A DNA stretch of 64,000 bases. Source: Solibacteraceae bacterium. Lineage in GTDB: Bacteria; Acidobacteriota; Terriglobia; Bryobacterales; Bryobacteraceae. The DNA is taken from contig JAJPJX010000162.1 of assembly GCA_021324015.1 (NCBI GenBank), positions 1-64,000 on the forward strand, read 5' to 3'. The notes beneath the pieces were generated by a model. It was not told the origin of the DNA, did not search any database, and worked only from the letters and a program-made list of their open reading frames with translations. This document shows positions 1 through 64,000 of the stretch, one piece after another. A program made the translations under genes and the position numbers. How positions within the stretch are numbered: the first letter of the stretch is position 1; each line of letters opens with the position of its first letter.

Positions 1-206
1 GTTTCGGGAATTGGTTCGGGTAAGTCTGGGGTTTCCCCCCGGAGACTGCCGCCAATAAGCCCCGTTACGTTTCACCCCGCCCCGGTCCCCGCCAAAACGC
101 GGAGGACCGGAGGCGGTGACGATCACCTCCCCATCCGCCAGACACCCGCTTTACAGCCGTAGTGTGCCCATACGGCGCCCTCCTCCAAAGATAGAATCAA
201 TAGGTC
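1..206. other. 5' intergenic segment, no gene seen
   Basis: I see no convincing coding sequence or RNA gene here. A TAGAAT hexamer at 192-197 lies only about ten bases before the ATG of the amidohydrolase at 207. If it is a -10 element, the transcript would be nearly leaderless. No matching -35 element is evident. Confidence 0.4.
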
Positions 207-1925
207 ATGCTTCGTCCCATCGCCCTCATCGCCGCGCTCACCGCCTCACTGGCGGCGGCCGACTCCGACCTCATCCTGCACCACGGCAAAATCGTCACCG
301 TCGATTCCAGGTTCTCCATCGCCCAGGCCGTCGCCATCAAAGCCAACAAAATCGTGGCCGTGGGCGCCGGCCGCGAGATCCTCGCCGCCGAACGCGGGCC
401 GCACACCCGCGTCATCGATCTGCAGGGCCGCACCGTCCTCCCCGGCCTCATCGACAGCCATGTGCACGCCCTCGAAGCCGGCCTCAGCGAGTTCCGCGGC
501 AAGCTGCCTCCCCTCGATTCCTTCGCCGCCGTGCAAGCCTATATCAAGGACCAGGCGCGCCGCACGCCCCCGGGCCAGTGGATCGTGGTCCCGCGCACCT
601 TCCCCACCCGCCTCCACGAACTGCGCATGCCTACCCGTGAGGTCCTCGACGTGGTCACCGACCACCCCGTGCTGTTCGACGCCAGCTACATCGTCATCTT
701 GAATTCCATGGGCCTCAAAGTCAGCGGTATCACCCGCGACACGCCCAACCCGCCCCGCGGCGAAATCGTCAAGGACGCCAACGGCGAGCCCAACGGCATC
801 CTCAAAAACGCCGCCAAACTGGTCAAGGGCCTGAACGCCCACGCCTCGTTCACCGAGGACGAAAAGCTCCAGGCTCTCGAACACATGCTGCGCCTCTACG
901 TCGAGGCCGGCCTCACTTCCGTGGGCGACCGTGCCGTCAACGCCGAGCAAATCGCCCTCTACCAGAAGCTCAAGGCCCAGGGCCGCCTGCCCATCCGCGC
1001 CGTGCTCACCTGGCGTCCGGACGGCTCTCGCCCCGCCCAGGAACTGGTCGATGCGATCAATCACGCGCCCTACACCACCGGTACCGGCGACGACTGGCTC
1101 AAGTTCGGCGCCTTCAAGCTCACGCTCGATGGCGGCATGACTATCGGCACCGCTTACCAGCGCCACCCCTACGGCCCCTTCGGCCGCCAGCTTTACGGCA
1201 AGACTGATCCCGATGATCGCGGCCAGCTCTTCATCCCGGCCGACAAGCTTCTCACCATCATGCGCGCGGCGCGCAACCGCGGCTGGCAGTTGACCACTCA
1301 CGATCAGGGCGGCGGCGCCATCGACGCCTGGCTCGACTGCCTCCAGGCCCTTGACCGCGAGCGCCCCATCGCGCCCTCCCGCTCCTTCGTTATGCACGCC
1401 AGCTTTCAGAGCCCCGAAGCCATTGCCCGCATGCAGAAAATGGGCCTCCTCGCCGACGTGCAGCCCCAGTGGCTCTACCTCGATGGGCCGGCGCTCGAAA
1501 AAGTCTTCGGCCACCAGGGCATGCGCTATTTCTTCCCGCTGCGCAGCTACCGCAACGCCGGCATCCTGCTGGCCTCCGGCAGCGACCACATGATCGGCTG
1601 GGATAAGAACAAAGCCGTCAATCCCTACAATCCCTTCCTCAGCATGTGGATCGAAATCGCCCGCCGCACTGACCGCGGCGAAGTCCTCTACCCCGAAGAA
1701 CGGCTCACCCGCGAAGAGGCCCTCCGCTCCCACACCATCTGGGCGGCTTACATGCAGTTCGCCGAACAGGTCAAAGGGTCGCTCGAGCCCGGCAAACTCG
1801 CCGACCTCGTGGTCATTGACCGCGACTACCTCACCTGCCCGGAAGACCAGATCAAAGACATCCAGCCCCTGATGACTTTCCTCAACGGCAAACTCGTCTA
1901 CTCCGCGCCGGACATGGGAAAATAA
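207..1925 (+). CDS. secreted YtcJ-like amidohydrolase
   Basis: A 572-residue metal-dependent hydrolase of the amidohydrolase superfamily, YtcJ/Amidohydro_3 type. Residues 1-18 form a short signal peptide ending near SLAAA, so the enzyme probably acts outside the cytoplasm. An N-terminal composite beta domain is followed by the metal-binding HVH motif (His85, His87). Later conserved pieces are THDQGGG, MHASFQ and the C-terminal GSDHMIGWD. The tail (GKLADLVVIDRD) is the usual return to the beta-sandwich. Relatives hydrolyse amides or N-formyl compounds, but the substrate cannot be told from sequence. The next gene starts 7 bases after the stop, so the two are probably co-transcribed. Family confidence is high, substrate unknown. 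Confidence 0.9.
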   Translation: MLRPIALIAALTASLAAADSDLILHHGKIVTVDSRFSIAQAVAIKANKIVAVGAGREILAAERGPHTRVIDLQGRTVLPGLIDSHVHALEAGLSEFRGKLPPLDSFAAVQAYIKDQARRTPPGQWIVVPRTFPTRLHELRMPTREVLDVVTDHPVLFDASYIVILNSMGLKVSGITRDTPNPPRGEIVKDANGEPNGILKNAAKLVKGLNAHASFTEDEKLQALEHMLRLYVEAGLTSVGDRAVNAEQIALYQKLKAQGRLPIRAVLTWRPDGSRPAQELVDAINHAPYTTGTGDDWLKFGAFKLTLDGGMTIGTAYQRHPYGPFGRQLYGKTDPDDRGQLFIPADKLLTIMRAARNRGWQLTTHDQGGGAIDAWLDCLQALDRERPIAPSRSFVMHASFQSPEAIARMQKMGLLADVQPQWLYLDGPALEKVFGHQGMRYFFPLRSYRNAGILLASGSDHMIGWDKNKAVNPYNPFLSMWIEIARRTDRGEVLYPEERLTREEALRSHTIWAAYMQFAEQVKGSLEPGKLADLVVIDRDYLTCPEDQIKDIQPLMTFLNGKLVYSAPDMGK

Positions 1926-1931
1926 CAGGGA

Positions 1932-2744
1932 ATGATCGAACAGCTTCACCCGGGCGTTTCCGCCAAAAATGCCCGGGTCTGCCTCTTTGACTTCGATGGC
2001 ACCATTTCCTTGATCCGCTCCGGCTGGATGGACGTCATGGTCCCCATGATGGTGGAGATCCTCCTGGACCTCAAAACCGGGGAGACCGCGGAAGAGCTGC
2101 GGCGCGTGGTGGAGGATTTCGTCTGGCGTCTCACCGGCAAGCAGACCATGTACCAGATGGTCGAGTTTGCCGAGCAGATCGCCAGTCGCGGCGGCCAGCC
2201 CCTCGATCCGCTGGCCTATAAGAAGATGTATCTGGAGCTCCTCCACGCCCGTATCCGCTATCGCATCGAAGAGCTCCGTTCCGGCCAGGCGCCGCCCGAA
2301 AAATACCTGGTGCCCGGCGCGCGGGAACTCGTCCAAGCGCTGCGCGAGCGCGGCTTGAAACTCTATCTTGCCAGCGGCACCGACCAGGAATACATGCGCG
2401 AAGAGGCCCACCTGCTCGGCATCGCGCCCTACTTCGATGGCGGCGTCTACGGCGCGCTCGACGACTACAAGAGCTTCTCCAAGAAGATCCTGATCCAGCG
2501 CCTGATCGCGTCGGCCCACGTCCGCGGCGACGAATTCCTGGGCTTCGGCGACGGTTACGTGGAAATCGAAAACATCAAGGAAGTCGGCGGCGTGGCCGTG
2601 GGCGTTGCCACCGCGGAGCCCGAATGCCGCGCCGTGGATGAATGGAAACGCCAGCGCCTGGCCGGCGTGGGCGCCGATTTCATCATCCCCAATTTCCTCT
2701 GCCGCCAGGAACTGCTCCACACGCTCTTCCACAATGGCCAGTAA
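1932..2744 (+). CDS. HAD-superfamily phosphatase, first gene of sugar-phosphate cassette
   Basis: A 270-residue HAD hydrolase with a helical cap like beta-phosphoglucomutase or phosphoglycolate phosphatase. Motif I is DFDGT (nucleophile Asp20, acid Asp22). Motif II is the SGT segment after LKLYLA, a lysine follows in the SFSKK stretch, and motif IV is the GFGDG acidic turn. The start ATG has a GGGA Shine-Dalgarno just upstream. The 3' end overlaps the next gene by 11 bases, which argues for translational coupling. In this cluster it could remove a phosphate from a heptose- or hexose-bisphosphate, the role GmhB plays in heptose synthesis, but it is not GmhB by sequence. That role is inferred from context. 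Confidence 0.85.
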   Translation: MIEQLHPGVSAKNARVCLFDFDGTISLIRSGWMDVMVPMMVEILLDLKTGETAEELRRVVEDFVWRLTGKQTMYQMVEFAEQIASRGGQPLDPLAYKKMYLELLHARIRYRIEELRSGQAPPEKYLVPGARELVQALRERGLKLYLASGTDQEYMREEAHLLGIAPYFDGGVYGALDDYKSFSKKILIQRLIASAHVRGDEFLGFGDGYVEIENIKEVGGVAVGVATAEPECRAVDEWKRQRLAGVGADFIIPNFLCRQELLHTLFHNGQ

Positions 2745-3702
2745 GTATCCGCTTTTCGACCGCTCCCGCCTGCGGATTCAGCCGCTCGCGGAGCGCGTGC
2801 ACGACCTGCACCTGGACCACTGGCTGGCGCTCGAAGAGGCGCCGCTTCCCTACGATCATCCGCAGCTTGGCGAAGTGGCCGCGCGCGTGGTGCGCGCCAG
2901 AGAGGCCGGCGCCGCCCGCATCCTCATGATGGGCGCGCACGTGCTCCGCGCCGGGGTCAACCGCCAGATCATCGACCTGCTGGAAGGCGGCTTCCTGGAT
3001 CACATCGCCGTCAACGGCGCCGGCGCCATCCACGATTACGAGCTCGCGCGCATCGGCGCCACCACCGAGAGCGTGGCGCGCTACATCCGCACCGGCGAAT
3101 TCGGCCTCTGGCGTGAGACCGGCGAGCTGAACGATTGGATCCGCGAAGCCGCGGAAATGCAGCTCGGTCTGGGCGAAAACGTGGGCCGGCGCATCGCCGC
3201 GAGCGATTTTCCCCACCGCGGCCTGAGCGTCCTCGCCGCTGCCTGGCGTCTCTCCATCCCGGTCACGGTCCACGCCGGCGTGGGGTACGACATCCTGCAC
3301 GAACATCCCAACTGCGACGGAGCGGCCCTCGGCGAAGCCAGCTACCGCGATTTCCTGATCTTCGCCAAAACCGTCGAGCGCCTGGAAAACGGCCTCCTGC
3401 TCTCCTTCGGCTCCGCCATCATGGCCCCCGAAGTCTACCTCAAGGCCCTGGCCATGGCGCGCAACGTGGCGCACCAGGAAGGCCGTGAAATCCGTCATTT
3501 CACCACCGCTGTCTTCGACCTGGTGCCCATCGAAGGCAATATCCACCAGGAGCGTCCCAAGAGCGATCCGGCCTACTATTTCCGGCCGTATAAAACGATC
3601 CTGGTCCGCACTGTGGCCGATGGCGGCGAGAGCTTCTACTTTTGCGGCGATCACCGCGCCACCTTCCCCGCTCTGCGGCGCGCCATCCGGGACCGGGCAT
3701 GA
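2734..3702 (+). CDS. deoxyhypusine synthase-like protein of unknown function
   Basis: A 322-residue protein. The start chosen is the ATG at 2734, inside the 3' end of the HAD gene; an in-frame start further upstream would read deep into that gene. I read it as a member of the deoxyhypusine synthase fold. It has a Rossmann-like MMGAHVL segment, a glycine-rich NGAGAIHDYELA block resembling the NAD-binding region, and a C-terminal GDHRATFPAL block resembling the DHS C-terminus. Bacteria lack the eIF5A substrate, and bacterial DHS-like proteins mostly have other or unknown roles. Here it is embedded among sugar kinases and an isomerase with overlapping reading frames, so I infer a role in the same pathway. 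An NAD-dependent step is possible but unproven. Confidence 0.65.
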   Translation: MASKYPLFDRSRLRIQPLAERVHDLHLDHWLALEEAPLPYDHPQLGEVAARVVRAREAGAARILMMGAHVLRAGVNRQIIDLLEGGFLDHIAVNGAGAIHDYELARIGATTESVARYIRTGEFGLWRETGELNDWIREAAEMQLGLGENVGRRIAASDFPHRGLSVLAAAWRLSIPVTVHAGVGYDILHEHPNCDGAALGEASYRDFLIFAKTVERLENGLLLSFGSAIMAPEVYLKALAMARNVAHQEGREIRHFTTAVFDLVPIEGNIHQERPKSDPAYYFRPYKTILVRTVADGGESFYFCGDHRATFPALRRAIRDRA

Positions 3703-4673
3703 CGGCGGAAGAGATCCTGCGGGCCATTCCCCGCCTTTCCGCCCTGGTGGTCGGCGATATTTGCCTGGACCGCTGGTGTACCTATGACCCGGCCACCAGC
3801 GAGCCATCGCGCGAGACCGGCATTCCCCGCATCGGCGTCGTCCGCACCGAGGTCACGCCCGGCGCCGGCGGCACGGTGGCCAATAACCTGGCGGCTCTCG
3901 GCTGCGGGCGCGTGGCCGTGCTGGGCGCCATCGGCGACGACGGCTTCGGCTTCGAGCTTTCCCGCGAGCTGGGCGCGCGCGGCATCTCTTCCGAGCTGTG
4001 CGTCCGCGCCGCCGGCATGCAGACCTTCACCTACACCAAGGTGATCAACCAGGCTACCGGCGTCGAGGATCAGCCGCGCCTGGATTTCATCCACACCGCG
4101 CCGCTTCCGCCCGCCGTCGAAGGCCGCATCCTGGACAACCTGCAAAGCGCCGTGGACACTTTCGACGCCATCCTGATCTCCGACCAGGCGGAAACCAGCC
4201 AGGGCGGCGTCATCACGCCGGCCGTGCGCGAGCTGCTCGCCGAACTGGCCCCCAATTATCCGGACAAGATCTTCTTCGCCGATTCGCGCGCCCGCATCCA
4301 CCTCTTTCGGCAGGTGATCGTCAAGCCCAACCGGCAGGAGGCCGCGGCCGCCTGCCATGCCCTGTTTGGCAGCACGGACTATGCGGCCCTGCGCCGCCAC
4401 GTCGAAGCCCGCCTGCTGATGGTCACTCACGGAGGCGAAGGCGTCCTGGTGGTGAGCGATGCCGGTGAGACCTGGATCAAGACCCGCCCGGTCGCTCACC
4501 CGGTGGATATCTGCGGAGCCGGCGACAGCTTCTCCGCCGGCGCCGCCCTGGCCCTGGCCGCCGGCGCTTCCCCGGCCGAAGCCGCCGCCTTCGGCAACCG
4601 CGTGGCCTCCATCACCATCATGAAGAAAGGCACCGGCACCGCCTCTCCGGCGGAAGTCCTGGCCGCGTCATGA
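3699..4673 (+). CDS. PfkB-family sugar kinase (HldE kinase-domain-like)
   Basis: A 324-residue ribokinase-like kinase. The N-terminal ALVVGDICLD strand and the GGTVANN glycine motif bind the sugar, and the C-terminal DICGAGDSFSAG signature carries the catalytic Asp276. It resembles the kinase domain of the heptose enzyme HldE/RfaE but has no nucleotidyltransferase domain. It should therefore phosphorylate a sugar or sugar phosphate at C1 or similar, using ATP. The start ATG overlaps the stop of the preceding gene (ATGA), and its own stop overlaps the ROK gene in the same way. A heptose-7-phosphate substrate is plausible given the GmhA-like isomerase two genes on, but this is inference. Confidence 0.85.
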   Translation: MTAEEILRAIPRLSALVVGDICLDRWCTYDPATSEPSRETGIPRIGVVRTEVTPGAGGTVANNLAALGCGRVAVLGAIGDDGFGFELSRELGARGISSELCVRAAGMQTFTYTKVINQATGVEDQPRLDFIHTAPLPPAVEGRILDNLQSAVDTFDAILISDQAETSQGGVITPAVRELLAELAPNYPDKIFFADSRARIHLFRQVIVKPNRQEAAAACHALFGSTDYAALRRHVEARLLMVTHGGEGVLVVSDAGETWIKTRPVAHPVDICGAGDSFSAGAALALAAGASPAEAAAFGNRVASITIMKKGTGTASPAEVLAAS

Positions 4674-5521
4674 AGACTACCCTGGCCATCGATATCGGCG
4701 GCACCAAGTTCTCCATGGCGGTCTTCGAGGACGACCGCATGGCGCGGCACGTGACCCGCTCGACCGACAAAGAAGGCGGCAAGGACTGGATGCTCGCGCA
4801 GATCGCCGCTATCGCCGGTGAGTGGCGCGGCGAGTTCCGCTTCGAGCGCTGCGGCGTGGGCTTCGGCGGCCCGGTCAATTTCGCCGAACAGCGCGTGGCG
4901 CTCTCCACCCATGTAGGCGGCTGGCGCGACTTCCACCTCACCGCGCACCTGCGCGACTTGCTCGGGATTCCGGTCATCATGGATAACGACGCCAACGCCG
5001 GCGCGCTGGGCGAGGCTTTCCACGGTGCCGGCCGAGGCTTTTCCCCGCTCTTCTACATGACGCTCTCCACCGGCATCGGCGGCGGCATCTACCGCGACGG
5101 CGACATCTGGCGCGGCGCCGACTCCTACGGCGGCGAGATCGGGCATCTGACCACCCGCCCGGACGGGCCCGAGTGCCTGTGCGGCGCGCGCGGGTGCTAC
5201 GAGCGCATGTGCAGCGGCCTCTGGCTGGAGCACGACCACGGCAAGACCGCGAAAGAGCTGCTTCAGGACCCCGCCTTCGTGGCCCGCTATGTGGTGGACC
5301 TGGCGCTGGGTCTGAAGGCTTGTATCATGTTATTGAACCCGGCGCGTATCGTGATCGGCGGCGGCATCAGCAAGGCCGGGGACAAGCTGTTCGGCCCCCT
5401 GCGCGCGGAGCTGCGCCGCCAGATTACGGATTGGTCGGCCGCGCGCATCGACGTGGCGCCGGCCGCGCTGGGCGATGACAGCGTGCTCTACGGCGCGCTG
5501 GCGCTGGCAAGGAATTTATGA
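4670..5521 (+). CDS. ROK-family sugar kinase
   Basis: A 283-residue ROK protein. The N-terminal LAIDIGGTKFS strand is the ATP phosphate-binding motif. GVGFGGPVN and the NDANAGALGE segment build the sugar site, with the catalytic Asp in that second motif. The zinc signature CLCGARGCYE is intact. There is no N-terminal helix-turn-helix, so it is a kinase and not a NagC-type repressor. ROK kinases phosphorylate glucose, N-acetylglucosamine, N-acetylmannosamine or fructose, and which applies here is unknown. It overlaps both neighbours by four bases (ATGA). Two sugar kinases in one coupled cassette suggest two successive or alternative phosphorylations. Confidence 0.88.
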   Translation: MKTTLAIDIGGTKFSMAVFEDDRMARHVTRSTDKEGGKDWMLAQIAAIAGEWRGEFRFERCGVGFGGPVNFAEQRVALSTHVGGWRDFHLTAHLRDLLGIPVIMDNDANAGALGEAFHGAGRGFSPLFYMTLSTGIGGGIYRDGDIWRGADSYGGEIGHLTTRPDGPECLCGARGCYERMCSGLWLEHDHGKTAKELLQDPAFVARYVVDLALGLKACIMLLNPARIVIGGGISKAGDKLFGPLRAELRRQITDWSAARIDVAPAALGDDSVLYGALALARNL

Positions 5522-6072
5522 ATTTTCCCGCGGAATACAAAATCCATCTCCTCCAGGCGATCGAGGCCATCGACCTGGAGAAAGTGAATCAGGCCATCGA
5601 GTGGTTCCGGGAAGCGCGCGCCGCCGGCCGGCGCATCTTCGTGTGCGGCAACGGCGGCAGTGCCTCCACCGCCTCGCACTTCGCCTGCGACATGGTCAAG
5701 GGCGCCAGCTTCAACCGCCCCCGGCGCTTTCGCATCATGGCACTCACCGATTCGCTCCCCACCATCACCGCCTACTCCAACGACGTGGCCTACGATGCCG
5801 TCTTCGTCGAGCAACTGCGCAACTTCGCCGAGCCGGGCGACCTGTTCATGGGCATCAGCGGCTCCGGCAATTCGCCCAACGTCCTGCGCGCCATCGAATA
5901 CGCCAACTCGGCCGGCTGCCGCACGATCGCGCTCACCGGGCGCGACGGCGGCAAACTCGGCCCCATGGCCCACCTGAATATCCAGGTCTCCGTGCCGCAC
6001 ATGGGGCGCATCGAAGACGCCCACATGATCGTCTGCCACATGATCGGCTACTACTTCATGGACCAGGAGTAA
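5518..6072 (+). CDS. SIS-domain phosphosugar isomerase, GmhA-like
   Basis: A 184-residue single SIS domain of the size of GmhA (sedoheptulose-7-phosphate isomerase) and DiaA. It has the FVCGNGGSASTASHFACD motif that binds the sugar phosphate and the GISGSGNSPNVL loop. GmhA converts sedoheptulose 7-phosphate to D-glycero-D-manno-heptose 7-phosphate. With the PfkB kinase and HAD phosphatase this gives three of the four activities needed to make an activated heptose; a nucleotidyltransferase is not seen in the window. The start overlaps the ROK stop (ATGA). The TonB receptor begins at or just after this gene's stop, so the transcript probably continues. Isomerase family confidence is high, precise substrate moderate. 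Confidence 0.85.
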   Translation: MNFPAEYKIHLLQAIEAIDLEKVNQAIEWFREARAAGRRIFVCGNGGSASTASHFACDMVKGASFNRPRRFRIMALTDSLPTITAYSNDVAYDAVFVEQLRNFAEPGDLFMGISGSGNSPNVLRAIEYANSAGCRTIALTGRDGGKLGPMAHLNIQVSVPHMGRIEDAHMIVCHMIGYYFMDQE

Positions 6073-6074
6073 TT

Positions 6075-8666
6075 CTGCGCCACGCGCTCCTCTCCATTCT
6101 GCTGGCCGCTGTGCCCATAGCCGGCCAGCAGCCGGCCGCCGCGCCTAAAGACAAGCCCGAGACGGTTCCTCAGCGCGCGGAAAGCAGCCGGCGCATCGAC
6201 CTGAACCTGCTGGGCGTCACCGATACCGCCAACGGCGAGAGCCGCCGCAACGAGAACATCCATTTCAACCTGGTGGACAACAACGCCCTCAAGGAGCTCA
6301 ACGTGCGGCTGGGCGTGACCGCCACCATCATCCAGGAGTTCCGCCCGGAGCGCGGTTACTTCGGCGCGGAATTCGGCAATGCGCCCACAGCGGTGCTGTA
6401 CGTCCCGCCTTTCAAGGCGCCCGCCTGGCACGGCAGCCTCTTCGAGCGCCACCAGAACAGCATTTTCAGCGCGCGGTCTTTCTTCCAGGTCGGCGGCGTG
6501 CAGCCGGCGCACGAAAACAATTACGGCTTCACGCTGGCGGGCCCGCTGTGGCGGGGCGCGTTTCTGCAACTCGACGGTAGCCAGGACAAATCCCGCGGCA
6601 GCGTGAACGGCAACGTGCTGGTGCCCATGGCCGACGAGCGCACGCCGCTCACCAACGATCCGGCCACGCGCGCCATCGTCGAGCGCTTCCTGGCGGCTTT
6701 TCCGGCGGAACTGCCCAACCGCACCGACGTCAATCCCCGGGCGCTCAACACCAACTCGCCGCAGACCATCGACGACAACAACCTGGGCGCGCGTCTGGAC
6801 CAAAACTGGGGCGCGCGCGACCGCCTCAGCCTGCGCTACCAGTGGCTCACGCAGCACGTGCAGGCCTTCGAACTAGTGGCCGGCCAGAATCCCGATACCG
6901 ACACCCGCTCGCACAGCGCGCGCATCACCTGGGAGCGGCAGTGGAACGCCCGCACCCTGACGAACCTTTCCGCGGGCTTCGACCGCATCGGCAACCTGCT
7001 GGTTTCCGCCCCCGGCGCCGTCGGCCCCACGGTCTCGGTGGCGGGCTTGGAGATGCTCGGTCCGCTGGCTGGAATCCCCATCAACCGCAAGCAGAATCTC
7101 TACCGCTACGGCGGCCAGGCGCGCCGCCTGGCCGGCAACCACGAGTGGACCGCGGGCTTCAACCTGCTGCGGCGGCAGTTGAACGGCCTCGAATCCGACA
7201 CCCACCGGGGCTACATTTCCTTCACCGCCGATTTCGGCCGCGACGCCATCACCAACTTGCGCATGGGCACGCCCACCCAGAACATCCAGGCCATTGGCAA
7301 CATCACCCGCGGCTTCCGCAACTGGGACATGCAGTATTACGCGGGCGACCGCTGGCGCGTGAGCCCCGATCTCACGTTGAATTTCAGCCTGCGCTACGCG
7401 CCGGTCACTACGCCGGCGGAAGTGAACCACTTCAACACCATCCCCTACCCGTGCGACTGCAACAATTTTGCGCCATCAGCCGGTTTCGCCTGGCGCCTGC
7501 CGGGCGCCTGGGGCGTGCTGCGCGGCGCCTATGGCCTGCAATATGGCGAGATCTATCCGGTCACCTTTCAGCAGGTGCGCTTTGATCCGCCCTGGAACCA
7601 CAAGATCGTGGTCACCGCGCCCAGCCTGGTAGATCCGCTGACCTCCCTCACGCAGGAGGGCCAGGCGCCGGACGCCCGCTCCACCGTCTACCTGCTGGCG
7701 CCCAACCTGGTGGCTCCCTACGCGCACCAGTACAACTTCAGTTGGGAGGCTAAGCTTTCGGGCGCCTGGAACCTGCAAGTAGGCTACGTGGGCAGCCGCG
7801 AGCACAAACTGCTCTCCATGTGGTACCTGAACCGCGCGCACCCGGTGCCCGGCATCCCCCTCACCACCGCGACCATCAACCAGCGCCGCGCCAACCAGGA
7901 TCTCGCGGATATCCGCTGGGTGCTGAACGGGTCGGACGGTTACTTCGACGCCGCGCGGGTCACCCTGGTGGTGCCGCGCTGGCATGGCGTCTCCATGGAC
8001 GTCTCCTACTGGTACAGCAAGGCGATGGACCTGGGCAGCGCGTACAGCAACACCGCGTATGACGCCGATTCGCGCCTGGGCCGCAGCCAGTCGGAGTTTG
8101 AGACGCATTCGGACATGAAGGCGCTCAGCGACTTCGATCAGCCGCACTCGTTTCTTTGGCGCATCTCCTACGCCATGCCCTCGTTCTCGCGCGTGCTGGG
8201 CGGGTGGCGGCTTTCCGCGGTGACTCTGCTCAAGAGCGGCACGCCCTTCAACGTGATCACGGGCTCGGATTCGCCCGGCTACGGCAACGTGGACGGTAAC
8301 GGCAGCGACCGGCCCAACATTCTGGACCCTTCGATTCTGGGCCGCACCATCGGCAATCCGGACACCTCCATGAGCCTGATGCCACGGTCCGCCTTTTCGT
8401 TCATCGCGCCGGGCGCCGAGGCCGGCGATATCGGCCGCAACACATTTCGCAAGGGCGGCATCGGCAACGTGAATGCGGCCGTTTCTCGCACCTGGCGCAT
8501 CCGCTCGGAAAAGCAGATGACCTTTCGCGCCGAGTCCATCAACTTTTTCAACACGCCGCAGTTCGCCGCGCCCGGCCTGGAACTGGCCCAGCCCAACTTC
8601 GGACAGATCACCAACACGCTCAACGACGGGCGCGCCTTCCGCTTCCTCGTGCAGTTCGCGTTTTAG
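6075..8666 (+). CDS. TonB-dependent receptor lacking the usual N-terminal regulatory domain
   Basis: About 863 residues of Oar/CirA-like outer-membrane beta-barrel. The open frame extends far upstream through the isomerase gene but has no ATG or GTG near the signal peptide. GGAG at 6066-6069 precedes ATT at 6072 and CTG at 6075, so a near-cognate start is likely, followed by a hydrophobic stretch LLSILLAAVPIAGQ. Unlike the receptor at 12426-15806, it lacks the carboxypeptidase-regulatory domain and most of a plug; mature sequence begins almost directly with barrel-type sequence. The C-terminus ends in Phe (FLVQFAF), as expected for outer-membrane barrels. Its stop overlaps the stop of the convergent gene. 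It probably exports or takes up a ligand related to the upstream sugar cassette, but that link is only positional. Confidence 0.8.
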   Translation: MRHALLSILLAAVPIAGQQPAAAPKDKPETVPQRAESSRRIDLNLLGVTDTANGESRRNENIHFNLVDNNALKELNVRLGVTATIIQEFRPERGYFGAEFGNAPTAVLYVPPFKAPAWHGSLFERHQNSIFSARSFFQVGGVQPAHENNYGFTLAGPLWRGAFLQLDGSQDKSRGSVNGNVLVPMADERTPLTNDPATRAIVERFLAAFPAELPNRTDVNPRALNTNSPQTIDDNNLGARLDQNWGARDRLSLRYQWLTQHVQAFELVAGQNPDTDTRSHSARITWERQWNARTLTNLSAGFDRIGNLLVSAPGAVGPTVSVAGLEMLGPLAGIPINRKQNLYRYGGQARRLAGNHEWTAGFNLLRRQLNGLESDTHRGYISFTADFGRDAITNLRMGTPTQNIQAIGNITRGFRNWDMQYYAGDRWRVSPDLTLNFSLRYAPVTTPAEVNHFNTIPYPCDCNNFAPSAGFAWRLPGAWGVLRGAYGLQYGEIYPVTFQQVRFDPPWNHKIVVTAPSLVDPLTSLTQEGQAPDARSTVYLLAPNLVAPYAHQYNFSWEAKLSGAWNLQVGYVGSREHKLLSMWYLNRAHPVPGIPLTTATINQRRANQDLADIRWVLNGSDGYFDAARVTLVVPRWHGVSMDVSYWYSKAMDLGSAYSNTAYDADSRLGRSQSEFETHSDMKALSDFDQPHSFLWRISYAMPSFSRVLGGWRLSAVTLLKSGTPFNVITGSDSPGYGNVDGNGSDRPNILDPSILGRTIGNPDTSMSLMPRSAFSFIAPGAEAGDIGRNTFRKGGIGNVNAAVSRTWRIRSEKQMTFRAESINFFNTPQFAAPGLELAQPNFGQITNTLNDGRAFRFLVQFAF

Positions 8667-9610
8667 GCCCGGAAATACGGGCGCGCGACGTCCATGATTT
8701 CGTCGAGCTCGCGCAGGTCGCCGTCGTCCATGCTGAAGCGGCGGGTGTTGCGCATGACTACCGTGCGGAATACGCCGCGGCGGCGCAGGATCTCTTTTTG
8801 CAGCACGAAACCGGTCTGGCGTTCCAGGGCGGCCATCATCAGAAACCTGGAGAACACCTCGCGGGCCTCTTTCTTTTTGCCCGCGTGATAGCTCTCCCAG
8901 ATTTGCACCTGGAGATCCGCGAAGCCCGCGCCGGCCATGGTGCCGCCGGAGCCGCGCGCCATCTCGTTGAGCAGGTTCATGCCGCCGCCCCCGGTGGAAG
9001 GAATCAGCCGCCGCTTGCCTTCCTTCACGTAGCGCGTCACGTGGTGCGGCACCTGCGCGCCTTCGTCCTTGGCGATGCGGAAGGTGGGCAGTTTTTCGGC
9101 CAGGCGCATCAGAAAATCGGGCGTCATGCCGGGCGTGGAAACCTGGATCGCGAGAGGCAGCTTCGACACTGAAGTGATGGCCGTGAAATACTCCTCCAGG
9201 ATCGCCGGGTCCGAAGAGCCGTCGCCGGGGCCGAGGGCGTGGATGCCGGTGGCACCGATCTTTTCGGCGTGGCGTGCATACTCCACGGCCTCGAACTGGT
9301 TGGCCCCGTGCACTCCGATGAACACGGGCGTGCGGCCCTTCACTTCGCGCACCAGCGCCTCGGAGTACTTCAGCCGTTCGGCGTGCCAGAGGGAATTGGT
9401 CTCCCCCGCCCCCGCGGGCCACACCATGCCGTGCACGCCGCAGCGCACCAGGAAATCGGCCTCGCGGCGCAGCGACTCCTCATCGATTTCCAGGTTTTCG
9501 TGGAAGGGCGTCTGCATGATGACGAAGATGCCCTCCAAAGCGCGCGCTCCGGATGTGGCCGCGGCGGCCGGGAGCGCGGCCGAAGCATACAAGAACTCTC
9601 TGCGGTTCAC
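8663..9610 (-). CDS. Tat-exported dihydrodipicolinate synthase-family protein
   Basis: A 315-residue DapA/NanA-family TIM-barrel aldolase. The start is the GTG at 9610, which overlaps the upstream stop (GTGA). The N-terminus NRREFLYASAALPAAAA is a twin-arginine signal, unusual for this family, whose members are normally cytoplasmic. The Schiff-base lysine is present in RIAKDEG (Lys181), and the PAGAGETN segment matches the substrate-binding loop. The conserved catalytic tyrosine of DapA, normally in a YNxPG-like motif, is missing: the equivalent reads AIQVSTPG. It is therefore unlikely to be lysine-pathway DapA. It may be an exported sugar-acid lyase or aldolase. Family is certain, reaction unknown. 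Confidence 0.82.
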   Translation of the reverse strand: MNRREFLYASAALPAAAATSGARALEGIFVIMQTPFHENLEIDEESLRREADFLVRCGVHGMVWPAGAGETNSLWHAERLKYSEALVREVKGRTPVFIGVHGANQFEAVEYARHAEKIGATGIHALGPGDGSSDPAILEEYFTAITSVSKLPLAIQVSTPGMTPDFLMRLAEKLPTFRIAKDEGAQVPHHVTRYVKEGKRRLIPSTGGGGMNLLNEMARGSGGTMAGAGFADLQVQIWESYHAGKKKEAREVFSRFLMMAALERQTGFVLQKEILRRRGVFRTVVMRNTRRFSMDDGDLRELDEIMDVARPYFRA

Positions 9611-10164
9611 TCGGGCAGTATATCGCGACCCAGCAGGTTCCGCTGCCACGCGCGATACTGCTCCTGGCGGAGCGCCTCCAGGTCCTGCTTCACGCGATTC
9701 AAGGCAAAGACGCAGTATTCGAAACGCTCGGCCAGCCGCCGGAAGAGCGGCGCCACGTACCGGTATTCGAACTGGTCGAATGCCCCGACGATGCGATACG
9801 ACTCCTTGCCCGCCTTCATGTAATCGATCAGGCTGTCCAGCCGGAGTCCCCGGCGCGGCAGCGTGGCGACGTATTCCGGGAACATGCCGGTTAGGAACAG
9901 GGTGTAATCGCCGATGTGCTTGCGGACTTCGCGCTCCCGCTCGAACGAGCACGCCTCCAGCAGGGGATTCGATTCCACGAGCATCTCGCCCACCTCCTCC
10001 AGGCGCTTGCCGCGCGCGTTGCGGATGCGGTAGAGATGCTCCACGTGCGCGAAGTCCACCAGCAGGTTCGCGACATACGCCGCGACTTCGCGGTCCCCCG
10101 GCACCTCCCGCGATACCAGATCGGTGAACAGGCGCCGGAGCGGATGGTTCGGGCTGATCAACAA
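9607..10164 (-). CDS. conserved alpha-helical protein of unknown function
   Basis: A 185-residue protein starting at a TTG (10164) one base after the stop of the zinc-ribbon gene. It is rich in charged helices, with LYRIRNARGKRLEEVGEML and a FDQFEYRYVAPLFRRLAERF stretch. There is no signal peptide and no membrane segment. I do not recognise the family. Its order zinc ribbon - this gene - DHDPS-like, with 1-base and overlapping junctions, says the three are one transcript. The alternating hydrophobic pattern would fit a helical bundle. No function is assigned. Confidence 0.7.
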   Translation of the reverse strand: MLISPNHPLRRLFTDLVSREVPGDREVAAYVANLLVDFAHVEHLYRIRNARGKRLEEVGEMLVESNPLLEACSFEREREVRKHIGDYTLFLTGMFPEYVATLPRRGLRLDSLIDYMKAGKESYRIVGAFDQFEYRYVAPLFRRLAERFEYCVFALNRVKQDLEALRQEQYRAWQRNLLGRDILPE

Positions 10165-10165
10165 G

Positions 10166-10330
10166 CTAACTCTTCTTCGAAGTAACCGCGGAGAACGCCG
10201 CGACCTGCTGGGTCACGCGCTTGCCGCCGCAGTGCGGGCAGACAACGCCGCCCTTTTCGAGATCCGCGATGTGAAGGACTTGGGTGAATTCCTTATGACA
10301 ATCCTGGCATAGAAAAACATAGTGGGGCAT
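10166..10330 (-). CDS. 54-residue FmdB-like zinc-ribbon protein
   Basis: A small frame starting MPHYVFLCQDCHKEF and ending in TSKKS. It carries two CxxC pairs (CQDC and CPHC), the layout of FmdB/CxxC-CxxC regulatory-type zinc ribbons. The start ATG is at 10330. It ends one base before the TTG of the next gene, so it is the first cistron of that transcript. Proteins of this type bind zinc, and their role is usually unknown or regulatory. Confidence 0.8.
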   Translation of the reverse strand: MPHYVFLCQDCHKEFTQVLHIADLEKGGVVCPHCGGKRVTQQVAAFSAVTSKKS

Positions 10331-10386
10331 GGCCCGCTTCCTCCTTGCCCGGTTCTTCTGTACACATGGTAGCGCAGGCGGAACCG

Positions 10387-10405
10387 GGCGGCGACGGGCG
10401 CCGCC
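10387..10405 (-). terminator. GC-rich hairpin directly after the 10406-11239 gene
   Basis: A perfect 7-bp stem (GGCGGCG / CGCCGCC) with a 5-base loop directly abuts the stop codon of the minus-strand gene at 10406. There is no clear U tract, so an intrinsic terminator is only possible. It may also act as a 3' stabilising hairpin. Confidence 0.35.
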
Positions 10406-11239
10406 TCAGGGCAGGTGCAGCAGGTAGTCGAACAGGGAATTGAACGGAATATCCGCCCCGCCGGCGCTTCGCACCTGCGCGAAGGGACTGGCCGGCGCCC
10501 GCAAGGTCACGTGGAATTCGGAGCCGCCGCCGATGCGGTTCAGCATCGGGAGCAGGTCGATCGTGGTTCCGCCGCCGAGCGGTTCCACGCTGATGGACTC
10601 CCCGCCTTGGATGGTTACCGCGGCGCCGGTCGAAGTCGCGTTTCCGGTCACATTCACGGTAAAGCGGACCACCTGGATGGTCCAGCCGTCCCGGCGCAGC
10701 AGCTCGCAGGTGGTCGCGTTGGAGCTTCCGTCCGCGTCTCTGCGGGCAGCGTGGGCCGCGCCCAGCAGGAATTGGCCGCGTGAAAACAGAGAGATGGGAT
10801 GGTTCGCAAAAAGCGTATTTTGGCGCACGACGCTGGAAGTGAACGCGGCGTGCAGCGCGCCGTTCCGGCCCGCGGACGCGGCGCTGCCTCCCGTGAGGAC
10901 GGCATACGCGTGTCCCGGGAACGTGCGCGCCGCGTCCAGCACCGCCTGGTACGGGATCACCAGCGGCGGCAGTGTGCGGCGCCCCGCCGAGTACAGGTAG
11001 TTCTGAATCGCCACGCGCGTCGGCGCGTCGTTGATGAAATGCTCCGAAGCGAAAAACCGCGGCTGGCTCAACGACCGCGCCCCGCCAATGACTCCGGCCA
11101 GAAACTGGGCCTTTCTTCGATGTCCCACATGCAATTCGGCCAGTAACGTCACGCGGCTCGCGGAATTCCGGAGGAAGTTCCGGCTGTTGCTCTCGCGATG
11201 TTGGCGGATGTACTGCTCAATATCCTGGTCCAGTGCCAT
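10406..11239 (-). CDS. unrecognised 277-residue protein
   Basis: The start is the ATG at 11239 with GGAG nine bases upstream; longer in-frame starts lack a ribosome site. No signal peptide is apparent. The N-terminal half contains LLAELHVGHRRKAQFL followed by RFFASEHF, which faintly recalls the ExH motifs of ChaN/TraB-type or erythromycin-esterase-type proteins. I cannot assign it with confidence. The C-terminal third is strand-rich (VVRFTVNVTGN, GGGTTIDLL) and may be a separate beta domain. The gene is divergent from the beta-helix protein at 11365, with 125 bases between. A hairpin follows the stop. Confidence 0.65.
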   Translation of the reverse strand: MALDQDIEQYIRQHRESNSRNFLRNSASRVTLLAELHVGHRRKAQFLAGVIGGARSLSQPRFFASEHFINDAPTRVAIQNYLYSAGRRTLPPLVIPYQAVLDAARTFPGHAYAVLTGGSAASAGRNGALHAAFTSSVVRQNTLFANHPISLFSRGQFLLGAAHAARRDADGSSNATTCELLRRDGWTIQVVRFTVNVTGNATSTGAAVTIQGGESISVEPLGGGTTIDLLPMLNRIGGGSEFHVTLRAPASPFAQVRSAGGADIPFNSLFDYLLHLP

Positions 11240-11328
11240 GGGTGGATTCTCCCAGACAGTAGTGAAGTGCAAGACTCGGGCGTTACGGTTGTCCATCGCC
11301 CGTGGCGATGTTCCGGGCCTGCGGCTGG

Positions 11329-11336
11329 TATATACT
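11329..11336 (+). promoter_or_regulatory. possible -10 region before beta-helix gene
   Basis: TATACT at 11331-11336 lies about 28 bases before the start at 11365, in the divergent gap. TGG at 11326-11328 could act as an extended -10 with the overlapping TATATA register. No good -35 is visible. Confidence 0.3.
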
Positions 11337-11364
11337 AGACCGACCAACTCGGAGGTGCGGGATC

Positions 11365-12429
11365 ATGCGAATGCTGAGGATGGGCGTGTTTTTGGCCGCG
11401 GTTCAGATTGCTCCGGCTGCTACCTGGTACGTGAACGGGCGCACGGGGCGCGACAGTAACAACTGTACTTCCGCTACGACTGCGTGCCGGACCATCGGGC
11501 ACGCGATCTCGCTGGCGTCTTCGGGGGACAGCATCTCAGTCGCCTCGGGGATCTACACCGAGAATCTCACCATCAACGTGAACCTCAAGCTGATTGGGGC
11601 GCACCCCGCGACGACGATCATTGACGGCGGGGGCGTCAACCGGGTGGTCTCCATCCTCAATGCCAGCGCTCAGGTCGGCATTGCCAAGGTGACGATTCGT
11701 CATGGCGTGGCCGCCGGCGGCGGGGGGATTCTCAATTGGGGGGCGCTGAGGATTAGCTACTGCACGATCACCGCGAATGCGGCGGCCAGCAGCTACTCGG
11801 CGACCGGCGGCGGGATCTATAACAGCGGCACGCTGACGATCATCGACAGCGCCCTCAGCGGAAACGCCGGAACGACCAACTTCATTTACGGCGGCGGCAT
11901 TTATAACAGCGGCACGCTGGCCATCACCAACAGCACTCTCAGCGGGAATGCCGCGAACGGTTTTACGGGCGGCGGAGGCGGCGGGATCTACAACGCGTCA
12001 GGGACGGTCCGGATCAGCAACAGCACGTTCAGCGGGAACACCGGCTCTCCCTCCGGCGGCGGCATCTATAACGGCGGCACGGTGACGCTCCAAAACAGCA
12101 TTGTCGCCAACAGCACCTCGGGCGGAAACTGCTACGGCACGGTGAGCTCGGCAGGGTACAACCTGAGCAGCGACGGCACCTGCAATTTCAATAACGCCGG
12201 CGATTTGAACAACACCGACCCCCTGCTCGGACCCTTGCAAAACAATGGCGGCCCCACGCAGACGATGGCTTCGCTCCCCGGCAGCCCCGTGATTGACGCC
12301 GGCAACCCGAATGGCTGCACCGACAGCCAGGGCCATCTGCTGGCCACCGATCAACGCGGGCAGCCGCGGCCCGACGCGGGGGACGCGTCAGGCTGCGACA
12401 TGGGCGCGTACGAAAATCAAACCAATTAA
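11365..12429 (+). CDS. secreted right-handed parallel beta-helix protein
   Basis: A 354-residue protein. The ATG at 11365 has GGAGG nine bases upstream. Residues 1-19 form a signal peptide (FLAAVQIAPAA) and the mature part begins TWYVNGRTG. This is the start of a pectate-lyase-like beta-helix with a DUF1565-like first coil (SGDSISVASGIYTENL). From about residue 110 there are at least five coils built on GGGIYNSGTLTI with SxLSGN turns. The C-terminal GSPVIDAGNP and DMGAYE stretch matches the choice-of-anchor Q domain often attached to such helices. No catalytic residues can be identified, so it could be a polysaccharide-binding or surface protein. Its stop overlaps the stop of the convergent receptor gene. 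Confidence 0.85.
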   Translation: MRMLRMGVFLAAVQIAPAATWYVNGRTGRDSNNCTSATTACRTIGHAISLASSGDSISVASGIYTENLTINVNLKLIGAHPATTIIDGGGVNRVVSILNASAQVGIAKVTIRHGVAAGGGGILNWGALRISYCTITANAAASSYSATGGGIYNSGTLTIIDSALSGNAGTTNFIYGGGIYNSGTLAITNSTLSGNAANGFTGGGGGGIYNASGTVRISNSTFSGNTGSPSGGGIYNGGTVTLQNSIVANSTSGGNCYGTVSSAGYNLSSDGTCNFNNAGDLNNTDPLLGPLQNNGGPTQTMASLPGSPVIDAGNPNGCTDSQGHLLATDQRGQPRPDAGDASGCDMGAYENQTN

Positions 12430-15400
12430 AAGGTGAACCGCAGGTCGAACTGAATGTGCCGCTCGTCGAAGTCGCGGCCGAGGTTCTGAGTCGAAGTGAT
12501 CTGCGTGTAGCCCGCCAGGTTCTTGACGCTGCCGTCCGGGTTCAGCACCATGTTCGAGACGTTCGTGCCCGGAAGCGCGAAGTGCGGCGTGTTGGTGAAA
12601 TTGAACGACTCGAATCGGAACTGCAACTTGTACCGCTCCGTGATCGCAAACTCGCGGGAGACGGCCAGATCCATATTCACGACTCCCGGCCCGCGCAAGG
12701 AGTTGAAGCCGGCGTTGCCGAAACGCTGCCCGGTCACCGTTTTGAATGCCAGCGGGTCAAAGTACCCCTTTACGTCTCCCAGAGTCTGCACTGAGGGCTT
12801 GACCTGGTCGGCGCGCTGCGTGGATCCCAGCATGCTCAGTTGGTTCGCTGCGGTGACGAAGAACGGCAGTCCGGTCATGAAGGAAGTGATGGAATTGATG
12901 CGCCAGCCGCCCAGGATGGCCGAGGCCGCACCGGGCGTGGAAAACCAATGCTTGCCTTTCCCGAAGGGTAATTCCCACATACCCTGGAGTTGGAGATTCT
13001 GCGTGCGGTCGTAGTTTTGCACCGCCCGGTTGAGCGACCAATATGCGGGCGCATTCTCACGCAGGCCGCTGTCGTTATTCGCCGCGATGCCCACGGCCTT
13101 GGACCAAGTGTAGTTCGCGGCAAACTGGAGCCCCGCGGAGAAGCGGCGTTCCAGCCTGGCCTGCAGCGAATTGTACTGGTTGGTGCCCACCGGCATGTAC
13201 ATGGTCACCGCCGCCGTTTTGCCGTATTGCTGGTAGAGGGGCTGGCCGCCGACCCCGGCGCCGATAACCTGACCAGCGTTGATGTTGACCGCGGTGTCCA
13301 GGTCCGTGGAGCGCGTGGCCACATAACCGGCCTGCGCCGCGAATCCCCACCGGAGTTCTTTCTGCAAGGTGAAATTCCAGGATTGGATGTAACCGCGGTT
13401 GTAGGCACTCGGGCTGATGGTGGTGGTGGTGTAGGGACCCGGCAGCGGCAGGATCCCGTTGCCCAAACTCGGAAGCTGGACGGCCGGAATTCCCTGCTGC
13501 AACGTAGTCACCCACTGGTAGGAGTTAACCGGATCGTAAGTCTGGATCAGAAGAGTCGGATAATTGTATTTGAGCGGGCGGTCCAGCGAGTAAGGATCGT
13601 TGGTAATTCCATAGCCCGCGCGAATGACGAAGCTGCTCGAAACACGATAGGCGATACCCACTCGCGGAGCAAACATGCGCTTACTCATCTTGATATTGCA
13701 ACCGGAGGGGACTACCTGGTATCCGCAGACCTGCACCGTATTTGTATCCGGGTTGTAGAGTCCGATGCCCTGATCCAGCCGTGTGGGCAGCGGGAAGTAC
13801 TCCCAGCGCAAGCCGTAGGAGAGCGTGAGCGCGGGCGTGACGTTCCAACGGTCACGGAGGTACAAGCCATACCGCCAGGCACGAGTCGTTTCGGCTCCAC
13901 ACAACCCCGCCGGACAGCCTACGTTGGGAGCGTAGATGGTGTTCTTTCCGGACTGGTTCGCGAGGCCCAGCAGAAACGCGGCGTAGCTATTGAACTGATT
14001 GGGGGAGGGGCCGCCCAGGATGGCCGTCGGGCCGCCGCTGAAGATAAAGCCGCCCATGCCCGCGCCGTAGCCGCTTTCGGCCTGGATCTGGTTCATGGCC
14101 AGTTGGGAAAAGTCCAGCCCCCAGCGGATGTCATGAGTCCCCTTCGTCCAGTTGAAGTTAGCCACATAGTTCGTGGCGGGGTCCTGACGGTAGTAAGGCA
14201 AATAGGCGCCCGGAGTGCCGATGTCATCAAAGCCCGACACCGCGAAGCGCGGCAGGCCGCCCTGATAGTGCGCAGGTCCGTTGGTGCCCGGAATGCCTAA
14301 AGCCAGGCCAAGCTTCTGGTCGAGCCCCGGCGTCTCGATGTTGGTGCCAAGACGCGCCCAGCCGATGTAGGCGTCCACAATGAAAGTCGGCCGAAGCAAA
14401 TAAGTCCCCGCCACGGTGACGCTGTACGTGTTGCCGTAGCCATGTCCCGGGTTGCCACCCGCGCTGGAGACCTGGTTTCCGCCCAAGGCGCCGAAGATGG
14501 GCGGGTTGTCCATGTTGTAGTTCAGGAACCCGAAGCGCGCAAAAGACGTAAATTTCGAGTTCGGGTTCCAGTTCACCTTCGCGTCCAGCCGCTTCCGGTC
14601 GAAAATATAACTGCCCGTGGCGTAGTAATTGTTGGCCAGCAGGTTTCCCGGGAGGTTCGACAGGGGTGTCTGGCTGGCCAGCTTGACCGCGATGGGATCC
14701 ATGCGCGCGGCGGGAACGATCTGATTGGGGAACGGAGTCCGGTTCGCCCCGCTCGGATCACCCGTCATGGGGTCATAGATGGGATTGTTCCCTCCCTGCA
14801 TGTTTCCGCTCTTGATAGCGGCGGTGGGCACCGTTGCGAACACGTAGGCGCTCTCCCGGTCATTCGTACCTTCATAACTCGCGAAGTAGAAGAGCTTTTC
14901 CTTGATGATTGGCCCGCCGACGGCGCCGCCGAAATCGTTATAGATGAACTTCGGCTTGGATTGTCCCAGCGGCAGGAAGAAGGGCGCGGCGTTCAGATGC
15001 TGGTTGTCGTGGATGGCGAACGCCGCGCCATGGATCTCGTTGGTGCCGCTCTTGGTGGAGACGTAAATCGCGGCGCCTCCGGCCAGCCCGGTCTCCGCAT
15101 CGAAACTGCCGCTCACCACGTTCACCGTGTCGATGGCTTCCAGCGTGGGCACGTAGGCCGACTCGTGCGGCAGCCACACGTTGATGGACTGGGCCCCGTC
15201 GATCTTGGTGTTATTGATGTTGAAGCTGGCGCCGTTGACGTTGAAAACCAGCGCTTTGGACGGATTCGACGGAGTGGAGTTATAGCTGGATTGGACGCCG
15301 CCGAAACCCGGCAGAGTGACGAACAGGGTCTGATAATTCCGGCCGATCGACATGGGCAGATTGCCGAGCTGGTCGCTGGTCACATCGCTACGGACCTCCG

Positions 15401-15806
15401 CCCGGTCGGTCTGGAGCAACGGGATTCCTCCGGTAACCGTAACCGACTCGCTCACCGCGCCGAGCCGCAGAGTGATATCCTGGCGCACGGTGTTATTCAC
15501 GGCCACGACGACACCGGTTTGCACGTAGGGAGTGAAGCCCTCCTTGCTCACCCGGATTTCATAAGTCCCGGGAGGGACGGTTGGGAAGTTGTAGCTCCCC
15601 GCGTCGGTGGTGGCCGCCTCGCGAGTCTGCTTGGTTTCGACATTCGTCAGGGTTACCTTAGCCTGCGCGATCACGGCATCACTGGAATCCTTGACGTTCC
15701 CCACCACGGAACCGTACAAGGTCTGGGCGCGGACGGGTTGCTCCACGGCCGCCAGCCAGAGTGCCACGAGACATAGAAGGATGTGCTGGAAGGTGAGTCT
15801 GTTCAT
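12426..15806 (-). CDS. Oar-like TonB-dependent receptor with carboxypeptidase-regulatory domain
   Basis: A 1126-residue outer-membrane protein starting at the ATG at 15806; a TTG two codons earlier is also possible. The signal peptide runs to about residue 27 (PVRAQ). Residues about 32-115 are a CarboxypepD_reg-like beta-sandwich (GNVKDSSDAVI to GTYEIRVSKEGF). A plug follows with ESVTVTGG and the IDGAQSINVWLP region, then a long barrel ending in FDLRFTF. Proteins of this architecture in Acidobacteria import oligosaccharides or peptides across the outer membrane. A promoter with near-consensus hexamers lies immediately upstream. Its stop overlaps the convergent beta-helix gene. The ligand is unknown. 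Confidence 0.9.
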   Translation of the reverse strand: MNRLTFQHILLCLVALWLAAVEQPVRAQTLYGSVVGNVKDSSDAVIAQAKVTLTNVETKQTREAATTDAGSYNFPTVPPGTYEIRVSKEGFTPYVQTGVVVAVNNTVRQDITLRLGAVSESVTVTGGIPLLQTDRAEVRSDVTSDQLGNLPMSIGRNYQTLFVTLPGFGGVQSSYNSTPSNPSKALVFNVNGASFNINNTKIDGAQSINVWLPHESAYVPTLEAIDTVNVVSGSFDAETGLAGGAAIYVSTKSGTNEIHGAAFAIHDNQHLNAAPFFLPLGQSKPKFIYNDFGGAVGGPIIKEKLFYFASYEGTNDRESAYVFATVPTAAIKSGNMQGGNNPIYDPMTGDPSGANRTPFPNQIVPAARMDPIAVKLASQTPLSNLPGNLLANNYYATGSYIFDRKRLDAKVNWNPNSKFTSFARFGFLNYNMDNPPIFGALGGNQVSSAGGNPGHGYGNTYSVTVAGTYLLRPTFIVDAYIGWARLGTNIETPGLDQKLGLALGIPGTNGPAHYQGGLPRFAVSGFDDIGTPGAYLPYYRQDPATNYVANFNWTKGTHDIRWGLDFSQLAMNQIQAESGYGAGMGGFIFSGGPTAILGGPSPNQFNSYAAFLLGLANQSGKNTIYAPNVGCPAGLCGAETTRAWRYGLYLRDRWNVTPALTLSYGLRWEYFPLPTRLDQGIGLYNPDTNTVQVCGYQVVPSGCNIKMSKRMFAPRVGIAYRVSSSFVIRAGYGITNDPYSLDRPLKYNYPTLLIQTYDPVNSYQWVTTLQQGIPAVQLPSLGNGILPLPGPYTTTTISPSAYNRGYIQSWNFTLQKELRWGFAAQAGYVATRSTDLDTAVNINAGQVIGAGVGGQPLYQQYGKTAAVTMYMPVGTNQYNSLQARLERRFSAGLQFAANYTWSKAVGIAANNDSGLRENAPAYWSLNRAVQNYDRTQNLQLQGMWELPFGKGKHWFSTPGAASAILGGWRINSITSFMTGLPFFVTAANQLSMLGSTQRADQVKPSVQTLGDVKGYFDPLAFKTVTGQRFGNAGFNSLRGPGVVNMDLAVSREFAITERYKLQFRFESFNFTNTPHFALPGTNVSNMVLNPDGSVKNLAGYTQITSTQNLGRDFDERHIQFDLRFTF

Positions 15807-15828
15807 TTTCAAGATCCCAGAGGCATAC

Positions 15829-15858
15829 AGTATGGTCCGGGAGGCATTAGAGAGTCAA
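15829..15858 (-). promoter_or_regulatory. sigma-70-type promoter of the TonB receptor
   Basis: On the minus strand TTGACT (15858-15853) is separated by 18 bases from CATACT (15834-15829). Transcription would begin near 15822, about 16 bases before the ATG at 15806. It matches five of six -35 and four of six -10 consensus bases. Confidence 0.55.
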
Positions 15859-15875
15859 GAGTCTTTTGGTTCTGT

Positions 15876-16508
15876 TTACCGGTCCGGTTTGCGGAAGACC
15901 AGGCAGTAGTCCAGGAGCGACCAGCGGTCCAGGGCGCGGTCAAAGCGGAAGCCGGCCGCGGAGACCTGGCTCTTCACGGCCGAAGGGTCGACTCCGTGGC
16001 GGCGGAGAGGAAGCCAGCCGGGCGTGAGGAAGTCGATGACCACCAGGCGCCCGCCCGGACGCAGCGCGGCATAGAGTCCGGAATTAATGGCCGGCGGGTC
16101 CTTCAGGTGGTGATACACGCGGCGCATGTAGATCACTTCGCAGCAAGCGGGGGGCAGCCCGGTGTCGCGGTCGCCGGCGAGGATCCGGCTCACGTTGGTG
16201 ACGCCCCGGGCGGCTGCCACCTGGCCGATGCGCTCGATCAGGAAGGGGCTGATTTCGGTGGCGTAGACGCGCCCGGATTCGCCCACGCGGCGGGCCATGC
16301 GTGCGGCCAGGCGGCCGCTGCCGGCGCCGATCTCCGCCAGGGTCATGCCGGGGCGGACGTCCGCCACGCGGGTCAGCCGATCGGCTTCGTGTTCGAGGCC
16401 GGGGCCGCGTTGAAACCACCAGGCTGCGGCATAAGAAGCGCCAGCCAGCCCGACCGCCAAACCCGCCAACGCGAGTGAGGCGCGGAACAGCACGCGACGC
16501 AGCGTCAC
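15876..16508 (-). CDS. membrane-anchored SAM-dependent methyltransferase
   Basis: A 210-residue class I methyltransferase. An N-terminal hydrophobic segment (residues about 8-32, ASLALAGLAVGLAGASYAAA) could be an anchor or signal. The SAM-binding motif I is LAEIGAGSGRLA, followed by an acidic residue after VYATEISP, and a post-motif with MRRVYHHLKDP and LRPGGRLVVIDF. It resembles the methyltransferase type 11 proteins of Acidobacteria and Planctomycetes. The substrate is unknown. It lies 69 bases upstream of the receptor gene on the same strand, but that receptor has its own promoter. Confidence 0.82.
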   Translation of the reverse strand: MTLRRVLFRASLALAGLAVGLAGASYAAAWWFQRGPGLEHEADRLTRVADVRPGMTLAEIGAGSGRLAARMARRVGESGRVYATEISPFLIERIGQVAAARGVTNVSRILAGDRDTGLPPACCEVIYMRRVYHHLKDPPAINSGLYAALRPGGRLVVIDFLTPGWLPLRRHGVDPSAVKSQVSAAGFRFDRALDRWSLLDYCLVFRKPDR

Positions 16509-16552
16509 TTACAAAGAGCTTAGCGCCTGGCGGGCGGGGTCACAAGAGCGCG

Positions 16553-16585
16553 GAGCCACCGCTCCCTGTGGTCGCGGCTCGGTTA
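16553..16585. repeat. REP-like palindromic repeat, copy a
   Basis: The core reads ACCGCTCCCT, then a short variable stretch, then GGTCGCGGCTCGGT. It can fold with GAGCC at 16553-16557 paired to GGCTC at 16576-16580. It abuts the stop codon of the minus-strand gene ending at 16583. Three related copies occur at about 46311, 54534 and 56611. Confidence 0.6.
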
Positions 16586-17800
16586 GCGTTTGCTGTTCAG
16601 GCCGCGCAGGTAGGCGCCCAGCGCTTCGTGCAATTGCGGGCGGTCCCAGAGAAATTTCTGGGGGAACTGTCCGGTGAGCGGATAGGTGGAGCCGGTTCCC
16701 GGGCGGGCCTTGGGCCAGTTCGCAACGGGTTTGACCACCCAATCGCCGATGCGGTAGCCGTACAGGTCGAGGTGGCGGATGCCGGCGGCGAGCGCGGCAT
16801 CGGCGATCTGGCGGATTTGCTCCACCGTGGGGAAGCGGGCCGGTCCGGGGCTGCGCTCTTCGGCCAGGTTGGCCACCCAGAAGGTATAGATAATCTTCTT
16901 ATCCGGCCCCAGCGCCGCACGTGTGCGGGCCAGCACGTCGCGGGTCTTGCGGGCGACCGACGCTCCGGCATCGGGCCCCTCCCAGGCCACCGCGGTGTAC
17001 GCCCCCATGGCGTCGAAGTGTTTAGCCAGCCGCCCGAAGTCCAGCCCGACGGTATCGCGCATCACCGGGTTCAGCACGTGAGCTTCATCCTCCAGATAGA
17101 TCTCGTGGCGCGGATCGGGATCGATTTCGCGGATGAATTTCACGGTGTCGCGGGCCCAATCGTCCCACCACCCGGCGCGCGCCTCACACCATTTGGACCA
17201 GCCGGGATCCTCCGGCTTGCGCGGTGGATCTCCGCCGAACATGCGCCGCTCGACCTCGCCGTAGGAGATGTAGCGGTCGGCGGGGGTGGCCCGAATTCCG
17301 CTGGCAAAGCTGCCGATCGAGCCCACGCCGAAGGAGTCGTCAAAGACATAGCCGGCCATGGCGGGTTCGCCGCGATAGGCGCGGGCTACGCGCTGGAGAT
17401 ACTCTTTCCACTGCGTCGCGCGCCACTGGGGATTGAACACATCGAAGGTGAAGCGGCGGTGGCCGCCGGAATCCACCTGCACGAATTCGGGGCGGCGCGG
17501 GAGGGAGTTGTGCTCGGGGTGCCACAGCATGATGTAGGCACCCATGCCGGCATCGTGCGCCCAGCGCATGGCGGCGCGGGTGTCTTCGATGCGCAGGCCG
17601 AAGGCGGCGGCGTCCAAGCCCCAACAGAGCACCACGTCCGTGAAGCCCAGGTGCGCCATGTTGCGGAAATCGCGCTGCCATTCTTCTTTGGGTGCGCTGT
17701 TGAGCCAGTACCAGGCGGAGATGCGCACGCGCGGAGTCTGGGCCGGCGCCGCGCAGGAAACCAGAAGCAGCAGCAGAGCAAGCCGAATGCGGGCGATCAT
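16583..17800 (-). CDS. secreted TIM-barrel glycoside hydrolase-like protein
   Basis: A 405-residue protein with a signal peptide (LALLLLLVSCAAPAQ); the Cys could be a lipobox, but the fit is poor. The body looks like a (beta/alpha)8 barrel of glycoside-hydrolase type. LGFTDVVLCWGLD is an early strand, AGYVFDDSFGVG is the likely strand with acidic residues, and HEIYLEDEAHV and IIYTFWVANL are later strands. It resembles the putative GH42/GH-A-like proteins of Bryobacterales. I cannot name the substrate or be sure that both catalytic acids are present. It is divergent from the large secreted protein at 17882. Both are predicted to be exported and could act on the same glycan. Confidence 0.7.
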   Translation of the reverse strand: MIARIRLALLLLLVSCAAPAQTPRVRISAWYWLNSAPKEEWQRDFRNMAHLGFTDVVLCWGLDAAAFGLRIEDTRAAMRWAHDAGMGAYIMLWHPEHNSLPRRPEFVQVDSGGHRRFTFDVFNPQWRATQWKEYLQRVARAYRGEPAMAGYVFDDSFGVGSIGSFASGIRATPADRYISYGEVERRMFGGDPPRKPEDPGWSKWCEARAGWWDDWARDTVKFIREIDPDPRHEIYLEDEAHVLNPVMRDTVGLDFGRLAKHFDAMGAYTAVAWEGPDAGASVARKTRDVLARTRAALGPDKKIIYTFWVANLAEERSPGPARFPTVEQIRQIADAALAAGIRHLDLYGYRIGDWVVKPVANWPKARPGTGSTYPLTGQFPQKFLWDRPQLHEALGAYLRGLNSKR

Positions 17801-17836
17801 ACGAGAAGCCTCGATTCAAGGGTGCGAACAGCGGAC

Positions 17837-17868
17837 GCTCCCTGTCAAGCCCGGCTTGGGAGCATACT
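17837..17868 (+). promoter_or_regulatory. nested inverted repeat overlapping a -10 element
   Basis: GCTCCC at 17837-17842 pairs with GGGAGC at 17858-17863, and inside lies the perfect AAGCC-c-GGCTT. The hairpin's right arm runs into CATACT (17863-17868), a candidate -10 for the gene at 17882. The position suits an operator, but no regulator gene is adjacent. Confidence 0.4.
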
Positions 17869-17881
17869 GGTTGAGAAAACC

Positions 17882-20800
17882 ATGTTGCTCCTGTTGCTGC
17901 TCCTCTCGTCCGCCTGGGCGGCGGCGGATGAACCGGAGGCCCGAAGCTGGACTCCGGAAGCGAAGACGCTGCCGTCCAGCCTGACGGACGCCGATCCGCA
18001 GACGCTCGAAACCTTCTGCCAAGGCGCCTACAGCGATCCGATGGACGTGGGATTAAGCTGGCGGGGACCGCAACGGCTGGGGGAGTTCACGATCGAATAC
18101 GCCACGCTGGGTGGGCGCGCCTACCAGCCCTCGGTAGCGGGGCAGCAACTGGAAGCCTGGACGGGCGCGGGGTGGCGCGCCGTTCCGGCGGAGCTCGAGA
18201 TCGACTATCGGGAGCAAGGCACGTTCGGCCCGGTACAGGGCAGCGGCACGGTACGCTGGCGTTACCGGTTTGCGCCTCTCCAGACCACACGGCTGCGGCT
18301 GTTGCTCACGCAGCCGGAGAACGAACCGCAGTGGCAGCGCTGCTATGGGGTCCGCGGGATGCGCGCCACCGGGGGGACGCCGGGATTTCGCGGAAGCGGG
18401 GTGCGCGTGCTCGGCGAGCGCCCGCGGATGCCGGCGTGGCTCGCGCCGGGAGCCAACCTGGCCACACCCGAAGCAGGCGCGAGGATCACGGCCGGGAAAG
18501 AGGCGGAGGTGCGCTGGCCGCGCCGCCTGCTGGTGAACCGGGTGGAGGCGGAACCGGGCGGGGGCGCGGTGACGGTCGAGTGGTGGGACGGCGCGGCGTG
18601 GCGCGCGGTGGAATCCGTGCCGGCGGCGGCATCCGGCGGCGGGCGGTTCCTGCCGGTTTCGACCGAGCGGCTGAAGATCCGCGCAGCCGAAGGCGCGATC
18701 CGCGGCGTGCGCGTGTACCTGGACGCAGCGGCGGACCGGTATTTCCGGGAGATCGAGCGGGGGCGCGCGGACCTGCTGGGCGCGCGCTTCCGCGGGCAGG
18801 CGCGGCCGGACCTGGCGGGCATGCAAGGCCTACTGCTGCCGCTGGATTTCGCCAAAGCAGCCATCGGCCGCCCGGCGGATCTCCAGGAAACCATGGTGAC
18901 GTGGAACGGCGAATTTTTCATGGTGGAGGCGCCGGCCGCGGACCGCTGGTTCGCTTTTGCCGCGAGCGCGGACCAGCGGCTCTTCGGCAGCGACTGGCCG
19001 CACACGCGCACGCGCTACCTGGATGGATGGCTGCCGGCGACGGTCACCACGTACACCCAGGGAGGTTTCCGTTACGAAGAACAACTCTGGGTCACGGCGC
19101 CGGGGACCACGCCTTACGGGACAGCCGCGGAAGTGCGCGTCACCAATGAAGGCGCGGCGGCAGGGCAGGCGGTGCTGACTCTGGCCATGGGGCGCCGCCC
19201 CCACAAACCGCCGCACCCGAATCCGCTCTCGTTCGCGCCTGAGCTTACCGGCTACAAGCTGGACGCCGACGGGCGAACCGTGCGCAACGCCGCGGGCGAG
19301 ATCATCCTGCGGGCCGAAACCGCCGGCGCCTGGGAGGGCACGCCGCGGGAAAATCACCTGCGCTACACAGTCGCGTTGGGGCCTAGGCAGAGCCGCACGC
19401 TGCGCTTCTTCGCTCCCTCGGTGGAGGCTCCGGTCCGGCAACTGGCGGCGTTCGACTGGGCCGCATCGCGCGAACAGTTCCGCTCCTGGTGGCAGGCCAA
19501 GCTGAGCGCCGGGACCCGCATCGAACTACCCGAACTGGGGCTGAACGACATCTACAAGAACCTGCTGGCGCAGGCGCTGATCATCACGCTGGACGGCGAT
19601 TCCCTGGTGCGCTACGGGGCGTACTCCTACGAGAGCTATTTCGGCCTGGAAGAAGGCTGGCCCGCGGTGGCGCTGGCGCAGTTCGGCCACAAGGCCGAAG
19701 CGCAGGAGATCCTCTCCATCATGCTCTCCCCCGCCCTGATGGACAAAAAGAACTACCATCACCAGTACCGGAACGGGCTGGAGGCCTGGTATGCCGCGAC
19801 GATCTACCGGCTGACGGGCGACCGCGCGTGGCTGGAAAAAATCGCGCCGGACCTGGAGGCGGCCGCAGAGTGGACCATCCGCACGATCCACGCCAACACC
19901 GACGCGAAATACGGCGGCATTCTGCCGCGGCATGCCTATGGCGGCGACATCCACACCCCGGCCTACAGCTTGTACGCCAACGCCACCTGCTGGCGGGGCC
20001 TCCAGGACACGGCACTGGTGTTTCGCGCGCTGGGCAGGAGCGAGGCGGCGGAGCGCTATCAGCGCGAGGCGGACCAGTACCGGCGGCGTCTGTGGGAACT
20101 GGCCGACTCTCTGGCGGATCACCACAGCCGGGCGGTGTTTCTGCCCATGTCGTTCGAGATCGGCTCCGGCGCGGAGTACCGGGAGAAAGAACCTTCCTAC
20201 GGCATGCTGGGCATCAACGTGCCCGCCAAACAGACCTGGGAATACCTGGGCAATTACTGGAACCTGTTCGCGCCGTGTTTCCTGGAGCTGAACCTGTTCG
20301 AGAAGGGCGATCCGCGTTTCGCGTGGGTGGCGGATTATATGGACGCGCGCGGCGGCGTGCTGGCGGGGCTGGCCCGATTCACGCTGGGGCTGGACCAGAT
20401 CTACGGCAAGGGTTACTACGAGAACCTTCTGGCGCGCGGCAAGCGGGACGAATTTCTGACTTCGCTCTACGGGATTCTGGCGCACGGGATGTCGCAGGAC
20501 CTGAACAGTTTCCCCGAAGTGGCCGGCGTCTTCCCGCTGCGCGCCAGCAACGCGGCGCTGTGGCGCGAATATCAGCGCAATTTCTGGGACTGGGGGTTCC
20601 AGGGATGGGAGCACTGCGAAGGCGAGCCCCTCTCGGCGGGTCCGGGCATGGCGCTCCAGATGCTGCGCATGGCGCTGGTGCGGGAAACCATCGAAGACAC
20701 GCCGCAGGACAGCCTGCGCCTGTTGGATGGCGCACCGGCACACTGGTTCGAGCCGGGTAAGAGAATCGTGGTGCGGGACGCGCCCACGTTTTTCGGCAGG

Positions 20801-21016
20801 ATTTCGCTCGAGACCGAGGCGGCGCGGGACCACACGGCCGCGCGCCTCACGCGTCCTCCGGGATTCAGCGCGCGCCAGACTATTCTGCGCCTGCCCGATC
20901 CCGCCGCCCGGCCGTTGCGCGAGGTGACCGTCAACGGCCAACCCTGGCGCGACTTCAGCGGCGACGAAATCCGGCTACCGGCGGGCGAACGGCTGGAAAT
21001 CGTCGCGCGGCGGTAG
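17882..21016 (+). CDS. large secreted six-hairpin glycosidase-like protein
   Basis: A 1044-residue exported protein starting at the ATG at 17882, which begins a Leu-rich signal peptide (LLLLLSSAWAAAD). Residues about 20-160 look like a discoidin/F5-8-type sandwich (TLETFCQGAYSD to RLRLLLTQPENE). A second beta region lies about 210-330. From about residue 550 there is an (alpha/alpha)6 barrel: DGDSLVRYGAYSYESYFGLE, GLEAWYAATIYRLTGD, AAEWTIRTIHANTDAKYGG and others. That barrel is the core of six-hairpin glycosidases. The C-terminal 70 residues form a small beta domain. The closest assignment is an inverting glycoside hydrolase of clan GH-L/M type, with substrate unknown. Confidence 0.75.
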   Translation: MLLLLLLLSSAWAAADEPEARSWTPEAKTLPSSLTDADPQTLETFCQGAYSDPMDVGLSWRGPQRLGEFTIEYATLGGRAYQPSVAGQQLEAWTGAGWRAVPAELEIDYREQGTFGPVQGSGTVRWRYRFAPLQTTRLRLLLTQPENEPQWQRCYGVRGMRATGGTPGFRGSGVRVLGERPRMPAWLAPGANLATPEAGARITAGKEAEVRWPRRLLVNRVEAEPGGGAVTVEWWDGAAWRAVESVPAAASGGGRFLPVSTERLKIRAAEGAIRGVRVYLDAAADRYFREIERGRADLLGARFRGQARPDLAGMQGLLLPLDFAKAAIGRPADLQETMVTWNGEFFMVEAPAADRWFAFAASADQRLFGSDWPHTRTRYLDGWLPATVTTYTQGGFRYEEQLWVTAPGTTPYGTAAEVRVTNEGAAAGQAVLTLAMGRRPHKPPHPNPLSFAPELTGYKLDADGRTVRNAAGEIILRAETAGAWEGTPRENHLRYTVALGPRQSRTLRFFAPSVEAPVRQLAAFDWAASREQFRSWWQAKLSAGTRIELPELGLNDIYKNLLAQALIITLDGDSLVRYGAYSYESYFGLEEGWPAVALAQFGHKAEAQEILSIMLSPALMDKKNYHHQYRNGLEAWYAATIYRLTGDRAWLEKIAPDLEAAAEWTIRTIHANTDAKYGGILPRHAYGGDIHTPAYSLYANATCWRGLQDTALVFRALGRSEAAERYQREADQYRRRLWELADSLADHHSRAVFLPMSFEIGSGAEYREKEPSYGMLGINVPAKQTWEYLGNYWNLFAPCFLELNLFEKGDPRFAWVADYMDARGGVLAGLARFTLGLDQIYGKGYYENLLARGKRDEFLTSLYGILAHGMSQDLNSFPEVAGVFPLRASNAALWREYQRNFWDWGFQGWEHCEGEPLSAGPGMALQMLRMALVRETIEDTPQDSLRLLDGAPAHWFEPGKRIVVRDAPTFFGRISLETEAARDHTAARLTRPPGFSARQTILRLPDPAARPLREVTVNGQPWRDFSGDEIRLPAGERLEIVARR

Positions 21017-21224
21017 CGGCTCCACACACCAGCCGTCTGATCTAAGCGATTTCTCTCTGAGAGTGTCAAGTTTTCAACCGGCCTTCGGAAGCCGAGTGCA
21101 CGTCGAGTTGTGCGTCGACACGATCCAGTGCCTGAGCGGAGTAGACATAGCGATCAGGCCACGATCTTTGGGATCGGATGACGTTGCCGCATCACGCTTG
21201 AGTTGTCTAGGGGCTTGCCAGGAT

Positions 21225-21860
21225 TCATTTCGGCATTGCCGGGCAAGACGGGCTAAACTCCCAAGACGAATCCTCCTTCAAGGTGACGTGAGTGCTCTCT
21301 TGCTCCCAGGGCCGATTTCGGTCCTGCGCTCCGTAAAGGGTTCCGTCTGGCCGGAATGCACGAGCCAGGCTGCCCCGATCTTCCATGGCCAGCTCCGAGT
21401 TTCCGAATGTCCCGTACAGGTCCAGATGGGGACGCCGGTCGCCGGTGAACGGGTGAAGCAGCGGCCAATTGTACAGGTATAGATGAATGGGGACGCCGCG
21501 GAGGTCGGTGCCGTGGCTGCGTGGCATGTCACCACCGAAATGGAGACGGAACTTTTCGCCCCTCGGGGTGCAGAGAAACGCGGTGCCTTTGAGGGGGGAC
21601 TTGCGATAGCCGGGCGTCGTGGGGATGAAGCGCATCCAGAGGTAGTAGTCACCACCAGCAGCAGCGGAGTGCATCCATCCTCGTCCCGTCCAGCCCGGCA
21701 CAAGATGAAAGTGCCCGCCGAAATAGAAGTTCCATGGCGCTAAAAGGACGAATATCAGGTACACCACCGCGCAGCCGAAAACGAGCGCAAGTACCGACTG
21801 CGCCAAGCAGCCGGCACATCCACGGCCGCGGGGCGGCGCCGGTTTATCGAACGAATTCAC
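21225..21860 (-). CDS. single-pass membrane protein of unknown function
   Basis: A 211-residue protein starting at a GTG (21860). A short Cys-containing cytoplasmic leader (RGRGCAGC) is followed by one transmembrane helix (VLALVFGCAVVYLIFVLLA, about residues 24-42) and an extracytoplasmic domain rich in Trp, Tyr and His. The domain contains GGDYYLWMRF and LRGVPIHLYLYNWPL. I do not recognise the family. A TATAAAT hexamer on the minus strand (21929-21923) could be its -10. The 208-base gap after it, toward 21017, holds no gene that I can support. Confidence 0.6.
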   Translation of the reverse strand: MNSFDKPAPPRGRGCAGCLAQSVLALVFGCAVVYLIFVLLAPWNFYFGGHFHLVPGWTGRGWMHSAAAGGDYYLWMRFIPTTPGYRKSPLKGTAFLCTPRGEKFRLHFGGDMPRSHGTDLRGVPIHLYLYNWPLLHPFTGDRRPHLDLYGTFGNSELAMEDRGSLARAFRPDGTLYGAQDRNRPWEQESTHVTLKEDSSWEFSPSCPAMPK

Positions 21861-21959
21861 GCTTGATCCAGTTTACCGCCGGCGGCTGGATTCATTCGAG
21901 CCACGCTTTGCCGTGGACTTTCATTTATAGCCGGGCCCGTGGACTGGCGGATCGCGACG

Positions 21960-22844
21960 CTAGACGCCGGCTTGGGTCAGGGACACCGGCCACAGATGGC
22001 GCCCGTGCATTGCTTCTGCCAGGTCCACGCTGACGGTCGTTTCGCGCTTGTCCCGCACCAGGGTGACCGACACGGTTTTCTTCGCGCGCGCCGCGTGCAG
22101 CAGGTTGGAAATTTCCCGCGGCGTGGACACTCCCGTGCCGTCCACTTTGACGATCACGTCGCCCGCCTTGATGCCGGCTTTTTCCGCGGGTGAGTTCGGG
22201 ATCACGGAGCGCACCAGGACTCCCTCCTTCACCCCGAAGAAAGCCGCCAGTTGCGCGCTGAGCGATTCGCTCTCGATACCCAGGGCTCCGCTGCGCCAGG
22301 AGAGCATGGCGTTCGGCAGATCGGGCATGGGCGGCAGATCGGGAATCCGGGGAATTTCGATTTTCGGCATAGGCGGCATGGTGATCGCCAGGCCCTCGCC
22401 CTCTTCATCGAAGAATACGCCGCCGGGCCGAGTGCCGATGGTCGCGGTCAGGGTTTGGGCGCCGCCCTGGCGCCAAACCTTCAGTTTCGCCGGCCGTCCG
22501 GCGGGGGTCTCGCGCACCAGGCGGGCGAACTGTTCGTTGCCCTCCACCTTCTGTCCGTTGTACTCCAGCACCACGTCGCCGGCCTTCAGGCCCGCCTTCT
22601 CGGCCGGGCTGTTTCCGTCCACACTCTTGATCTCGACGCCTTCGACCTGCTTCAGCTTGAGGGCCCTGGCGCGGTCCTCGTCCATCTCGCACACGCCCAC
22701 GCCGAGATAGCTGCCGCCCTGCCGGAGCACGTGGAACCGCCGCGGAGCGGCCGGAGGATGGGGCTGCGGGTCATCCTGTGCCGCCGCCCACGGAACCACG
22801 CTCGAGCTTAGCAGAGCCGCTGTCCAGAAGATTCCCGCGCGCAT
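21960..22844 (-). CDS. exported double-PDZ protein
   Basis: A 294-residue protein with a signal peptide (to about AAAQ, residue 23) and no protease domain. PDZ1 spans about residues 45-130 (SYLGVGVCEMDEDRARAL, NSPAEKAGLKAGDVVLEYNG) and PDZ2 about 185-275 (LAAFFGVKEGVLVRSVIPN, SPAEKAGIKAGDVIVKVDG). Between them is a Pro/Met/Ile-rich linker (MPPMPKIEIPRIPDLPP). It lacks the Ser-protease part of DegP/DegQ, so it probably binds exposed C-termini or regulates a partner in the periplasm. It is the last gene of the sigma/anti-sigma transcript, 11 bases after the TGGG-repeat gene, which suggests it belongs to the envelope-stress response that this sigma factor controls. Confidence 0.85.
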   Translation of the reverse strand: MRAGIFWTAALLSSSVVPWAAAQDDPQPHPPAAPRRFHVLRQGGSYLGVGVCEMDEDRARALKLKQVEGVEIKSVDGNSPAEKAGLKAGDVVLEYNGQKVEGNEQFARLVRETPAGRPAKLKVWRQGGAQTLTATIGTRPGGVFFDEEGEGLAITMPPMPKIEIPRIPDLPPMPDLPNAMLSWRSGALGIESESLSAQLAAFFGVKEGVLVRSVIPNSPAEKAGIKAGDVIVKVDGTGVSTPREISNLLHAARAKKTVSVTLVRDKRETTVSVDLAEAMHGRHLWPVSLTQAGV

Positions 22845-22855
22845 AGCATACCTTC

Positions 22856-24001
22856 CTATTGCTGACGTTTGATGAAAATGGTGCCCCCGGTTCCGGCGAT
22901 GCGCAGCACCGGGCCGCCGCCATTGATGACGCCTTCCGCCACCACCTGGCCGCCGTCCATGCGCACCGAAACCCCGGGGAATTCCGAGACAATCCGCCGC
23001 ATGCTGTCGGCCGATTGGTTTCTCGCTTGAATGGTCACCGCCAGGTTAGACGGGATGACGACCGTGATGTCACCATTGGCGGTGGTCAGAAAAGAATCCG
23101 TGATGGGCTGGCCGGCCAGCAGTTGAGCGAGGATGCTGCCGAAAGCCGTCGAGACCCGCAGGCTGCCCGAGACGTTTTGCAGCTTCACACCGCCGGCGGC
23201 GTTTTCGCAGCTTACGCCGCGCGCCGCGCCCACCTGCACCGGGCCGCCGACGTTCCGGGTGGTGACGGTGCCCAGGGCCTGGCTGATCTCAATGGGGCCG
23301 CCGCCGGTGTTGGCGATGACGGGGCCCCCGGCACGGCCGATGCGGATGCCTCCGCCGCCCGTCGAAACGTGCAGGGTGGCTCCCGCCTGCTGCACGCCGA
23401 TGTCGCCTCCGCCGGTCGCCAGGTTGGCTTCGCCGCCCAGGGAGACCGCCGTGATCCGTCCTCCCCCCGTGACGACGCGCACCTGGCCTTCAATGCTGCC
23501 AAGCTCCACATCACCCCCGCCCGTGTCGGCCCGCAGGTCGCCGCGGATGCGGTCCGCTTTCACCACGCCGCCGCCTGTTTGCGCGCGCACGGACCCGTCG
23601 AAATCGCACGCTTCCAGGTTCCCGTCGCTGGTGTAGATCGCGGCCTCCTTCACGGTCTTCGGGACCCTCACGTCCAGCGCGCCGATTCCCGCGCCGGGCC
23701 GCGCCACGAGCGAAACCAGGTCGCTCGCGCGCGTCACGCGGATCACGGCCGCGTTCAGCTTGTTGCGCGCCTCCGTTTCGCCGCGGCCCTTCACGCGCAC
23801 CTTCCAGGTGTAAGTCAACTGGTCTTGCGCGGCGCCGCACACGCGCACGCCGCCGCTGGCCACCACGCGCAGCCTCGTGGCGGGCGCGACCGCACTGGCG
23901 CCGCTCATGCTACGCACCCAGAAGGATCCATCGCGGCTGATGTCCGATTGGGCGCCGGCCGCCGCCAGGCAACTTAAACCGAGGATAAGGATGCGCACCA
24001 T
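22856..24001 (-). CDS. exported DUF4097-like beta-repeat protein
   Basis: A 381-residue exported protein (signal ILGLSCLAAAGA). Its middle is built from about eight repeats of roughly 20 residues, each closing with TGGG or a variant: ADTGGGDVELG, VVTGGGRITA, LATGGGDIGV, STGGGGIRIG, NTGGGPIEIS. This is the pattern of DUF4097/DUF2807-type right-handed beta-solenoids that are often found with ECF sigma/anti-sigma pairs and thought to sense or bind envelope components. It ends with a strand-rich VLRIAGTGGTIFIKR segment. It lies 12 bases after the anti-sigma gene and 11 before the PDZ gene. The repeat reading is direct, the role inferred. Confidence 0.8.
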   Translation of the reverse strand: MVRILILGLSCLAAAGAQSDISRDGSFWVRSMSGASAVAPATRLRVVASGGVRVCGAAQDQLTYTWKVRVKGRGETEARNKLNAAVIRVTRASDLVSLVARPGAGIGALDVRVPKTVKEAAIYTSDGNLEACDFDGSVRAQTGGGVVKADRIRGDLRADTGGGDVELGSIEGQVRVVTGGGRITAVSLGGEANLATGGGDIGVQQAGATLHVSTGGGGIRIGRAGGPVIANTGGGPIEISQALGTVTTRNVGGPVQVGAARGVSCENAAGGVKLQNVSGSLRVSTAFGSILAQLLAGQPITDSFLTTANGDITVVIPSNLAVTIQARNQSADSMRRIVSEFPGVSVRMDGGQVVAEGVINGGGPVLRIAGTGGTIFIKRQQ

Positions 24002-24013
24002 TGGTTTCCACCC

Positions 24014-24952
24014 TCAGAACGTTCCGACCGAAGCGTTCATTGTCTCCAATGCTTGTTCGATGCGCCGCCGCACGTAGCTGTTATTTTCTTTCTGCACCAG
24101 GTGCTGGAGGACCCCCACCATGGAGTCGTCCGGTTTGGCCGTGAGCATATCGATCGCCTGGATGCGCACTCCGGGATTGTCGTCCTTGAGCAGCACCTGG
24201 GCGAGCACCTTGCGCACATCCGGCTCGGCGGCATAGGGTTTGAGCCCTTCCAGCGCCTTCAGGCGCACGCCCGGATTGGGGTCGCGCGCCACCGCATAGA
24301 GCAGCATGCCGCGCACTTCCCGGGAGAGCGCCTGGTCCTTCAACAGGTCTACGGATTCCACGCGCACGCCCGGGTTGCTCTCATCCCGCGCCGCGGCCAG
24401 CAGCAGACGCTGGATCTGGCGGTCCTGCAGGCTGCCGGAGACGATGCGGCGGCGGGTTTCGTCAACCGCGATCTGCACCTTGCCGGAGGCCTCCGGCTGC
24501 ACCGCGCGGACCATCGAGAGCACCGGCGTCTCGGAGGCCACGCCCGCCGGCAGCGCCGCCATGGGCGCCTGCTGGGTGAGCCGCGCCGCGACGAATCCCA
24601 ACGCCAGCAAGGCGGCGCCCGCCACCGGCGTGCGCCAGCGCCAGACCGGTCCGAGCAGAGCGCGGAATCCCTCCTGCAGCATCGGCCAGGCGCGCGCCGC
24701 GGAGCGCTCCCGCGCGGGAGCTTCCTCCCGATAGACGGCCCGCATCAGATCGTGGCGGCATTCCGCCAGCAAACCCACTGGCGGCTCCAGTTCCCGCCGG
24801 TCCAGCACTTGCGCCAGCGCCTTTTGCCGCTCCAGCTCCGCGCGGCACGGGGCGCACCCCTCCAGGTGGTCCTCGATCTGCTCTTCTTCGGCCAGCGGCA
24901 GCTCGCCGTAGAAATACAGCGGAATGGCCTTGGCAACCTTTTCGCAGTTCAT
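24014..24952 (-). CDS. transmembrane anti-sigma factor with HEAT-like repeats
   Basis: A 312-residue protein. Residues 1-45 are a zinc-finger anti-sigma domain (HC2 type) with MNCEKV and HLEGCAPC. A transmembrane helix lies at about 112-135 (TPVAGAALLALGFVAARL). The outer part has three to four HEAT-like repeats with the recurring NPGVRxxAxxxL pattern (SNPGVRVESVDLL, PNPGVRLKALEGL, DNPGVRIQAIDML). It should bind and hold the ECF sigma factor encoded immediately upstream; the start overlaps the sigma stop (ATGA). HEAT repeats outside the membrane are an uncommon sensor arrangement and could scaffold the downstream repeat and PDZ proteins. Confidence 0.85.
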   Translation of the reverse strand: MNCEKVAKAIPLYFYGELPLAEEEQIEDHLEGCAPCRAELERQKALAQVLDRRELEPPVGLLAECRHDLMRAVYREEAPARERSAARAWPMLQEGFRALLGPVWRWRTPVAGAALLALGFVAARLTQQAPMAALPAGVASETPVLSMVRAVQPEASGKVQIAVDETRRRIVSGSLQDRQIQRLLLAAARDESNPGVRVESVDLLKDQALSREVRGMLLYAVARDPNPGVRLKALEGLKPYAAEPDVRKVLAQVLLKDDNPGVRIQAIDMLTAKPDDSMVGVLQHLVQKENNSYVRRRIEQALETMNASVGTF

Positions 24953-25566
24953 ACAAAGTCTCCCAGTACGATCCGCATTTTTTGCGTGGCACGGAACAGG
25001 CAGTTCTTGGCCGCTTCCTCGCTCGTGCCCAGAATCTCTCCGATGTGCCGCAGCCGCAGCCCCTGGTAGTGCCGCAGCTCGAACACCGTGCGCTCCCGCG
25101 GCGTCAGGTCCCGCAGGGCCCCCTCGATGCGCTGGCTCAACTGGCGGTTGAACAGCTCGCGCTCGGGGTCCGCGTGCGCCGATTCTTCCTCGAACTCGTT
25201 GATCCGGTCCACCGGACCTTCAGAGGTCTCCACCACGGTGCCTTCTTCCTTCCTCACCTTCCGCTTCCGCAGGCAGTCCAGGCAGATGTTGGTCACGATG
25301 CGGTACAGCCAGGTATGAAAACTGCAATCGAAGCGGAACGAGTGGATGTTGCGGTAGACCCGCAGGAACGCCTCCTGGTAGACGTCCCGGGCATCCTCGG
25401 CGGAACGCAGCAGGTTCATAGCCAGCCGGAGCACACTTTGGTCGTATGCGCGTACCAGTTGCTCAAAGGCGTCCTGGTCCCCACGCTGTACCGCCCGGAT
25501 TAGCCCGGCTTCGTCCGACTTGGGGCTCAACCTGGCACCTGCCGCTCCGGTTGCGTCCTGAGCCAT
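24949..25566 (-). CDS. ECF-type RNA polymerase sigma factor
   Basis: A 205-residue sigma-70 family protein from the ATG at 25566; a TTG at 25593 would add nine residues. Region 2 covers about residues 32-100 (AFEQLVRAYDQSVLRLA, EDARDVYQEAFLRVYRN, FHTWLYRIVTNICLD). Region 4 covers about 145-195 (LTPRERTVFELRHYQGL, then RHIGEILGTSEEAAKNCLF). There is no region 1 or 3, as is usual for extracytoplasmic-function factors. The stop overlaps the anti-sigma start. Four genes follow in one direction with gaps of 12 bases or less, so this is probably an autoregulated envelope operon. I could not identify the cognate promoter reliably. Confidence 0.92.
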   Translation of the reverse strand: MAQDATGAAGARLSPKSDEAGLIRAVQRGDQDAFEQLVRAYDQSVLRLAMNLLRSAEDARDVYQEAFLRVYRNIHSFRFDCSFHTWLYRIVTNICLDCLRKRKVRKEEGTVVETSEGPVDRINEFEEESAHADPERELFNRQLSQRIEGALRDLTPRERTVFELRHYQGLRLRHIGEILGTSEEAAKNCLFRATQKMRIVLGDFV

Positions 25567-25684
25567 AAGTTCTGCCAAAACAGCGTAATCCAAAGACCTG
25601 TAACTTCCGCTTCAGAACCTTGGACGAACCACCCGCAAAAGGGTCACGGAGATTGTCGGGTTTCTCACAAGTCGTCAGGAAGTC

Positions 25685-27103
25685 CTACACTTTCCAGCAG
25701 ATCAGCTTCGGCTCGGTCATTTCCTCGATCGCGTACTTGGGTCCCTCGCGGCCCGTGCCGCTGAGCTTCACGCCGCCATAGGGCATCTGGTCCACCCGAT
25801 ACTGCGGCACCTCGTTGATCAGGAAACCGCCCACGTGCACCTGCCGCGCGGCGCGGAAAGCCTTCTGGATGTCCCGCGTGTAGATGCCCGCCTGCAAGCC
25901 GTACTCGGAGTCGTTCACCCGCGCGATGGCCTCGTCCAGGGAATCGTACGCATTGATGCCCACCACCGGGCCGAACGCTTCCCGGCAGGAAAGACTCACG
26001 TTCGGCGGCACGTCGGTGAGGATGGCGGGCTCTACCGTTGCCCGCCGCCGCTGCCCGCCCGTCAGCAACTTCGCGCCGGAGGCGACCGCCTCGCCGATCC
26101 AGTGCTCCACGCGTTCGGCCTCGCCCACGGTAATCAGCGAACTGATGTCCGTGGCCGAGTCGTGCGGATGGCCGATAGCCAGCTTGCGCGCCCCTTCCAC
26201 CATGCGCTCCACCAGCTCGTTGCGGATCTTGCGGTGGGCAAAGACGCGCTGCACGGAGATGCACACCTGGCCGGAATGCGCGAAGCTTCCGGCCACGCAC
26301 CGGGCCGCGGCTTCCTCCAGATCGGCGTCCTCCTCGATGATCACCGCCGAATTGGAGCCCAGTTCCAGGGTCACGCGCTTCATGCCCGCCAGGTTGCGGA
26401 TGCGCAGCCCCACGTCCACGCTGCCGGTGAAGGTGATCATGGCCACGCGCTTGTCGAAGACCAACGCATCCCCCACCGACCCACCCGGACCGGTGATCAC
26501 GTTCAGCGCGCCCCGCGGCAGCCCGCAGTCCTTAAAGATGCCGGCCATCAAAACGGCGCTGATGGGCGTGGCGGAGGCGGGCTTGTGCACCACCGCATTG
26601 CCACCCGCCAGGGCCGGCCCGATCTTGTGCATGGCCAGGTTCAGCGGGAAGTTGAACGGGGTGATGGCGGCCACCACGCCCACCGGCTCGCGGACCGTCA
26701 TAGCCATGCGGCCCTTCCCCGCAGGGGAAGCGTCCATGGGCACCACCTCGCCGTGCAGCCGGTGCGCCTCTTCCGCCGAGAACAGCAGCGTGATGGCCGC
26801 GCGGTCTACCTCCAGCCGCGCTTCCTTAATGGGCTTGCCGGTTTCCGAACTGACCGCCAGGGCCATCTCTTCCCGCCGCTCGAGCAGCTTCTGATAAGCG
26901 CGCCGCAGCAGGCTGGAGCGCTCGTCCAGGGTCATCTCCCGCATCGCCGGCAGCGCCGCCGCCGCCGCCCCCACGGCCGCCTCCACCTCCTCTTTGGTAG
27001 CCTGGTAAATGATTCCGACCTCCGATCCGTCATAGGGGAGTTCCACGGGCTTCGGATGCGCGTTGGTCACTGGTTGGCCCGCGATGAACATGGGGTATTC
27101 CAT
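25685..27103 (-). CDS. NAD(P)-dependent aldehyde dehydrogenase
   Basis: A 472-residue ALDH. The nucleotide-binding GNAVVHKPAS, the ITFTGSVDVG segment, the general base region in TLELGSNSAVII, and the catalytic Cys281 in HSGQVCISVQR are all present. The usual ELGG motif reads ELGS, as in some lactaldehyde/phosphonoacetaldehyde dehydrogenase relatives. Those enzymes and the succinate-semialdehyde group are the nearest matches I can suggest; the aldehyde is not known. It is cytoplasmic, with no signal. It is transcribed away from the PQQ protein at 27138, with 34 bases between the two starts. Confidence 0.9.
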   Translation of the reverse strand: MEYPMFIAGQPVTNAHPKPVELPYDGSEVGIIYQATKEEVEAAVGAAAAALPAMREMTLDERSSLLRRAYQKLLERREEMALAVSSETGKPIKEARLEVDRAAITLLFSAEEAHRLHGEVVPMDASPAGKGRMAMTVREPVGVVAAITPFNFPLNLAMHKIGPALAGGNAVVHKPASATPISAVLMAGIFKDCGLPRGALNVITGPGGSVGDALVFDKRVAMITFTGSVDVGLRIRNLAGMKRVTLELGSNSAVIIEEDADLEEAAARCVAGSFAHSGQVCISVQRVFAHRKIRNELVERMVEGARKLAIGHPHDSATDISSLITVGEAERVEHWIGEAVASGAKLLTGGQRRRATVEPAILTDVPPNVSLSCREAFGPVVGINAYDSLDEAIARVNDSEYGLQAGIYTRDIQKAFRAARQVHVGGFLINEVPQYRVDQMPYGGVKLSGTGREGPKYAIEEMTEPKLICWKV

Positions 27104-27111
27104 GGCAGTCT

Positions 27112-27117
27112 TATAAT
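27112..27117 (+). promoter_or_regulatory. TATAAT -10 element before PQQ-propeller gene
   Basis: A perfect TATAAT lies 20 bases before the ATG at 27138, in the 34-base divergent gap. No recognisable -35 at 17 bases; that region lies inside the aldehyde dehydrogenase start. Confidence 0.4.
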
Positions 27118-27137
27118 AGCTCCCTCGGTGGCACTGG

Positions 27138-29396
27138 ATGCCCGGCGAACGCCAATTTCCTGTCTTGCTGCTGTTCGCCCTGCCGCTTTCCGCGCAGGTG
27201 AATGTGCTGACCTATCAGTACGACAACACCCGCGCGGGCGCGAACCTGAAGGAGACCGTCCTCACGCCCGGAAATGTGAATGCGAACCAGTTCGGCAAGC
27301 TGTTCGCCTATCCAGTGGATGGCTATGTTTACGGCCAGCCGCTCTATTTGGCCGGCGTCCCGATGCCCGGCAAGGGCGCCCACAACGTGGTCTACGTGGC
27401 CACCGAGCACGACAGCGTGTATGCATTCGATGCGGATAGCAACGCCGGGCCCAACGCGGCGCCGCTCTGGCAGGTGAGCTTCCTCAATCCGGCTGCCGGC
27501 GTCACCACGGTGCCCTACCAGGACACCCGCTGCGATCAGATTGTCCCGGAGATCGGCATCACCAGCACGCCAGTGATCGACCCGGCGAGCGGCACGCTCT
27601 ACGTGGTGGCCATGACGAAGGAGTCCCTGAAGGGCGTCGTCGGGTACGTGCACCGCCTGCATGCGCTGGATGTTTCGACCGGGGCGGAGCGGCCGGGCAG
27701 TCCCGTGACGATCCAGGCCTCCTATCCGGGCACAGGGGAGGGCGGCAGCACCCTGGTCTTCCAGCCCAGGAACTACAAGCAGCGGCCCGGGCTGCTGCTG
27801 CTCAACGGCGTGGTCTACACCGCCTGGTCTTCCCACTGCGACATCGGCGTCTACCACGGCTGGCTGATCGGCTACGATGCCCGGAGCCTCCAGCAGGTGG
27901 CGGTCTATAACAACACGCCCAACGGCAACGAAGGTTCCTTCTGGGCCAGCGGCGCCGCGCCGGCGGCGGACGCGGCGGGCAACATCTACCTGGTGGCCGG
28001 CAACGGCACCTTCGATTCCTCCACGGGTGGCCCCGACCTGGGCGAAAGCTACATCAAGCTCTCCCCCGCCGGCGGCCTCGCAGTGGCGGATTACTTCGCG
28101 CCCTTCAACGCCGCCGCCCTGAACGATGCCGATGTGGACGTCGGCTCGAGCGGCGTCGCCCTGCTTGGCGACGAGGCCGGCAGCAGCGCCCATCCGCACC
28201 TGATGGTAGGCGCCGGCAAAGAAGGCCGCATTTATCTGCTGGATCGCGACAACCTGGGCAAGCAACAGGCCGGCTCGGACAGCCAGATCGTGCAGTCCAT
28301 CCCCGGCGTGATCGGGTCCCTGTTCGGCAACCCGGCCTACTTCAACCAAACCGTCTACTTTTGCGGCGTGGATCAAAGCATGATGGCCTTCCGGATGGCC
28401 AATGGCATGCTGCCCCCGACGCCGACCTCGCAGACCGCCGCCCGGTTCGCGTACCCGGGCTGCGTGCCCTCCATCTCGGCCAGCGGCACGGCGAACGGCA
28501 TCGTCTGGATGCTGGAAGGCTCGCCCGCGCTGCACGCTTACGATGCCTCCAACCTGGCCAGCGAACTCTACAACAGCAACCAGAACCGCGGCCGCGATGC
28601 GTTGGGAAGCTATGTGAAGTTTTCTGTCCCCACGGTGGCAAACGGCAAGGTCTATGCCGGCACGCAGAACGCGCTGGCGGTGTATGGCCTGCTGTCCCCA
28701 GGCGGGACGGCGCTGGCCGCCACCAATGCCGCGAGCGGGGCGCAAAATTCGCTCGTCCCGGGCTCGATCGTCTCCATCTATGGCGCGAACCTTGCGTCCT
28801 CGGCCGCCGCTGCGCCCGCCTACCCCTTGCCCCTGTCGCTCGCGGGAATCACCGTCAGCATCGGCGGTTTGCCGGCGCCTCTGTTTTACGTCAGCCCCAT
28901 GCAGATCAACGCCCAGGTTCCCTTCGCAGTCCCCGCGGGGGCCGCGACGCTCACGGTGTCTTCCGGCGGAGCGGCGATCGGCACGGCCGCGGTGACAATC
29001 CGGTCCACCGCCCCGGGTCTGTTCACGCTCGCGCAAGGCCGGGCCGCGGCGTTGAATCAGGACTACAGCGTCAACAGCCCGGGCCAACCGGCCGCAGCGG
29101 GCACGATCCTGGCGGCGTTTCTGACCGGCCTCGGCCCGGTGGACAACCCCGTCCCGGACGGCGCCGCCGCGCCCGCGAATCCGCTCTCGCAGACGATAGC
29201 TCCGGTGAGTGCCGCGATCGGCGGAGTGCCCGCACAGGTGGTCTTCTCAGGCCTCGCGCCGGGTTTCGCCGGCCTCTACCAGGTGAATCTCGTGGTGCCT
29301 CAACTGGCGCCCGGCGATTATCCGTTGGAGGTCTCCACCGGGGGCGGGAGCGGCAAGGCAGTGAGCAGCAATGCGGCTACCGTCAGCGTGCGATAG
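27138..29396 (+). CDS. secreted PQQ-like beta-propeller protein with TIGR03437-type C-terminus
   Basis: A 752-residue exported protein with a signal peptide ending LPLSAQ. Residues about 20-515 look like an eight-bladed propeller of pyrrolo-quinoline-quinone-dehydrogenase type (VYVATEHDSVYAFDADS, LYVVAMTKES, TVANGKVYAGTQNALAVYG). The active-site residues of a true quinoprotein dehydrogenase are not identifiable. From about 530 it has the roughly 220-residue domain typical of Solibacter secreted proteins (TIGR03437): NSLVPGSIVSIYGANL, SPMQINAQVPFAV, FLTGLGPVDNPVPDG, GLYQVNLVVPQ. That domain is the strongest taxonomic marker in the window. Function unknown; likely a surface-binding protein. Confidence 0.85.
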   Translation: MPGERQFPVLLLFALPLSAQVNVLTYQYDNTRAGANLKETVLTPGNVNANQFGKLFAYPVDGYVYGQPLYLAGVPMPGKGAHNVVYVATEHDSVYAFDADSNAGPNAAPLWQVSFLNPAAGVTTVPYQDTRCDQIVPEIGITSTPVIDPASGTLYVVAMTKESLKGVVGYVHRLHALDVSTGAERPGSPVTIQASYPGTGEGGSTLVFQPRNYKQRPGLLLLNGVVYTAWSSHCDIGVYHGWLIGYDARSLQQVAVYNNTPNGNEGSFWASGAAPAADAAGNIYLVAGNGTFDSSTGGPDLGESYIKLSPAGGLAVADYFAPFNAAALNDADVDVGSSGVALLGDEAGSSAHPHLMVGAGKEGRIYLLDRDNLGKQQAGSDSQIVQSIPGVIGSLFGNPAYFNQTVYFCGVDQSMMAFRMANGMLPPTPTSQTAARFAYPGCVPSISASGTANGIVWMLEGSPALHAYDASNLASELYNSNQNRGRDALGSYVKFSVPTVANGKVYAGTQNALAVYGLLSPGGTALAATNAASGAQNSLVPGSIVSIYGANLASSAAAAPAYPLPLSLAGITVSIGGLPAPLFYVSPMQINAQVPFAVPAGAATLTVSSGGAAIGTAAVTIRSTAPGLFTLAQGRAAALNQDYSVNSPGQPAAAGTILAAFLTGLGPVDNPVPDGAAAPANPLSQTIAPVSAAIGGVPAQVVFSGLAPGFAGLYQVNLVVPQLAPGDYPLEVSTGGGSGKAVSSNAATVSVR

Positions 29397-29402
29397 CCCG
29401 GC

Positions 29403-31376
29403 TCACTGACGCGGTTTCAAGAACCGGTCCATCCAGGCCAGTTCGCGCTGCATGGAATCGAACTGGTGCTTGGGCTCGTGGAAGCCGTGCCCTTCGCGGG
29501 GATAGCGCACCAGTTCCGTCTCGATGCCGCGGCGGCGCAGCGCCGTGTACATCTCCTCGGCCTGGGTGATGTGCACGTCGTTGTCGCTTTCCCCGTGCAG
29601 AAACAGGGTCGGCGTAGTCACATTCCTGACGCCGCGCAGGGGCGACCAGTGCCATAGCCGCGCGAAGTTGTCGTCATCCCAGGGAAAGCCGCGGAATTCC
29701 GTGTGCACCAGGTCCTGGTACAGCGAGGTGGCGTAGAAGCTGATCAGGTTGGAGAGGCTGGCAATGGCCACCGCGGCTTTGAAACGCTGCGTCTGGGTGA
29801 TCACCCAGTTGGTCATGAAGCCGCCGTAGCTGCCGCCCATCACGCCCAGCCGGTTCCCATCCAGGTTCGCGTGCGTGCGCAGGGCATAATCCACGCCGGC
29901 CATCAGGTCCTGGTAGTCACCGCCGCCCCAGTCGTTGACGCAGCCGTCCGAGAACTTCTGGCCGTAGCCCGAACTGCCCCGCGGATTGATCGCCAGCGTA
30001 GCGTACCCCCGCGTGGCGCCGTACTGATAGCCCGGATTGAAAGCGTAGCCGTGCATGCCGTGCGGCCCGCCATGGATGGAGAGCAGCAGGGGTGCGAGAC
30101 GCGTGGCGCCCTGGGCCGGGTAAAGCCAGCCCTCCACCTCGGCGCCATCGAAGCTGCGGAAGCGCAGGGTCTCGGGCTTCACCAGGTCCCAATCCCGCAC
30201 CACCGCGGCGTTGAGTGACGTGATCGGCTGCGGCTGCCCGCCGCCCGCGGCCAGGCGGAAAATCTCCTTAGGAGCGGCCGGATCCGTCATTCCGAACCAC
30301 AGCGCGCCGTCTTTGGCGCTCACCGAAACCGGCCCCGCCTGCGCCTCCCGGTCCACGAGTGCTACCGTGCGGCCCCCGGCCAGCGGTGTCCGGAAGATGA
30401 CGGTCTTGCCGCGATCGCTGGCCGTATAGATCAGGCCGCGGCTGCCCGGGGTCCACTGCGGCGCCCCGCAGCGGCGGTCCAGGTCCGCGTTCAGTTCGCG
30501 CGCGGCGCCGCCCGCGAAAGGCGCCACCCAGATGTGCGCGTCTTCGGCCACGCTGTCGATGGTCGTGAGGTCGCGCTTGGTGGCGTTGTAAGCGATCCAG
30601 CGCCCGTCCGGCGAGACCGCTGGGTTCATCTCCACGCCCGGCGTGCGCGTGATCTGCCGCACCGCGCCGGTGGCCACGTTCACCGCGAAGATGTCGTAGT
30701 TGAGCCGGGCGTCCGGTTCGGGCTCATGGTTCGAAAGGAACACGATCTCCGCGCCGTCGCCGCCCCAGTCGATGGAGTGCTCGTCGAAGCGGCCCGAAGT
30801 GATCGCCCGCGGCGTTCCGCCCCCCGCCGGGACCACGTACAGGTGCGTGCGCCGCCCGTCCCACATCGCCGTGCGGGTCTTGTACTGCATGCGCGTGATC
30901 ACCAGGGGATCGGCGGGCGGCGGCACAGGGTCGAGCGTGCCCGCGAAAGCCAGTTGGCGGCCGTCCGGCGACCACGCCAGCATGTTGCCGGCCTGGGAGA
31001 GGAAGGCGTTGCTGTGCTGGTAAGCGCACACGCGCACGGGTTTGGCGTCGCCCAGGCGCAGGACCCACAGCGCGTCATGAGCCAGAAACGCGAGGCGGCT
31101 GCCGTCCGGCGACCAGCGTACGCTGGAGACGCCCTCCGGAGCCCCGGGCACGGGAGCCGCCGCGCCGCCCGCGGCAGGCACCTGCACCAGCCGCGTGGTC
31201 ACCCGATTGGCCTTGACGTCCCGTGTGCTGACCGTGAAAACCACCGTACCCCCGCCGGGCGAGACCTGAATTTCGCCGAGGTCTTCGAGGGCGAAGACAT
31301 CCTCCGCCCGGATCGGGCGAGCCTCCACGGCAACCGAAAATACAAACAGGAGTGCAACCGCCGGCCGAATGCGCAT
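29403..31376 (-). CDS. S9-family prolyl oligopeptidase-like peptidase
   Basis: A 657-residue secreted serine peptidase (signal VALLFVFSVAVEA). Residues about 25-390 form the propeller with WD40-like PD40 blades (SSVRWSPDGSRLAFLAHD, MNPAVSPDGRWIAYN). Residues about 400-657 form the alpha/beta-hydrolase domain with the nucleophile Ser516 in GGSYGGF, an acidic residue in HGESDNDVH, and His in REGHGFHEPK. Acylaminoacyl- and dipeptidyl-peptidases of this family cleave short peptides, so it probably acts in the periplasm. Just upstream, between 31389 and 31419, sits a 31-base stretch that also ends the GH78 gene. A decayed partial copy of this gene lies at 33827-34010. Confidence 0.92.
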   Translation of the reverse strand: MRIRPAVALLFVFSVAVEARPIRAEDVFALEDLGEIQVSPGGGTVVFTVSTRDVKANRVTTRLVQVPAAGGAAAPVPGAPEGVSSVRWSPDGSRLAFLAHDALWVLRLGDAKPVRVCAYQHSNAFLSQAGNMLAWSPDGRQLAFAGTLDPVPPPADPLVITRMQYKTRTAMWDGRRTHLYVVPAGGGTPRAITSGRFDEHSIDWGGDGAEIVFLSNHEPEPDARLNYDIFAVNVATGAVRQITRTPGVEMNPAVSPDGRWIAYNATKRDLTTIDSVAEDAHIWVAPFAGGAARELNADLDRRCGAPQWTPGSRGLIYTASDRGKTVIFRTPLAGGRTVALVDREAQAGPVSVSAKDGALWFGMTDPAAPKEIFRLAAGGGQPQPITSLNAAVVRDWDLVKPETLRFRSFDGAEVEGWLYPAQGATRLAPLLLSIHGGPHGMHGYAFNPGYQYGATRGYATLAINPRGSSGYGQKFSDGCVNDWGGGDYQDLMAGVDYALRTHANLDGNRLGVMGGSYGGFMTNWVITQTQRFKAAVAIASLSNLISFYATSLYQDLVHTEFRGFPWDDDNFARLWHWSPLRGVRNVTTPTLFLHGESDNDVHITQAEEMYTALRRRGIETELVRYPREGHGFHEPKHQFDSMQRELAWMDRFLKPRQ

Positions 31377-31388
31377 GAGAACTATGGT

Positions 31389-31419
31389 AGGACAACCGGC
31401 TACATTTCGAAGAAATTCC
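31389..31419. repeat. 31-bp direct repeat, left copy
   Basis: Identical to 34010-34040 except for one base (GAAGA versus GAAGG). It contains the stop codon and last six codons' worth of GH78-like sequence, although the GH78 gene itself ends more than 2.6 kb away. The copy therefore marks a duplication boundary of the island. Confidence 0.85.
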
Positions 31420-31653
31420 GGATTCCCGTGTCCACAGGCTTTCCCCCGGGGATGCCGCGGAAGCCGGCAAAACGAATTCCGCCTGGCGTTTTGGCTCTAC
31501 CGCACCCACGGCTCGTTTGAAGAAGGGTCGCGCTGGCGCCAACTGCGGTCAGGGAACCCGAAGCGGGCTTCGAGCTCAAAATTCTTCCTGCGCCCTGACG
31601 GGCCTCGGGGGTCACCCAAAACCAGCCAGTTTGCAGGCCGGTTTTCCACCGAT
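31420..31653. other. non-coding segment inside island, left edge
   Basis: No gene with ribosome site or family resemblance is seen. A 71-codon frame on the minus strand ends in the repeat and looks accidental. Base composition drops toward the right end (AATTTCCTAATTTATAAAA near 31660). Confidence 0.5.
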
Positions 31654-32646
31654 TTAATTTCCTAATTTATAAAATTTAATAATGGAGCCGCAGTTCAGGA
31701 CAAGCTTGTCGCCGCTTAAGTCGCTGTCCACTCCATATATATGTCCAACATCAGGTACAGCCTGCCTGACTACAGGCCGCTGGAGCACGGGGGTCCACAT
31801 TGCGGTTGATTTATTGAGAATGTTGATGCTCCAAATATCCAATCCGGCTTGTCGGCCTGTTGGAGGAATATACTGCAACGAGCTTAAAAACGCGTCCCCT
31901 TTATCCGTCAAGCCGAAACCATAGCCACGGGACCTATCACCGGGGGGATTTACAGAGATATCCATCAGCACCACGCCTTGCAGCGAGATTTCAATATATC
32001 TACCAGCTCGGGGTGAATACCATGCTACGCGATCCTTCGATACCCGCAGCAGGCTGCTATGTTCAGATGGAATTATCGGATCAGGGAACGATGATTGCGG
32101 TACGAACGCGGCGAGGAGCTTGCCCTGTTGGTCGAAATGACGGAATACGCCAGCATCAGGGGGACCATTCAACTGCTGCCCAGCCGTCCAAAGAGTGCCG
32201 TCGGGAGCGATAGCTATCCGCCGCGGCCTGTAATAGGAAGTGCGGCTAATTATGGAGTTCGTACCGTCCGAGGAGATCCACGCGATGAAAAAATCACCTC
32301 GGCCGTCTGCATCAATGGCCGATCCGGAGAGTGCGATTTTCGTTCCATCGAAGCTGCGGTCCCAGTCATAGATGTTCTCAGAACTGGCACCTGGCAGTTG
32401 AAAAGATACGGAGTATGTTCTCTGACGTTCTACAATCCAAATTATGGGATTAGTCGCGTTGTTTGCATACTGGACGGCCACCACGGCACCATGGCTCCAT
32501 TTCGGTATCCGCATGGCTTTCCATGACAATGAGAACGGCATATCCTCGACCCAAGTTAGTGATGTTGCGCCAAAGGCTGAAACAAGCGATACACTAGCCA
32601 AGAAAAGCATTGAGACACATGTAATAAACCTACAGCGCATAGTCAT
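31654..32646 (-). CDS. secreted propeller-like protein, low-GC island
   Basis: A 330-residue protein starting ATG at 32646 (ATGACTATGCG, a second ATG two codons later). The signal peptide is FLASVSLVSAFGA. The rest shows beta-propeller-like blades: YDWDRSFDGTKIALSGSAID, RIAIAPDGTLWTAGQQ, VFRHFDQQGKLLAAFVP and DVGHIYGVDSDLSG. It resembles NHL/six-bladed secreted propellers without a catalytic site. Codon usage and base composition are visibly less GC-rich than the flanking genes, which suggests recent acquisition. It follows the small Cys-rich gene on the same strand after 43 bases, so the two are probably co-transcribed. The pair may be functionally linked (see findings). No precise family assigned. 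Confidence 0.7.
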   Translation of the reverse strand: MTMRCRFITCVSMLFLASVSLVSAFGATSLTWVEDMPFSLSWKAMRIPKWSHGAVVAVQYANNATNPIIWIVERQRTYSVSFQLPGASSENIYDWDRSFDGTKIALSGSAIDADGRGDFFIAWISSDGTNSIISRTSYYRPRRIAIAPDGTLWTAGQQLNGPPDAGVFRHFDQQGKLLAAFVPQSSFPDPIIPSEHSSLLRVSKDRVAWYSPRAGRYIEISLQGVVLMDISVNPPGDRSRGYGFGLTDKGDAFLSSLQYIPPTGRQAGLDIWSINILNKSTAMWTPVLQRPVVRQAVPDVGHIYGVDSDLSGDKLVLNCGSIIKFYKLGN

Positions 32647-32689
32647 TTCTTTAATGCTCGTCTGCTAAGCGCGACTACAGAAACCCTAA

Positions 32690-33187
32690 TCATGGACAGA
32701 CACACTCCTGAAGATAGCAGCAGTAGCTACAGTTGACGTCACCGGTTTGCTGCCATCCAGATTCTGACAGTATGTCTTGATACCACTGAGTTCCATAGCC
32801 ATCAGCACCACACTCAGTGCAACCAATCTCGTCCACGGCACTTCCAGGACAATCGTTGCAACCGCTCTCAGAACAACCTTGCGCATGGACAACCCTGGTA
32901 AATATATTTGTGAGAGAATCAGCGTGGTCACAGCTTCTTTCGCGCCGACTCTTTGAATGCCAAGTGAAGACTTCTAGGCGCTTAGGGTTCGGGGCCAAAT
33001 CGGCAAAAAACGAAGCCAATGACGTTCCGGATGAGGTAACAAACTGTATACGCTGTCTGTGTCGACCGCTGAACTGCGAAACCATTTTTTCTTTCGGTGG
33101 GATTGGTGCCAGGGTCGCAACAAGCGCTATTCCTAACACTATTACCGTGAGCCCCGCAGTCCGAATGAAGCCCGGAAGTCGTTGCAT
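32690..33187 (-). CDS. small exported Cys-rich protein with N-terminal membrane helix
   Basis: A 165-residue protein from the ATG at 33187, with GAGG nine bases upstream; an in-frame start at 33235 would add 16 residues. One hydrophobic helix (about residues 8-27, TAGLTVIVLGIALVATLAPI) precedes a Ser/Arg-rich linker. After VVHAQ the last 60 residues contain ten cysteines, in the pattern CxxxxCxxC, CxxC, CxxCC and CxC. This is a plausible secreted disulfide-rich or metal-binding peptide. The HAQ-GC junction looks like a processing or lipidation-like site, but no lipobox is proven. I do not recognise a named family. Low-GC composition and island position suggest transfer. Confidence 0.7.
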   Translation of the reverse strand: MQRLPGFIRTAGLTVIVLGIALVATLAPIPPKEKMVSQFSGRHRQRIQFVTSSGTSLASFFADLAPNPKRLEVFTWHSKSRRERSCDHADSLTNIFTRVVHAQGCSESGCNDCPGSAVDEIGCTECGADGYGTQWYQDILSESGWQQTGDVNCSYCCYLQECVCP

Positions 33188-33483
33188 CTCAGTACACCTC
33201 GCCTCGGACGTACACGAACAACGTGGTGTTAACATTTCAATGATTACCTCATCTTCCTACGAAAGGTAAAGGATTTTTTTAGTTTGCTCTCCTGTCTTCT
33301 TCTTCGGTATATTTCGTCACACTCCCAGAGATTCCGTAATGGCGGCCGAAACTGTTTGGGTGTGGCTACTTTAGAACGACGGGTAAGTCATGTGGAATGA
33401 GTGATTTGTGGCCAAATGAGCCGTCCTTCATGAACGGAAAAAGTGCGGGATATGAGTAATATCCCCCGGCTGCCGACCACCCT
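33188..33483. other. low-GC gap between Cys-rich gene and transposase remnant
   Basis: About 300 bases without a gene. It should hold the promoter of the two minus-strand island genes, but no convincing hexamer pair was found. A 7-bp stem with a 5-base loop (GGGATAT / ATATCCC) lies at 33447-33465. Confidence 0.5.
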
Positions 33484-33682
33484 CTAATCGATGCGGCGCT
33501 CCAACAACTTCGAACAGAAGGGTTTTCTCGTGACACCGGAAGATGTTGCACGACTTTCACCGCTGGTCTTCGACCACATCAACGTGCGGGGCCGGTACGC
33601 TTTTGCGGTACCCGAGGCGGTTCAGCGTGGTGACTTACGACCGTTGAGGAATCCGTCAGATTTGGCCGAAGAGGTCGCCTGA
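33484..33682 (+). pseudogene. 3' remnant of a Tn3-family transposase (tnpA), frameshifted
   Basis: The reading frame VTPEDVARLSPLVFDHINV, then RGRYAFAVPEAV, RGDLRPLRNPSD and stop matches the C-terminus of Tn3-family transposases. Just upstream, the same homology continues in another frame as DAALQQLRTEG (33490-33522), so a frameshift lies near 33523-33530. Homology stops at about 33484; the rest of the roughly 1000-residue transposase and any resolvase are gone. The stop is followed nine bases later by the terminal inverted repeat. Confidence 0.75.
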
Positions 33683-33690
33683 CTCCTTAC

Positions 33691-33728
33691 CTGACTCCTT
33701 AAGCGACTTTTCTGTTCCATTGCTCCCC
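33691..33728. mobile_element. Tn3-family terminal inverted repeat
   Basis: A 38-base element ending in CCCC, with CTTAAGCGACTTTTC then TGTTCCATTGCTCCCC. Read outward from the other strand it begins GGGG, contains GGAACAGAAAA, and ends TTAAG near its inner end. That is the Tn3-family layout (GGGG, GGAACGAAAA, TTAAG). It directly follows the transposase stop codon. No second copy was found in the window. Confidence 0.75.
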
Positions 33729-33826
33729 AACACCCGTATTCCGTGGCTGCAAACGCTCCTGAACTGAGAGCTTGGTATATTCATACGGTAGGCACAGACA
33801 GCGCTAAGAAGGGGTGGTAGTATAGG

Positions 33827-34010
33827 CGCCCGGCGTGCGCGTCATCTGCCGCACCGCGCCGGTGGCCACGTTCACCGCGAAGATGTCCTAGTTGAGCCGG
33901 GCATCCGGTTCGGGCTCATGGTACTGCATGCGCGTGATCACCAAGGGATCGGCGGGCGGCGGCGCAGGGTCGAGCGTGCCTGCGAAAGCCAGTTGGCGAC
34001 CGTCCGGCGA
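33827..34010 (-). pseudogene. deleted, nonsense-bearing copy of S9 peptidase gene
   Basis: Two pieces of the intact S9 gene are joined here. 33827-33922 matches 30635-30730 (96 bases) and 33921-34010 matches 30882-30971 (90 bases), both at high identity in the same orientation. The intervening 151 bases and the 5' part of the gene are missing. In the first piece a TAC codon has become TAG (AACTAGGAC at 33884-33892 on the minus strand), so the frame is closed. Confidence 0.85.
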
Positions 34011-34040
34011 GGACAACCGGCTACATTTCGAAGGAATTCC
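34010..34040. repeat. 31-bp direct repeat, right copy (GH78 3' end)
   Basis: Overlaps the stop codon and last six codons of the GH78 gene (NSFEM, stop at 34021) and matches 31389-31419 with one mismatch. Confidence 0.85.
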
Positions 34041-36363
34041 AGCCGGCCGCCAGTTCCTTAGTCCGGCCTTGCCACAGGAATTCGCCGGTGACCCCTTCGG
34101 GCAGCGTGACCTCCGCGGCCAGTTTGCCGTCCCGCAGGCGGAGACTCACCGCCACTTCGCCCCGCGGGTGCGGAATCGCTCCCGCCGCCGAGGTCAGCTT
34201 TCCGAGAAACGGCCGGACGATCACGCGGCGGAAGCCGGCCGCCGCCGAATCGATCCCCAGCACCGTGCGAAACAACTCGTAGTTGGGGCTGGATCCCCAG
34301 GCGTGACAGTCCGACCGTGTGGGATCTTCCTGCTCCGCCCAGGTGGTCAGCCCGCGCGCCAGCATGGCGCGCCACGGGCTCAGAAGGTCCAGGTAGCGGT
34401 CGCCGCCCCCGGCGTGGTGCAACGCGGAATACAGATAGAACCGGAAGTAGATGGAAGCCTGCACCAGCGAGCCGTCATCCACCACACGGTCGATCAGGTC
34501 GCGGGCCTCGGGCCCCCGGATGACCTCTGCCAGCACGGCCAGCGCGTTGGCGTGCTGCGAAAATTCGGTCTTCTCCGGAGTATCGGCAAACATGCGCCTT
34601 CCGGCGTCCCAATACAGCTCGCGCACGGTGCTGCGCAGCCGATCCGCGGCCTCTCGATCCTCCACCGCCAACGCTTTCGAGCCCAGCGCCTCTTCCAGAT
34701 CGGCGGCCCACGAATACGCCAGCGTGAGTTGCAGATCGACAGGCGCGGAACTGCCGCCCGCCCCGGACGGAGGCACGCCGCTCCGCCACTGCCGGGTCCA
34801 GTCGATGAAGTTCCACCACGGCAGCCGGCCCAGCGATCCCTCAGTCTGCTGGCGCGCGGCGAAGAACGCGAGCACCGCCCGCGCGCCGGGCAGCATCTGC
34901 CTCACGAACGCCGGATCGTCCTGGTACATCCAGTAATCGTGCAGCATGCCGATCCACCACAGCGAAAACGGCGGAATGTACTGCTGCAGGCGCGAGGGCG
35001 CGCGGCTGTAGGTGGCCCCTTCGGCGGTGCGCGAGGAGTCGATCTGCTCGATTGCGTTGCGCATCAGGCGCGCGTCGCCGCTCGAATAGAGCGAAACCAG
35101 CGCCTGCACGCGCGTGTCACCGACATACTGCAACTGCTCCCAATACGGGCAGTCCATGTACGTCTCATGGGCGCACAGCCGCGCCGTGCGCCAGCCTACG
35201 TCCAGAATCTTCGCGAGTTCCGGCGGCCCGCCCTGAAAGCGCGCCTTGCGCTCGAACGGATAACCGTCATAAACGCCGCGCAGGTCCTCCACCACCAGCG
35301 GCTCGTCCCGCGTGGTGATCGCGAACTGCACGTAGCGGTAGGTGCGCCACCACAGGGGCCGGAACAGGCGATGCTCCCCGCCGTCCGGCAGGAACACATC
35401 GCTGAAGCCGCGAAACTCCTTGCCTTCTATTTCGTCGCGGTTGCCCTTGCCTCCCCCGGGCAGAAACAGCGCTTCGGCATAAGCCAGCGAAATCTCCGCG
35501 CCTTGGCCGCGGCTTACCACCAGCTCCGGATACGCCGTGGTCAGGTAGGCCTGGTCGAGCAGCAGCGTGGCCCGGGTGTGCGCCGGCACTTCCCACCTCA
35601 CCACGCGCGCGGGAAACCCCTCCGGCACGGCCACGCCCTCGGCGCGGCGCGTCTGTGCCAGCCGCTCGGGCCGGTTCTCCATGGGCGGAATGGATCGCGG
35701 CACCAGCATCCAGCGGCTGGGAGCGTCCTGCGCGTCGCGGGGGGCGCCGGCAGGCCCCACGCGCGCCCCCGGCCAAGCGGAGTCGTCGAAGTCCGCCTGC
35801 TCCCAGCCCCACGGATAGCGCGCCCCGTCCACCCGGTCGCCCGGATCGATGGCCAGGTAGCCGCGCAGCACCTCGCGGGGAAGCGGCACGGCGCGGTAGG
35901 CTTCGTCCCGGAGGCACTTCCACTCGCCGTTGGTTTCCGCCACCCGTTCGGCGGCGCTGTCGCCTTCCACGAGCAGACCGGTCTCGAAGGTAATCTGCGC
36001 CTGCGCCGCCGCCGAGGAATAGTTCCACACCACCGCCGCCAGCACATTGCGCCCCGCCCGGAGATACGGCGCGATGTCCACGGTCTCGTAGCGCCAGTGG
36101 TTCAAATCGCCGCGCGCCGGACCCACGCTCGCCCGCGCGCCGTTGACGAATAGCTGATAGCGGCTGTCCGCCGTCACATAAATCCGGAACGCCGGCGGCA
36201 CGGCCGCGAGCTGGAAGGTCCGCCGGAAATGGTACACCCCGTAATCGTGCGGCGAGGTGTGCGGTACGGAAATCCAGCGGGCGCTCCACACCCGCGAAAG
36301 CAGATCCGCGTCCGCGGCGCACGCCAGCGGCACGCACGCCAGCAGAGCCAGGCACGTCTTCAT
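34021..36363 (-). CDS. secreted GH78 alpha-L-rhamnosidase
   Basis: A 780-residue glycosidase with a signal peptide ([14 protein letters not shown]). An N-terminal jelly roll region ([37 protein letters not shown], about residues 40-180) is followed by a second beta domain. The catalytic (alpha/alpha)6 barrel starts near residue 400 ([52 protein letters not shown]). The C-terminal beta domain ends NSFEM. The DCPYxEQLQYxGD motif holds the acidic residues typical of GH78. It releases L-rhamnose from plant or microbial glycans, probably in the periplasm. It starts six bases after the rhamnose isomerase gene, forming a catabolic operon. Ancestrally the S9 gene probably followed directly. Confidence 0.9.
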
Positions 36364-36369
36364 GAGGCC

Positions 36370-37563
36370 TCAGGCGTAACTCGATGCCGCCGAGACGTTC
36401 CGCGCCCGGCGCTCGCGCGCGGCCCGCTCCAGGTATCCGCTTTCCCGAAACGCACGCAGCGGATCCTCGGGCAGCCCCTTGGACCGCCGCCACTCCCGGA
36501 TGGCCGGCCGCACGTCGGTGGCGAAAGCGTCCTTCAGGCACTCCTCGGCATCCACCAGCTCGGCCCTCGCCTGGGCCAGCGCCAGCTTGCCGTGATCCAC
36601 CAGCGAGGCCTTGGCGAACAGTTCCTGCGCCATGACCGCGGTCTGGATCATCTCCTCGGTCTTCTCCTTGAGATTGTGGCTCTGGTCGATCATGTAGGCG
36701 ATATCCGCCCGCTGGCCGGTCTCCCATTCGTAGAAGGCGATCTCGTGGAAGATCCGAAACACCTGGTAAGGGTCGATGGAGCCCAGCGTCAGGTCGTCGT
36801 CCGCATACCGCCGGTCGTTGAAGTGGAAGCCGCCCAGCATATTCTCCGCCAGCAGCCAGGCCACGATCTGCTCGATGTTCTGCGCCTGGTAATGGTGCCC
36901 CGTATCCACCAGCACCCGCGCCTGCGGTCCCGCCGCGCGGGCCAGCAGCAGCGACATGCCCCAGTCCGCGATATCGGTGTGGTAGAAGGCCGGCTCGAAC
37001 GGCTTGTATTCCACCAGCAGCCGCTGGTTCGGCGCCATGCGGCCGTGGGCCGCGGCCAGCCCCTCGATGAACCACTCGCGGCGCTTGCGGATGTTGGCCG
37101 TGCCGGGGTAGTTCGAGCCGTCCGCGAACCACAGCGATATGTCCCGGCTATTCACCGCCGTGGCGATCTCGATGCAGTCCAGGATGTGCCGCAGCGCGGC
37201 CTTGCGCACCTCCGGATCCGGATTCCCGAGCGAGCCGTGCTTGTAGATCTGGTCCTGGAACACGTTGGGATTGATGGCCCCGACGCGCACGCCGTGCTCC
37301 GCGGCCAGGCGCGCCACCTCGCCGGCGCTATCCTTCCCGCGTGGGAAGTCCCACAGCACGTGCACCGCCACGGTCGGGCAGCAACCCGTGAACTTGTGCA
37401 CCTGGCCGGCATCGCTGAATTTCTCCGCCGTGCTGGTGGCCGCGGCGGCCTGCTGGAACTTGCCGAAACGCGTTCCCGTGTTGGCGAAGCCCCACGAGGG
37501 CAGCTCAATCCGGAACCCTTCCAGCGCGCCCCATATCCTCTCTTCCTGCAGCTTTGCAACCAT
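36370..37563 (-). CDS. rhaI: L-rhamnose isomerase (Bacillus/Pseudomonas-type)
   Basis: A 397-residue sugar isomerase from the ATG at 37563, with GGAGG eight bases upstream. It matches the rhaI-type TIM-barrel isomerase that converts L-rhamnose to L-rhamnulose: AINPNVFQDQIYKHGSLGNP, LWFADGSNYPGTANIRKR, VEYKPFEPAFYHTDIADWG, DTGHHYQAQNIEQI and HFNDRRYADDDLTLGSID. These carry the metal-binding Glu, Asp, His and Asp residues. No kinase or aldolase for rhamnulose is present in the window. The GH78 gene follows after six bases. The divergent control region is described separately. Confidence 0.9.
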   Translation of the reverse strand: MVAKLQEERIWGALEGFRIELPSWGFANTGTRFGKFQQAAAATSTAEKFSDAGQVHKFTGCCPTVAVHVLWDFPRGKDSAGEVARLAAEHGVRVGAINPNVFQDQIYKHGSLGNPDPEVRKAALRHILDCIEIATAVNSRDISLWFADGSNYPGTANIRKRREWFIEGLAAAHGRMAPNQRLLVEYKPFEPAFYHTDIADWGMSLLLARAAGPQARVLVDTGHHYQAQNIEQIVAWLLAENMLGGFHFNDRRYADDDLTLGSIDPYQVFRIFHEIAFYEWETGQRADIAYMIDQSHNLKEKTEEMIQTAVMAQELFAKASLVDHGKLALAQARAELVDAEECLKDAFATDVRPAIREWRRSKGLPEDPLRAFRESGYLERAARERRARNVSAASSYA

Positions 37564-37593
37564 GCGATCACCTCCAAAGGAGCGGTAAGTCCG

Positions 37594-37622
37594 ATTATAC
37601 TGTGGGGCGGACAGTTCCGCCC
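37594..37622. promoter_or_regulatory. divergent promoter with operator-like palindrome
   Basis: ATTATACT at 37594-37601 gives a perfect TATAAT on the minus strand (toward rhaI) and TATACT on the plus strand (toward the gene at 37650). Just beyond lies a perfect 7-bp inverted repeat with a 4-base loop (GGGCGGA / TCCGCCC, 37605-37622). No -35 is convincing for either direction. The palindrome is a candidate repressor or activator site. Confidence 0.5.
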
Positions 37623-37649
37623 GGCGGCTTGTTACCATCGGAACAGGGG

Positions 37650-38822
37650 ATGCAGACTGAGGAATTATCTCTCTACGACGAACTAGCCCGCCAGGTGGTT
37701 CCCCACCTGAACGAGCTGGCCGCATGCCGCTCCACCGCGCAACTGGAGGCGCATCCGCGATACCGCAGCCTCGCGCCGGTGATCCAGGCCGCCCTCGCCA
37801 CCCTGGACGCCGGCGATTTCACGCGCGCCCCGGCCCCGGCCCGCCCGCGCTACCGCCTCCTGGCCTGGAACATCGAACGCGGCGCGGAGTTCGAGGGCCA
37901 GTTGGAAGCGCTGCGCGCGCACCCCTACCTGCGCACCTGCGACGTCCTGCTGCTCACCGAAGCCGACCTGGGCATGGCCCGCTCCGGCAACCGCGCCGTG
38001 GCCCGCGAGCTGGCGAGCGAACTGGGCATGCACTACGCCTTCGCGCCCTGCTATCTGAACCTCACCAAAGGCTCGGGCATGGAGTCCCGGACACCGGGCG
38101 AAAACTCCCTGGGCCTGCACGGCAACGCCATCCTGAGCCGTTATCCCCTGCGCCGCATCCGCGCCATCCCGCTGCGCAACGGCATCGATAAGATGGCCAG
38201 CCCCGAGCGCCGCATCGGCAGCCAGGCGGCCGTAGCCGCCGAAGTCGTGTTCCCCAACCTCCAAGTGACGGCCGTCTCCGTGCACCTGGACGCCCAGTCC
38301 ACGCAGCGCCACCGCCGCGACCAGATGCGCAGCGTGCTCGACCAACTGGATCCCGCCGGACCCGTGATCCTGGGCGGCGACTGGAATACCAGCACCTACA
38401 ATTCCTCGCACGCCTTCTTCGCCATCATGGGCTTCTGGCTGCGGGTCTCGATGGGCGTCGACAACGTAATCCGCAACCATTACCTGCATCCCGACCGCAA
38501 GTTCGAGCGCGGGTTGTTTCGCCTGCTGGAGGAACGCGGCTTCGATTACCAGCGCTCGAACCGCCTGGGCGAGCACACCGGCTGGTATTCCGTGGACGAC
38601 GTGAAAACCCGCCAGGCCCTGGGAGACTGGGTGCCCGCCTGGTGCTTCGCCTTCATCCGCTGGGCGCTGCGCAACCACGGCGGGCACTGCCCCATCAAGC
38701 TCGACTGGTTCGCCACCCGGGGCCTGCGCCCGGAGCATCCCGTGATCGTGCACGAAGTGCGCGAAGGCCGCACCGTGCCGCTCTCCGATCACGATGCGAT
38801 CGGCGTGGACGTAGTGGTCTGA
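37650..38822 (+). CDS. endonuclease/exonuclease/phosphatase-family hydrolase
   Basis: A 390-residue protein of the EEP superfamily (DNase I-like). It has the LAWNIERGAEF start, the catalytic acidic TEADLGMARSGNR stretch, GGDWNTSTYN, and the closing SDHDAIGVDV with the catalytic His. About 75 N-terminal residues precede the domain (LNELAACRSTAQLEAHPRY). No signal peptide is visible, so it acts inside the cell or by non-classical export. Substrates in this superfamily range from nucleic acids to phospholipids and phosphoesters; the substrate here is unknown. The start chosen, the ATG at 37650, is preceded by CAGGGG. The next gene starts 22 bases after its stop. Confidence 0.85.
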   Translation: MQTEELSLYDELARQVVPHLNELAACRSTAQLEAHPRYRSLAPVIQAALATLDAGDFTRAPAPARPRYRLLAWNIERGAEFEGQLEALRAHPYLRTCDVLLLTEADLGMARSGNRAVARELASELGMHYAFAPCYLNLTKGSGMESRTPGENSLGLHGNAILSRYPLRRIRAIPLRNGIDKMASPERRIGSQAAVAAEVVFPNLQVTAVSVHLDAQSTQRHRRDQMRSVLDQLDPAGPVILGGDWNTSTYNSSHAFFAIMGFWLRVSMGVDNVIRNHYLHPDRKFERGLFRLLEERGFDYQRSNRLGEHTGWYSVDDVKTRQALGDWVPAWCFAFIRWALRNHGGHCPIKLDWFATRGLRPEHPVIVHEVREGRTVPLSDHDAIGVDVVV

Positions 38823-38844
38823 GCGTTGATATAGTTTTCTCCTT

Positions 38845-39792
38845 ATGGCCATCAGCCGCCGTACCTTCCTCGGCCAGACCGCCGCCGCCCTGAGCGCGCA
38901 AAGCAGAAAAGGCCGCCTGGTCATCGACACGCACCTGGAAGTCTGGACCATCGACCCGCGCTTTCCCTTCCACCACCCCGAGCATCCCGAAGCCAAGCCC
39001 ACGATGGACGCCACCATCGACGACCAGGTGGCCGACATGCGCGAGTTCGACATCCGCTACACCGTGCTGGTAAACCCCCGCTATTACGGCTGGGACAATT
39101 CCTACATCAGCTATTCCCTGCACCGCTATCCCAAGCTGTTCGTGGCCCACGGGCTCATCAATCCGGAAGATCCCAAGGTGGCCGACAACCTGCGCTACTG
39201 GGTGAAGGAGCATGGCTTCCAGGGCATGCGCTTCAGCCCCATCTATCACCCCAAATCCACCTGGCTCAACGACAAGGGGCAGTATCCGCTGTGGCGCGAG
39301 GCGGAAAAACTGGGAGCGGTCTTCAATTACTACATCCTGCCGCACCAGATGCCCATGCTGGAAGAGATGGCCGGCCGCTTCCCCGGCGTCAAAATCGTGG
39401 TGGACCACCTGGGCAAGCCGGACCTGAAGTCCCCCGACCCCTGGCCCGAGTTCCGCAAGATGTTCCGCCTGAAACGCTTCCCGCAGGTTTGGATCAGCGC
39501 CTCGGAACCCTACGAGCTGTCCCTCACCAAGCAGTTCCCCTATCGCGACACGTATCCTTTCTTCAAAGCCGTGTACGAGGAATTCGGCGGCAAGCAGCTC
39601 ATCTGGGGCACGGGATATCCGCGCCCGCGCTGGGAACTGCCGCTGGACAAGGAACTGGAGTTCGTCGATTCCGTGCTGGACTTCTATACCGCGGCGGACC
39701 GCGAACTGCTGCTGGGCCGCAACGCGCTCCGCATCTGGAAGTTCCCCAAAGACGCGCCGGACCGCTTCACCCCGCAATCCGGTAAGCGATAA
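38845..39792 (+). CDS. Tat-exported amidohydrolase-2-family protein
   Basis: A 315-residue TIM-barrel hydrolase with a twin-arginine leader (ISRRTFLGQTAAAL). The barrel begins GRLVIDTHLEVW. The metal motif HxH usual in this family reads DTHLEVW, so one ligand is changed. It resembles the L-fuconolactonase/2-pyrone-4,6-dicarboxylate lactonase group (FAHGLINPEDPKVADNL, KIVVDHLGKPDLK). There is no Shine-Dalgarno before the ATG. TATAGT at 38830-38835 within TTGATATAGT could serve as an extended -10 for a leaderless transcript, or translation is coupled to the gene before it. It overlaps the convergent membrane-protein gene by 26 bases. Confidence 0.8.
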   Translation: MAISRRTFLGQTAAALSAQSRKGRLVIDTHLEVWTIDPRFPFHHPEHPEAKPTMDATIDDQVADMREFDIRYTVLVNPRYYGWDNSYISYSLHRYPKLFVAHGLINPEDPKVADNLRYWVKEHGFQGMRFSPIYHPKSTWLNDKGQYPLWREAEKLGAVFNYYILPHQMPMLEEMAGRFPGVKIVVDHLGKPDLKSPDPWPEFRKMFRLKRFPQVWISASEPYELSLTKQFPYRDTYPFFKAVYEEFGGKQLIWGTGYPRPRWELPLDKELEFVDSVLDFYTAADRELLLGRNALRIWKFPKDAPDRFTPQSGKR

Positions 39793-41401
39793 ACTGCTCG
39801 TTTTCGAAGACCGGGGTCAGGCCCGGCACGCGCTGGTTGGGCCGCACCACCACGTAGTCGATGCCCAGGCTGCGCAGGCGGGCGGCGTCCTGCGCGGCAA
39901 ACGGCCGCGTCATGGTCTGCTGCCAGCGCGTCCACCACATCTCGCCCAGCTCCCGCAGGTAATTGACCTGCCCGCCGCCCTTCCAGTCCACGTAGACGGC
40001 CCGCAAAGCGTCGCACCGGAAGATGCCCGGCGAGAGGTCCTTGCCCGCGTTCGCGAACAGGAAGACCGCGTCGCGCGGAGTGGCTGTGCGCGCCCAGGCG
40101 GAAAGCCGTGCCAGTGCGGGGGTGTGCAGCCGCGGGTAGCTCACCACCTTGCCCAACGTGGGAATCAGAAAAAAACCCGCCAGCATGGCGGCTGCCAGCG
40201 CGGGTCTCGCCCAGCGGAACTGCCGCGCCAGGCCCGCGCAAACAAGACAGGCGCCCGCCGCCAGCAGCAGCACCACCAGAATCCGGTTAGCCGGCGGCAC
40301 TTGCAGGATGGCGGTATTGACCGGGATTGTGTAGGCCAGCGCGAACCACGCCAGGCCTTCCGCCCAGCGCCGTTTCGCGGCGGCGCGGCATCCGGCCGCC
40401 GCGGCGGTGAACTGCGCCATCAGCGTCAGGAACAGCAGCGCCCGCAGCGGCTGGAACTGCGGCACCAGCCCCCACTTCAGGCGCTCCAGCAGCACCCAGG
40501 AAACCGGCATGCTCAGCAGGCCCACCAACGGCAGCCCGAGCAGAAAAAAGCGCAGCTCCGGCGACACCTCGCGGCGCACGCGCAGGTATCCCGCCGCGGT
40601 GGCCGCCAGCAGAAACAGGTACTGTGGCAGCCAGTCGCGCCACCACGCCGAGATGTACACGTAGGAGGCCCGCATGCGCTGCAGCATCTCCTGCTCCGGC
40701 GTCAGCCGGGCAAAAAAGATCTGCGCCTCGCCGATCCCCGCCTGGTGGCGGGAGGCGATGAGCAGCGTCACCGCCGCCACCAGCAGCGGGACAAAAGCGT
40801 ACAGCCTGCGCCGCATCAGCTCCGGCTTGGAGGGCTTGAGCGCCAGGCAGAAGTAGACTCCCCAGAATGGATACACCGTGGGCGGATGGATCAGAAACGC
40901 CGCCGCGCCGGCGATGCCCGCCGCCAGGTAACGCGCGTGCGCCATCAGCCCGACCCCCAGCACCAGCAGCGGCACGGCGAAACCGCGCGGATTGGGCTCC
41001 AGTTCCAGGAACATCACCGCCGGGCCGCCGATCATCGCTCCCAGCGCGAAAATCCCGGCCACCAGCAACGCCGGCTCCGCCGCCAGCCCCAGCCCCGTGG
41101 CCATCAGGTAGATGCCCCAGATCCCCAGCGCGCGGGTGGCCACCTGCTGGCCCTCCAGCACCCCGCGGAAACCCCACCCCGTCAGGCGGCGCAGACCCAG
41201 CGCCACCTCGTCGTACAGCGTGAAGGTCACGTGCGGCCGCAACACCAGCATGTCTTTGTCGAGCACCGCGGGATCCCGCAAGTGCTCCAGGATGGGCACG
41301 TAGATCTGCGTGTCCTGCTGGATCCAGGTGTGCCCCGGGAATTGCACGAAGCTGAGAAGCGTCAGGACGAGGATCGCCGCAGCGACAACTACGGGCTTCA
41401 T
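39767..41401 (-). CDS. multi-pass membrane protein of unknown function
   Basis: A 544-residue integral membrane protein with about twelve hydrophobic helices (for example VVVAAAILVLTLLSFVQF, LLVAGIFALGAMIGG, GIAGAAAFLIHPPTVYPFWG). An early extracytoplasmic loop contains HTWIQQDTQIYVPILEHLRD, similar to the first loop of GT-C-type glycosyltransferases. A soluble C-terminal domain (PGIFRCDALRAVYVDWKGGG) follows. The layout suggests a polyprenyl-dependent glycosyltransferase or related protein, but no catalytic acid can be named. Its start overlaps the stop of... the TPR gene reads upstream and the two share a 4-base overlap at 41398-41401. Family uncertain. Confidence 0.65.
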   Translation of the reverse strand: MKPVVVAAAILVLTLLSFVQFPGHTWIQQDTQIYVPILEHLRDPAVLDKDMLVLRPHVTFTLYDEVALGLRRLTGWGFRGVLEGQQVATRALGIWGIYLMATGLGLAAEPALLVAGIFALGAMIGGPAVMFLELEPNPRGFAVPLLVLGVGLMAHARYLAAGIAGAAAFLIHPPTVYPFWGVYFCLALKPSKPELMRRRLYAFVPLLVAAVTLLIASRHQAGIGEAQIFFARLTPEQEMLQRMRASYVYISAWWRDWLPQYLFLLAATAAGYLRVRREVSPELRFFLLGLPLVGLLSMPVSWVLLERLKWGLVPQFQPLRALLFLTLMAQFTAAAAGCRAAAKRRWAEGLAWFALAYTIPVNTAILQVPPANRILVVLLLAAGACLVCAGLARQFRWARPALAAAMLAGFFLIPTLGKVVSYPRLHTPALARLSAWARTATPRDAVFLFANAGKDLSPGIFRCDALRAVYVDWKGGGQVNYLRELGEMWWTRWQQTMTRPFAAQDAARLRSLGIDYVVVRPNQRVPGLTPVFENEQFIAYRIAG

Positions 41402-42072
41402 TGCGGCGGTGTCTTCTCCAATTGCTGCCGCGCCCAGACACGGTTGGGGTCCAGCTCCAGAGATCGCGCGAATGCCTTACGCGCCTCCGCCGGCTGATTC
41501 TGCTTGCGCAAGGCCAGTCCCAGCCAAAGGTACGCTTCGGCCGACTGGGGATCCAGCTCCGCGGCCTTGCGGAAATCTGCGATCGCCAGGTCCAGGCCTC
41601 CGCCCAAGCCCGCCGGCAGGTAGTAATTGCCCACCCCGCGCGCCAGGTAAGCCCGCGAAGATCGCGGATCGAGTTCCAGCGCCTTGGCGATGGCGTCCCG
41701 CGCGCGTTTGCCGTAGCCCAGTCCGGCCAGCACGTTGGCTGGAATCACCTGACCGCAAAGCGTCCCGAGCACGCGGTGATATTCCGCCACGTTGGGCTTG
41801 AGCGCGATGGCCCGCTCAGCGGCCTGGATACCCGCCTCCGCCGCGCGCTGCGCTTCTTTCTTATCCTTCCGTTCCAGCGCCACCTCTCCCAGGTAGGAGC
41901 AGGCCAGCGCCGCGCGATAGTGCGCCTCGGCATCGCCGGGCGCCTTCACCGCCGCCGCCGATAAGTCCGCCACCACCTTTTCGAGCCCGGCCACGTCCTG
42001 CCGGTCCCGGGCCATCTCCAGCCCGTCCGGCGCGCCGCCCCACAATCCCAGCAACAGAAAAAATGCGTACAT
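41398..42072 (-). CDS. tetratricopeptide-repeat protein
   Basis: A 224-residue protein with an N-terminal hydrophobic start (YAFFLLLGLWGG), probably a signal or anchor, followed by four to five TPRs. The clear ones are AEAHYRAALACSYLG, AERAIALKPNVAEYHRVLG, ARDAIAKALELDPRSSRAYLA and AIADFRKAAELDPQSAEAYLW, each with the A/G-x-x-Y/F-x-x-A/G helix pattern. TPRs hold protein partners. Its stop overlaps the start of the membrane protein (ATGA), so it probably works with it. The ribosome site is weak (AATAAATAAAG before ATG), in AT-rich sequence produced by the small duplication described separately. Confidence 0.82.
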   Translation of the reverse strand: MYAFFLLLGLWGGAPDGLEMARDRQDVAGLEKVVADLSAAAVKAPGDAEAHYRAALACSYLGEVALERKDKKEAQRAAEAGIQAAERAIALKPNVAEYHRVLGTLCGQVIPANVLAGLGYGKRARDAIAKALELDPRSSRAYLARGVGNYYLPAGLGGGLDLAIADFRKAAELDPQSAEAYLWLGLALRKQNQPAEARKAFARSLELDPNRVWARQQLEKTPPQ

Positions 42073-42079
42073 CTTTATT

Positions 42080-42113
42080 TATTACAGCGCAGCTTTTTTA
42101 TTACAGCGCAGCT
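42080..42113. repeat. 19-bp tandem duplication at the MFS 3' end
   Basis: TATTACAGCGCAGCT occurs at 42080-42094 and 42099-42113. The right copy contains the last codons and stop of the MFS gene, so the left copy is a duplicate of that 3' end placed in the ribosome-site region of the TPR gene. Confidence 0.85.
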
Positions 42114-43306
42114 ACGCGGCGGTGCACCAGCAGGAAATAGCCCGCCAGGCCCACCAGCAGCAGGCCGTTCACGGCCAGCACTCCCGGAGCCGTAAAAATG
42201 GGCACCAGCCACCCGGTTACCAGGCTGCCGAATGGCATGCCGCCGCGAAAGGCCACGTTATACACGCTCATTACCCGCCCGCGCATGTCATCGGAAGTGA
42301 TGAGCTGTACCAGCGAACTGATGCTCGAAAACACCGCGATCAGGCACAATCCGGCCAGGAACAGCAGAATGCAGCTCCACACCAGCGATCGCGACAGGGC
42401 GAAGCCGCTGATGCCGACTCCCAAGCACGCCAGCATGCATAGAGCCACCAGCCCTTTCCGCTGGATGTTTCCCAAACCCGCCACAATCAGGGCCCCGCTA
42501 ATGGACCCCAGCCCCGAACAGACCAGAAACACCGTGAAGGTGGCCGGCCCCTGGTGAAAGACGTCCTTGGCGAACACCGGCAGAAAGGTGATCATCGGAA
42601 TCGCCAGCGCCGTCATGCAGAACGCCAGCGCGATGAGCGCCTCCATGGCTCCCTGTTTGCGAATAAAGCCGAAGCCCTGCCGCATGCTGGCCAGAATCGA
42701 CTCCGCCGTCCGCGCCGGAACGAATTTCACGCGCAGCAGGTACAAAGAAATGATCACCGCGATAAAGGAGACGCCGTTCAGGAAAAAGCACCAGGCCGCA
42801 CCCATTTGCGTCAGGGCCAAGCCCCCCAGCACCGGCCCGATCACCCGCGCCAGGTTGAATTGAATGGAATTCAGCGCAATGGCATTTGGCAAGTCGTTCT
42901 TCTCCACCAGGGTGGGCACCAGCGACAGGTAGGCCGGCCCGCCGAACGCCTGCGCAAACCCTGCCACGAAGGACAGGCACAGAATGTGCCACACCTGCAC
43001 CGTTTTGGTGCCGATCAACACCGTCAGCACGAACGCGCAGGTCATTTGCACATACTGCGATCCGAGCAGAATGCGCCGCCGCTCGATGCGGTCCGCCACC
43101 ACGCCGCCTACCAGGGAGAACAGGAAGATCGGGATCTCCCCCAGAAACGCGTCCAGCCCCAGCAGGAACGGCGAACCGGAAATGGAAAGGACCAGCCAGC
43201 TCTGGGCCACCTTCTGCATCCAGGTGCCGATGCTGGAAGTGCACGCGCCTACCCAAAGCAGACGGAAATCGCGGTAGAGAAAGGCTTTGAAGACCCGGCC
43301 GAACAC
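42101..43306 (-). CDS. MFS transporter (EntS-like exporter family)
   Basis: A 401-residue major-facilitator protein with twelve membrane helices. It starts at a GTG (43306) with GGAG six bases upstream. The helix 2-3 loop motif VVADRIERRRILLG is the MFS signature. The family without sugar or antibiotic specificity motifs resembles the enterobactin exporter/MFS_3 group (SSIGTWMQKVAQSWLVLSIS, GPAYLSLVPTLVEKNDLPNA). The direction is probably efflux. It lies 12 bases after the VOC gene, so the two are one transcript. Confidence 0.88.
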   Translation of the reverse strand: MFGRVFKAFLYRDFRLLWVGACTSSIGTWMQKVAQSWLVLSISGSPFLLGLDAFLGEIPIFLFSLVGGVVADRIERRRILLGSQYVQMTCAFVLTVLIGTKTVQVWHILCLSFVAGFAQAFGGPAYLSLVPTLVEKNDLPNAIALNSIQFNLARVIGPVLGGLALTQMGAAWCFFLNGVSFIAVIISLYLLRVKFVPARTAESILASMRQGFGFIRKQGAMEALIALAFCMTALAIPMITFLPVFAKDVFHQGPATFTVFLVCSGLGSISGALIVAGLGNIQRKGLVALCMLACLGVGISGFALSRSLVWSCILLFLAGLCLIAVFSSISSLVQLITSDDMRGRVMSVYNVAFRGGMPFGSLVTGWLVPIFTAPGVLAVNGLLLVGLAGYFLLVHRRVAAL

Positions 43307-43318
43307 TCGTTCTCCGGC

Positions 43319-43693
43319 CTAGGGAAGCGGCTTCTCGCGATGGATCAGGTGCAGGATGTTCCCGTCGAGATCGGCAAAAAATACCAGCCGGTTGCCCTGG
43401 TTGTTGAAGGGCTCGGTCAGGAATTGCACGCCCAGTTGCTTCAGGCGCGCGTGCGCCGCGTCGAAATCGTCCACCATGATGGCCAGGTGCCGGATGCCCG
43501 GATCCTTCATCCGCTGCGGGGCACGGTCCCCCTGCGAGGGGATGATCTCCAGCATGGTGCCATTGGCCGCCTTCACGAAATAATTGCCGTCGTAGTCGTA
43601 ATTAATGTGGAATTCAAGATGATCCACGTACCACTGCGCCAGCTTGCGGGGATCGGGAGACGCGATGGCGGTGTGCTCAAGTCCATGGAACAT
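43319..43693 (-). CDS. VOC-family (glyoxalase-like) protein
   Basis: A 124-residue vicinal-oxygen-chelate protein from the ATG at 43693, with paired beta-alpha-beta-beta-beta modules: GLEHTAIASPDPRKLAQWYV and IRHLAIMVDDFDAAHARL. Metal-site residues are His7, a Glu in GTMLEIIP and a His in IRHLAIM. The fourth ligand, usually Glu, falls at NILHLIH, so the site may be altered. It could be a glyoxalase, a dioxygenase or a drug-binding protein. A longer open frame upstream is not needed. Confidence 0.85.
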   Translation of the reverse strand: MFHGLEHTAIASPDPRKLAQWYVDHLEFHINYDYDGNYFVKAANGTMLEIIPSQGDRAPQRMKDPGIRHLAIMVDDFDAAHARLKQLGVQFLTEPFNNQGNRLVFFADLDGNILHLIHREKPLP

Positions 43694-43729
43694 ACGATGG
43701 ATTGTAACAGGAAAGCGGTGCCGCGTCCC

Positions 43730-43775
43730 CTCGCGAAAATGGGAGCGGCGGGGGGAGCCGCCCCGCTTTCGCGAG
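43730..43775. terminator. large hairpin, possible terminator or repeat
   Basis: A perfect 9-bp outer stem (CTCGCGAAA 43730-43738 and TTTCGCGAG 43767-43775) encloses an imperfect GC-rich stem around GGGAGCGGCGG and AGCCGCCCCGC. It lies 37 bases upstream of the VOC start, between the VOC and aminotransferase genes, so a terminator function is not required by position; it may be a repeat element or an RNA structure. Confidence 0.4.
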
Positions 43776-43779
43776 TCCA

Positions 43780-43804
43780 GGGGACAGCCTCCGAGTCTGT
43801 CCCC
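43780..43804. repeat. second perfect hairpin in the same gap
   Basis: GGGGACAG (43780-43787) and CTGTCCCC (43797-43804) form an 8-bp stem with a 9-base loop. It sits 4 bases after the larger hairpin. The rest of the 294-base gap between 43694 and 43987 holds the aminotransferase promoter and no gene. Confidence 0.5.
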
Positions 43805-43915
43805 AAGAACGCCTCCCGCCGGCGCCGTCCACGGGAGGAAGAATTTTCGCCTCGCCGGCGCCTCTGCACTCCCTTGAGCAAGAGACCTGCCAAATGAAGC
43901 CGCCTTCATTGCCGA

Positions 43916-43945
43916 TTGTCTCGGCGCACCGCGCGGCGGTATGAT
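43916..43945 (+). promoter_or_regulatory. promoter of the aminotransferase-RidA operon
   Basis: TTGTCT at 43916-43921 and TATGAT at 43940-43945 with an 18-base spacer. The start would be near 43952, leaving a 36-base leader that contains AAAGGAGG before the ATG at 43988. Confidence 0.5.
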
Positions 43946-43987
43946 ACTCCCACAAGCAAGGCCCATCCCACGCAAAGGAGGCAGTGT

Positions 43988-45103
43988 ATGCTCACTCGAC
44001 GGAGTTTCGCGGCGAGCGCCGGCATCGCCGCCGCGATTGCGCGCATGTTGCCGGAAATGGCCTACGCGCAACGCGCGCTGGTCCAGGGCGATTTGCCCAA
44101 GGACATGGTCTGGCTGAGCGCCAACGAAAATCCTGCCGGACCGCCGGCTTCTTCGATCCGGGCCATGTCCGAAGTCCTGCCCTCCGCCTGGCGCTACCAC
44201 TACCAGGAATTCCGCGATTTCTACGACCAGCTTGCGCGCAGCGAAGACCTCTCCGCCGACCGGATCCTGGTGGGCGCCGGTTCGAGCGAGGTCCTGCACG
44301 CAGCGGTGGAAGCCTTCACGGCTCCGGACCGGCCCTTCGTGTGCATCCACCCCACCTACGAAGGCCCAACGGAGGTGGCGCGCGCCCTGGGCCGCACCGT
44401 CATCCGCGTACCGCTGGCGTCTAATTATGGGGCCGACGTGCACAAGCTCGCCGAGGCGGCCGAGCAATCCAAGGCCGGCGTGGTCTACCTCTGCAATCCC
44501 AACAATCCCACCTCGGCGGTCACCCCCAAAGCGGAGATCGCCTGGCTGGTAAACAATCTCCCGGCTGAAACCATCCTGCTGATCGACGAGGCCTATATCC
44601 ACTTCGGCGAAACACCGGAACTGGAGACCGCGCTGGTGCACGTGCGTCAGGAACGCAACGTGGTGGTCACGCGCACCTTCTCCAAGATCTACGGGATGGC
44701 GGGCCTGCGCGCCGGCTTCGCCTGCGCCCGTCCGGATCTCATCGCCCGCCTGGCGCCCTTCCGCAACAACGTGATCTCTATCGTAACCGTGCGCGCGGTG
44801 CTGGCGGCCATCGCCGAAAACCAGACTTTGGTCCCCGAGCGCCGCGCCGCGCTCGCCCGCACGCGGCGCAACCTCTGCGCCTGGCTGCGCGAGCGCAATG
44901 TGGGCTATATCCCGCCGAACGCCAATTTCATGATGATCGACGTGGGGCGCGATGCCCGCGAGTTTGTCTCCCGCATGCCTGCCATGGGCGTGGCCGTCGG
45001 CCGTCCCTTCCCGCCCCTCGACAACATGCTCCGCGTCACCATCGGAACCGAAAGTGACATGGAGAAATTTCGCGAAGTTTTTTGGAAAGTCTATAACGGA
45101 TGA
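43988..45103 (+). CDS. Tat-exported PLP-dependent aminotransferase (HisC-like fold)
   Basis: A 371-residue class I/II aminotransferase. AAAGGAGG precedes the ATG. The N-terminus LTRRSFAASAGIAAAI is a twin-arginine signal, so the folded, cofactor-loaded enzyme is probably exported. The HisC-like features are LSANENPAGPP, ILVGAGSSEVLHAAVEAF, VYLCNPNNPTSAV, the LLIDEAYIHF aspartate, and the Schiff-base Lys233 in RTFSKIYGMAGLRAGF with its phosphate-binding arginine. HisC transaminates histidinol phosphate, but an exported copy more likely acts on another amino acid. The stop overlaps the start of the RidA-repeat gene (ATGA), tying the two products together. Confidence 0.88.
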   Translation: MLTRRSFAASAGIAAAIARMLPEMAYAQRALVQGDLPKDMVWLSANENPAGPPASSIRAMSEVLPSAWRYHYQEFRDFYDQLARSEDLSADRILVGAGSSEVLHAAVEAFTAPDRPFVCIHPTYEGPTEVARALGRTVIRVPLASNYGADVHKLAEAAEQSKAGVVYLCNPNNPTSAVTPKAEIAWLVNNLPAETILLIDEAYIHFGETPELETALVHVRQERNVVVTRTFSKIYGMAGLRAGFACARPDLIARLAPFRNNVISIVTVRAVLAAIAENQTLVPERRAALARTRRNLCAWLRERNVGYIPPNANFMMIDVGRDAREFVSRMPAMGVAVGRPFPPLDNMLRVTIGTESDMEKFREVFWKVYNG

Positions 45104-46311
45104 AAACTCTCTCCCTCTTGCTGTTGAGTGCCGCCGCGCTGGCGGCCGCCAACGTGGAAGTGGTCTTCCCTCCGGGCGCCAAGCCCGTGGGTCCCTATAG
45201 CCCCGGCATTTTGGCCGGTGAGTTCCTGTACGTCTCCGGCCAGGGCGCGCGACAGCCCGACGGGCAGTACCCGCCCACTTTCGAGGGACAGGTCAAGCAG
45301 TGCCTGGAGAACATCAAGACCATCGTGGAGGCCGCGCACCTTACGATGGACCACGTGGTCTACACGCAGATCTACCTCAGCGACGTTTCCAAGTACGAGC
45401 TCATGAACCCGGTGCTCGATCAGTATTTCGGCCGGAATCCACCGGCCCGCGCCACCGTGGGGGTCTATCGCCTGCCCGTGGAAACACCCGTGGAAATCAG
45501 CGCCGTGGCCGTGCGCGACCTGTCGCGCAAAAAGGCCATCATTCCGCCCAGCTATAAGATCGCCGGGCCGTTCGTCCCCGGCGTGCAGGTTGGCGACCGC
45601 GTGTTTATTTCCGGCTTCCTGGGCCGCGATCCGGCCACCGGCAACGTTCCAGCCGATCCCGCCGCGCAGGTGCAGCTCGCCCTGGACCGTTTCCACACCG
45701 TGCTGGCCGCCGCGGGCATGGACTGGGGCAACGTGGTGTTCGTCAACCCGTACCTCACCAGCGAAATTCCCATGGGGGTGATGAACCGCGTGTACGCCCA
45801 GCACTTTGAATTCGGCAACACGCCGGCGCGCGCCACCATCCCGGTGCACGCCCTGCCCCTGGGAGCGCATATGGAATTCACCGGCATCGCCGTGGCCGGC
45901 GCCGCGAACCGCCGCGCTGTCCGCCCCAAGAACATGGCCGCCAGCCCCACGGCCAGCCCTTGTGTCTTCGCCGGAGACACGTACTACTGTTCCGCGAAAT
46001 CCGGATTCATTCCCGGACCAAACGGCGGCATCTGGGCGGCGACCGTCGAGGACCAGGTTCGCCAGACCATGCGCAACCTCCTGGACGGGCTGGAAGAAGC
46101 CGGCCTGGATTTCTCCCACGTAGTGGCCAGCAACGTGTACCTCGACAACATCGACGACTTCTCGAAAATGAACGGCGTATACGGGAAGTACTTCAAGGAT
46201 GCGCCGCCCACGCGGACCACAGTGTGCCCGCTGCCCCCGGTGGAGCGCAAACTCGATCCTGCCGGCCTTTCTCCGAAGCTGGAAGAGATTTCCATCATCG
46301 CCGTGAAATAG
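45100..46311 (+). CDS. secreted protein of three tandem RidA domains
   Basis: A 403-residue exported protein (signal LSLLLLSAAALAAA). It is three complete RidA/YjgF domains at about residues 20-140, 148-267 and 277-402. The repeats align by their active-site arginine and glutamate: Arg117 (PPARATV) with Glu132 (PVEISAVAV), Arg244 (TPARATI) with Glu259 (MEFTGIAVA), Arg372 (PPTRTTV) with Glu396 (EEISIIAVK). The Arg spacing is 127 and 128 residues, one RidA length each. RidA proteins are homotrimers that hydrolyse reactive enamine/imine products of PLP enzymes. This looks like a covalent trimer. Its gene overlaps that of an exported PLP aminotransferase. No internal stop or frameshift is seen. 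Confidence 0.88.
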   Translation: MKTLSLLLLSAAALAAANVEVVFPPGAKPVGPYSPGILAGEFLYVSGQGARQPDGQYPPTFEGQVKQCLENIKTIVEAAHLTMDHVVYTQIYLSDVSKYELMNPVLDQYFGRNPPARATVGVYRLPVETPVEISAVAVRDLSRKKAIIPPSYKIAGPFVPGVQVGDRVFISGFLGRDPATGNVPADPAAQVQLALDRFHTVLAAAGMDWGNVVFVNPYLTSEIPMGVMNRVYAQHFEFGNTPARATIPVHALPLGAHMEFTGIAVAGAANRRAVRPKNMAASPTASPCVFAGDTYYCSAKSGFIPGPNGGIWAATVEDQVRQTMRNLLDGLEEAGLDFSHVVASNVYLDNIDDFSKMNGVYGKYFKDAPPTRTTVCPLPPVERKLDPAGLSPKLEEISIIAVK

Positions 46312-46341
46312 CCCGCTCCCTGCGGCCGCGGCGCGGTAACT
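46311..46341. repeat. REP-like palindromic repeat, copy d
   Basis: CCCGCTCCCT, then GCGG, then CCGCGGCGCGGTAA. It directly follows the stop of the RidA-repeat gene and aligns with copies a, b and c, with a few substitutions. Confidence 0.5.
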
Positions 46342-46377
46342 GACTGTTCGCGTCTTGCAGCAGGTAACGGGCCCTCC

Positions 46378-46395
46378 CTATGCCGATCGGCATAG
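46378..46395. promoter_or_regulatory. perfect 18-bp palindrome, candidate efflux operator
   Basis: CTATGCCGATCGGCATAG is identical on both strands. It lies about 46 bases upstream of the TATACT -10 for the RND efflux operon. This size and symmetry suit a TetR- or MarR-type dimer site. A further inverted repeat (GCCGAA / TTCGGC) follows at 46395-46415. Confidence 0.6.
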
Positions 46396-46441
46396 CCGAA
46401 AAGCCGCCGTTCGGCAATCGTGCGCCCATGGGACCCTCCGG

Positions 46442-46447
46442 TATACT
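46442..46447 (+). promoter_or_regulatory. -10 element of the RND efflux operon
   Basis: TATACT lies 18 bases before the ATG at 46465. The ribosome site GGGGGAAAG follows. No clear -35 is visible at the usual distance, consistent with an activated promoter. Confidence 0.4.
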
Positions 46448-46464
46448 CCGGGGGAAAGAATCCC

Positions 46465-47754
46465 ATGGAATCCACATCTCCTACCGGGCTCCAAACGGAA
46501 CGGCCTCCCGCACCGCCGGAGGTCCACCCCGCCAAGCGGCCTTCTTCTTCCCGGCTCGGCCGCTGGCTTTTCCTGGCCGCCCTGGCGGGCGCCGCCGCCT
46601 ACTACTATTACGGGCCGCGTCTCAAGCCGCCCCAACCGGCCGCGTCCGCGCCCGCCCGCGCCGGCTTCCGCCGCGGCCCGGGCATCATCCCGGTGGTCAC
46701 GGCCAAAGCGCAACGGGGCAATATCGGGGTCTACTTTAATGGCCTGGGCGTGGTCACCCCCATCTACACGGTGACGGTGAAAAGCCGCGTAGACGGCCAG
46801 CTAATGCAGGTGCTCTACACCGAAGGCCAGCCCGTGCGGGCCGGCGACCTGCTGGTCGAGATCGACCCCCGCCCCTTCGAGGTGCAGTTGACCCAGGCCC
46901 AGGGGCAGCTCATGCGCGACCAGGCCCTGCTCGCCAACGCGCGCGTGGACCTGGCGCGCTATCAGACCCTGTTAAAGCAAAACGCCATCCCGGAGCAGCA
47001 GTTGGCCACCCAGCAGGCTCTCGTCGCGCAGTATGAGGGCGCGGTCAAGGCCGACCAGGGCCAGGTCGATAGCGCCCGGCTCAACCTGGTGTACTGCCGC
47101 ATCACTTCGCCCATCACTGGCCGCGTGGGTCTGCGCCTGGTCGATCCCGGCAACATCGTGCACGCCAACGACGCCAACGGCCTGCTCGTCATCACCCAGG
47201 TGGATCCCATCAGCGTCATCTTCACCATCGCCGAGGACCAGCTTCCCGCCGTGCGCGAAAAATTGCGCGCCGGCCGCAAGCTGCGCGTGGACGCTTACGA
47301 CCGCGAGATGAAGAACCGCCTGGCTCAGGGCGTCCTCCAGACCCTGGACAATCAGATTGACCAGACCACCGCCACCCTGCGCCTGCGCGCCATGTTCGAC
47401 AACAAAAACGACGCCCTGTTCCCCAACCAGTTTGTCAACGCCCGCCTCCTGGTCGAAGAGAAATCCGGCGTCACCCTGGTACCCAACGGCGCCATCCAGC
47501 GCAACTCCCAGGCGACCTACGTGTGGCTGGTCAAGCCGGATCAGACGGTCGCCGTGCGCACGGTCACCGTGGGCACCGTGGAAGCGGACCAGGCCGAGAT
47601 CCTCTCCGGCGTCGCTCCCGGCGATGTCCTGGTCACTGACGGTGTGGACAAGTTGCAGGAGGGTAGCAAGGTCAGCACTCGTGCCAACACGGAGGGCGGG
47701 GCCAGGGGAGCCGCACGAGCCAAGGGAGACCGGCCCCGGAAAAATCCCCAATGA
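46465..47754 (+). CDS. RND efflux periplasmic adaptor (MdtA-like)
   Basis: A 429-residue membrane-fusion protein. The ATG at 46465 has GGGGGAAAG upstream; an in-frame ATG 45 bases earlier lies before the -10 element. A signal/anchor helix lies at residues about 35-52 ([17 protein letters not shown]). The lipoyl and hairpin domains follow: [55 protein letters not shown]. The beta-barrel region has [18 protein letters not shown] and [16 protein letters not shown]. The tail ([16 protein letters not shown]-like) is basic and probably disordered. It joins the two permeases to the outer-membrane factor. Its stop overlaps the first permease start (ATGA). Confidence 0.93.
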
Positions 47755-50700
47755 GCCCCTCCCGCACGTTCATTCTCCGGCCGGTGGCCACCTCCCTGCT
47801 CATGGTGGGCATCATGCTCGTTGGCGCGGTGGCCTACAAGCAACTGCCGGTCTCGGCCCTGCCGCAGGTCGATTACCCCACTATCCAGGTGGTCACCTTC
47901 TATCCCGGCGCCAGCCCCGACGTGATGGCCTCCGCGGTCACCGCGCCCCTGGAGCGCCAGTTAGGCCAGGTGCCCGGGTTGCAGCAGATGACCTCCACCA
48001 GTTCCAACGGCAGCTCCGTCATCACGCTGCAATTCAACCTCAGCTTGAATATCGACGTGGCCGAGCAGGAAGTCCAGCAGTCCATTAACGCCTCCGGCAC
48101 CTACCTGCCGGCGGATCTCCCCACCCCTCCCATTTACAGCAAGATCAATCCCGCGGACACTCCCATCCTGACCCTGGCTCTCACCTCCACGAGCCTGCCG
48201 CTTTCCAAGGTGGAAGACCTGGCCGATACCCGGCTCGCCCCCAAGATCTCCCAGTTACCCGGCGTCGGCCTGGTGAGCATCAGCGGCGGCCAGAAACCCG
48301 CCGTGCGCATTCAGGTCAATCCCACGTCGCTCGCATCCGTGGGTCTTAACCTCGAGGACCTGCGCAGCTCGCTGGTTGCCACCAACGTGAACCAGGCCAA
48401 GGGCAACTTCGACGGTCCCCACCAGGCCTACACCATCGGCGCCAACGACCAGTTGCTCTCGAGCGCCGACTACTCCCGCCTGGTCGTCGCCTACCGCAAC
48501 GGAGCACCGGTCAAGCTCACCGACATAGCCGACGTCACCGACGACGCCGAAAACATCCGCCAGGCCGCCTGGATGAATGACGCCCCCGCCGTCATCATGA
48601 ATATCCAGCGGCAGCCCGGCGCCAACATTATCTCCGTGGTGGACCGCATCAAGCGCCTGCTCCCCCAGCTCACCACCGCGCTACCCTCTTCCATTCAAGT
48701 CAGCATCCTCACGGACCGCACCACCACCATCCGCGCCTCGGTCGAAGACGTGCAGTTCGAGCTGATGCTCTCCGTGGGCCTGGTGGTGATGGTCATCTTC
48801 CTGTTCCTGCGCAACTTCTCCGCCACCATCATCCCCAGCATCGCGGTGCCGCTCTCCCTGGTGGGCACTTTCGGCATCATGTACCTGCTGGGCTACAGCC
48901 TGAACAATCTGTCCCTCATGGCGCTGACCATCTCCACCGGATTCGTGGTGGACGATGCCATCGTGATGATCGAGAACATCATGCGCTTCATCGAGGAGGG
49001 CGACCGTCCCCTCGAAGCCGCGCTGAAGGGTTCCGAGCAGATCGGCTTCACTATCGTCTCCCTCACCATCTCCCTGATCGCCGTGCTCATCCCGCTGCTG
49101 TTCATGGGCGATATCGTGGGCCGCCTCTTCCGGGAATTCGCGGTCACCCTGAGCGTCACCATTCTGGTTTCCGCCGTGGTTTCCCTGACGCTGACGCCCA
49201 TGATGTGCGCCCGGCTGCTCAAGCACACCCCGGAAGCCGCGCAGGGCCGCTTCTACCGCCACTCCGAGCGCGCCTTCGAGGCGGTTATCGCCCTTTACGG
49301 CAAGACCCTGAAGTGGGTGTTGCGCCACCAGACCATGACCCTCATGGTGGCCGCCGCCACGCTGGTTCTGACGGTCGTGATGTTCATACGCATCCCCAAG
49401 GGCTTCTTCCCCATTCAGGACACCGGCGTGATTCAGGGCGTCTCGGAAGCCGCCGAGACCACCTCATTCCAGGCCATGGCCGAACGGCAGCAGCAGTTGG
49501 CGCATGTGATCCTGGCGGATCCGGCCGTGGACAACCTCTCTTCCTTCATCGGCATCGACGGCACCAACACCACGCTGAACAGCGGCCGCATCCTCATCAA
49601 CCTCAAGCCGCTCGAAGAGCGCAAAATCAGCGCCAGCGACGTGATCCGCCGCTTGCAGCCCGATCTGGCGAAAGTCGCCGGCATCACCCTCTACATGCAG
49701 CCGGTGCAGGATCTCACCGTGGAAGACCGCGTCTCCCGCACCCAGTTTCAGTACACCCTGGAAGATCCCAATACGGCCGAGCTGAACGAATTCGTGCCCC
49801 GCATGATGCAAAGGCTGCAAACCCTGCCGGAACTGCGCGACGTGGCCAGCGACCAGCAGGTGCAGGGGCTGCGCACCCGCCTGGTCTACGACCGCGACAC
49901 CGCCACCCGTCTGGGCATCACGCCATCGATGATCGACAACACCCTCTACGACGCCTTCGGCCAGCGCCAGGTCTCCACCATGTTCACGCAGTTGAATCAG
50001 TACCACGTGGTGCTGGAAGTCAAGCCCGAATTCCGCACCGATCCCACGGACCTGCGCCATCTCTATCTGCGCTCCTCGGCCGGCTCATCGGTGTGCAGCT
50101 CGCCGGGCGTGGTGGCGGGCGGCTCGGCCGCCACCAACCTGTTCGGACCCTCCAGTTCGTCGGCCAGCACCTCCCTGGCCCCCGGCATGAGCGTGTCCAC
50201 GGGAGCGCTCTCCTCCGGCGTTTCCTCGTTCTCCAATGCGGCCTCCGCCGCCGTCTTCGGCGCCGGCCCCGCGCCCGCCGCAGTGGCCTACCCCAACGGC
50301 TGCCAGGTTCCGCTCAGCGCCTTCACCCACGTCGAGTACACGACCGTGCCCATCACCGTCAATCACCAGGGGCAATTTCCCGTCGTCACCCTCTCCTTCA
50401 ACCTGGCTCCCGGGGCCTCGCTGGGCGACGCCGTCAACGCCGTCAACCGCGTGAAGGACGAGATCCACATGCCGGCCAGTATTCAGGCGGACTTCCAGGG
50501 CACCGCGGAGGCCTTCCGCGCTTCTCTCGCCAACGAACCAATCCTCATCCTGGCCGCGCTGGTCACCGTGTACATCGTCCTGGGGGTGCTCTATGAGAGC
50601 TACATTCACCCCATCACCATCCTCTCCACTCTGCCTTCGGCCGGCGTAGGCGCCCTGCTGGCCCTCAACATCTGCCGCAACGATTTCAGTGTGATTGCCC

Positions 50701-51077
50701 TGATCGGCATCATCCTGCTGATCGGCATCGTCAAGAAAAACGGCATTATGATGATCGACTTCGCCCTGGAGGCCGAACGCAAAGAAGGCATGCCCGCCGA
50801 ACAGGCCATTTATCAGGCATGCCTGCTGCGCTTCCGCCCCATCATGATGACCACCATGGCGGCCTTGCTCGGCGGGCTGCCCCTCGGTCTGGGCACCGGC
50901 GTAGGCTCGGAATTGCGCCGTCCCTTGGGCATCACCATGGTCGGCGGGCTGATCCTCAGCCAGATGCTGACCCTCTACACCACGCCCGTGATCTATCTTT
51001 TCTTCGACCGCCTGGCGCGGCGCCTGCGCGGCAGTCAGGTGGCCGAGGAAGGTGCGGAGCTGGTGCCGGCGGACTGA
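47751..51077 (+). CDS. RND efflux permease, MdtB-like, with Ser/Ala-rich insertion
   Basis: An 1108-residue HAE1-type inner-membrane pump. Twelve membrane helices and two large periplasmic loops are recognisable ([60 protein letters not shown]). The proton-relay acidic pair is in [13 protein letters not shown]. It differs from its 1039-residue neighbour by an insertion of about 70 residues at about 778-852, rich in Ser, Ala and Gly, bounded by Cys782 and Cys851, in the second periplasmic loop. The Cys pair could close the loop by a disulfide. The next gene starts three bases after the stop. Together with the second permease it should form a MdtBC-like heterotrimer. Confidence 0.92.
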
Positions 51078-51080
51078 GCC

Positions 51081-54000
51081 ATGAACATCGCCAAACCCTT
51101 CATCCACCGGCCCGTCGCCACTACTCTGCTGACCCTCGCGGTGGCCCTGGCCGGCGGCGTGGCCTTCCGGTTTCTGCCTGTCTCGCCGCTGCCGCAAGTG
51201 GACTTTCCGACGATCTCGGTCAACGCCGCTCTGCCCGGCGCCAGCCCGGAAACCATGGCTTCCTCGGTGGCCACGCCCCTGGAGCGCCAGTTCGGGCGCA
51301 TCGCCTCGGTCACCGAGATGACCTCCGCCAGCTATCTGGGCAGCACCAGCATCACTCTCCAGTTCGATCTGAACCGCAACATCGATGCGGCCGCCCGCGA
51401 CGTGCAGGCCGCCATCAATGCCGCCCGCGGCTATCTCCCCGCCAACCTGCCCATGAACCCGACCTATCGCAAGGTCAACCCCGCCGACTCCCCTATCTTC
51501 CTCCTCTCGCTCACCTCCGACGTGCTGGACAAGGGCCGCATGTACGACGCCGCGTCCACCATCATGGCCCAGAAGCTCTCCCAGGTGAAGGGTGTCGGCC
51601 AGGTGATTGTGGGCGGCAGTTCCCTGCCCGCCGTGCGCATCCACCTCAACCCCATGGCGCTGAACAAGTACGGCATCGGCCTGGAGGATGTGCGCGGCGT
51701 GCTATTCGCCGCCAACGCCAATAATCCCAAGGGCCACTTCTCCAACCACCTGCGCACCTGGGAGGTCGGCGCCAACGACCAGATCTTTAAGGCGGCCGAA
51801 TACAAGCCCCTGATCATCGCCTACCGCAGCGGCGCCGCCGTGCGTGTCTCCGACGTGGGCGAAGCCCTGGATTCGGTCGAGGATCTGCGCAACGCCGGCT
51901 ACTTCAACGGCAAGCCGTCCGTGCTGGTCATCATCTTCCGCCAGCCCGGCGCCAACATCATCGGCACGGTGGACCGCATCCGCGCCGTGATGCCGCAGTT
52001 GCAGGCCGCCATTCCGCAGTCCATCAAGCTGACCGTCAGCAACGATCAGACCACCACCATCCGCGCCTCCGTGCACGATGTCGAGCGCGCCCTTAGCATC
52101 GCCGTCGTTCTGGTCATCCTGGTGGTCTTCGTGTTCCTGCGCAGCGTGCGCAGCACGATCATCCCCAGCGTGGCCGTCCCGGTCTCCCTGATCGGCACCT
52201 TCGGGGTGATGTATTTGTGCGGCTACAGCCTCGACAACCTCTCCCTGATGGCCCTGACCATCTCCACCGGCTTCGTCGTGGACGACGCCATTGTGGTCAT
52301 TGAAAACATCACACGCTACCTGGAAATGGGAATGCACCCGTTTCCAGCCGCGCTGCGCGGCGCCCAGGAGATCGGCTTCACGGTGGTCTCCATGAGCGTT
52401 TCTCTGGTGGCCGTCTTCATCCCCCTGCTGCTGATGGGCGGCATCGTGGGCCGTCTGTTTCGCGAGTTTGCGGTCACCCTCTCGGTGGCCATCGCCGTTT
52501 CCCTGGCGGTCTCCCTCAGCACCTCGCCCATGATGTGCGCGTATATGCTGCGCCAGCACGTCTCCCACGGCTGGGCCTACCGCACCAGCGAGCGCGCTTT
52601 CCGGTGGATCGTCGCCTTCTACGGACGCACGCTGGAGCGCGTGCTGCGCCATCCCGCCATCACGCTGGCGGTTTTGTTGGCCACCATCGGCCTCAACGTG
52701 AAGCTCTTCCTGCACGTGCCCAAGGGTTTCTTCCCGCAACAGGATAACGGCCGCCTCATGGGCCAGATCCAGGCCGACCAGGACACCTCTTTCCAGGCCA
52801 TGAACAACATCCTGACACGCATGATCAAGGTGGTTCAGGACGATCCCGCGGTGCTGGCGGTGAACGGCTTCACCGGGGGAGGCGGGGGCCCGGGCGGAGG
52901 CTCGACCACCAACACCGCGCGCATGTTTATTGCCCTCAAACCCATCGAGGAGCGCGGCATCTCCGCCGATCTGGTCATCGCCCGGCTGCGCCCCAAGCTT
53001 GCCCGCATCCCCGGCGCCACGCTGTACCTGCAGGCCTCCCAGGACATTCGCGTGGGCGGCCGCATGAGTTCGGCGCTCTATCAGTTCGCCCTGCGCGGCG
53101 ATAACCTCCGCGATCTCACCGCCTACGGCCCCCGCATGTTGCGCGAGCTGCGCAGCCTGCCCGAAATCACCGACGTCAACAGCGATCAGCAAAACAACGG
53201 GCTGCAATCCGTGCTCGAATACGACCGCACCACCGCCGCGCGCTTCGGCATTTCCCCGCAATTGATCGACAACACGCTGTACGACGCCTTCGGCCAGCGC
53301 CAGGTCTCCACCATGTACACGTCCCTGAACCAGTACCACGTCATCATGGGCGTGGCCCCGCAATACTGGCAGGATCCCCAGATGCTCAACCAGATCTATG
53401 TGCGCTCGCCCCGGGGCCAGCAGGTTCCCCTGGGCGCCATCGCCCACAGCGTGGCGACTACCGCGCCGCTCGCCGTCACGCACCAGGGCCTGTTCCCGGC
53501 CGTCACTTTTTCCTTCAACCTGGCGCCGGGAACGGCTCTCGGCGACGCCGTGGACGCCATCCAGGAGGCCTCCGGCCGCGTGCACCTGCCGCCCACCATC
53601 CACACCACGTTCGCCGGAACCGCACAGGCCTATCAGGACTCCCTCAGCAACGAGCCCGTGCTGATCGCCACCGCCCTGGCCGCCGTCTACATCGTGCTCG
53701 GCATCCTTTACGAGAGCTACATTCACCCCATCACCATCCTTTCCACCCTGCCTTCGGCCGGCGTGGGAGCCTTTCTGGCCCTGATGCTTTTCCACATGGA
53801 GCTCAGCATCATCGCCATGATCGGCATCATCCTCCTGATCGGCATCGTCAAGAAAAATGCCATCATGATGATCGACTTCGCCCTCGGCGCCGAGCGCCTG
53901 GAAGGCAAGAACTCCCGCGACGCCATCTATGAGGCTTGCCTGCTGCGCTTCCGTCCCATCCTCATGACCACCCTGGCGGCGCTGCTGGGCGCGCTGCCGC

Positions 54001-54200
54001 TGGCCCTCGGCCACGGCGTCGGCTCCGAGCTCCGCCGCCCCCTTGGCGTCACCATCATTGGCGGCCTCATCGTCAGCCAGATCCTGACGCTCTATACCAC
54101 TCCGGTTGTGTACCTTTATCTGGACCGCCTTCATCTCTGGTGGGAGCGCCTCCGCGGCAAACAGCGCCGCCGCATCACGCCGGCGGCATCGGAGGCCTGA
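51081..54200 (+). CDS. RND efflux permease, MdtC-like
   Basis: A 1039-residue pump closely related to the one before it. It has the same HAE1 architecture without the insertion: [41 protein letters not shown] with the charged Asp pair, and [19 protein letters not shown] Gly-rich patch (GGGGGPGGGSTTN) occurs in the first half. Two such permeases in one operon is the MdtABC pattern, where a B2C1 trimer exports bile salts, novobiocin and similar amphiphiles; the substrate here is unknown. Confidence 0.93.
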   Translation: MNIAKPFIHRPVATTLLTLAVALAGGVAFRFLPVSPLPQVDFPTISVNAALPGASPETMASSVATPLERQFGRIASVTEMTSASYLGSTSITLQFDLNRNIDAAARDVQAAINAARGYLPANLPMNPTYRKVNPADSPIFLLSLTSDVLDKGRMYDAASTIMAQKLSQVKGVGQVIVGGSSLPAVRIHLNPMALNKYGIGLEDVRGVLFAANANNPKGHFSNHLRTWEVGANDQIFKAAEYKPLIIAYRSGAAVRVSDVGEALDSVEDLRNAGYFNGKPSVLVIIFRQPGANIIGTVDRIRAVMPQLQAAIPQSIKLTVSNDQTTTIRASVHDVERALSIAVVLVILVVFVFLRSVRSTIIPSVAVPVSLIGTFGVMYLCGYSLDNLSLMALTISTGFVVDDAIVVIENITRYLEMGMHPFPAALRGAQEIGFTVVSMSVSLVAVFIPLLLMGGIVGRLFREFAVTLSVAIAVSLAVSLSTSPMMCAYMLRQHVSHGWAYRTSERAFRWIVAFYGRTLERVLRHPAITLAVLLATIGLNVKLFLHVPKGFFPQQDNGRLMGQIQADQDTSFQAMNNILTRMIKVVQDDPAVLAVNGFTGGGGGPGGGSTTNTARMFIALKPIEERGISADLVIARLRPKLARIPGATLYLQASQDIRVGGRMSSALYQFALRGDNLRDLTAYGPRMLRELRSLPEITDVNSDQQNNGLQSVLEYDRTTAARFGISPQLIDNTLYDAFGQRQVSTMYTSLNQYHVIMGVAPQYWQDPQMLNQIYVRSPRGQQVPLGAIAHSVATTAPLAVTHQGLFPAVTFSFNLAPGTALGDAVDAIQEASGRVHLPPTIHTTFAGTAQAYQDSLSNEPVLIATALAAVYIVLGILYESYIHPITILSTLPSAGVGAFLALMLFHMELSIIAMIGIILLIGIVKKNAIMMIDFALGAERLEGKNSRDAIYEACLLRFRPILMTTLAALLGALPLALGHGVGSELRRPLGVTIIGGLIVSQILTLYTTPVVYLYLDRLHLWWERLRGKQRRRITPAASEA

Positions 54201-54220
54201 AGGCGGGCTAGGGCAACGCT

Positions 54221-54502
54221 GTGTTTACCATGACGGTTCTCTCCAACCCCGCCGGACCGCTCACCCTCGCTCTCGAGGGGAATGTGAGCGAGGACGCACT
54301 GCCGGAGATTGTCCGCCTGATCCAGGACGGAGAACAGAGCCGGAGGCGCGTGGTCCTGGACCTCGGCGACGTCACGCTGATGGACCGCGTGGCCGTGCGC
54401 TTTTTCGCGAGCCAGCTCCGGCGCGGCATCGAACTGACCAACTGCCCCTCATACCTGAAGCACTGGATTTCCCGGGAAACCATTCATGAACCTGAGAAGT
54501 AA
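54221..54502 (+). CDS. small STAS-domain protein
   Basis: A 93-residue protein from the GTG at 54221; an ATG at 54230 is the alternative. It matches STAS-type anti-anti-sigma proteins: LTLALEGNVSEDALPEI, RRVVLDLGDVTLMDRVAVRFF and GIELTNCPSYLKHWI. The phosphorylatable Ser of SpoIIAA is replaced (DVTLMDRVA), so it is more likely a binding module. It lies between the permease and the outer-membrane factor; its 3' end overlaps the next gene by 17 bases. Confidence 0.78.
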   Translation: MFTMTVLSNPAGPLTLALEGNVSEDALPEIVRLIQDGEQSRRRVVLDLGDVTLMDRVAVRFFASQLRRGIELTNCPSYLKHWISRETIHEPEK

Positions 54503-56093
54503 TTCCACGCGCGACCGCGTCTTACCGCGCCGCTTCCGCTCCTTGCGGTCGCGGCTCAGCCACACACTGCCAACCCGCGCACCTGGCTTCCGAGCCGCGG
54601 CCATCGGGGGCGGTGTTTCGGGAGCGGTCCTCCTCTTCGCCCTCATCTTTCTTGCCGCCTGTGCCGTCGGCCCGAAGTATCAGCGCCCCGGCGCCCCGGT
54701 GCCGCCGGCCTTCAAAGAATCGCCGCCCGCCGGCTGGAAGGAGGCCCAACCCAGCGACGGGGTCCTGCGCGGGAAGTGGTGGGAGATTTACCACGATCCC
54801 CAGCTCAACGCTCTGGAGGAGCAGATCGACGTCTCCAACCAGAGCGTGCAGGCCGCCGAAGCCCAATTCCGCCAGGCGCGTGCCGCGGTGGGCGTGGCGC
54901 GCGCTGCGCTCTACCCGGTGGTCACCGGCGGCCTCTCCATGAGCGCCGTGCGCACCCCGGGAAGCTTCACCGGCGGCGGCCAGGTGGCTTCCACCTCCAG
55001 CATCCGGGGCGCGTACAACCTGCCCTTCTCCTTGAGTTGGGAGCCAGACCTCTGGAACAACCTGCGCCGCGCGGTGGCCGCTAATTCGGCCTTGGCACAA
55101 GCGTCCGCCGCCGGTCTCGCCGGCCTGCACCTGCTTTTCCAGGCGGAACTGGCCCAGGCCTACTTCGAGATCCACGGCCTCGATGGCGACCAGCAGGTGC
55201 TCGCCAACACCGTCAAATCTTACGAGGAGTATCTGCAACTGACCAAGAACCGCTACGCCAGCGGGGTGGCCTCTATGGCCGATGTCGCCCAGGCCCAAAC
55301 CCGGCTTGAAACCACCCGTGCGGAACTGGTGGATCTCGGCGTCGCCCGCGCCCAGTTTGAGCATGCCATCGCCATTCTCACGGGCCGGCCTCCCGCGGGC
55401 TTCTCCATTGCCGCTCAGCCGATTCACATCCTGCCCCCGGCCGTCCCTATCGGCTTGCCCTCCACCCTGCTGGACCGCCGGCCCGATATCGCCGCCTCCG
55501 AACGCCAGATAGCCGCCGCCAACGAACAGATCGGCATCGCCCAGGCCGCCTACTATCCCTCGATCATCCTGAGCGCCGCCGGCGGATCCGAAACTACCCA
55601 CTTCCTGGAATTCCTCACCTGGCCCAGCCGCTACTGGTCCGTCGGAGCCGAACTTGCCCAGACGATCTACGAACGCGGGCGCCGGCGCGGTTTCGTCCGC
55701 GAGGCCCAGGCCGCCTATGACGCCACTGTGGCATCATACAGACAGACGGTGTTGAACGCCTTCCAGCAGGTGGAAGACAGCTTGTCCGCGCTGCGCGTCC
55801 TGGCCGAAGAGACCGGCGTGCAGAACAACGCGGTCAAGGCGGCGCAGGATTCTCTGACCATCTCCACGGCCCAGTACAAGGGCGGTGTAGTCAGCTATTT
55901 GCAAGTAATTACGGCGCAAACTGCCCTGTTGCAGAATCAGCGCACGTCGGTGGATATCCTCACCCGGCGCATGGTGGCGAGCGTGCAGCTTATCGAAGCC
56001 CTGGGCGGCGGATGGGACGCCTCCCAGTTGCCTACGGCCAAGCAGTTGATGGCCGGCGCGCCCCAGACCCCCAGCCCGGCGCAAAACAGGTAA
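54486..56093 (+). CDS. outer-membrane efflux lipoprotein, NodT/OprM family
   Basis: A 535-residue TolC-like factor. The lipobox LAAC at about residue 55-58 (FLAACAVGPKYQRP) is the expected lipidation site. An unusually long 50-residue leader precedes it, part of which is encoded by REP-like repeat copy c (54534-54560). The two OEP repeats are visible: ALEEQIDVSNQSVQAAEAQF and SVQAAEAQFRQARAAVG, then VASMADVAQAQTRLETTRAEL and GVVSYLQVITAQTALLQNQ. It completes the tripartite pump. Confidence 0.9.
   Translation: MNLRSNSTRDRVLPRRFRSLRSRLSHTLPTRAPGFRAAAIGGGVSGAVLLFALIFLAACAVGPKYQRPGAPVPPAFKESPPAGWKEAQPSDGVLRGKWWEIYHDPQLNALEEQIDVSNQSVQAAEAQFRQARAAVGVARAALYPVVTGGLSMSAVRTPGSFTGGGQVASTSSIRGAYNLPFSLSWEPDLWNNLRRAVAANSALAQASAAGLAGLHLLFQAELAQAYFEIHGLDGDQQVLANTVKSYEEYLQLTKNRYASGVASMADVAQAQTRLETTRAELVDLGVARAQFEHAIAILTGRPPAGFSIAAQPIHILPPAVPIGLPSTLLDRRPDIAASERQIAAANEQIGIAQAAYYPSIILSAAGGSETTHFLEFLTWPSRYWSVGAELAQTIYERGRRRGFVREAQAAYDATVASYRQTVLNAFQQVEDSLSALRVLAEETGVQNNAVKAAQDSLTISTAQYKGGVVSYLQVITAQTALLQNQRTSVDILTRRMVASVQLIEALGGGWDASQLPTAKQLMAGAPQTPSPAQNR
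54534..54560. repeat. REP-like palindromic repeat, copy c (within coding sequence)
   Basis: TCCGCTCCTT then GCGGTCGCGGCTCAG. It begins 32 bases after the STAS stop codon and is translated as part of the leader of the outer-membrane lipoprotein. Confidence 0.55.
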
Positions 56094-56102
56094 GATTTGT
56101 CC

Positions 56103-56567
56103 ATGCGAGCGGCGGTGCTTGGGGCCATCCGAAAAACGCTCCGCCGGTTCCGTAAATGCGGCGCCGTCCCCGGCCGCGACGTGGCGCCTTGGATCGTTGC
56201 CCTGACCCATAGCCCGCATACCAAGCTCGCCTTGCGGGTCTCCGTGTTCCGCGAGGAGTGGCATTACAACATCGCCACCTCGCTCGAGGACGCCCTGCGC
56301 CTGCTCGACCGGAATCCCGTCGACGCCCTGCTCTACGATCTCGACTTCGGCGAGGGCGATTGGCGCGCCCTTTGCCGCCTGGCCATCCAGCGCGGCATCG
56401 GCTTCCAGTTGATCGCCACGGCCCCCGATGACGACCTGTTCCTCGACATTCTTGCGGCGGGTGGCGCCGGCGTCCTGTTCAAGCCTGTCACCCCCGACCA
56501 GTTGATCTCTTCGATCGCCTTCGCCCGCACGCTAGCGGAAGCCACCCTGACCCACGCCGCCCCCTGA
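56103..56567 (+). CDS. single-domain response-regulator receiver
   Basis: A 154-residue protein starting at the ATG at 56103, or at a TTG two codons earlier with a better ribosome site (AGGTAAG). A basic N-terminal extension of about 35 residues precedes a receiver-like domain. The DLDFGEGDWRAL segment holds the likely phosphoacceptor Asp, IATAPDD the Thr position, and FKPVTPDQLI the Lys. The usual pair of acidic residues near the first strand is not obvious (VALTHSPHTK), so the phosphorylation site may be degenerate. It has no output domain and sits between efflux and kinase genes. Confidence 0.75.
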   Translation: MRAAVLGAIRKTLRRFRKCGAVPGRDVAPWIVALTHSPHTKLALRVSVFREEWHYNIATSLEDALRLLDRNPVDALLYDLDFGEGDWRALCRLAIQRGIGFQLIATAPDDDLFLDILAAGGAGVLFKPVTPDQLISSIAFARTLAEATLTHAAP

Positions 56568-56573
56568 CCGGAG

Positions 56574-59500
56574 ATGAAGGTAGGATACTGCACACACGCG
56601 CACTTAGCTTACCGAGCCGCGACCGTGAGGGAGCGGTCTTCCCGAGCTCTCCGAAGCGTCTGCTTCGCTCTTCTATCCCTGGCTTCCACCGCCCTTGGAT
56701 TGGATCCGGGCAAGTCTTTAACCCAATACGCCCACCGCGTCTGGCAGCAGGAACAGGGGCTTCCCCAGCCTACCATCTACACCATTACGCAGACGCATGA
56801 CGGCTATCTCTGGCTCGGCCTGCAGGGCCGCCTGGCCCGCTTTGACGGCGTTCGTTTCACCGAGTTTGACGGGGCTCCCGGCGCGCCCCTGGGGAACAAT
56901 CCCATCCGCGCCCTGTTCGAAGATTCGCAACACACTCTGTGGATCGGTTCGAGTGGCGGCGGCCTTACGCGCCTGATTGGGGGAGTTTTCTCGCGCGTCT
57001 CCGGCCTGCCCGACGATACGGTGAACTGCATCCTCCGGGCCCCCGGCGGCGGCCTGTGGCTCTGTACTTCGAACGGCCTGGTGAACTTCAGCGGCGAACG
57101 GTTCACGGTCTCTTCCACCGACCGGGGCCTGCCCACGGGCCACCTCCGCACCGCCGTGCTGGACCGCCGCGGCGCCCTCACCCTCGGGGGCGAAGATTTC
57201 GGCCTGGCGGTCTGGAACGGCTCCCGGTTCTTCCCCGTCTCCGGCTGGCCCTCTCCGGAGCGCGGGGTCCAGGCGCTGCTCCGGGCCGCCGATGGCAGTC
57301 TTTGGGTGGGGACCCCTAGCGGGTTATTCCGATGGAAGGACGGCCGCTTGCGGTCCTGGACCTCCTCCGATGGCCTGCCCGCAAACTCGGTCCTTTCCCT
57401 GGCCGAGGGCGGCGATGGCTCCCTGTGGATCGGCACCGCCGGTGGCCTCGCCCGTCTCAAGGACGGCGAATTCACCAGCTTTCAGGCGCGCGATGGTCTC
57501 TCGCACAGCACCGTGCTGGCCCTGTTCCGCGACCGCGAAGGCAGCCTTTGGGCCGGCACCAAGAATGGCTTGAACCAGTTCCTGGACGGCCGCGTGACGC
57601 CCTACACAACCACGGAGGGCCTTCCCAGCAACAATCTCGGCCCGGTCTTTGAGGACCACGCCGGGCGGCTTTGGATCGGCACGCGCGACGCCGGTCTGGT
57701 CCGCTTCGACGGCCGCCGCTTCCGCGTCCTCACCACCCGCCAGGGCCTGGCCTCCAACGCCGTCTTCAGCCTGGCGGAGGATCGCGCCGGCAACCTCTGG
57801 GTGGGCACTGCCGCCGGGCTGAATCGCCTGCGCGGCGGCCGCGTCGAGGCCACCTACACCACCCGCCAGGGCCTGCCGGCCAACCGGATTTCGAGCCTGT
57901 TCCGGGATTCCCGCGGCGTACTTTGGGTGGGTACCTCCAAGGGACTCGGGCGCCTGACCGCCGGCAGTTTCGAACCGGCGCCCCCCGATGCCGGCCTCGA
58001 CGGCAAGACCATCCTCTCCCTCGGCGGCGGCGTGCGCGTCGAACTCTTCGTGGCCGCCGCGGATGGAGTCCTCACTTATCTCAAGGACGGCCGCTTCCAG
58101 CGTGCCCCCGGGGACGCCGTCCGGCCCCTGGCCGACTCCTTCTGCGCCGACCCCGATCACGTCCTCTGGGCCGGCACGCTGGGCGGCGGCCTGCGGCGCT
58201 ACCAGGACGGCAAAGTCACCGTCTATTCGGTGCGTGACGGCCTGTTCGACGACGAAATCTACGCCGTTCTCCTGGATGACGACAACAACCTCTGGATGGC
58301 CTCCAGCAAAGGCATTTTCCGCACCAGCAAGCGCGAACTCGACGAGTTCGCCGCCGGCCGCCGCAAATCCGTCTCCTCCTATCCCCTCAGCACCGGCGAA
58401 GTCCGCTTCGAGTGCCGGGCCGGCGTCGAGCCGGTCGCCTGCAAAACCCGCGACGGCCGCCTGTGGTTCTCCACGGATAACGGCCTCATTCTGGTCGATC
58501 CGCATCGCCTGCGCCGCGACGCCCAGCCTCCCCCCGTGCTGATCCGCGACGTGCTGGTGAATAACCGCGCCACCGGACTAGCCGGTCTCGGCGCCCTGCG
58601 CCCGCGCGAGAACAACCTTCAGTTCCTCTACGCCAGCCTGAGCTTCCTGGCCCCCGAACGAGTCACCTTCCGCTACTTTCTGGAAGGCTACGACAAGAGC
58701 TGGAGCGACGCCCGCAACACCCGCTTCGCTTCGTACACCAACCTGCCCCCCGGCCGCTTCCGCTTTCATGTCACCGCCTGCAACGGCGATGGGGTCTGCA
58801 ACGCCCGGGGCAGCGCCGTGGATCTATACATCGTTCCCTATCTCTACCAGCGCCGCTGGTTTTACCCCGCGCTGGCGGCCCTGCTGGCCCTGCTGGTCTG
58901 GCTGGCCTACCAGCTCCGCATCCGGCGCATGGAAAACCAGTTCACCCTGGTGCTGGCCGAGCGCACCCGCATCGCCCGCGAACTCCACGACACCCTGATT
59001 CAGGGCCTCTCCAGCATCACCATGCAGATGCAGGCGCTCTCCAACCGCATGGCGGCCTCCCCCCAGAAGCTCACCCTCGACGACATCATCCACGACGCCG
59101 GAACCTGTCTGAAGGAAGCCCGCAAGTCCCTTTGGGGCCTGCGCAGCCCTTCCAGCGCCGGCGAATTGTCCGCCCGCCTCGCGGCCATGGCGCGGCGCAT
59201 CACGGAAGGGCATCCCGTCCGCTTGCACCTGGATCTGGACCCGCATTTTGATCCCGTCCCCGTCGAACTGGAGTCTCATCTGTTGAGCATCGCGCAGGAG
59301 GCTCTCCTGAACGCCGTGCTGCACGCCTCCGCCGGCGCTATTGAGGTCGTCGCCCGCCGCTTGCCCGAGCGCATTACTCTCCTGGTGGCGGACGACGGCC
59401 GGGGATTCTCCGCAGATGCCCCGCCGCCCCCGGGCCACTACGGCTTGCTGGGTATCCGCGAGCGCGTCGCCGAACTGGGAGGCGAACTGGAACTGGAAAG

Positions 59501-59606
59501 TGAACCCGGGAGAGGGACCAAGCTGCGCGTGGCCGTCCCGGCGCCCAAAATCCCCGCGCGCGTCCCGCGCCCAGCCTATGCCGATCATCAAAGTTCTCTG
59601 CGTTGA
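56574..59606 (+). CDS. hybrid-free sensor histidine kinase with two-component propeller
   Basis: A 1010-residue membrane sensor kinase. The N-terminus is a signal-like segment, but the exact start is uncertain: the ATG at 56574 has its GGAG directly adjacent, and a GTG at 56625 in repeat copy b is an alternative. About residues 60-620 form a propeller of Reg_prop repeats with xLWxGTxxGL-type motifs (DGYLWLGLQGRLAR, SLWVGTPSGLFRWKDG, HVLWAGTLGGGLRRYQDG). A Y_Y_Y domain follows (FRYFLEGYDKSWSDARNTRF), then one membrane helix (YPALAALLALLVWLAY), HisKA_3 with His805 in RIARELHDTLIQG, and HATPase (DDGRGFSADAP, GLLGIRERVAEL). It is of the NarX/LytS type. It overlaps the regulator start. Confidence 0.92.
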   Translation: MKVGYCTHAHLAYRAATVRERSSRALRSVCFALLSLASTALGLDPGKSLTQYAHRVWQQEQGLPQPTIYTITQTHDGYLWLGLQGRLARFDGVRFTEFDGAPGAPLGNNPIRALFEDSQHTLWIGSSGGGLTRLIGGVFSRVSGLPDDTVNCILRAPGGGLWLCTSNGLVNFSGERFTVSSTDRGLPTGHLRTAVLDRRGALTLGGEDFGLAVWNGSRFFPVSGWPSPERGVQALLRAADGSLWVGTPSGLFRWKDGRLRSWTSSDGLPANSVLSLAEGGDGSLWIGTAGGLARLKDGEFTSFQARDGLSHSTVLALFRDREGSLWAGTKNGLNQFLDGRVTPYTTTEGLPSNNLGPVFEDHAGRLWIGTRDAGLVRFDGRRFRVLTTRQGLASNAVFSLAEDRAGNLWVGTAAGLNRLRGGRVEATYTTRQGLPANRISSLFRDSRGVLWVGTSKGLGRLTAGSFEPAPPDAGLDGKTILSLGGGVRVELFVAAADGVLTYLKDGRFQRAPGDAVRPLADSFCADPDHVLWAGTLGGGLRRYQDGKVTVYSVRDGLFDDEIYAVLLDDDNNLWMASSKGIFRTSKRELDEFAAGRRKSVSSYPLSTGEVRFECRAGVEPVACKTRDGRLWFSTDNGLILVDPHRLRRDAQPPPVLIRDVLVNNRATGLAGLGALRPRENNLQFLYASLSFLAPERVTFRYFLEGYDKSWSDARNTRFASYTNLPPGRFRFHVTACNGDGVCNARGSAVDLYIVPYLYQRRWFYPALAALLALLVWLAYQLRIRRMENQFTLVLAERTRIARELHDTLIQGLSSITMQMQALSNRMAASPQKLTLDDIIHDAGTCLKEARKSLWGLRSPSSAGELSARLAAMARRITEGHPVRLHLDLDPHFDPVPVELESHLLSIAQEALLNAVLHASAGAIEVVARRLPERITLLVADDGRGFSADAPPPPGHYGLLGIRERVAELGGELELESEPGRGTKLRVAVPAPKIPARVPRPAYADHQSSLR
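56611..56637. repeat. REP-like palindromic repeat, copy b
   Basis: ACCGAGCCGCGACC then GTGAGGGAGCGGT, the reverse complement of copies a, c and d. It lies 44 bases after the receiver stop codon and inside the 5' end of the histidine kinase frame. Confidence 0.6.
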
Positions 59607-60204
59607 CGACCATCCGCTCGTGCGCAAAGGCGTTGCCGCCATCCTCGCCAACGAGCCCGATATCGCCCTGGTCGCCGAAGCCGCCACGGGCCGGGACGCC
59701 CTGGAATTGTTCCGCCAGCACCGCCCGGACGTCACCCTCATGGACCTCCGTCTGCCCGACATGGACGGCGCCGAAGCCACCCGGCGCATCCGCCAGGAGT
59801 TCCCTGAGGCGCGTATCCTCATGCTCACCTCTTACGATGGCGATCAGGACATTTACCGTTCACTCGAGGCCGGCGTGCGCGGCTACTTACTCAAGGAGAT
59901 GGTGCACCTGGAAGTTCTGCGCGCCATTCGGACCGTCTTCGAGGGACGCCGCGTTATTCCCCCCGAAGTCGCCGAGCGCCTCACGCAATACTTCCCGGAA
60001 GCGCCGCTCACCGCCCGCGAAACCGAAGTCCTCACTTACGTCGCCAAGGGGCTTTCCAACAAAGAAATCGCGCAGCGCCTTGGCACCGCCAGCGGCACCG
60101 TCAAGATGCACCTCCAGAACATCCTGGCCAAGCTGGGTGTCACCGACCGTACGCGCGCCGTCACCGTCGCCCTGGAACGCGGCATCCTCCGCCTGGGCGC
60201 CTGA
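59578..60204 (+). CDS. NarL/FixJ-type response regulator
   Basis: A 208-residue regulator from the ATG at 59578, within the 3' end of the kinase gene. The receiver has the acidic pair in CVDDHPLVRKG, the phosphoacceptor Asp56 in TLMDLRLPDMDG, and Lys in YLLKEMVHLE. The LuxR-type DNA-binding domain is LTARETEVLTYVAKGLSNKEI with VKMHLQNILAKLGVTDRTRA. It is the expected partner of the kinase. Its targets may include the palindrome-marked efflux promoter, which is inference. Confidence 0.92.
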   Translation: MPIIKVLCVDDHPLVRKGVAAILANEPDIALVAEAATGRDALELFRQHRPDVTLMDLRLPDMDGAEATRRIRQEFPEARILMLTSYDGDQDIYRSLEAGVRGYLLKEMVHLEVLRAIRTVFEGRRVIPPEVAERLTQYFPEAPLTARETEVLTYVAKGLSNKEIAQRLGTASGTVKMHLQNILAKLGVTDRTRAVTVALERGILRLGA

Positions 60205-60221
60205 CGGCGCGGAGCGAATCC

Positions 60222-61802
60222 TCAGTTCGCCCGGGCCGGACCGTACAGCACCCGCCCCGGCCGCGCCGGTGTGATTTTCCCCTCGCGCAATACCGCCTGC
60301 CCGTTCACCAGCACGTCCCGAAAGCCCACGGCGTACTGGTGCGGCGCGGCGAAGGTGGCCTTATCGGCGACCGTATCCGGATCGAAGATCACCACGTCCG
60401 CCTTCATTCCGGGCCGCAGCAGCCCGCGGCCCTCCAGCTTCAACCGGTCCGCCGGCAGCGCGGACATCCGCCTCACGGCGTCCTCCAGGCGCAGCACGTG
60501 CCGCTCGCGCACATAGCGCCCCAGCACCCGCGCGAAGGTCCCGTAGCTCCGCGGGTGCGGCACGCCCTTGCCGAACTGCGGAATCTCCCCGTCGGAGGCG
60601 ATCATGGTGAACGGATAGCGCAGGATCCGCTCCACATCCTCCTCGTTGATGGCATGATAGATCGCCGAGCAGCCGCCCTTCTCCTGGATTTCCATGGCCG
60701 TCTCGGCGGCGTTCTCCGCGTTCGGCGTGCGCCCCCGCTCATCGGTGATCTGCGCCAGGCTCTTCCCGTCGAGCGACGGGTCCCACGGGCAGTCGCCCAT
60801 GGCCACGTTCTTCGCGTCGCCTCCGCCCCGGTTATGCAGGATACTCTGCACAATCTCGTTCTTGACACGCGCGCGTGTGGCCGGATCGTGCAGGCGCGTC
60901 ACCAGTTCCTTCTGCCCGCCCTCCTGCGACCACTGCGGAAACAGCGCCGCCGTCCCGGTGCTCGAGGCCGTATAGGGATACTGGTCGATGCTCACGTCCA
61001 CGCCCCGCGCGCGCGCCGCCTCCACCAGGGCCAGCGTCTCCACGCTCTTGCCCCAGTTGTCCGCGGACATGATCTTATGGTGCGTAATCTCCGTCGGCAG
61101 GTGGCCCTCCTCACCGATGCGGATGGTCTCCCGCACGCTGTCCAGCACGTGCGCGGCTTCGTCCCGCATGTGTGAGATGTGCATACCGCCCATCTCCCCC
61201 ACCACCCGCGCGATGGCGATCACTTCTTCTGTGGGCGCGTAGTTCCCCGGCACGTAGAACAGCCCGGTCGAGAGGCCGAAGGCGCCCTCCCGCATGGCCT
61301 GCCGCGCCAGGTCCTGCATTTTCGTGAGCTCTTCCGGGGTCGCCTTCCGGTTCTGGAGCCCCATCACCGCCTGCCGGATGCTGCCGTGCCCCACAAACGA
61401 CGCGAAATTCACGGCGATGGGGGTCGCGGCCACCTTCGCCAGAAACGGCCCCAAAGGCACCGGCGAGCTGCCGTCGTTCCCTTCGATCAGCGTGGTGACG
61501 CCCTGCCGCACGTAGTTCTCCGCCGTGGGAATCGAGAAAATCCCCCGCCGCGAATGCGTGTGCAGGTCAATAAACCCGGGCGCCACCACCAGCCCCGCCG
61601 CATCGATCGTCACCGTGCCGGTCCCGGAGAGCTTCCCGATGGCCGCAATCGAGTCCCCGCGAATCCCCAGGTCGGCGACGTACCAGGGTCCCCCGGTGCC
61701 GTCCACGATCCGTCCGCCGCGGATCAGTACATCGAAATCCGCGCCCTGGGCCAAACCGGCCCATAGGCACAGGAGCATCCCCCATCTCGCAGGTGTTCGC
61801 AT
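60222..61802 (-). CDS. secreted D-aminoacylase-like amidohydrolase
   Basis: A 526-residue enzyme of the N-acyl-D-amino-acid deacylase group from the ATG at 61802. The signal peptide is LLCLWAGLAQGAD. It has the metal HxH in PGFIDLHTHS, the group signature GLSTGLFYVPGNYA, HISHMRDEA, ITHHKIMSADNWG, and a late aspartate in MIASDGEIPQF. The GNCG metal-ligand cysteine of classic D-aminoacylases reads EGNDGSSP, so that Cys is an Asp. It removes acyl groups from D- or L-amino acids or dipeptides. It lies 17 bases downstream of an OPT transporter on the same strand, so a peptide/amino-acid salvage role is likely. Confidence 0.85.
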   Translation of the reverse strand: MRTPARWGMLLCLWAGLAQGADFDVLIRGGRIVDGTGGPWYVADLGIRGDSIAAIGKLSGTGTVTIDAAGLVVAPGFIDLHTHSRRGIFSIPTAENYVRQGVTTLIEGNDGSSPVPLGPFLAKVAATPIAVNFASFVGHGSIRQAVMGLQNRKATPEELTKMQDLARQAMREGAFGLSTGLFYVPGNYAPTEEVIAIARVVGEMGGMHISHMRDEAAHVLDSVRETIRIGEEGHLPTEITHHKIMSADNWGKSVETLALVEAARARGVDVSIDQYPYTASSTGTAALFPQWSQEGGQKELVTRLHDPATRARVKNEIVQSILHNRGGGDAKNVAMGDCPWDPSLDGKSLAQITDERGRTPNAENAAETAMEIQEKGGCSAIYHAINEEDVERILRYPFTMIASDGEIPQFGKGVPHPRSYGTFARVLGRYVRERHVLRLEDAVRRMSALPADRLKLEGRGLLRPGMKADVVIFDPDTVADKATFAAPHQYAVGFRDVLVNGQAVLREGKITPARPGRVLYGPARAN

Positions 61803-61819
61803 GTTTTCGCCGATGAACG

Positions 61820-63865
61820 TTACATAATCGCCGTGGGTGGAGCCGGCTCGTCCGGCCGGCCCGCGTTCGCGAGCGGCACCCGCACCATCACAAACCCCAG
61901 CAGAACCAGCACCGCCATGCCCGCCAGAGCCGAAGGCGACTTGAAAATCTCCGGCAGCGGCCATTCGAAGAAGCGGAACGCCGCCACCAGCAGGCCCGTC
62001 AGCGCCTCCCCCGCGATCAGTCCCGAGGCCGTCAGCACCCCGGCGTTCTCCACCCGGGCGCGCTGCGCCTCATTCAGCCCCCTCCGGTTCCTGAGCACGT
62101 CCGTGATCCAGCGGAACACGCCGCCCACGAAGATCGCGAAAGTGGTCTCGAGCGGCAGGTACATCCCCACCGCGAACAGCATCGGGCTGCGCACTTCCAC
62201 CATGATCAGCGCCACGCCCATGAAGATCCCTACCACCACCAGCGGCCACGCCATGTTGCCGCCCACGATGCCCTGCGCCAGCGCGGCCATCAGGCCCGCC
62301 TGCGGGGCGGGAAGCTGCCGGTCCCCGAACCCCGCGCCGCCCCCGCGGATGTTGCCGTAGTGCAGGATGAACAGCGGGAAATACAGCACCGCGCTCGCCA
62401 CAAAGATGCCCAGGATGTCTCCGATCTGCATGCTTCGCGGCGTGCCCCCCAGGATGTGCCCTACCTTCAGGTCCTGCAGCATCTCGCCCGCCACCGCCGA
62501 GGAGACGCAGATCACCGCCGCCACACCCAGCACCGCCTGCACTCCGCTCATGCCGGATACCCCGATGGAAATCATCAGCAGCGCCGCCACGATGAGCGTC
62601 GAGAGCGTCAGCCCGGAGACCGGGTTGTTCGACGACCCGATCAGCCCCACCAGGTTCCCCGAAACCGCGGCGAAGAAAAAGCCCAGGATGATCATCACCA
62701 CCGCCGCCACGATGGCCCCCGAAAGCACCTGCGCGAAATAGAAGTACAGCGCGATCATGCACAAGAAGGTCGCCGCCAGCCCGGCAAAGACGAACTTCGA
62801 GCTCAGGTCCCGCTCCGTGCGCTCGGTGGCAGCCGCCTGCGCGCCGGATTTCTTGAGGTCCGAAACCGCGCGCCGCATCCCCAGCCCCAGGCTCGCGCGC
62901 ATCCGGAACAGGGTATAGCAGGCGCCGACCAGCATGCCCCCCACCGCGATCGGCCGCACGATGAACTTCCACACGTTCTGGCTCAGCCCGTCCCAGCCCG
63001 CCGTCTCCGCGCCCGGCGGCAGCGTGGCTTTCAACTGCGGACCCAGGAAATAAATCATCAGCGGCACCATCAGCCCCCAGGCGATCACCCCGCCGGCGAA
63101 GTTCAGCGCCGCCAGGCGCGGGCCGATGATGCAGCCCACGCCCAGGTACGCCGGGCTCACCGCCGGCGCTGAAACCGTGCTGATGCCGCCCGCCGGCACA
63201 TTGGGAGCGGTCTCCCCCGCGCCCAGCCGCACCGCGCTCTTGCCCAGTTCCCCGATGCGCAGCATGAAATCCGTGCTCGCGGCGTACAGCTTGATGGCCC
63301 CCAGGAAATAAATGGCCGCCCCGAAACCCATGGCCTTGAACAGCAGCGCCGCCGCCCCGGCGCCCGCCTGCCCCGCCTTGTGAATCTCCGAAGCCGCCAC
63401 CGATTCCGGGAAGGGCAGCTCCGGGTCCTCCACCATCACCCGCCGCAGCAGGGTCACGAACAGGATGCCCAGAACGCCGCCCACCGCCATCAGCACGGTG
63501 GACTTCCAATACGCGTCCCGGAAGCCGAAAGAGGGCCAGGCCTTCGAGAGCACGAAGGCCGGAATCGTGAAAATGGCGCCCGCCGCCACGGATTCGCCGA
63601 TGGATCCCACCGTCCGCGCGATGTTCTCTTCGAGCAGCGAGCCCTTCATCAGCCGCAGCACCGCCATGCCGATCACCGCCGCCGGATACGTGGCCGCGAT
63701 GGTCATCCCCGCCTTCAATCCCAGGTAGGCGTTGGCAGCCCCCAGGATCGAAGTCATCAGCAGCCCCAGCAGGACCGCCCGGAAGGTGAATTCCGGCATC
63801 TTGTGGTCCGCCGGCACGTACGGGCGGAACCGCTTCTGGCTGGCTTTCGCCTCGGGAGGCGTCAT
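61820..63865 (-). CDS. OPT-family oligopeptide transporter
   Basis: A 681-residue integral membrane protein of the OPT superfamily, with about sixteen hydrophobic helices. The early MPEFTFRAVLLGLLMTSILGA segment, NAYLGLKAGMTIAATYPAAV and the SSNNPVSGLTLSTLI loop are characteristic of the bacterial OPT/YSL group (PepOPT-like). Members import oligopeptides or metal-siderophore complexes using a proton gradient. Its start overlaps the stop of the GatB/YqeY gene (ATGA). Confidence 0.9.
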   Translation of the reverse strand: MTPPEAKASQKRFRPYVPADHKMPEFTFRAVLLGLLMTSILGAANAYLGLKAGMTIAATYPAAVIGMAVLRLMKGSLLEENIARTVGSIGESVAAGAIFTIPAFVLSKAWPSFGFRDAYWKSTVLMAVGGVLGILFVTLLRRVMVEDPELPFPESVAASEIHKAGQAGAGAAALLFKAMGFGAAIYFLGAIKLYAASTDFMLRIGELGKSAVRLGAGETAPNVPAGGISTVSAPAVSPAYLGVGCIIGPRLAALNFAGGVIAWGLMVPLMIYFLGPQLKATLPPGAETAGWDGLSQNVWKFIVRPIAVGGMLVGACYTLFRMRASLGLGMRRAVSDLKKSGAQAAATERTERDLSSKFVFAGLAATFLCMIALYFYFAQVLSGAIVAAVVMIILGFFFAAVSGNLVGLIGSSNNPVSGLTLSTLIVAALLMISIGVSGMSGVQAVLGVAAVICVSSAVAGEMLQDLKVGHILGGTPRSMQIGDILGIFVASAVLYFPLFILHYGNIRGGGAGFGDRQLPAPQAGLMAALAQGIVGGNMAWPLVVVGIFMGVALIMVEVRSPMLFAVGMYLPLETTFAIFVGGVFRWITDVLRNRRGLNEAQRARVENAGVLTASGLIAGEALTGLLVAAFRFFEWPLPEIFKSPSALAGMAVLVLLGFVMVRVPLANAGRPDEPAPPTAIM

Positions 63866-64000
63866 GACAATCGGGACCTCACTTTGTCGCTCAGGGCCTT
63901 GCCGTCCACGCTTTTGCCCTTCAGCTTCCCCTGCACGGCCTTCATCACCACCCCCATCTGCTTGAGCGAGGTCACCCCCGTCTCCGCCAGAGCCGCGGCG
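63862..64000 (-). CDS. GatB/YqeY-domain protein, C-terminal part, cut by window edge
   Basis: Forty-six C-terminal codons, continuing beyond the window. TSLKQMGVVMKAVQGKL, KGKSVDGKALSDKV and RSRLS match the C-terminal helical bundle of YqeY, which resembles the tRNA-binding tail of the GatB amidotransferase. YqeY proteins are usually about 150 residues and of unclear function. Confidence 0.7.
   Translation of the reverse strand, partial: AAALAETGVTSLKQMGVVMKAVQGKLKGKSVDGKALSDKVRSRLS

Follow-up and report, generated by a model that had tools for sequence, protein, structure and literature searches.

The window analysed here, a 64,000-nucleotide stretch of the 8.2 Mb genome of a Solibacteraceae bacterium, contains two overlapping genes on the + strand. 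The upstream gene (43988..45103), identified from its frame and from profile searches, follows a ribosome-binding-type sequence, AAAGGAGG (43974..43981, + strand), that can be read upstream of its ATG at 43988, and it encodes a 371-residue HisC-like PLP aminotransferase. By motif, the enzyme begins with a Tat-type signal peptide, MLTRRSFAASAG..AYA-Q (residues 1-27, TRRSF ... AYA; 43988..44068, + strand), and a TFSK motif places the PLP lysine at residue 233. The stop codon of this gene (TGA, 45101-45103) overlaps the ATG (45100-45102) of the downstream gene, and the resulting ATGA (45100..45103, + strand) is read directly from the sequence. The downstream gene (45100..46311, + strand) encodes a 403-residue protein with three RidA domains behind a Sec-like signal peptide, MKTLSLLLLSAAALAAA-N (residues 1-17; 45100..45150, + strand), which was read from the sequence and passes a hydrophobicity criterion. 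A prior sequence-only reading had described a Tat-type HisC-like enzyme with Lys233 that shares an ATGA overlap with its neighbour, and this description was right, with frames, order and residues all found.

The aminotransferase matches the Pfam class I/II aminotransferase model PF00155 with 158.2 bits, and its nearest NCBIfam model is PRK09105 (361.9 bits, under the cut-off of 444). The PtaA model (288.9 bits over residues 2-367, cut-off 500) and the HisC model TIGR01141 (217.2 bits, cut-off 276.55) also score under their curated cut-offs, and we therefore regard the enzyme as kin to the PRK09105, PtaA and HisC families and as a member of none of them. Tat-exported PLP enzymes are known, and the periplasmic enzymes PtaA and PvdN, which act in pyoverdine tailoring, resemble the window enzyme in being Tat-exported and PLP-dependent (PMC6206403). 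Both PtaA-like traits, the Tat-type signal (TRRSF, by motif) and the PLP lysine (Lys233), are present in the window enzyme; it differs by its sub-cut-off PtaA score and by adjoining a RidA protein, whereas the passages of PMC6206403 that deal with PtaA and PvdN mention no RidA partner.

The downstream protein was identified from its frame, profile searches and an AlphaFold2 model. Both RidA-type profiles match it in three stretches, PF01042 with a total of 239.3 bits (cut-off 27.3) and TIGR00004 with 235.1 bits (cut-off 106.25). Profile matches and alignment place domain 1 at residues 22-140 (45163..45519, with Tyr33, Arg117 and Glu132), domain 2 at residues 145-268 (45532..45903, with Arg244 and Glu259) and domain 3 at residues 275-403 (45922..46308, with Arg372 and Glu396 and a longer stretch between them), all on the + strand. 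The three domains are 31-35% identical to each other. All six Arg and Glu residues named in the sequence-only reading are thus in place, and the arginines are the counterparts of the catalytic Arg105 of TdcF. The protein has three tandem RidA domains on one chain, the same arrangement for which Niehaus et al. introduced the name 3x-RidA in 2015, with EF_0115 as an example and with the proposal that such proteins consist of covalently linked trimer units (PMC4433059, section 5). The fused RidA trimer itself is therefore not new. The window protein departs from 3x-RidA as described there in having an export signal and in its coupling to PLP enzymes that carry such signals too; a text search of PMC4433059 gives no match for signal peptide, periplasm or secreted.

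An AlphaFold2 model computed from an alignment of the window 3x-RidA with 18 relatives predicts one compact body (mean pLDDT 89.7, pTM 0.91). Single RidA chains match one domain of the model, and one chain of chorismatase 4bps matches residues 23 to 385 (VIA-align: Z 27.0, 284 residues at rmsd 2.9), so that chorismatases (4bps, 5a3k) resemble 3x-RidA in spanning all three domains of the model with a single chain, and differ from it in sequence (~12% identity) and in chemistry. We take chorismatase to be a one-chain YjgF-like pseudo-trimer, a YjgF-type fold put to another use. The suggestion that the protein is a RidA trimer on one chain agrees with this predicted structure, in both its pTM and its whole-chain match. 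The active sites of TdcF lie between subunits, and a bond that spans the interface links its Glu120 with residue 107 (PMC1884159), so that each site in the fused protein should comprise two domains. Model and analogy together are consistent with a tethered trimer that has composite sites between its domains.

The three sites are not equivalent. The Arg-Glu interval is 15 residues in domains 1 and 2 and 24 in domain 3. Among 79 close relatives (45% identity or more with the window protein, which is itself counted) R117 is conserved in 67, R244 in 79 and R372 in 76, and the glutamates in 72, 61 and 31 for domains 1, 2 and 3, respectively; the position of Glu396 is occupied by Gln in 47 of the 79. 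From the sequences, then, the third site has diverged, and the earlier suspicion that it differs is borne out by both the spacing and the frequent Gln. A Tyr at the position of TdcF Tyr17 is general only in domain 1 (77/79), so the combination of Glu and Tyr that marks the RidA subfamily is not found at every site. Alanine at the Tyr or Glu positions has little effect in Salmonella enterica RidA, and loss of the Arg nearly abolishes activity (PMC4433059, section 5). The sites also appear to vary together: Glu396 is kept in none of the 12 rows that lack R117 and in 31 of the 67 others (Fisher p 0.0024), and loss of R117 accompanies loss of E259 (p 0.024), where both p-values come from non-independent tests since the sequences share kinship.

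Relatives of the 3x-RidA are widespread in the order. A contig search returned 21 loci, of which 18 are full-length or nearly full-length relatives at 55-68% identity, and at E<=1e-40 the order has matches in 91 of 257 genomes (42 of 84 genera) and a phylum sample in 14 of 396, the source genome being included in both counts. With 18 of the 21 loci near full-length and matches in 91 genomes of the order, the 3x-RidA frame is not a product of chance, and by sequence the feature is real and conserved. The named records with the closest relatives are mostly acidobacterial MAGs. For comparison of gene neighbourhoods we analysed 101 loci, that is, the window and 100 stretches that hold 88 of the 113 other order-level places and all 14 further places from the phylum sample; the 25 order-level places left out are mostly from one genus (g233) or are fragments. 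Gene calls in the other genomes were made by script, and genus counts are taken from group codes. The 101 rows comprise the 79 close relatives and 22 below 45% identity.

Export signals were judged from motif and hydrophobicity, with no trained predictor. By the hydrophobicity criterion they are present in 74 of the 79 close 3x-RidA proteins, including that of the window, and in 19 of the 22 distant ones, and an internal control stretch passed the same criterion in 0 of 101. Four of the five close proteins that fail are plainly without a signal (L159, L160, L161 and L181) and one is borderline (L144). Six single-domain RidA paralogues in the source genome were also read, and four of these have export-type N-termini. 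The statement in the sequence-only reading that exported RidA is unusual is thus not supported: judging from N-termini, RidA proteins of the exported kind are common in the source genome. Around the other RidA genes of the source genome (eight stretches) there is one possible PLP neighbour (L226). From the signals of both proteins in the window we infer a location outside the cytoplasm. In the open-access literature searched we found no account of an exported 3x-RidA or of its pairing with Tat-type PLP enzymes, and within that search the exported form and its gene company appear to be unreported.

The two-gene order with Tat-type and Sec-type signals, which the sequence-only reading had proposed to look for elsewhere, was found at 8 further loci. 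With the window these make nine of the 101 loci (L088, L089, L091, L095, L104, L119, L134, L147 and the window, from seven genera) in which a HisC-like enzyme lies directly upstream of the 3x-RidA gene on the same strand, and all nine HisC-like neighbours have an RR (twin-arginine) motif. The contig that carries L095 is equal in length to that of L028. The junction is a four-base ATGA overlap in six of the nine and a gap of 0-2 bases in three. At L218 a HisC gene with an SRRSF motif lies two bases upstream of a 3x-RidA gene that lacks a signal. Viewed from the enzyme, 49 close HisC orthologues (E<=1.4e-112, that of the window included) occur in 44 of the 257 genomes, not counting one further genome with a 70%-identical HisC fragment, and of the 32 examined (the window, L134, L147 and 29 others) 10 adjoin a 3x-RidA gene, L218 among them; the other 22 have none within ~1.5 kb, one of these being cut by a contig end. 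The two genes do not co-occur significantly at the level of whole genomes (3x-RidA in 20 of 44 genomes with a HisC orthologue and 71 of 213 without; hand tally, Fisher p 0.17), and we do not count co-occurrence as support.

From these proportions and the co-occurrence value, the pairing with the HisC-like enzyme is recurrent but facultative. A strict two-gene system can be rejected, as the HisC partner is present in only one of the 18 close loci and in eight loci besides the window in the wider set, and most of the HisC orthologues examined stand alone. Those solitary orthologues, and the lack of significant co-occurrence, would also suit a neighbourhood in which the pairing carries no functional meaning; we find this hardly credible, as the order, the strand and the overlap or minimal gap are common to all nine HisC-linked loci in seven genera, and a second PLP family lies beside 3x-RidA in 20 other loci.

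This second family is DgaE-like. Of the 101 loci, 20 encode a DgaE-like PLP enzyme within the cluster or next to it: directly upstream of 3x-RidA in nine, directly downstream on the same strand in six, adjacent on the opposite strand in three, and farther away in the cluster in two. An RR motif is present in 18 of the 20, in some behind an over-long frame, and one of the other two is cut by a contig end. Two were scanned, and their best match is TIGR01437, the family of DgaE itself, at 155.4 and 169.9 bits (cut-off 385.3). The commoner PLP neighbour in the relatives, as opposed to the window's own partner, is thus of the DgaE family, and it differs from DgaE in these low scores, in the Tat-type N-termini and in the absence of a histidine at position 163. 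In D-glucosaminate-6-phosphate ammonia lyase (DgaE) the H163A substitution causes release of the enamine (PMC9529869). In a 30-row alignment this histidine is absent from all 20 neighbours and from all eight source-genome homologues that were read, whose PLP lysine is conserved throughout (28 of 28 for both groups together); the result for His-163 depends on the alignment of a loop at low identity. The loss of the histidine is general to the homologues examined and extends to the solved structure 8t7j in this alignment, so that it does not single out those adjacent to RidA genes. If the loop is correctly aligned, the DgaE-like enzymes could release an enamine and so need RidA. In the source genome there are 22 DgaE-like matches, about 18 of them strong genes, and no match is listed within 20 kb of any RidA match.

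The remaining neighbours are of several kinds. Twenty-nine of the 101 loci have one of the two PLP partners and 72 have neither. In six loci the gene directly upstream of 3x-RidA encodes a cytochrome c that has two CxxCH motifs, a PRK09237-type deacetylase is present in L096 (397.8 bits, cut-off 371), and cluster mates of this deacetylase lie upstream of 3x-RidA in L111, L174 and L176. Amidohydro_2 proteins, a rhamnonate-dehydratase-like protein (L088) and a UxuA-like protein (L148) are also found, and several of the non-PLP neighbours have Tat-type motifs. The window itself encodes an Amidohydro_2 protein with a Tat-type N-terminus (38845..39792, + strand), and at L103 and L111 a member of the same protein cluster is the immediate upstream neighbour of 3x-RidA; although not adjacent to the pair, it possibly belongs to the same pathway. 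Three loci (L146, L149 and L151) have an extra C-terminal domain on the 3x-RidA protein, which in L151, the one on which Pfam was run, matches the SGL (gluconolactonase-type) model with 169.3 bits. In a tree of the 101 3x-RidA rows, made by a quick method and with 21 of 98 inner branches open, the HisC-linked state requires 6 changes (gains or losses), the DgaE-linked state 12 and the cytochrome-linked state 3, all rows counted. A tree of the separate domains (78 rows) groups them mainly by domain position, with few branches resolved.

The domain fusions and the sugar-acid type neighbours raise the question of whether the tethered trimer is a RidA enzyme at all. Like chorismatase, its best whole-chain match, it could be a repurposed fold that serves as another enzyme or as a binding protein in an exported sugar-acid breakdown route, and its unequal sites would fit such a role. 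The conservation of the three arginines in most close relatives and the recurrence of PLP partners argue against this, and we consider it distinctly improbable. The combination of deacetylase, PLP lyase and RidA has a cytoplasmic parallel in OngB-OngC-OngD of oxidative chitin use, a deacetylase, a PLP ammonia lyase and a RidA protein; growth on GlcNAc1A depends on the RidA protein OngD, in a role that is unknown there (PMC9537276). OngB and OngC are predicted to be cytoplasmic, OngD has a single RidA domain and OngC is of fold type III (PMC9537276), in contrast to the export signals, fused RidA and DgaE-type enzyme of the 3x-RidA loci.

The reading that we favour, and hold to be somewhat probable, is that the downstream protein of 403 residues acts outside the cytoplasm as a tethered RidA trimer and hydrolyses the enamines or imines produced by Tat-exported PLP enzymes. 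RidA hydrolyses imines that arise from the enamines of PLP enzymes, and Rid genes are already known to cluster with genes for such enzymes (PMC4433059, sections 5 and 6). The Tat-exported PLP enzymes would release enamines or imines outside the cytoplasm, and 3x-RidA, with its predicted fold and with composite inter-domain sites suggested by TdcF, would convert these to keto acid and ammonia. In the window the partner would be the HisC/PtaA-like enzyme, presumably coupled to it in translation through the ATGA overlap; in relatives it would more often be a DgaE-family enzyme, sometimes together with a deacetylase or a lactonase-type domain, and such neighbours point to the breakdown of amino acids or amino-sugar acids. 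This function for the 3x-RidA/PLP pair is plausible. Weighing against it are the 72 loci with neither PLP partner, the 22 HisC orthologues that stand alone, the few 3x-RidA proteins that lack a signal, the uneven Tyr and Glu positions, and the lack of any listed DgaE-like match near a RidA match in the source genome.

An ordinary transaminase releases a keto acid and no enamine. The idea in the sequence-only reading that the aminotransferase itself makes the enamine or imine is therefore unsupported as written, and the argument for product clearing is better made from the relatives with a DgaE-family neighbour than from the pair in the window. Either the HisC-like enzyme carries out an elimination or cyclisation, and would then supply the substrate, or the RidA protein guards its PLP. 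As a guard, 3x-RidA would destroy 2-aminoacrylate-type enamines of other exported enzymes and thereby protect the PLP of the exported HisC-like enzyme. Where the partner is a transaminase, this is a better explanation than product clearing, and it suits the many DgaE-like genes of the source genome, none of them listed near a RidA match. Aspartate aminotransferase, which is prone to damage by 2-aminoacrylate, clusters with Rid genes (PMC4433059, section 6), and PLP enters the periplasm bound to the Tat-exported enzyme (PMC6206403), so that PLP there may be hard to replace. By itself a guarding role would explain neither why the gene overlaps so closely with that of a single enzyme nor why 3x-RidA is fused to an SGL-type domain, and we think it unlikely as the whole account. 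Similarly doubtful is a more specific form of the favoured reading, an extracytoplasmic route for amino acids or amino-sugar acids in which Tat-exported PLP enzymes without an internal proton donor set the enamine free and an exported tethered RidA with unequal, specialised sites performs an obligatory step, the completion of the deamination outside the cytoplasm.

The role for which RidA is chiefly known is protection of the cell interior from the enamines that PLP enzymes make there. If hydrolysis by an exported, tethered trimer is correct, the same RidA/PLP chemistry would take place outside the cytoplasm, where PLP may not be readily renewed. A lineage that exports both partners would be a natural test of whether RidA acts as a guard or as a pathway enzyme, and with the trimer on a single chain each of the three sites could be inactivated separately, unlike those of a homotrimer.

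On the 3' side of the pair formed by the HisC-like PLP aminotransferase gene and the gene for the three-domain RidA protein (3x-RidA), the window contains an RND-type efflux set (46420-56093) encoding an HlyD-like protein, two large transporters (recognized by eye) and an outer membrane efflux protein. The related locus L027 (VFZE01000072.1) also encodes a 3x-RidA, with 65% identity.

The 3x-RidA proteins vary in their domain composition and in their N-termini. At three loci (L146, L149 and L151) the protein is extended C-terminally by an additional domain of about 280 residues, and that of L151 matches SGL, of the gluconolactonase type. Genome G449 encodes a second 3x-RidA (L218) that lacks a signal, and its gene lies 2 bases downstream of a HisC-like gene whose product carries the twin-arginine motif SRRSF; this locus is an exception to the exported pair. 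A signal is also missing from the 3x-RidA proteins of four loci that belong to one genus, L159, L160, L161 and L181.

Other genes are also found next to 3x-RidA. Immediately 5' of it, six loci (L093, L097, L109, L110, L112 and L132) encode a cytochrome c in which the CxxCH motif occurs twice, and at four of these (L109, L110, L112 and L132) the two genes share a 4-base ATGA overlap. Elsewhere (L136, L161, L163, L165, L181 and L187) 3x-RidA directly follows tsf-pyrH-frr-like genes, named by eye.

The genome from which the window derives has a large expansion of DgaE-like PLP genes, about 18 in number. Among the eight of their products that were read, six carry a twin-arginine motif close to the N-terminus. 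A histidine at the position of His-163 in the reference D-glucosaminate-6-phosphate ammonia lyase is absent from all eight, two of which (L188 and L192) have one at position 162 instead. Six further RidA proteins of this genome were also read, and four of them (L002, L005, L006 and L008, on contigs C53, C198, C64 and C4 respectively) have N-termini that by eye are of export type, three Sec-like and one Tat-like; L229 may be a fifth. At L226 (3891-6724) a single-domain RidA whose N-terminus is of export type has a PLP enzyme of the Cys/Met type on one side and a Tat-type protein resembling mandelate racemase on the other (family names assigned by eye), and this may be a second exported RidA/PLP neighbourhood.
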